Virus record (IMG/VR): IMGVR_UViG_3300025131_000450
Location: 1 to 23,300 of that record
Origin: a virus
Strand: one strand, 5' to 3'
Length of the DNA: 23,300 bases
The notes below the pieces were generated by a model. That model was given only the letters and a program-made list of their open reading frames with translations, ran no database searches and was not told the origin of the DNA. The translations under genes and the position numbers were made by a program. This document shows positions 1 to 23,300 of the stretch, piece after piece. Within the stretch, counting starts at the first letter, position 1. Each line of letters begins with the position of its first letter.

Positions 1-320
1 ACTGGAACATAACGACCACTTATCTCATTCCAAGCATGGTCTTTCGTTGAAGATGATGATGTAGTTTCAATTCCTACTACGTGTTTATACCATTGTCGCA
101 TAACGAACTCTGGTGCCTTGATAATCAGCATAACGTGTTGGTGTCTGAATGGACTAAAATGTTTATTTTTGATTAAGAACTTGGATAGTTTCCTATCTTT
201 CTCTGTAAATTCATCACTACGACCACCAAATGAAACTCTGGCCGCATTTACAGGTGTTAGATCATCTCCGAGACTATCAACGACTTCAATATAACCTTTA
301 TCTAATACATTGACTTTCAT
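1..320 (-). CDS. thyX: Flavin-dependent thymidylate synthase ThyX, N-terminal part (runs off the left edge)
   Basis: The first 106 codons from ATG at 320 are present; the 3' end lies outside the window. The translation has the ThyX order of motifs: NAARVSFG near residue 27, KHFSPFRH near residue 55 (family pattern H-x-S-P-F-x-H), FVMRQWYKH near residue 75 and WNEISGRYVP near residue 99. ThyX makes dTMP from dUMP with FAD, NADPH and methylene-tetrahydrofolate, in the cytoplasm, supplying phage DNA synthesis. The usual RHRxxSxNExSxRY signature is split: the R-H element is KH, and about 16 residues separate it from W-N-E-x-S-G-R-Y. I recall such a form in other phage ThyX proteins, so it need not be inactive. 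A purine-rich AAAGG lies 12 nt before the ATG. This is a metabolic gene abutting a late structural block, with a 55-bp gap to the 213-aa gene. Confidence 0.87.
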   Translation of the reverse strand, partial: MKVNVLDKGYIEVVDSLGDDLTPVNAARVSFGGRSDEFTEKDRKLSKFLIKNKHFSPFRHQHVMLIIKAPEFVMRQWYKHVVGIETTSSSSTKDHAWNEISGRYVP

Positions 321-375
321 ATTACTATAACCTTTACAATATATATGCTAATACATTTTCAAAATTAAATATTTT

Positions 376-1017
376 TTAACCAAATTTTAACCTCTTACTA
401 AGTCTTTTTAATGTTTTCTCTTTTACATCTAAATCAAAACCTTCCCAAAATTGTAATGTATTTAAACCTTTACCAAAATTTTCATCAGATAAAACTTTAC
501 CATAAAATGAAATTGAAGTACTATTTGCTAACTGTACTTCATCCATAGTTCCAACCAACTGCCAAATTAACTCAATTCCAACATAAAACCCACGATTTCT
601 TAACCTCTTAAATTCAGCAGCTTTAACTTCAATATATGGAGATCCTTTATCATTAGATTTCCTAAGAAAATATCTTTTAGCACTTCCATTAGAATAATCT
701 TCATCGGTAGGAGCAAAAGTATATGGTGTAGCAAACTTAGTTTGAGATGTCTCACCTATTTTTGCTTGTTTATATTTAGCAAATAAAGAAAAATTCTTAG
801 TTCTAATTATCAATTTAGATTTAAACTTATCAGTTTCCTCTCCTGTAAGATATGCTTCCATACTACCTACCATTGGATGAAGTAAGTATCTAATATGATA
901 AGGAATTTCAGGATCAACAAATTTTCCATCTTGATATTTAAATTCATTTTTTTTAGTAATACCTGCAGAAGTAACAACTCTTCTTGTATTTTCAAATATT
1001 TCGTTTGGTAGTGCCAT
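376..1017 (-). CDS. Unknown 213-aa protein at the end of the tail module
   Basis: A full-length frame starts at ATG 1017 with a good Shine-Dalgarno (AAGGTGA, 6 nt upstream) and ends at TAA 376. I do not recognise the family. The protein is charged and soluble-looking, with no signal peptide or membrane segment, and mixes short hydrophobic strands (YVGIELIWQLVG near residues 145-156, SISFYGKVL near 168-176) with a strongly basic last 20 residues (KEKTLKRLSKRLKFG). The pattern suggests a beta-rich globular domain with a basic tail. Its place at the distal end of the hub gene block makes a virion or tail-completion role plausible, but that rests on position alone. The gap to the upstream 31-codon gene is 32 bp. 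Confidence 0.8.
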   Translation of the reverse strand: MALPNEIFENTRRVVTSAGITKKNEFKYQDGKFVDPEIPYHIRYLLHPMVGSMEAYLTGEETDKFKSKLIIRTKNFSLFAKYKQAKIGETSQTKFATPYTFAPTDEDYSNGSAKRYFLRKSNDKGSPYIEVKAAEFKRLRNRGFYVGIELIWQLVGTMDEVQLANSTSISFYGKVLSDENFGKGLNTLQFWEGFDLDVKEKTLKRLSKRLKFG

Positions 1018-1031
1018 TTTTTATCACCTTT

Positions 1032-1039
1032 TATTTATA
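1032..1039 (-). promoter_or_regulatory. T4-late-promoter-like octamer
   Basis: The minus strand reads TATAAATA, identical to the T4 late promoter core. It lies 15 nt before the ATG of the 213-aa gene. In DNA this A+T-rich, several perfect matches are expected by chance. Transcription starting about 6 nt downstream would clip the Shine-Dalgarno (1024-1030), which argues against its use. It is recorded as a candidate only. Confidence 0.2.
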
Positions 1040-1049
1040 GTTTAATATT

Positions 1050-1145
1050 CTATGTTTCAGCTGCCTTTTCTTCTTCTTTTTCTGGGGCCCAAAGTTTTCT
1101 AATTTCATCCCGAGCAGGATAAATCGTCTCCAGATTCTTAATCAT
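1050..1145 (-). CDS. Possible 31-aa acidic small protein
   Basis: A 32-codon frame (31 aa plus TAG) starts at ATG 1145 with the Shine-Dalgarno AAGGTGA about 7 nt upstream; that site sits over the stop codon of the preceding gene, a typical coupled arrangement. The peptide opens MIKNLETIYPARDEIRKLW and ends in an acidic, lysine-rich tail (PEKEEEKAAET). It would form a short amphipathic helix followed by a charged tail. I recognise no family. It fills what would otherwise be a gap in a tightly packed operon and uses G+C-richer codons (CTG, CGG, GCC) than its neighbours, which supports selection for coding. It is too short for certainty. Confidence 0.5.
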   Translation of the reverse strand: MIKNLETIYPARDEIRKLWAPEKEEEKAAET

Positions 1146-1152
1146 GATATCT

Positions 1153-1356
1153 TCACCTTATACCGTAAATCATATGGGAATCCAAATTTATTTTGTGTTC
1201 GATAGTTCTTAGTTCATACCAACCACCATATATTTCTGCTGCTATCCAACATGGGCCTCCAGAATCCATAAAATCATCGCTCAACCCTTTATTTTTCTTT
1301 TTCTCCTTCTTATCATCAAAGCTTTCTGCTAAAGCCTTTCTTTGTATAGCATTCAT
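1153..1356 (-). CDS. Small protein with a C-W-I-A motif (67 aa; 80 aa from the outer ATG)
   Basis: The frame is open from ATG 1395 (80 aa) to TAA 1153. I prefer ATG 1356 because GGGAGG (1367-1372) sits 10 nt upstream, whereas nothing like a Shine-Dalgarno precedes 1395. The longer form adds a glycine-rich head (MGQGGFGTGG). The body is a lysine/aspartate-rich helix, then GGPCWIAAEIYGGWYELRT. The C-W-I-A-x-x-[IV]-[YF]-G run resembles the CFIATAxYG 'CFI-box' found near the C termini of many bacterial and phage proteins, here cut short soon after the motif. That likeness is from memory of the motif and is weak; function is unknown. It lies 20-59 bp after the second hub paralogue and directly before the 31-codon gene, so it belongs to the same transcript. 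Confidence 0.62.
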   Translation of the reverse strand: MNAIQRKALAESFDDKKEKKKNKGLSDDFMDSGGPCWIAAEIYGGWYELRTIEHKINLDSHMIYGIR

Positions 1357-1366
1357 TTTATCCATT

Positions 1367-1372
1367 CCTCCC
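1367..1372 (-). promoter_or_regulatory. Ribosome binding site favouring an internal start
   Basis: GGGAGG on the minus strand lies 10 nt before ATG 1356 and only 1 nt before ATG 1365. It supports initiation at 1356 rather than at the outer ATG 1395 of the C-W-I-A protein. It also encodes Gly-Gly in a glycine-rich stretch of the longer reading, so coincidence is possible. Confidence 0.45.
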
Positions 1373-1415
1373 GTACCAAATCCACCCTGACCCATATTGG
1401 AAGTAGTATGAGATG

Positions 1416-4400
1416 TTATTTGTTATCAATATGCATCCTTTGCTTCGGGGCACCCTGGATACGGCCTGGCTCTGGGGCTGTATATGCATTTGTCTTCACT
1501 GCTCCCCTTTTTAGAAATGATGATACGGGAAGTTCTGAAATATTAACTCTCATTTGACCTGTTAAAGTAGTTTTCCATCCTGTATCTGAAAGTTCTTGGT
1601 TTATATCAACTACTTGAAATATAACCTTCCCCTCATAATTAGATGGTAGCATACTAACGTTAAATGCATTTCCTGGTACAATTCCACCTATACCTTGAAT
1701 TTCGATTTCAAGTTCCATTTTCAACATAGGAGAAGATCCACCTATTCCAAAAATTGATGTTGCTCTATTAACTCCTATCAAATATTTCATTGCATCTACA
1801 TATGCATGTGGAAACGTATTTTTTAATTTTCCTGTTTTTGGATCATACATAGTTACTATCATATCTTCTTTTAATATCTGTTTTTGTTTTTGCTTCGAAT
1901 CTCCAGTTTTTGTCGGAACTAGTTTTTGAGATTCAGCTATATATGGAATATCCGATATTTTTATATCATCAGTTTTATACGCGGCCGTATATCCTTGATT
2001 ATAATTAACTAACCTATTATTATACTGTCCAATATCAACAAACAAGTTGTCTGATAGTTTTTTATTATATCTTAACTCATGACTATTATTTGTCACTAAT
2101 TGTAAATTTGTAACTAATGCTTCTCGTACAAATGTATTACTGTCTATTGGAAGATCTATTGTAGCTTGGTTCCCCGTGACACCTTTTGCACCAGCAACAA
2201 GACTTACATCAAATAGAAATCCATTACCTACCCCAAACTTTTCCCATCTACCATCTGAGTTTACTTTCAAATTATATGGAAATTGTGTACCAAATTTACC
2301 AAGTTTTCCGTTTTTCTTTTCCCATGCTCCAATGATATTCTTTTGTGTAGGATCTATAGTTGATTGAAGTGCAGATGAAGCTAAGAAATCAGCTGGATCT
2401 CCTCCCCCCTCTGGAGCATTAGATCCAGGAGATGCTACTCCACCATACATTGCTGTAACTGCTGCTCCCTCTGGAAGTTTAGCTGATAAAGTCTGACTTT
2501 TAACCATACTATTTCTTTCCCATGATGGAAAAATATAAACTTTACCATTCGGTAATATTTTATCATCCTTAAATTCTTTTGCACCATATTCCGTCACAAA
2601 ACCAGTATCCTCATTTACTGTACCCCATACTGAAGGTTCTGTCAATAAATCTTTCACTTTTTCTTCTGTATAATTCCTATCAACAACCTTTACTCTTTCT
2701 CCATCTGTTGATAAATGTAAATCCCATATTCCAGTTGTACTATTTAATTTATTAAATAAAGATTGACAAGCTGCTTCTACTGAATCTACTCCTTCGAAAC
2801 ATTCTTTAAAAATATCAAGATGTATCAATAAATGTCTCATATACCCAGCTTCATCTATTGGTTCATACTTCTCTTCGAGTAAATGCGTATGATATTCACC
2901 AGGGTTAGCATTTAATGAAGGATGTTTATTACCCTTCCACTTATAAGCTCTAAACGGTGGAATATTAAATATAGTTCCAAACTTCCCATCTGTTAGAGAA
3001 GCAGTATATCCCCATGGGCTATCCTCGAACCATTCTCCCTGCCAATCACCTAAATGTAAAGGATATTGTCCAGGAATAATACATATTTCTGGATCAACAG
3101 TTATAAGTGATTTATGGTTAGATATTTTCGTTGGTTCATATCCTAACTCTTTTTCCCCTTTATAAATTAAATCAACACTTCTAAATTCTTGTACTAACTT
3201 ATTATTACTATCAACCTTTCCGAGAAATCTAGTTAATATATTATCTTCAATCCAACCCCAAGACAACCAAGGTCCAACTTTATCATCTATATTCCAAGCT
3301 CCGAGATCCCAAGCAACAGCTTGAAAAAAACCATCTGTAACATTACCCTTTTTAAATTTTTCATGACTGCCTTGAACTCTTTCCTTATTAAATTGCCATT
3401 TCAAATAATTTTCTATTGTATCGTCGCTATGCACCCCATACTGCGTTCCTACCCCCCCGGTGATGGCGTATTCAGGACTTTTCTGGCCAGTTTTGACTGG
3501 GTCAGATTTAGTTCCTCTTGTATATTTATTTCCCAATTTTTGTGATCCAAATAGATACCCCTTAAGTGCATCCGAACTAATTGCCATAGTTTTACCAATA
3601 TCATTAATAAATGTATCCATTTGTTCCATAAATTTATCAAACGTAACTTGTGAATAAGTTCCTTCTTCTTCATCATCTTCTTTACCCATTCCAGTACTAT
3701 TTGTTGGTGAACCCATGACTTGATTTATAATATTAACTCCTCGTGATTTTAACTTAGTTGTACAATCAAATCCACCATCAGACCTTAAACTCCATTCAAA
3801 ATTTGAAATAACACCGACCATAGCATCATAATTTCCACCATTTTCAAAAACTTTATCTTGTATCTCATCATGTAAACTTACCTTAGTAGTTCTACCTACC
3901 GATGCTTCAAGTATTTTACTATAATCCAACGGAATTGGCTTATCAGAACCACCAAGTCCTCCCCAACCCCATTCTAAAGTAACAAGTTTACCCATTTCTA
4001 AAAAGTGTGGTGTTAAACGCTCTAAATCTCTAAATGACCAACAAACCCACTCTATTGTAGCTTCTTTAGATGCTTTCATTTCACCAACATAATCAACAGA
4101 AATATTTTTTATACCTGGTATTGGCATACCCCCATGTGATGTATCAGGACCTTGTACGGACTCTTTATCAGTTATAGGAGCCATTAGATCTTCAGATTTC
4201 TGATTTCTCCCATAAACACCCTTAAAACCAGTATACATCTTGTTTTGATTTTCCCAAGTTGTAGAATCCTTTAACACTTCTTCTATATTCCAATCTTCCC
4301 TATACATTAATCCTGATTGTAATAGAACTGTATTATATCCACCAAGTGGATTATCTATCATCATAGGAGTCTCGTCTCCTGCATCAATTTGAAACTTATT

Positions 4401-4724
4401 CCATTCTTTAATTTTCTCAGGATCTCCTCCTTCAAAATAACGATTAGATTGTCCGAATTCAGGAAGTGTCATCCTTTTCTGTTGAAGCTTTTGTTTCCAA
4501 GCATTACTTACTAATTTTCTAGTATCAACAGGAGAAAAAACTCTAATCCAAGGTGATTTTGTAAAAGATTCTGCTAACAAATCTCTATTTTCTTTAGTAC
4601 TATTAAGTGATTCTCCTTGACGAATTATTCGTGCCGCAGAACCCGATGCAGGACTTCTTTCCAATATAAACTCCCTTTTATGGAGTTCTTTTCTTATTTT
4701 TGGATGTATTTCTGATAAAAACAT
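1416..4724 (-). CDS. Baseplate hub-like structural protein, second paralogue (1102 aa)
   Basis: This is the downstream member of a tandem pair with the 1116-aa gene. Both open MFLSEIHP and share blocks in the same order: VTLEWGWGGLGG with PIPLD near residue 250, YDAMVGVISNFEWSLRSDGG near 295, GPWLSWGWIEDN and FLGKVD near 490, CIIPGQYPL near 550, VTAMYGG near 755 and IGGSSPMLKMELEIEIQGI near 1000. The end (VFQVVDINQELSDTGWKTTL) resembles the last domain of hub proteins of the T4 gp27/P2 gpD/Mu gp44 class, in which a tube-like barrel meets the tail tube. That link is by pattern and gene order, not proven. No signal peptide or lysozyme domain is seen. Residues ~330-440 differ strongly from the paralogue and include a run of seven G (3452-3458 on the plus strand). 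AAGGAAA before ATG 4724 overlaps the preceding stop region, so the pair is probably translationally coupled. Confidence 0.7.
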   Translation of the reverse strand: MFLSEIHPKIRKELHKREFILERSPASGSAARIIRQGESLNSTKENRDLLAESFTKSPWIRVFSPVDTRKLVSNAWKQKLQQKRMTLPEFGQSNRYFEGGDPEKIKEWNKFQIDAGDETPMMIDNPLGGYNTVLLQSGLMYREDWNIEEVLKDSTTWENQNKMYTGFKGVYGRNQKSEDLMAPITDKESVQGPDTSHGGMPIPGIKNISVDYVGEMKASKEATIEWVCWSFRDLERLTPHFLEMGKLVTLEWGWGGLGGSDKPIPLDYSKILEASVGRTTKVSLHDEIQDKVFENGGNYDAMVGVISNFEWSLRSDGGFDCTTKLKSRGVNIINQVMGSPTNSTGMGKEDDEEEGTYSQVTFDKFMEQMDTFINDIGKTMAISSDALKGYLFGSQKLGNKYTRGTKSDPVKTGQKSPEYAITGGVGTQYGVHSDDTIENYLKWQFNKERVQGSHEKFKKGNVTDGFFQAVAWDLGAWNIDDKVGPWLSWGWIEDNILTRFLGKVDSNNKLVQEFRSVDLIYKGEKELGYEPTKISNHKSLITVDPEICIIPGQYPLHLGDWQGEWFEDSPWGYTASLTDGKFGTIFNIPPFRAYKWKGNKHPSLNANPGEYHTHLLEEKYEPIDEAGYMRHLLIHLDIFKECFEGVDSVEAACQSLFNKLNSTTGIWDLHLSTDGERVKVVDRNYTEEKVKDLLTEPSVWGTVNEDTGFVTEYGAKEFKDDKILPNGKVYIFPSWERNSMVKSQTLSAKLPEGAAVTAMYGGVASPGSNAPEGGGDPADFLASSALQSTIDPTQKNIIGAWEKKNGKLGKFGTQFPYNLKVNSDGRWEKFGVGNGFLFDVSLVAGAKGVTGNQATIDLPIDSNTFVREALVTNLQLVTNNSHELRYNKKLSDNLFVDIGQYNNRLVNYNQGYTAAYKTDDIKISDIPYIAESQKLVPTKTGDSKQKQKQILKEDMIVTMYDPKTGKLKNTFPHAYVDAMKYLIGVNRATSIFGIGGSSPMLKMELEIEIQGIGGIVPGNAFNVSMLPSNYEGKVIFQVVDINQELSDTGWKTTLTGQMRVNISELPVSSFLKRGAVKTNAYTAPEPGRIQGAPKQRMHIDNK
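3755..3851 (-). repeat. 97-bp perfect repeat, copy in the second hub gene
   Basis: These 97 bp match 7157-7253 base for base, including every synonymous position of about 32 codons. They encode the YDAMVGVISNFEWSLRSDGG region. Sequence on both sides differs, so this is an identity island inside diverged paralogues. Confidence 0.95.
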
Positions 4725-4733
4725 ATATTTTCC

Positions 4734-7700
4734 TTAACCTTCCAGCACTTGAGTGCCCGTGTCATATGTCCCCGTTCTAACTGGCCTTCCAATGCTTCCA
4801 TCAGGATTCCTGGCTCTGTTAGCATTCTTTATAGACTGTTTTTCCTGATCACCACCTGAAAGTGGATGATGTGATATATCTTCAAAATCTTTTATCTCTG
4901 CAGCTGCCCATATTTTATCAATCTTAGGAACAGGAGTTTTTGACAACTCAATTTCATGTGAAATATTAACTCTCATCTGTCCCTTTAATGTAGTATTCCA
5001 ACCTGTATCTGAAATTTCATGATTTATTTCAGTCGCTTGAAATAAAACACCATCTAAATATTGTCTTGGTAAATTACTAATACTAAATACATTCCCTGGC
5101 GTAATACCCCCTATACCTTGAAGTTCAATATCTAATTCCATATCTAATAAAGGAGATGATCCACCTATTGCAAAAACTGAAGTTGACTTACTAATTCCTA
5201 TAATATATTTCATTGTATCTAAATATTTATTTGGTGATTTATTTTTTAACTTTCCCTCATAATTATATATTACATCATAAGGGTCTTTATTAGACATATC
5301 TTTCTTTTGTGGGTCTGGAATAAGCTCCTTTTTTTCAGCTTCCTGATAAGCTTCTAAACTTTCTTCATATGGTTTTATATCACTTAAAGGCCCTTCTCCT
5401 TTACCTTTAGATCTTGCAATTATCTCTTTTAAATTCCAAGTTAACTCTGTTCGTAAAAATGATTCTGTATTTATAACTTCATTAACAAAAGCTTTTGGGT
5501 CTTCATTATCTTTCTGAGATAGATCAAAGTCAAATCCATAGTTCATCCCAAAGTGTTTCCATTTATCCTTATCTACACTCAAATTATATGGAAATTGTGT
5601 ACCAAATTTACCAGATTTTCCACCTTCATTTTTCCATACTGAAGTAATGCCATTTTGAAGTCTATCTGGAGTTGAAAATATAGTAGTTGCTGCTAAAAAA
5701 TCACTTGGATTTCCACCACCCATCGGAGCTTCAGCTCCAGGAACTGCAAGTCCTCCATACATCGCTGTAACTCCTGTCGAATCTGGAAATTTAGCAGTTA
5801 AATTACAACTTTTAGTCATACTATCTCTATTCCATGTTGGAAAAACAAAAAGTTTTCCAGTTACCTTACTATTATCATTTAAAGGGTTTTTACATTTGCT
5901 GATACATTTTTCTTCATTTAATAATTCCCACATTTTATTATCTGTATAATTCCTATCAACAACTTTTACTCCATCACCACCCTCTGTAGATAATTGTAAA
6001 TCCCATATACCACTTGTACTATTTAACTTATTAAATAAAGCCATACATCCAGCTTCTACTGAATCTGCTCCTCCAAATGCCTCCTCAAAAGCATCTATAT
6101 GTATCAACAAATTCCTCATATAACCAGCTTCATGTATTGGATCGCATTCCTTTGCAACAATATGATACTGCGTTACTGTTTCTGTTTGTGATGGGTGGGT
6201 AGTTCCACTCCATTGATAAGCTCTAAATGGAGCGGGAGTTATTGGAGTAATACCTTCATCCGTTAATTTTGATGTAAATACCATAGCAGCATTAAGTGCT
6301 GTTTGTCCCCGTCCAATAAGCTTTGAGAAAAATCCTCTATTCACAGTAGATTCACTCAGGGGATACTGGCCAGGAATAATACATATTTTTGGATCAGCAG
6401 TTATAAGTTGTTTATGATTAGATATTTTTGTCGGCTCCCATCCTAATAAATCTTCTCCCTTACGAATTGCATCAACACTTCTAAATTCTTGTATAAGAGT
6501 ACCATGTATATCTACCTTTCCAAGAAATCTACTTAATACATTATCTTCAATCCAACCCCAAGATATCCAAGGTCCTACTTCTACATTATTTAAAAAACCC
6601 CAACTAGCTGGATATATCACACCTTCACTTATTTTCTTCCCTTCCATTTCCCCTTTTATAACATTCTCCCATGCTGTTTCGGTATAATCCTCATTTTCAA
6701 TGTATTCTTTTATTTTTTTACTCGTAATTTCCATCTGTTCTCCAACGGCCATAACTTGTTTTTTCATTTGTCTTATAAAGTTACTAAAAGTAAGACCAGG
6801 AGGAACAGTTATTCCTTGAGACCTTACAAACTCAAAGTGTTCCCCAGCAAAACCCCCAGTCAAGTCATCAACGATGCTGCCAATATAAGGAGTGTTATCA
6901 TCTTCTTCATATTTAATAAGACCTTCATCAAAAACATTAGCCGTTACTCCAAACATTGATAAAAAATCCTCTCCAACAGCTCCAGGAATACTTGTTAGTG
7001 TACCCTCGTGATCCCACTCCCATCCCGCCTCTTTAGATAATTTTACATCTATTCCAAGCTCTTGTTCTATCCTATCATCAAGCGTTAATGGGGGGGATCC
7101 CACAGCTGAACCTCCAATTACAGCATTAAGAACACCTACCCCACGAGATACTAATGTAGTTGTACAATCAAATCCACCATCAGACCTTAAACTCCATTCA
7201 AAATTTGAAATAACACCGACCATAGCATCATAATTTCCACCATTTTCAAAAACAGTTTCTTGAATATCATCATGTAAATTAGGTATATCTTTTCTCGTTG
7301 TAGCACTATTTAATATTCTGTTAAAATCAAGTGGAATTGGACTATTAGTACCACCAAGACCGCCCCAACCCCATTCTAAAGTAACAAGTTTACCCATTTC
7401 TAAAAAGTGTGGTGTTAAGAGTTCTAAATCCTCAGGACTCCAGCATACCCAATCTATCGTAGCTTCTTTAATTGCTTTTACTCCACCCTTATAGGCAATA
7501 GTAACATTTTTAACACCTGGTATTGGTAAAGCTCCTCCTACATATCTTTGTTTCAATTCACTTTTAGATGCTAATGGATCACCAGTAGGTCTACCTCTAC
7601 CATAAACTTCTTTAAAACCAACAAACATTTTATTTTCATTTGGATCTTTAGCCCCAAACTTTTCTGGATCATTAATATTTTTCCTACCCATTAATCCTGA

Positions 7701-8084
7701 TTGTAATAAAACTGTATCATATCCACCAAGTGGATTATCTATATGCATATCTGCTTCAAAATCTTTCCATTTTTCAATTTTCTCAAGATCTCCATTAGGT
7801 TCAAAATAATGATTAGATTGTCCAAAAAAAGGATTTTTTTTTCTAATATTGTTAAGCTTATTTCTCCATGCATCATCTATAAGTTTAGTACTATCAATAG
7901 GAGAAAAAACTCTAACCCAAGGTGACTTTGCAAAAGATTCTGCTAACAGATCTCTATTTTCGTTTTTAGGATCAAGTGTTGTTGTTTGACGAATTTTTTC
8001 AGTTTCGGCAGGCATTCTTTTTAATATAAATTCTCTTCTATGAAGTTCTTTTCTTACCCTTGGATGTATCTCAGATAAAAACAT
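4734..8084 (-). CDS. Baseplate hub-like structural protein, first paralogue (1116 aa)
   Basis: Upstream member of the tandem pair, with the same block order as the 1102-aa gene: VTLEWGWGGLGG near residue 235, YDAMVGVISNFEWSL near 280, GPWISWGWIEDN near 510, FRSVDAIRKGE near 540, CIIPGQYPL near 570, VTAMYGG near 770, IGGSSPLLDMELDIELQGI near 970 and the terminal EINHEISDTGWNTTLKG near 1020. The last block looks like the closing domain of contractile-tail hub proteins. It directly follows a LysM-fold gene, as P2 gene D follows gene X, which supports a hub role. ATG 8084 comes one base after the LysM gene's stop and has no clear Shine-Dalgarno, so translation probably depends on coupling. The tail beyond residue ~1045 (rich in K, D, R, G) is not shared with the paralogue. 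A seven-C run (7090-7096) lies in the variable middle part. Confidence 0.7.
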   Translation of the reverse strand: MFLSEIHPRVRKELHRREFILKRMPAETEKIRQTTTLDPKNENRDLLAESFAKSPWVRVFSPIDSTKLIDDAWRNKLNNIRKKNPFFGQSNHYFEPNGDLEKIEKWKDFEADMHIDNPLGGYDTVLLQSGLMGRKNINDPEKFGAKDPNENKMFVGFKEVYGRGRPTGDPLASKSELKQRYVGGALPIPGVKNVTIAYKGGVKAIKEATIDWVCWSPEDLELLTPHFLEMGKLVTLEWGWGGLGGTNSPIPLDFNRILNSATTRKDIPNLHDDIQETVFENGGNYDAMVGVISNFEWSLRSDGGFDCTTTLVSRGVGVLNAVIGGSAVGSPPLTLDDRIEQELGIDVKLSKEAGWEWDHEGTLTSIPGAVGEDFLSMFGVTANVFDEGLIKYEEDDNTPYIGSIVDDLTGGFAGEHFEFVRSQGITVPPGLTFSNFIRQMKKQVMAVGEQMEITSKKIKEYIENEDYTETAWENVIKGEMEGKKISEGVIYPASWGFLNNVEVGPWISWGWIEDNVLSRFLGKVDIHGTLIQEFRSVDAIRKGEDLLGWEPTKISNHKQLITADPKICIIPGQYPLSESTVNRGFFSKLIGRGQTALNAAMVFTSKLTDEGITPITPAPFRAYQWSGTTHPSQTETVTQYHIVAKECDPIHEAGYMRNLLIHIDAFEEAFGGADSVEAGCMALFNKLNSTSGIWDLQLSTEGGDGVKVVDRNYTDNKMWELLNEEKCISKCKNPLNDNSKVTGKLFVFPTWNRDSMTKSCNLTAKFPDSTGVTAMYGGLAVPGAEAPMGGGNPSDFLAATTIFSTPDRLQNGITSVWKNEGGKSGKFGTQFPYNLSVDKDKWKHFGMNYGFDFDLSQKDNEDPKAFVNEVINTESFLRTELTWNLKEIIARSKGKGEGPLSDIKPYEESLEAYQEAEKKELIPDPQKKDMSNKDPYDVIYNYEGKLKNKSPNKYLDTMKYIIGISKSTSVFAIGGSSPLLDMELDIELQGIGGITPGNVFSISNLPRQYLDGVLFQATEINHEISDTGWNTTLKGQMRVNISHEIELSKTPVPKIDKIWAAAEIKDFEDISHHPLSGGDQEKQSIKNANRARNPDGSIGRPVRTGTYDTGTQVLEG
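7157..7253 (-). repeat. 97-bp perfect repeat, copy in the first hub gene
   Basis: Partner of 3755-3851, in the same orientation and about 3.4 kb away. A second identical island of roughly 56 bp lies at about 7363-7418 and 3961-4016, over the codons for the W-G-W-G block and its downstream helix. Recombination between the copies could delete or convert the genes. Confidence 0.95.
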
Positions 8085-8085
8085 T

Positions 8086-8385
8086 TTATAAATTAGCTGC
8101 TCGTAATGAAAGTAAAACTTGTCCTATATTTTGTGGAATTCTAAGATGTTGGCCCGCTGATAATGCAAATTTTCCATCTCTTAAACTATTTGCTTTAGCT
8201 ATAATCCACCACAAAGTTTCATCCCCATAATATTTATGTGCCAATAAATCTAACCTATCTCCCTCTATTGAATACACAAATATATCGTTATCATCCAACG
8301 GAATTTTTGGATAAACAGTAGTTCCATAAACTCTATTACCAGTATCCTTATCTATTTTTTGTTTAGTAAATCTATATCTTGACAT
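8086..8385 (-). CDS. LysM-fold baseplate protein (P2 gpX / T4 gp53-like), 99 aa
   Basis: The middle of the protein reads SIEGDRLDLLAHKYYGDETL followed by WWIIAKAN, near residues 40-66, then a proline-containing strand LRIP near 86-89. This is the LysM beta-alpha-alpha-beta pattern: G-D-x-L-D-x-[IL]-A-x-x-Y-Y-G is shared with P2 gpX, and Y-Y-G-D-x-x-L-W-W with the LysM part of T4 gp53. In contractile tails these small proteins sit at the tube-hub junction or in the wedge; they do not act as wall hydrolases. The N-terminal 35 residues are a basic, strand-rich extension. It lies between the GpU-like giant and the hub genes, the same order as P2 U-X-D. ATG 8385 has a weak AAGAGAAA site, with 11 bp to the upstream stop. 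Confidence 0.82.
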   Translation of the reverse strand: MSRYRFTKQKIDKDTGNRVYGTTVYPKIPLDDNDIFVYSIEGDRLDLLAHKYYGDETLWWIIAKANSLRDGKFALSAGQHLRIPQNIGQVLLSLRAANL

Positions 8386-8396
8386 GATTATTTCTC

Positions 8397-11300
8397 TTAT
8401 TGTTTAGTAACATAACTCTTTAAACTATTTGCACCTATTTTATTTATATTTGCCGGTATATTTTCAACATCAGGTCTCAATTGTCCTTGGGGAGACGTAG
8501 CATAGTTCCCAAAAGCTTTATTTCCATTCATACCTGGCAAATTATAATGTTTTCCTGTAGTCATAAGTTGATGGTTTCCAATATATTTAAATGTACAATC
8601 AACTGTTATATGTTTAGGCAATTGAGTACCATCAGTTTCCCAAGTTGTTTCGTCTCCTGTTGTGACTGTAACCCCAGTCAGAAACCCAGGACTATTCTCA
8701 AACATATCTCCTATGGTTAGATATATCCAAGGTCCAACCATCCTACCACTCATTATATCACCACCACCTGTATCTCCACTCCGAGAATAATAAGATGGAT
8801 AACACAACCCTACAAGATAATTTAATTTCTCCCACAAAACAGGCAATTCTTGTCGTGTTGTTGGATAAATATCAAAAGCAAATGAAACCTCTCTACCTGC
8901 TCCTTGATAAACATAAACTTGTTCTGGTCTACCAACATACTTTTCTTCTGCCCAATCTGCAGTAACAGTATCAGTAATAGCACCAAGTATTGCTCTAAAT
9001 ATAATCCATTTACCATTAACTGCATCTCTAAATCTAAATGGAATTAATTCTGTATTAGCACCTGGTTCACCTACAGTTGTAGTTCCATATTCACCACCAT
9101 ATGGTAATATATTAATTTTATCAACTACTCGATCTGATTTTTTAATTAGACCACCTAATGTATTTGACCATTCTGGTTTAATTCCTGGTAAACCTTGTTG
9201 TCCAAGTGAATATATTCTTTGTTTTCCTTTTTCTCGAGCTTTAATTTCATCAGATGAGACTATGGCATCATTTCCTTTTTTATCTTTTTTACCTTGTTTA
9301 TCAAATATAGCGTCTTTATTAACCAATTCCGATGGAGATCTTAATCCATGTTCATATCTATCATCATTTGGGGCTGATGCTCCTGGTATCATACCATAAC
9401 TTAATACTGCATATCCTTTTATTGCTGATGGATTGTGATATACGTATTCCTTATGTTCTTTTGTCCTCTTAGGCTCTATTTTTTTAGTAGTTGGATCATC
9501 CATATCGTTTGTTGAAAAACTTGATGCTCTTAACGTACCTTCATCTTTCTTATGTAACAATCCACTATAAAAACCTTCAAACCCTTGTACTTTAGTTACA
9601 AGTGTTCCAGGTTCACCTAGATGTGTGTGATCTGTATATCTACCAGGTTCTAAATATGTTGGATAAGTTTTTGCTGCTGGTCTAACTTCTTTAAGTTTAT
9701 TTGCTAATTGGTCCTCCTCACTCACTTTTGATTTTGAGTCCATGATGAATTCACTTTCAAACAATCCCGTTTCAGCATCATTTAAACTATCTTCAAATTT
9801 TCCCACACCAAGTTTAAGAGTTTTTTTATGTAATGAATCATCATCACCAATTGTTCTATATCGAGCAGCAATATCTGGAGCGTTTGACGTTGTGGGAATA
9901 GTCATAAAATACTGTTGAAGTTTAGAAACAAAGGTTCCGGTAGATTTTTGATATTTAGAATAAGAGACTTCCCCACTATCCAATTTACCTGGACCGTACA
10001 AATCTCCCTTAAAAATGATCGGCTTGCTCCTGTCAATATTAAAAACTTTCTGTCCTGTAGTTGAATCTGTAAATTTTATTCGGCCGACAAGGCGGCCACC
10101 TATATTAGCGGGGAACTTGGGATCACCATCACGACTAACTGTTGAAGGCCATTGGCCGTCTGGATGTCTATATCTAAGTATGGGGTTGGAGAAGGGTGTA
10201 GTACCAATCAATCCAGGCTTATATAGTATCTCATCTTTAGCGTCAACTTTTTCATTTACATCTTTAGTAGCGTTATCATCTGGAATAGCTTCTACTGCAT
10301 CCTCAGCTACCACTCCAGTATTCAATAAACCACCACCAAGTGAACCAGGTAAATTACCGATGGAAAAATTAGTTTTCAGATTATTATGAGTCGTATCGTA
10401 TCTTTTCGCAATCTTAATATCATATCCATCTCCAGCAAAAACATTATTTCTAAATACAGAAATTCCAGTTGTAGTATCTTCATAAGTAGGAGTAAGAATA
10501 ATTGTTCCGTAAGGACTATCATTAAATACACCTTTAGTTGCATCTTCAGTTGCATCATTAGATGTTTTCGTAATATGATGAACTCCAGCTGCAGTCTGAC
10601 TAAATCTATTTACTACACCACTAGGCCAATGTTTATGAATATAACTTGTTTTAGCAATTGCTATAGGAATATTATCCTTTGGAATTGTAGTAATATTCCA
10701 AGTTTCACCACTGCCATCTTTCATAGAGTCGAGCACTCTCTTATCAGCTTTAACGAAATCTTTACCTGATGTAGAAAGATGACTTCCCATAGTACCAAGT
10801 CTAAATCTTCTATTATCAGGTGGTGCACCCACTCCTTCACTTAATGTTAAAAAGTTGGCTTTAACTTCATCTGCTGCTATCTCGTTAGGTTTTTCAGGAA
10901 CTTCAGGATTTAATACATTTGGCCAATACTGATTGGAAGATGGAATATTACCATATTTAGCTCCAAGAGAATATTCATTATCTTGTTTATCAAGACTAAT
11001 GCCTGTAGTTGTATCTGTATAAGATATTTTTCTAATCGTATACTTTTTTGTATCTTTTTCTATAGTAATAAATCCATCTTCTGATTGTTCCTCATCCTCA
11101 ACCTCACCATATGCTTGAACTACAAGGCCTCCACCATAAGCTGGTTTTAACCCTGGAGTAGATGGCCATTGATCAGTTGGATGTTTATAATTTATAGCTG
11201 AAATTGCTATTAGTTTACCTATCCCAGTTAAATCTGTTCCAATACCAATTCTATGTCCACCTTTTGGTGCTAAAAACTTTTCTTCAGCTTTTCCTTTAAT

Positions 11301-14300
11301 ATAATATTTTGATTTTAATAAACCTGAACGTATATCCGTGTCTAAATCACCTATATCTAAACCTAAATTTCTAAAATTATCCCCAAATTCATCTCCACCA
11401 AATTCATCATTTTCCGTATGAAAAACAGATTGTCCAATAGTAATATCCTTAAAAGTGGGTTTAATAGTAGCATTAATCCAAGTACTTTTATCTCCAAGTT
11501 TTTTTGATATTATTCCACTTTCTTCATCCCCACCAAGTTCCACAGTTCTTTGTCCATATAAAACAGATTTAAATCTAGTTGGTTTATGTCTATAAACTAT
11601 ATTTGTCTTTGCAGCAACTTCACCATCTACAACTCCCAACACAGTTGTACCTATATTTGCACCTCCCATCACTGCCGTGTATGGATATCCAGGGCCCCAT
11701 AAATCCCCAGTAAAAACATCGGTTTCAAATGTTGTTCCAATAACTCCTGGAGATTTATATGTACCTCCTGGAAAAACTTTTCTCGCAAGTGGAGAACCTA
11801 TAGCTTTCCAATGTTGGCTATCCGAAGCAATTTCGTGATAGCTATACTTGTTACTTTTTGTTATCTTTCCTGGAGTTATTTCAAGTCTAACGTGATTTGG
11901 ATCACCAGCATGCATAAAAAACTCTGGAGAGTGATCTCCCCAATCATTATCCGTAGCAGCCATATATTCTGACATTGACTTATAATAAGTAACAGGCGAC
12001 ATTCCTGGATTTTTAGACAATACTTCCCAAGGCATAATAGCACCATAAACTGGTTCTATAGGATCAGGAATAACTTTATATGTTGGTTTGCCTTGTGTCT
12101 CTTTAACCGATGTTATCATAAACGTTGGTATTTGCTGACTTCCTATCAAGAGATTACCACCTGGAGCAAAAGTTCGTAAAGCATGTACTCCACCACCATA
12201 ACCAGAATAACTATCTTCTGTATCTTCATATTTAGCCATACGCCCATATATATGAGGAGATAAATTTACAGGGGTTTCATTGGGTCCTTTTGCATTTTTC
12301 AATAAGTCCCAACTTCTAGTAAATCCAAAATCTTGTTGGCCATCTCGTATATTTAATTTTTTCAATAAATAAAGAACTCCTTTTCCAACACTTTGCAAAG
12401 TTGGTGCTGTATATGACTTGCTACCTATTTGAAATGAAATAAAGTCAAGTCCACCAAATGTATTTGGTGATGACTCAATAGCAGATCCACCTATAACAAT
12501 TTTACCTCCTGCACTTGGAACCATACCAACTTTATGTGCAGGAGTAGTCCTCCACGAGTCATGAAGTGAATGTAATTCAGATTCGTCTTTAGTTCCATCT
12601 CCATGACCAGGAGCAAGAAGTAAACCTGAGTAATACAATAATGAAGCCTTTCCTACACCCTCTTTATTAACGGTTGATTCATAGGTATGTTCTTTTCCAC
12701 CGAAACCAAGCATTGATGTAACTGTACCAAATATATCACCAGTATCTAATAAAGTATTAGATCTAGCATGAAATCCTGGAACAAGTGATAACATTATAGA
12801 ACCTGGAGCCCATAATCTTGATTCTTTTCTTGGATTTAAGGTGTGTGCTAAAAATTGTTTAGTTATAAACTCAATACCATTAGGATGAGCCATAAACTTA
12901 CCTATTCTAATTTCATCATCTATTGTTCTAGGAACTGCTGCAAACATTCCTCTACGAGTAGAATTCTCAATTGTATAATCATCTTCTTTCCATGCATGTG
13001 CTCCTTCACTTCCATCAGAACTAAAATCAATTACTGACCTTTGTATAAATGGGTGAGACCATTCCGTTTTTGGTTGTTTATATGTATAAGGATTTTGATA
13101 ATCTTCTATTTTATCTTCTTCACTGCTTCTAAACTTATATTGAGTGTGAACATCATATTTTTCATCTTTTACCTCACCACCAAAATATAATCGTACATCT
13201 GGAGAAGCTTCTTTACTATCTTCCCATACTATATCCCAAGGTCTAAGTCTGTCCCACTGTGTAGCTAAATCACCTATTTGTATTGAATACGGTTCAGTAT
13301 ATTTTGTCCAATTATCAGTATTTATTGCTAAGGAGTTTAAATCAATTTCATTTCCAGACATTGTAGAATCAATTGAAGATTCCCACAAATTTCCTCTGTC
13401 TGGCCACCCGCCATCTCCACGCTTTCCTGGTATTGATCTTAATATCGGAGAAGTTGAAAGTGCTGTTTGGTCTAAAGCTGGTTCTTTACCTCCATCAAGT
13501 ACCACTTCCCCATATTTTGAATCAGCATTAAATCCAGTATGTCCAAATCCTGGAGAACTAGCCGCACCAAGTTGAGTATAAAGAGTAAATGGTCCTATAT
13601 TAGACTTACCATCATAATCTCCTGAACCTGGAGAAGTTGGTGATGTCATTGAAGGAACTATTGCTTGAATAGCCCAACTTCCAAATAATGGTTTCTCAGT
13701 ATCACCCTCAAAAGTACCATATCCTTGTGGAGTTATACCACCAGATTTAGATGGAATTAAAAATGATGCTTCATTTGAACTATATGTAGTAAATTGTCCT
13801 GGTTCAGTATGAGATGGTCGTGTTATAGCATAATATTGTTCTAATCCTTTATCCATATATTGTATAGCTGAACCAGTACCATAAATCCAACCATCTTCAT
13901 AATCTTGAATCCATTGGCCACCACTTTGTAGTATTGAAGATGCTAATGTACCTTTTTGTTCATAACTATGTCCAAATGAATCTTCCCAATCTCCATCTGC
14001 ATTAAACCAAGATATGTCATTAGCAGTTGATCCAGAAAACCTACTATCTGCACCCAAAAATGGACTTAGTATTCCAAATTTTAATGTATCTACTGCAGGA
14101 ACATTAACTCCAGACGGTGCACTATATTTAGAACTAATACTCATAGTATATTCACCTGTCATATTATATGGTTTAGGTGGAATCCAACTTCTAAAATGAG
14201 TATTCCCATCACCTGATTTAACCTCATGTAAAGCCACTCTACTTGGAATTCTCATTTCATATGGACTTGTTCCAGCTTTTGGTGCAAATGAACCTGTAAA

Positions 14301-16202
14301 ACTTTCAATTGGCATCAAATTAGAATGATAACTTTCTAATCCTTGTCCTGGATCAACCAAACCTGAAGCAAGATATGTTGGACCAACTTGACCAGCTGAC
14401 CCAGTAGAATACATCCAACCATCTGTATAATCTTGTGCCCATACACCATCATGTAAAATATTTGAAGTTAATGTAGACATAGCTTCATAACTATGTCCAA
14501 ATATATCTTTCCAATCTCCTTGAGCTGATGGTAAAAAATTATCAATATTAAACCCTGATCCAGTATACCTACTATAAGCACTACTATTCGAATCAAGTAT
14601 ACTTGTTACTGGAGATAAATCTCCAAAATATATTATATCTGAAGCAGGAGTTGAACTACTCAAATCACTATATTTAGAACTAATACTCATAGTATATTCA
14701 CCTGTCATATCACCAGGTTTAGGTGTAACCCAACTTCTAAAATCAGTTCCAGTTCCGCTCCCAACATCATGTAAAGCCACTCTACTTGGAATTCTCATTT
14801 CATATGGACTTGTATCATTAGTTGGTGCAAATGAACCTGTAAACCCAGCAATTGGCATCAAATTAGAATGATAACTTTCTAATCCATAAGTACTTGTTCC
14901 GTCAGGAAGAGCATATTGTCTACCCGAACCTGTACTATACATCCAACCATCAGGATAATCACCTTCTGCAATATTTGATGCTAGTGAAGTTATAGGAGTA
15001 TAATCATGTCCAAATATATCTGTAAGTCTCCATGGTGGACCAGTAGGTGTAGAACTCTCATTGGACTGGCCAGTTACAAAATTACTTTTAAGGGTTTTAA
15101 TTTGTCCTAAATTTGCAAATTTTAATGGAACCAGAGCTATGGTAGGACCTTTATCATCTTCATATGTTCCAGCCCAATAACCTGTCCACCCCAACCAGCT
15201 GCCCGAATCTGGAATCATTTCTAAATTCCTTCCTGAAAATTCATATTCTCCTTGTATACTATATTGTTTAGGTATTGCATATGGAATTGAATCTGATACA
15301 TAACTAAATCCATATCTTGAAAAGTTAGGAGATTCAATACCAACCCTACCAAGTCCTGCACTACCGCGAGTAAAATCTATAAATTCTCCCCAAGTCCCCT
15401 CTGTTGCTAACGAACTACCAATATAAAATTTATCACTTGGTCTAGTAGGAAATCCCGATAACCAAGGTTCAACTGTATTGGTAATTGGAAATTCATGTTG
15501 TTTGTTAACTTTAGAATAATATGGAAGTGACTCTGTATCAAAAGCTTGTCCTTGTATAATACCGCCTATCGTATCCCAATCAGAACCAAGAATATCTGTA
15601 TAACTTGATCCAGGTGGTATTGTTAAATCAGTTGAATCAAAATCAAATACATCATCAGACCAATTAACATTAAACCACGAACCTACAAGTCCTTCTTCTA
15701 CTTCATATGGAACATCTACTTGTTCTTGTTTTACAATTCTTGACATTAATAATTCAAGATTTTTTTCACCTTCACTTCTAATTCTAATTAAAGGTTCTTC
15801 AATTACCTCTTGATACTCCATATGGCTTTTACCTGTATCTTCATTATAAATCGATGAAGAAATAAAACTCCCAACTCTTTCAACGTATCTATCTTCATAC
15901 AATATAATAGGTTGATGGTTTGGATTTGGAGCAAATCCAGATGGATATAAATCCTGATCCCAATCAGGATCACTTCTGTGATCTATCCAACTCTGATTTT
16001 CAGATAAAATAGTACTTTCTATACCCCAAGAGAAATTACCTGCAGCATCAACTACAATTTTACTTGGAATATTAGCAATAAGAACACCATCAGCCATTGT
16101 CTTTTTAGCAGATTGACCTCCAACATCACTGCCACCTGGCACATCAGCGTAATTTGTCCAAATAAAATTACTTAAATCTGATACTAAGTCAACTAATCCC
16201 AT
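8397..16202 (-). CDS. Giant 2601-aa tail/baseplate protein with internal repeats and a GpU-like C-terminal domain
   Basis: One uninterrupted frame from ATG 16202 (GGAGAAT about 7 nt upstream) to TAA 8397. Residues ~1-390 are a unique strand-rich head. Residues ~395-900 hold three tandem copies of a ~173-aa unit (marks: FGHSYE, DGWMYSTGS, SPYEMRIPSRVALH, MTGEYTMSISSKYS). Residues ~900-1480 are unique. Residues ~1480-2080 hold about four looser units marked by D-x-T-T-G and R-H-x-x-x-x-W-P-S. Residues ~2365-2550 resemble P2 GpU: YVGRPEQVYVYQGAGREVSF then a FDIYP strand matches GpU's R-R-P-x-x-Q-Y-L-G-P-G-x-D-x-I-T-L-x-G-x-L-Y-P pattern, and GFLTGVTVTTGDETTW its later strand. GpU proteins are small, so >2000 N-terminal residues are extra. 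No signal peptide, membrane segment or enzyme motif is evident. It probably sits at the tube-baseplate junction with the N-terminal part exposed; this is inferred from the C-terminal domain and its place between tape measure and LysM gene. Confidence 0.75.
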   Translation of the reverse strand: MGLVDLVSDLSNFIWTNYADVPGGSDVGGQSAKKTMADGVLIANIPSKIVVDAAGNFSWGIESTILSENQSWIDHRSDPDWDQDLYPSGFAPNPNHQPIILYEDRYVERVGSFISSSIYNEDTGKSHMEYQEVIEEPLIRIRSEGEKNLELLMSRIVKQEQVDVPYEVEEGLVGSWFNVNWSDDVFDFDSTDLTIPPGSSYTDILGSDWDTIGGIIQGQAFDTESLPYYSKVNKQHEFPITNTVEPWLSGFPTRPSDKFYIGSSLATEGTWGEFIDFTRGSAGLGRVGIESPNFSRYGFSYVSDSIPYAIPKQYSIQGEYEFSGRNLEMIPDSGSWLGWTGYWAGTYEDDKGPTIALVPLKFANLGQIKTLKSNFVTGQSNESSTPTGPPWRLTDIFGHDYTPITSLASNIAEGDYPDGWMYSTGSGRQYALPDGTSTYGLESYHSNLMPIAGFTGSFAPTNDTSPYEMRIPSRVALHDVGSGTGTDFRSWVTPKPGDMTGEYTMSISSKYSDLSSSTPASDIIYFGDLSPVTSILDSNSSAYSRYTGSGFNIDNFLPSAQGDWKDIFGHSYEAMSTLTSNILHDGVWAQDYTDGWMYSTGSAGQVGPTYLASGLVDPGQGLESYHSNLMPIESFTGSFAPKAGTSPYEMRIPSRVALHEVKSGDGNTHFRSWIPPKPYNMTGEYTMSISSKYSAPSGVNVPAVDTLKFGILSPFLGADSRFSGSTANDISWFNADGDWEDSFGHSYEQKGTLASSILQSGGQWIQDYEDGWIYGTGSAIQYMDKGLEQYYAITRPSHTEPGQFTTYSSNEASFLIPSKSGGITPQGYGTFEGDTEKPLFGSWAIQAIVPSMTSPTSPGSGDYDGKSNIGPFTLYTQLGAASSPGFGHTGFNADSKYGEVVLDGGKEPALDQTALSTSPILRSIPGKRGDGGWPDRGNLWESSIDSTMSGNEIDLNSLAINTDNWTKYTEPYSIQIGDLATQWDRLRPWDIVWEDSKEASPDVRLYFGGEVKDEKYDVHTQYKFRSSEEDKIEDYQNPYTYKQPKTEWSHPFIQRSVIDFSSDGSEGAHAWKEDDYTIENSTRRGMFAAVPRTIDDEIRIGKFMAHPNGIEFITKQFLAHTLNPRKESRLWAPGSIMLSLVPGFHARSNTLLDTGDIFGTVTSMLGFGGKEHTYESTVNKEGVGKASLLYYSGLLLAPGHGDGTKDESELHSLHDSWRTTPAHKVGMVPSAGGKIVIGGSAIESSPNTFGGLDFISFQIGSKSYTAPTLQSVGKGVLYLLKKLNIRDGQQDFGFTRSWDLLKNAKGPNETPVNLSPHIYGRMAKYEDTEDSYSGYGGGVHALRTFAPGGNLLIGSQQIPTFMITSVKETQGKPTYKVIPDPIEPVYGAIMPWEVLSKNPGMSPVTYYKSMSEYMAATDNDWGDHSPEFFMHAGDPNHVRLEITPGKITKSNKYSYHEIASDSQHWKAIGSPLARKVFPGGTYKSPGVIGTTFETDVFTGDLWGPGYPYTAVMGGANIGTTVLGVVDGEVAAKTNIVYRHKPTRFKSVLYGQRTVELGGDEESGIISKKLGDKSTWINATIKPTFKDITIGQSVFHTENDEFGGDEFGDNFRNLGLDIGDLDTDIRSGLLKSKYYIKGKAEEKFLAPKGGHRIGIGTDLTGIGKLIAISAINYKHPTDQWPSTPGLKPAYGGGLVVQAYGEVEDEEQSEDGFITIEKDTKKYTIRKISYTDTTTGISLDKQDNEYSLGAKYGNIPSSNQYWPNVLNPEVPEKPNEIAADEVKANFLTLSEGVGAPPDNRRFRLGTMGSHLSTSGKDFVKADKRVLDSMKDGSGETWNITTIPKDNIPIAIAKTSYIHKHWPSGVVNRFSQTAAGVHHITKTSNDATEDATKGVFNDSPYGTIILTPTYEDTTTGISVFRNNVFAGDGYDIKIAKRYDTTHNNLKTNFSIGNLPGSLGGGLLNTGVVAEDAVEAIPDDNATKDVNEKVDAKDEILYKPGLIGTTPFSNPILRYRHPDGQWPSTVSRDGDPKFPANIGGRLVGRIKFTDSTTGQKVFNIDRSKPIIFKGDLYGPGKLDSGEVSYSKYQKSTGTFVSKLQQYFMTIPTTSNAPDIAARYRTIGDDDSLHKKTLKLGVGKFEDSLNDAETGLFESEFIMDSKSKVSEEDQLANKLKEVRPAAKTYPTYLEPGRYTDHTHLGEPGTLVTKVQGFEGFYSGLLHKKDEGTLRASSFSTNDMDDPTTKKIEPKRTKEHKEYVYHNPSAIKGYAVLSYGMIPGASAPNDDRYEHGLRSPSELVNKDAIFDKQGKKDKKGNDAIVSSDEIKAREKGKQRIYSLGQQGLPGIKPEWSNTLGGLIKKSDRVVDKINILPYGGEYGTTTVGEPGANTELIPFRFRDAVNGKWIIFRAILGAITDTVTADWAEEKYVGRPEQVYVYQGAGREVSFAFDIYPTTRQELPVLWEKLNYLVGLCYPSYYSRSGDTGGGDIMSGRMVGPWIYLTIGDMFENSPGFLTGVTVTTGDETTWETDGTQLPKHITVDCTFKYIGNHQLMTTGKHYNLPGMNGNKAFGNYATSPQGQLRPDVENIPANINKIGANSLKSYVTKQ
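9960..11760 (-). repeat. Second internal repeat family of the giant protein (about four diverged units)
   Basis: Protein-level repeats with the marker FKDITIGQSVF (around 11424-11455), YTDTTTGIS (around 11000-11030), YEDTTTGIS (around 10461-10490) and FTDSTTGQKVF (around 10047-10078). Each is preceded by a Y-x-H...W-P-S-like segment (HPTDQWPS, IHKHWPS, HPDGQWPS), and P-G-[VL]-I-G-T-T occurs twice. Spacing is irregular, about 415 to 535 bp. Unit edges are approximate. Confidence 0.65.
13500..15020 (-). repeat. Three tandem ~520-bp repeats inside the giant gene
   Basis: Units start with the codons for D-[IS]-F-G-H at 15020, 14507 and 13983, giving periods of 513 and 524 bp. Units 1 and 2 are close at DNA level: tracts of about 45 bp encoding SPYEMRIPSRVALH (near 14770-14813 and 14228-14272) and about 40 bp encoding GEYTMSISSKY (near 14671-14709 and 14128-14166) are identical. 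Unit 3 keeps only the first half clearly (FGHSYEQKGTL, DGWIYGTGS, GLEQYY) and fades by about 13500. Confidence 0.88.
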
Positions 16203-16241
16203 TTATAATTCTCCATTACTGGACTAAGTCCCCGTTGTTCA

Positions 16242-19200
16242 TTAACGATCATTTAAGTCCCCAAGATGATCTCTGGATTTCTTTATATCAGCCACTATTG
16301 GTTTTAACATTTTATGTAAGTCATCAATTTTTGTTCCTAAAGTGCCAATACCAGTATTGTCATCTACTTCTACATTAATTGTTTGAGTTGAAATTGTTGT
16401 TGCATCTATTCTCTCTAAACCTAACGATAATCCTTCTGTCCCTTCAACTGGACCTAAAGATGGAGCAACTGTAAAATTCGAAGCTCCACTCAACATTTGT
16501 AATATTCCTGCAGTTGGATTTATTTCTGCCATTTTTTCGAGCTCATCTGTAAAATCACTAAAACTACTTGTAATTGAAGCCATATCTTTAATTTGTGAAA
16601 AATCTGTTATATCCGCTATAATCTCTCCAAAACCAACTCCAACAGATGCAAGTCCTTCTCCAAGAATTTTAAAAGATTTTCCTATGTGTTCAATTGCATA
16701 ACCAAGTGCTACTAATCCAAGTATACCTGCTCCAAATATCAAAGCTCCCACTCCACCACCTGCAAACAAGGCATATCCGAATGCAAACATCGCTGCTCCT
16801 AAAACAATCAAAGATTCAGCAAAATTAGTAATAGACTTTGGATCTACACCAGTCAATAATGCAAATGCCTTAGCCGCTGGATACAATGCAAACCCAAGAA
16901 TAGCTACAGCTGCAGCTCCCATTACCATTTCTTTAGAACCTTTAGATAAAAGGTAAGCTACCCCTGCTAAAGCAATAAGAGTTCCAATACCAACTGCAAC
17001 TTGTGGCCATTCAACACCTTCAAACTCTTTAAATGCTTTTGCAGCGACAAACATAGCTGCTGATAAAAGTAATATTGCAGCTGCACCCTTCAACATATTT
17101 CCAGCATTCATACCACCTACACCACTTCTACTCAGTTGATTTCCGCCAGGCTTGACATTCGGTTTTTTCGATGGTGATGTAGTTGATGTAGTTGGTGTAG
17201 TTGGTGATTTTCCACCACGACTAAAAAACTTCTTAATTTTACCAAGTAAACCACTCTGTTTCATATGCTCAGCTGAAATTTGTCTATTTAAAGTTAACCT
17301 AGCAATAAGATTCTTCAAAATATTACCTCCAAAGGTAAGTATTTGTCCTAAAAGTTTAATTGGGCCTACACGTAAAGTTCCAGCAAATAATAATGACCAT
17401 GATACCCAAGCACCTAAAAGTCCAACAACCCACTTAGCCGATGGACCAATAAAATCTTCCAATAACGATGCTACATATCCAAATCCAGTAACTATAGCTC
17501 CAAGTATTGTGACAACTGCAATTAAAGGTGAAGCAATACCAACAATAAAAGGCCATAAATCAGTTACTACATCAACAATTGATGCCCATGCCTTCTTTAC
17601 TTTTTTAACTAATTTCTCATACTCTTGAGCACTCAGTCCTAACAATTCAGCTCTCTTATTAAGTTTATCTTGATTTGCTATCATTTTAGCAAGTTCACTA
17701 GTACTCAACCCAAAAGCATCTGCTACAGCTTTCCTTTGAATTACATTATAACTATTCCATTCAGCTTCATTTCCAACCTGTCGTAATATTTCAGCTTGTA
17801 ACCCCTCTATATTCCCCTCTAATGCTAAACGTCTTGCTAAATCAGTATTAATATTTTTTCCTGTTAACATTTGAGCTTCAAATTGTTTTTCAATAGAAGT
17901 TTCCCACTCTAATAAATCTTCTGCAGCTTTAGTTACTACACCTAAATTAACACCGAGTTGTCTCGCTGATATAGCTGCATCCATTAAATTTTTACCACCT
18001 GCTTGTGCAAAAGATGCGAATGTATCAGTATCCTCTGCTAAATCTGCCATAATATCAGCTGGAGCAACACCAGCTGCTTGTGCTAAAGCTCCAACGGATT
18101 CCATTTGACTCATAGCTGCATCAAAACTATGACTACCAACCGCTTTCATTTGTACAGCTAAAGCTGCTGCGTCTGCTGGAAGAACTCCAAGATTTGAACT
18201 TAACTTTGCCAAACTTCCAATATTTTCCTCGGTAGCCATTCCAACTGAACCCCATTCTTGTATTAATGCAATTGCTCCGTCTTTAACATCTTCAGCATCT
18301 ACACCAAGTAAAGCATATTGCATACCAACCTTTTTTATTGCACCATGAAGTTTCATAGATTCTAAATAAGTAAGTCCAGTTTCCTTATGAATATCTTGCA
18401 TTCCTTTAAGAAAATTAAATATTAATTTTGTTGCAAAACCTATTGCAACAACAATTCCTAAAACAGCTGGGCCCCAACCCATAATAGTATTCATAACTGA
18501 TTTTGCTATTTTATTAAGTTTACCCATCACACCACCAACCATCTCACCAGCCGAACCCATAGCACCCATTTCTTCTGCTGCTTCTTTTGGAGTTTCAGTC
18601 ACAAATGGTTTATCTGTTTTTGGATCAATAAGTTTCTTTTTTGGCTCCACAGCTTCCTTTGTCTTATCACCTTCACCAAATGCTGTTTTAAAACCTTCTG
18701 TAAATTCCTTAGAAAGTTCCTTACCTATATGACTAAAATCAAATACCTTACTTAATATCGTTCCAATAATAGGAATTCTAGATATAAAATCATCAACACT
18801 ATCAAACAGATCTGTTATAGTACCAGCAACAGCCATTACTTGCTCATGTTGTCGTGACCACTCATCATTTATAGATTGCAACCCTTGTAAATAAGCTACT
18901 GTAGCGTGATCCTGTTCTCTACGAGCGAATGCAATTTCCTTTGATAAATCTACAGATCTAAATTCTTCTGTGGCTATATTTTCTCTATTATTTAAAATTT
19001 CCTCGGTTTTATCAACCATCGAAGTATACATTCTAACACCGAGTTTACCAGATCTAGTACTTTTTTCAGCATTTTCTTTTAATTTCGTACCAATAGATTC
19101 TAATCCAGCAGCTACAATATTATTATTTCTACCTGCATCTGAAAAATGATGGGCAAACTCTCCTGCTGTTTTGGTAAGTTCTCCGACAAGATCTAAAGTA

Positions 19201-19529
19201 CCTTGAATTTCTACATTAAGTTTTTCAAACTCATCTACGAACTGTAAAGCCTCCTTTAAATCCATCCCACCTTGAACTAACTTTATAACCCGTTTACGAG
19301 TTTCCTCCAATTCTAAATCTAAATCTTCGTATTTTTCAAGAAGCTCGGTAAAAATTTTAAGATTTTCTTTATTTAATTTAACAGTATCAGCAGTTCCTTT
19401 ATTTATATCTTTAATTAGCTTCTTTGCTTGATCATATTGATCCCTAGCTTCTTCAGCATCTTCTTTAGAGAATTGCATCTTAAAAATTAAAGTATTATCA
19501 ATACCACCCCATTTTACTTTTGTATTCAT
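16242..19529 (-). CDS. Tail tape measure protein (1095 aa)
   Basis: It lies after the tube and chaperone genes and has tape measure composition. Residues ~15-115 are charged heptad-like helix (coiled coil). Residues ~340-375 are hydrophobic (MGWGPAVLGIVVAIGFA). Residues ~380-640 are a long alanine-rich helical region with GSHSFDAAMSQMESVGALAQ. Residues ~645-720 carry further membrane-like helices. A low-complexity linker of T, P and S (SPTTPTTSTTSPSKKP) lies near 770-790. Residues ~805-985 form an Ala/Gly-rich hydrophobic block (AILLLSAAMFVAAKAF). Tape measures span the tube lumen, set tail length and are ejected ahead of the DNA. At 1.5 angstrom per residue, a fully helical chain would span at most about 160 nm; this is only a rough guide. 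The ATG 19529 is preceded by AAGGAAA 11 nt upstream. A 156-bp AT-rich gap lies upstream and 39 bp separate it from the giant gene. Confidence 0.9.
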   Translation of the reverse strand: MNTKVKWGGIDNTLIFKMQFSKEDAEEARDQYDQAKKLIKDINKGTADTVKLNKENLKIFTELLEKYEDLDLELEETRKRVIKLVQGGMDLKEALQFVDEFEKLNVEIQGTLDLVGELTKTAGEFAHHFSDAGRNNNIVAAGLESIGTKLKENAEKSTRSGKLGVRMYTSMVDKTEEILNNRENIATEEFRSVDLSKEIAFARREQDHATVAYLQGLQSINDEWSRQHEQVMAVAGTITDLFDSVDDFISRIPIIGTILSKVFDFSHIGKELSKEFTEGFKTAFGEGDKTKEAVEPKKKLIDPKTDKPFVTETPKEAAEEMGAMGSAGEMVGGVMGKLNKIAKSVMNTIMGWGPAVLGIVVAIGFATKLIFNFLKGMQDIHKETGLTYLESMKLHGAIKKVGMQYALLGVDAEDVKDGAIALIQEWGSVGMATEENIGSLAKLSSNLGVLPADAAALAVQMKAVGSHSFDAAMSQMESVGALAQAAGVAPADIMADLAEDTDTFASFAQAGGKNLMDAAISARQLGVNLGVVTKAAEDLLEWETSIEKQFEAQMLTGKNINTDLARRLALEGNIEGLQAEILRQVGNEAEWNSYNVIQRKAVADAFGLSTSELAKMIANQDKLNKRAELLGLSAQEYEKLVKKVKKAWASIVDVVTDLWPFIVGIASPLIAVVTILGAIVTGFGYVASLLEDFIGPSAKWVVGLLGAWVSWSLLFAGTLRVGPIKLLGQILTFGGNILKNLIARLTLNRQISAEHMKQSGLLGKIKKFFSRGGKSPTTPTTSTTSPSKKPNVKPGGNQLSRSGVGGMNAGNMLKGAAAILLLSAAMFVAAKAFKEFEGVEWPQVAVGIGTLIALAGVAYLLSKGSKEMVMGAAAVAILGFALYPAAKAFALLTGVDPKSITNFAESLIVLGAAMFAFGYALFAGGGVGALIFGAGILGLVALGYAIEHIGKSFKILGEGLASVGVGFGEIIADITDFSQIKDMASITSSFSDFTDELEKMAEINPTAGILQMLSGASNFTVAPSLGPVEGTEGLSLGLERIDATTISTQTINVEVDDNTGIGTLGTKIDDLHKMLKPIVADIKKSRDHLGDLNDR

Positions 19530-19685
19530 AATATCTATATTTCCTTAATTGTATTCATATTGTTTGCGTTCTTTTTGATTAGAAATTACATTTATAATTC
19601 ACTAAGAATATATTAAGATTTATATTCTAATAAGATTATCTAATTTATTTTTTTAAACCTATAAGAAATATTAAGGTCTCAGCTA

Positions 19686-19937
19686 TTACATCTTTAAAAA
19701 TGCATTAAAAAAATCATTTGCTTTTTTATACTCTGGATCTTCTTTTCTTTTCTTTTCTATATGGTTATAGATATCGTCTGCAACATTGTCTGCTTGTTTA
19801 AGAATTTTAACCATTTCTGGATCGTTTCTCAATTTTTGGGCAAGTTTTTTTCCTTTTTTTCGAGCAATTGCTTTAAAAATATTAAATATAAATTCATTTA
19901 ACATTTTTTCTTCTCGTACAATGTATTTTACAGACAT
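19686..19937 (-). CDS. Small helical protein before the tape measure (83 aa)
   Basis: ATG 19937 follows an AAGGAG Shine-Dalgarno at about 8 nt, and the frame ends at TAA 19686. The sequence is almost entirely predicted helix, basic in the first half (FKAIARKKGKKLAQKLRNDP) and mixed-charge later (NHIEKKRKEDPEYKKANDFF). No transmembrane segment is convincing, although residues 14-24 (NEFIFNIFKAI) are hydrophobic. I do not recognise a family. Its position between the chaperone frames and the tape measure suggests a tape-measure accessory or assembly factor; this is positional inference only. It is separated from the tape measure by 156 bp, more than other gaps in the operon. Confidence 0.75.
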   Translation of the reverse strand: MSVKYIVREEKMLNEFIFNIFKAIARKKGKKLAQKLRNDPEMVKILKQADNVADDIYNHIEKKRKEDPEYKKANDFFNAFLKM

Positions 19938-20024
19938 ACCAATATTCTCCTTTTTAGAAAATCAAAATGGAATTATAACTGAGTAAATTAACTCAACAAT
20001 AAATATCAGATATGCGAAAAATTA

Positions 20025-20261
20025 CTATCTTGGAGTTGGTGGTTTATGAACTTTTCCACCAGATTTGCTTCTTGCTTTTTTGTATTGTTCTTCTTCTTGT
20101 TTATAGAATTCGGACGCCTTTTGAAGGTAATATCGGCGCAGATAGACAGGCATGTTATATACCTCTGTGAAATTAAATCCTCCTTTCCCGTGGAAGCACA
20201 GGGAGAAGATTTGGTCGTGGATTGCGGGTTTATCTTCGACCCGCAGGCCAAAAAAACTCAA
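20025..20261 (-). CDS. Frameshifted extension of the tail assembly chaperone
   Basis: This frame overlaps the end of the 260-aa gene and is +1 relative to it. Its only early start is a TTG at 20261 with no Shine-Dalgarno, so it is probably translated by frameshifting at 20250-20256. That would give a ~328-aa fusion: about 254 residues of the upstream protein plus about 74 here, starting GLRVEDKPAIHDQIF. The conserved-looking core is CFHGKGGFNFTEVYNMPVYL, then RRYYLQKASEFY and an acidic/basic helix, ending in a basic, proline-rich tail (KSGGKVHKPPTPR). The arrangement matches lambda G/G-T tail assembly chaperones, which precede the tape measure and whose extension binds it. An internal ATG near 20153, with AGAGG 8 nt upstream, could give a separate 42-aa product. 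Codons here are G+C-richer (CTG, CGC, GTC) than in neighbouring genes. Confidence 0.75.
   Translation of the reverse strand: MSFFGLRVEDKPAIHDQIFSLCFHGKGGFNFTEVYNMPVYLRRYYLQKASEFYKQEEEQYKKARSKSGGKVHKPPTPR
20223..20256 (-). promoter_or_regulatory. Programmed ribosomal frameshift site: U7 run plus stem-loop
   Basis: On the minus strand, the run of seven T (20256-20250) is read as TTT TTT TGG in the upstream frame. It is followed by a 5-nt spacer region (GGCC, then CT overlapping the stem start by one base) and a perfect 7-bp stem TGCGGGT (20245-20239) / ACCCGCA (20229-20223), with a 9-nt loop containing the zero-frame TAA (20232-20230). A +1 slip re-pairs tRNA-Phe perfectly on UUU and continues with GGC; a -2 slip enters the same frame with one extra Phe. 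The GC-rich stem stands out in AT-rich DNA. Confidence 0.75.
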
Positions 20262-21012
20262 GGTCTAATGGGATTGCCATTTCAGTTTCGTCGCCAGTAG
20301 TATCGCTGACAAAAGTGAAATTCATATCCACATCAGGGGTAATCTCGATGAGATGTTCTCTAAATGCAAGTGAATCACGAGAAAGTAACATAGTATCAAC
20401 AAACTCATTAACTGTTGTTCTACTATTATCACCATTAACTGATACAAAACATTTTTTTAATCGAGTAGTTATTTCAGATGTAGTACCTAAACCTTTAGAA
20501 AACTTTTTTAAAGATTTTAATTCTACTTCAATTTCTTTTTCTTCTCTATGAGTTAATAATTTGAAAGTAATAGGAACTTTAGAAGCTGGTAAAGTATATT
20601 CAAACTCATTTTTACCACCTTTAAATAAAGAATAATCTACTTCTTTATCTCCTATTTTTGTTAAATCAAAAGTTTCTTCTTGTTTCTCATCACTTGATGG
20701 ATCTGAAATTTGAACGGTATACTCTTTACCATATCCAAGTATTCTTGTTGCAATCATAATTGCATTTTTATCTCCAAGTAAAACATCGTTTAACTTTACT
20801 TTTGAATCTACAATAACAGCTTCTAATAGTCTATCCAAAACAATTCCTTTTTGAATAAGATTTCGAGATGTAAGTATATCTTCTTCTCTTGCTGTCATAT
20901 ATTTCAACTCAATTTTACCAGATGAAAGAGGATTTTCCTTTGGATAGAGTTTACCTTTAGATGGCAAACTAACTATCTCAGTTGGAAACTGAGCTTTCTG
21001 TTTTTCAGGCAT
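20230..21012 (-). CDS. T4 gp26-type (T4_baseplate family) protein, probable tail assembly chaperone, 260 aa
   Basis: The N-terminal half carries the family's marks in order: VSLPSKGKLYPKENPL near residues 14-30, IELKYMTAREEDILTSRNLI near 34-53, then VLDRLLEAVIVD and LLGDKNAIMIATRILGYGKEY near 77-98. This is the Pfam T4_baseplate pattern (T4 gp26 and relatives), a cytoplasmic assembly factor. The second half has a charged helix (FKLLTHREEKEIEVELKSL) and a C-terminal strand region. It precedes the tape measure, and its last codons overlap a second frame behind a slippery U7 run; this is the organisation of the lambda gpG class, so I favour a chaperone role over a baseplate part. The zero-frame product ends FFWPAGRR, six residues after the slip site. 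AAGGAG lies about 8 nt before ATG 21012. Confidence 0.82.
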   Translation of the reverse strand: MPEKQKAQFPTEIVSLPSKGKLYPKENPLSSGKIELKYMTAREEDILTSRNLIQKGIVLDRLLEAVIVDSKVKLNDVLLGDKNAIMIATRILGYGKEYTVQISDPSSDEKQEETFDLTKIGDKEVDYSLFKGGKNEFEYTLPASKVPITFKLLTHREEKEIEVELKSLKKFSKGLGTTSEITTRLKKCFVSVNGDNSRTTVNEFVDTMLLSRDSLAFREHLIEITPDVDMNFTFVSDTTGDETEMAIPLDLEFFWPAGRR

Positions 21013-21085
21013 ATTTTATCTCCTTATATTTTTTATTGAATAGTATATTAATAACCTATACAATATAACCAATTATTTAAAACTA

Positions 21086-21107
21086 CTGGAGATTTTAATA
21101 TCCCCAG
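21086..21107 (-). terminator. Stem-loop downstream of the 59-aa gene (weak terminator or attenuator)
   Basis: The minus strand reads CTGGGGAT-ATTAAA-ATCTCCAG: an 8-bp stem with one G-T pair and a 6-nt loop, followed by TAGTTTTAAAT. The U tract is broken, so termination would be partial. It could separate high tube expression from the chaperone gene downstream, or be an mRNA end-protection hairpin. Confidence 0.45.
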
Positions 21108-21132
21108 TTTAAATCATTATCTTACTGTGGAA

Positions 21133-21312
21133 TTATGCTTTTCCAACAGCGTCACGAACTCCGTACAAACCAAATGCTGCGAGTAATGTCCAAACAACTT
21201 CAGGTACTGCTTCTACAACACCTGCTGCTTGTAATACTCCAACAACTCCAGCAACTACTGAAGTCCATATTGTCTTTGATTTCCACCAAGCTTTATCTGC
21301 TATGACTGCCAT
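21133..21312 (-). CDS. Small hydrophobic membrane-type protein (59 aa)
   Basis: ATG 21312 follows AAGGAG at about 7 nt and the frame ends at TAA 21133. The protein has a short polar start (ADKAWWKSKTIW), a hydrophobic segment (TSVVAGVVGVLQAAGVV, residues ~17-33), a PE turn and a second hydrophobic segment (VVWTLLAAFGLYGV, ~39-52), then RDAVGKA. The WWKSKTIW opening, two short hydrophobic helices and a closing L-Y-G-x-R pattern recall small phage membrane proteins sometimes called holin-like. The segments are short for membrane crossing and no lysis gene is nearby, so the function is open. It lies between the tube and the chaperone genes, 28 bp after the tube stop. Confidence 0.8.
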   Translation of the reverse strand: MAVIADKAWWKSKTIWTSVVAGVVGVLQAAGVVEAVPEVVWTLLAAFGLYGVRDAVGKA

Positions 21313-21340
21313 AATTAACTCCTTATATTATTTATTTTTA

Positions 21341-21832
21341 TTAGAATTGTAGTATTGCGTAATCGTAACGAAGTGTTATTGCAATATCTACTGGATCGGT
21401 TCCTGAACCCCAATCTAAATCATTAAAGTTTGCTGACTGAATCCATGCTCCTTTAAGTGTCCATTCTTCAACTTTATCACCAACTGGACCTAACACATTA
21501 ATTGTAATATCTTTTTTATAAAAATCTGAATATCCATCTCTACCTGTTACTGATTCGTGTGATAGCCTAACCCATTCCATAACTGCTTGTGCTCCACTCG
21601 GAACAACTGGGTCGTATAGAGTAACTTCTAAAGTTTCCCAAGTTCCTTTACCTTTTACAAATCTTTTTACATTAATATGATTAAGTTCAATTTCTTCAAA
21701 TGTAATAGTTGGTCTACCTGTAGTTTTAATAAGATATGCAGGAATACCTTCAATGTACATGATGTACCGATTTTTCGTTTTCGGTTCAAACGGTGTGAAC
21801 ATAATTTCTGAAGGATCTAATAAGTCTGGCAT
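21341..21832 (-). CDS. 19: Tail tube protein (T4 gp19 type), 163 aa
   Basis: The length equals that of T4 gp19 (163 aa). The C-terminal third shows the gp19 pattern: EWTLKGAWIQ near residue 121, LDWGSG near 138 and DIAITLRYDYAI near 148-159, matching the G-x-W...L-D-W-D...V-T-L-x-x-D-Y of the family. Near residue 43 the ITFEEIELNHINVKRFVKG strand region precedes TWETLEVTLYDP, the conserved W-x-x-[LF]-x-V-x-[LV] strand of tube proteins. Six-fold rings of this protein stack to form the inner tube for DNA. The ATG at 21832 has GGAG about 8 nt upstream. It follows the sheath gene but is cut off from it by a terminator, so it probably has its own promoter in the 199-bp gap. Confidence 0.92.
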   Translation of the reverse strand: MPDLLDPSEIMFTPFEPKTKNRYIMYIEGIPAYLIKTTGRPTITFEEIELNHINVKRFVKGKGTWETLEVTLYDPVVPSGAQAVMEWVRLSHESVTGRDGYSDFYKKDITINVLGPVGDKVEEWTLKGAWIQSANFNDLDWGSGTDPVDIAITLRYDYAILQF

Positions 21833-21973
21833 CTGTATTCTCCAATTTAAATTTATTTCTAACTCTACATATAAATATCATAAAAACAAAAAATATTCAT
21901 TTTAACTTTTTAGTATTTCTTCTAAGTTTTTTAGAAGTTTTTTATTTCTACTCATTAATAAATATATTGTAGC

Positions 21974-22006
21974 AATAAAAAACCTCTCATTTCTGAGAGG
22001 CTTTTT
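21974..22006 (-). terminator. Intrinsic terminator after the tail sheath gene
   Basis: The minus strand reads CCTCTCA-GAAA-TGAGAGG (hairpin 22000-21983), a perfect 7-bp stem with a GNRA tetraloop, followed by TTTTTTATTG and preceded by an A-rich flank. It begins 25 nt after the sheath stop. This is the clearest terminator in the window and may also work in the other direction because of the A-rich 5' flank. Confidence 0.9.
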
Positions 22007-22031
22007 ATTAATAAGATTTCCTTACGCGTAC

Positions 22032-23300
22032 TTACGATGGGAAAGCTGCTCCTGTAGGTAAGACAACGAAATCAAGTACAATGAATTCTGCTGTACGAGT
22101 TGGTTGAATAAAAATTTGACCAACTAATTGATTTCTATCTATCACATCAGGTGTATTATTTGAATCATCCATCACAACTTTAAATGCTGACAATCCAGAA
22201 TTTTGTTGTACCGACTCTAAGAACGGATTAACAATATTCAAGAAACGAGCTCTTGTTGCTGAATTATTTTGTTCAAACAATAAGTACCTTGAACTTGAAG
22301 CAATAAACTTCTTAAGTTTAATTAACAATCTACGAACATTTACACGATCAAGTGCTGATGGTCTTGCTTGGAGTGTTTTCTGTCCCCATACGACCACACC
22401 TTGGCCTGGAAATGAAGCTATAGGATTGATTCTTTCCTCATACAAACTATCTCTTTCTAAATGAGTAAGTCTTGTTTCAGCTTCTAGTACAGTAGTCAAT
22501 CCACCACGATTCAAACCTGCTGGTGCGAACCATTCGTGTGCTACTTGGTCGGTATATGCAATTACACCTGGAAGTACCACTGAAGGTGGGACCCAAACTG
22601 GAAGTGAAGTAACTCTATCAACAATCTTTACCCAAGGGTAATAAGTAGCTGTATAGTTAGTATCCATAGTTTCTACTCTACTAATTGCAGTTGCTATAGA
22701 ATCTCCCTTCTTCGAAGGATCTACTATGTAAAAACAATCACCACGATTTTCACAAACCGAAATAGCATCAAATGACACTTTACTATGTAAACCATGAATA
22801 ATACCTGGAGTTATAATCATATTAACATCAAACTCATCTGGATTACTTATAGCTCCAAGTGCACGTTTATATGCTACTGAACCACTACTCTTAGCTCCAC
22901 TACAATCAAATCCCATTACATTAGTAGTTGTGATATCTGCTCCAGTCAACTTAGATTCTGCTGGATTATCACCATCATATCCACCCTGAAATGGAACTGA
23001 GAATTGTCTCTGTGATGTATCAGAATTTTTAAGAGTAATAGCCGTATCTTCATCAGCTGCTTTACCGTCAGATCCTTTCATATCACCTAAACTGAAATCT
23101 GCATTACTTCCAGTATGGAATCCATTAGTTGGACCTAAATACAATCTATTATCAAGATCTTCAAGATCAACACCATAAAATATAGACGAATCATATGTGT
23201 CATTAGTATTAGATTGATTAGTTATAAAGGATGCAGTTGGAATTTTAGCTGCATGAGTTTCAGTTGAAGATAATGGTGTTTGTACAGCTTTATGTCCCCA
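22032..23300 (-). CDS. 18: Tail sheath protein (T4 gp18 type), C-terminal 422 residues
   Basis: The frame is open to the right edge, so the true start is outside; a TTG at 23144 is internal because upstream codons (WGHKAVQTP onward) continue the protein. The sheath signature is clear: WFAPAGLNRG, then an acidic/charged stretch ending INPIASFPGQGVVVWGQKTL, NVRRLLIKLKKFI, and the closing PTRTAEFIVLDFVVLP. These belong to the C-terminal domain that links sheath subunits and contacts the tube in T4 gp18. The sheath contracts to drive the tube through the host envelope. The stop TAA 22032 is followed closely by a strong terminator, consistent with a highly expressed, separately terminated structural gene. 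Sequence upstream of the right edge is needed for the N-terminal domains. Confidence 0.95.
   Translation of the reverse strand, partial: WGHKAVQTPLSSTETHAAKIPTASFITNQSNTNDTYDSSIFYGVDLEDLDNRLYLGPTNGFHTGSNADFSLGDMKGSDGKAADEDTAITLKNSDTSQRQFSVPFQGGYDGDNPAESKLTGADITTTNVMGFDCSGAKSSGSVAYKRALGAISNPDEFDVNMIITPGIIHGLHSKVSFDAISVCENRGDCFYIVDPSKKGDSIATAISRVETMDTNYTATYYPWVKIVDRVTSLPVWVPPSVVLPGVIAYTDQVAHEWFAPAGLNRGGLTTVLEAETRLTHLERDSLYEERINPIASFPGQGVVVWGQKTLQARPSALDRVNVRRLLIKLKKFIASSSRYLLFEQNNSATRARFLNIVNPFLESVQQNSGLSAFKVVMDDSNNTPDVIDRNQLVGQIFIQPTRTAEFIVLDFVVLPTGAAFPS

Follow-up and report, generated by a model that had tools for sequence, protein, structure and literature searches.

The end of the gp26-like gene in this stretch of DNA is overlapped by a second open frame, and the question is how that frame is translated: as a gene of its own, or joined to the gp26-like protein by a programmed shift of the ribosome, and if so in which direction. 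The window, i.e. the whole 23.3 kb virus record that was analyzed, is a piece of a T4-related myovirus with its genes on the minus strand. Their order on that strand is tail tube, a 59-aa protein, the gp26-like gene, the second frame, an 83-aa ORF, a tape measure-like gene and baseplate genes. The features that bear on the question are:

21341-21832, minus strand: tail tube protein (T4 gp19-like), upstream of the gp26-like gene; PF06841 (1.1e-6), phrog_4542 (4.8e-28)
20230-21012, minus strand: gp26-like zero-frame product of 260 aa, the proposed major, short form (TAC-N); PF12322, phrog_150
20248-20256, minus strand: putative shift site TTT TTT TGG, kept in 57 clusters of relatives, with +1 re-pairing permitted by every variant
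20230-20232, minus strand: zero-frame stop TAA
20025-20255, minus strand: +1-frame extension FFGLRVEDK...TPR followed by a stop, the proposed C-domain of the long form (TAC-NC); homologous in 58 clusters
20025-20261, minus strand: second frame including its TTG
20259-20261, minus strand: TTG, the sole start codon near the beginning of the second frame, not conserved in relatives
20245-20239 and 20229-20223, minus strand: hairpin TGCGGGT / ACCCGCA, an optional stimulator present in the close clade only
16242-19529, minus strand: tape measure-like protein of 1095 aa, downstream; phrog_4372 tape measure (8e-4)

The tape measure gene occupies an equal place in the annotated phages immuto and SP-15, where the gene order equals that of the window and the chaperone position lies between the tube and tape measure genes. 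The 59-aa protein between the tail tube and gp26-like genes (21133-21312, minus strand) is hydrophobic, has a good Shine-Dalgarno sequence (AAGGAG) and is possibly a small membrane protein. The 83-aa ORF between the second frame and the tape measure gene (19686-19937, minus strand) has weak matches (E 0.02-0.03) to the PHROG tail assembly chaperones phrog_330 and phrog_393. Elsewhere in the window two adjacent minus-strand ORFs of 1102 and 1116 aa (1416-4724 and 4734-8084) are alike at their start (MFLSEIHPK/RxRKELHxREFIL), as if a tail or baseplate gene had been duplicated in tandem. A truncated ORF at 3-320 (minus strand) looks, by its motif, like a putative flavin-dependent thymidylate synthase (ThyX).

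In the zero frame the gp26-like gene ends as GAG TTT TTT TGG CCT GCG GGT CGA AGA TAA. A preliminary description of this DNA had proposed a programmed +1 or -2 shift here, and most of the elements on which it relied are found as described. A run of seven U (U7) lies in the overlap at 20256-20250, a 7-bp stem holds the zero-frame stop in its 9-nt loop (CGAAGATAA), and the second frame continues for 74 codons past the run in a phase that is indeed +1 (= -2). The spacer between U7 and the stem is 4 nt (GGCC) instead of the 5 nt given earlier, and the fusion, put at about 328 or 329 aa, would have 328 aa for a +1 shift and 329 aa for a -2 shift. Taken alone, the fold of the hairpin is ordinary for the window (z -1.8).

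Searching IMG/VR with the 260-aa protein yielded 80 relatives, and further scans enlarged the collection to 185 loci in 62 clusters. All members of the 80-relative set that have a complete junction (100 to 48% identity) retain TTT TTT TGG CCN together with a homologous +1 frame that stays open. The +1 relation is retained in 58 of the 62 clusters, the exceptions being L089, L105, L110 and L197. It also occurs in annotated phages of Flavobacterium (immuto), Microcystis (Mel-JY01), Listeria (LIS04), Bacillus (SP-15) and Streptococcus (GXN1) and in an uncultured 484-kb phage. The second frame is unannotated or shortened in the annotated genomes, and in Mel-JY01 it is annotated as a separate hypothetical ORF. 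Beyond the zero-frame stop, the position of which drifts in relatives, the +1 frame remains open for a mean of 76 codons (chance about 0.004 per cluster). The -1 frame soon meets a stop in most cases, and the second frame is in +1/-2 phase, which is not that of a canonical -1 site (X XXY YYZ). In comparisons of clusters with 70-99% protein identity, single-base differences in codons past the zero-frame stop comprise 990 synonymous against 302 nonsynonymous changes, and the differences by codon position (1:2:3) are 630:358:1452. Judged by this substitution pattern, the second frame is coding and under purifying selection; selection for protein coding is seen in the zero frame too.

The codons at the site were tabulated for 57 clusters, each counted once, with shared ancestry overstating the significance of the values. 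The first codon is TTT in 52 clusters and TTC in 5; the second is TTT in 38, CTT in 17 and CTA in 2, and never TTC, TTA or TTG. Leucine in the same genes is encoded by TTA in 47% and by CTT in 21% of cases. If shared ancestry is ignored, the probability of finding no TTA or TTG among the 19 leucine codons at the site is about 4e-8, and that of finding 17 CTT is 2.6e-10. The third codon is TGG in 51 of the 57, although tryptophan is otherwise very rare in these genes, with 10 occurrences altogether, and the fourth is CCT in 52. Overlapping coding explains part of the conservation of CCT and TGG. In the window TGG amounts to 18 per 1000 codons and it is not rare in the phage overall. The sites found include TTT TTT TGG, TTT CTT TGG, TTC TTT TGG and TTC TTT CGT, and their core signal is a Phe or Leu codon able to re-pair one base forward, usually followed by TGG. 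A further bias lies directly ahead of the run, where the preceding codon ends in T in 2 clusters (22.7 expected) and in C or G in 48 (12 expected). Only one reading frame is used in that region, and the bias must therefore act at the level of the nucleic acid. T may be avoided there since it would create a -1 slippery run.

An independent gene with a weak start (TTG, ATG or GTG), reached by translational coupling and giving no fusion, could in principle account for the second frame. An ATG or TTG lies 5-11 nt ahead of the run in many clusters, cyanophage gp51 is annotated with its own ATG, and in L105 and L110 an ATG beside the upstream stop opens the domain in a different frame. Independent initiation may occur in the 18 of 57 clusters that have an upstream ATG in the +1 frame. 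However, the second frame overlaps or abuts the first and is conserved without a conserved start codon. Start codons vary in type and place among clusters, and in 10 clusters the stretch from the preceding +1-frame stop to codon 25 of the domain contains no ATG, GTG or TTG at which an intact second protein could start. In the window the only early start is, as was noted before, the TTG at 20261-20259, which has no Shine-Dalgarno sequence, whereas the neighbouring genes all have one (AAGGAG, AAAGGAG, AAGGA or TTGGAG). Separate initiation also leaves the codon bias at the site and the avoidance of T before the run unexplained, and we consider it quite improbable. Slippage of RNA polymerase on the T7 run, producing mRNAs with altered U counts from which the fusion is made by standard decoding, would agree with the U7 run that is intact in 30 of the 57 clusters. 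It was rejected as very improbable, because about half of the clusters have an interrupted run (TTTCTTTGG, TTCTTTTGG, TTCTTTCGT, TTTCTATTC) while the frame relation is unchanged. Finally, one-base runs are prone to error and the window is a metagenomic contig, so a homopolymer sequencing error, or else a pseudogene, might hide what is really one frame. To this we attach hardly any probability: one phase is found in 185 loci bar the four exceptional clusters, in independent assemblies; the isolates immuto, SP-15, LIS04, GXN1 and Mel-JY01 share it, including at sites without a 7-base run; and no +1 cluster contains an in-frame fusion.

Re-pairing of the P-site tRNA bears on the direction of the shift. 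The same programmed shift by -2 slippage, as in phage Mu, would give the junction EFFF-GLRVEDK and 329 aa. This mode is accepted for phage tail genes (PMC5009743), the second UUU of U7 re-pairs two bases back equally well, and CUU sites permit UUC with wobble; in LIS04 (TTT TTT AGT) a -2 shift fits the second codon as well as +1 or better. Across the collection, however, -2 re-pairing at every site, as in a Mu-type shift, is not found. It is mismatched in 7 of the 57 clusters (TTC TTT TGG four times, TTC TTT CGT, TTT CTA TGG and TTT CTA TTC). On TTC TTT TGG and on TTC TTT CGT of GXN1 the Phe-tRNA would meet UCU with a central mismatch, and the two CTA sites fail as well. A fully paired +1 option exists in all 57 clusters, at codon 2 or codon 1. 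These mismatches, set against +1 pairing throughout, favour +1 over -2, which is an unlikely alternative, and they narrow down the direction that the preliminary description had left open.

The frame relation, the selection, the missing starts and the conservation of the site codons thus strongly support the proposal that a programmed shift joins the gp26-like protein to the second frame, and it is very probable that ribosomes shift by +1 where the gp26-like gene ends. Both the occurrence of shifting and its direction are what we infer from comparing sequences. Most ribosomes would finish the gp26-like ORF at its own stop to give TAC-N of 260 aa. A minority would slip one base forward at UUU UUU UGG, with TTT (20253-20251) in the P site and TGG (20250-20248) in the A site. 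While the A site waits on UGG, the peptidyl-tRNA-Phe would move from UUU to the overlapping UUU, and T20250 would be skipped. In relatives the slip would take place at CUU_U or UUU_C, often with UGG in the A site. Reading on in the +1 frame would append a three-helix C-domain of the gp51 type, and the product would be TAC-NC of 328 aa with the junction EFF-GLRVEDK. On the model of lambda G/GT, the tape measure protein would be coated by a large number of short chaperones and a small number of long ones, which would also bring in the tail tube.

Possible stimulators of the shift differ among the relatives. Of the three elements whose conservation among homologues had been put forward as a check, the frame relation is conserved (58 of 62 clusters), but several lineages interrupt U7, and only the close clade has the stem. 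With the run interrupted in about half of the clusters, U7 as a requirement was rejected. In the 18 distinct sequences of L001-L050 the five inner pairs of the stem are always formed, and two pairs show changes on both sides. No shared structure appeared in the folds of nine relatives, and remote relatives fold differently or not at all. The stem as core signal was rejected, its pairs being retained only in L001-L050; it may stimulate locally in this close clade. For the third codon before the run (9 nt), GGG is strongly preferred (22 of 38 Gly, against 8% in the background). GGG is also enriched 27 nt before the first Phe codon (15 of 22 Gly, against the same 8%). The GGG codons 9 and 27 nt upstream are possibly internal Shine-Dalgarno-like stimulators. 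A stimulator of the RF2 type was rejected, as the spacing is unlike that in RF2 and the window has no GGG there (GAC CTT GAG); GGG at the third codon would at most be a clade-specific stimulator.

The two domains were folded separately, with their frames unchanged, and both have relatives in the gp26/gp51 family. The N-domain matches PF12322 with 26.8 bits (gathering cut-off 24.5; 4.8e-6) and phrog_150 'baseplate hub' at 2.1e-7. Its AlphaFold model (pLDDT 91.8) gives a Foldseek match to the SP-15 baseplate hub at 3e-19 and to T4-like hub proteins. A fold search of the PDB with this domain gave no significant match, the HK97 tail assembly chaperone 2ob9 appearing at E 2 only. The C-domain from the +1 frame is modelled as three helices (pLDDT 84), and its fold search gave weak matches only, including the tape measure chaperones of Moogle and Mica. 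This domain had no direct match to PHROG or Pfam HMMs. A comparison by hhalign with a profile of gp51 C-termini, built from the C-domains of cyanophages, Atu_ph07, XacN1, L197 and T4, gave a match of moderate size with 90% probability and E 1.4e-6. By this profile match, the second frame encodes a homologue of the gp51 C-terminus. In T4, gp26 and gp51 are paralogues in one family, gp51 being extended at its C-terminus. The short and long products would correspond to gp26 and gp51, because the N-domain belongs to this family and the C-domain matches the gp51 C-terminus. The gene position and the homology of the C-domain also support extending the lambda G/GT logic to gp26-like proteins, as had been suggested. 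Vladimirov, Gautam and Davidson (2022) reportedly identified gp26 and gp51 as the tail assembly chaperones of T4-like phages. That the gp26 family would act on the tape measure and not in the baseplate hub is taken from the literature, and family and position suggest a tape measure chaperone function here. A T4-type tail assembly chaperone pair made from one gene would be the best explanation of the locus.

Other phases occur in the same family. The downstream domain follows in -1 phase in Kyanoviridae (Bellamy, P-SSM2 and environmental relatives), Melnitz, Atu_ph07 and XacN1. The gp26/gp51 junctions of Kyanoviridae (L092, L094, L199-L278) have AGT/AAT TTT TTC, a U UUU UUC heptamer, mostly with a nearby ATG; gp51 may be made there by -1 shifting besides initiation at the annotated ATG. 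In L089 (LR756511.1, a 595-kb phage) the zero frame extends about 20 codons past the FF site, and a C-domain-like frame in -1 phase has an ATG that overlaps the stop (TAATG). T4 has two divergently oriented paralogous genes for gp26 and gp51. In L105 and L110 the +1 frame is closed, and an ATG at the zero-frame stop begins the C-domain in a different frame. The proteins, both at 3650-3760 (L105 on the 187.8-kb contig 3300001528), start as MENIDNLLREI... and MNIDRFLQEL.... A second frame with its own start had been named beforehand as evidence against a shift, and these two clusters do have one, but in a tree of 46 proteins, the deep branches of which are long, they fall inside a supported +1 clade. 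Since they are nested there and have lost the +1 frame, their separate start reads as a secondary change, apparently a loss of frameshifting. We lean towards the view that the direction of the shift has switched within one homologous gene at a homologous Phe-Phe site, being -1 (U UUU UUC) in cyanophages and relatives and +1 (C/G UUU UUU UGG) in a wide group of marine, freshwater, Flavobacterium and Gram-positive phages, with separate genes and no shift in T4 and the L105/L110 clade. What sets the direction would then be the base 5' of the run together with the codon that follows it.

Tail assembly chaperone frameshifts were reportedly described by Xu, Hendrix and Duda in 2004, and the title of Vladimirov 2022 is said to state that T4-like phages use another mechanism. 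Among tail chaperone frameshifts -1, -2 and +1 cases are known, and T4 has been named as the exception to their conservation (PMC5009743). One further paper attributes to Vladimirov 2022 a poly-T -1 signal in the chaperone genes of T4-like phages (PMC12846349), and another also cites that study (PMC10885494). Our search, which covered openly accessible papers, found no earlier description of +1 shifting in the gp26 family. A large group of relatives of this T4 protein family thus appears to use a frameshift, where T4 was thought to manage without, and in a direction that is uncommon in bacteria. It would supply the missing second chaperone product in many phages, including the cultured immuto, SP-15, LIS04, GXN1 and Mel-JY01. 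The -1, +1, two-gene and separate-start arrangements form a natural series for asking how the direction of a shift evolves and what sets it.

Shifts in the +1 direction occur in the cps and tsh genes of Listeria phage PSA and are likely in the tail chaperone gene of the haloarchaeal virus HSTV-2 (PMC5009743). Like the shift proposed here they concern phage structural or tail genes, but in PSA the capsid and tail shaft genes shift on CCC codons, unlike UUU UUU UGG. Closer parallels at the decoding site are found in unrelated genes. In influenza PA-X (UCC_UUU_CGU) a +1 shift at UUU_CGU was proven by mass spectrometry (PMC3498833), and CUU_UGA is the +1 shift site of RF2 (PMC10885494). The UUU_CGU of GXN1 equals the PA-X tetranucleotide with its A-site codon, and immuto has CUU_UGG. 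As in RF2 and PA-X, a P-site UUU or CUU would re-pair one base forward; a slow A-site codon follows in those genes, and TGG is the usual A-site codon here.

Within tail genes, lambda gpG/gpGT offers the same arrangement of short and long chaperones encoded in frames that overlap and lie between the tube and tape measure genes, with a C-domain that would be reached only via the shift. The differences are the lambda -1 heptamer and, here, the gp26/gp51 family (PF12322) with +1 at UUU UUU UGG. The cyanophage gp26-gp51 junction shares the protein pair, the FF position and a short gp51-type frame directly downstream, but it has the -1 phase, AGT TTT TTC and often a gp51 ATG, in contrast to +1 phase and C or G before the run. 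T4 gp26 and gp51 likewise share the N-domain of phrog_150/PF12322, and the C-domain is homologous to the gp51 C-terminus. In T4 the two forms come from two genes, whereas here one gene would give both by frameshifting.
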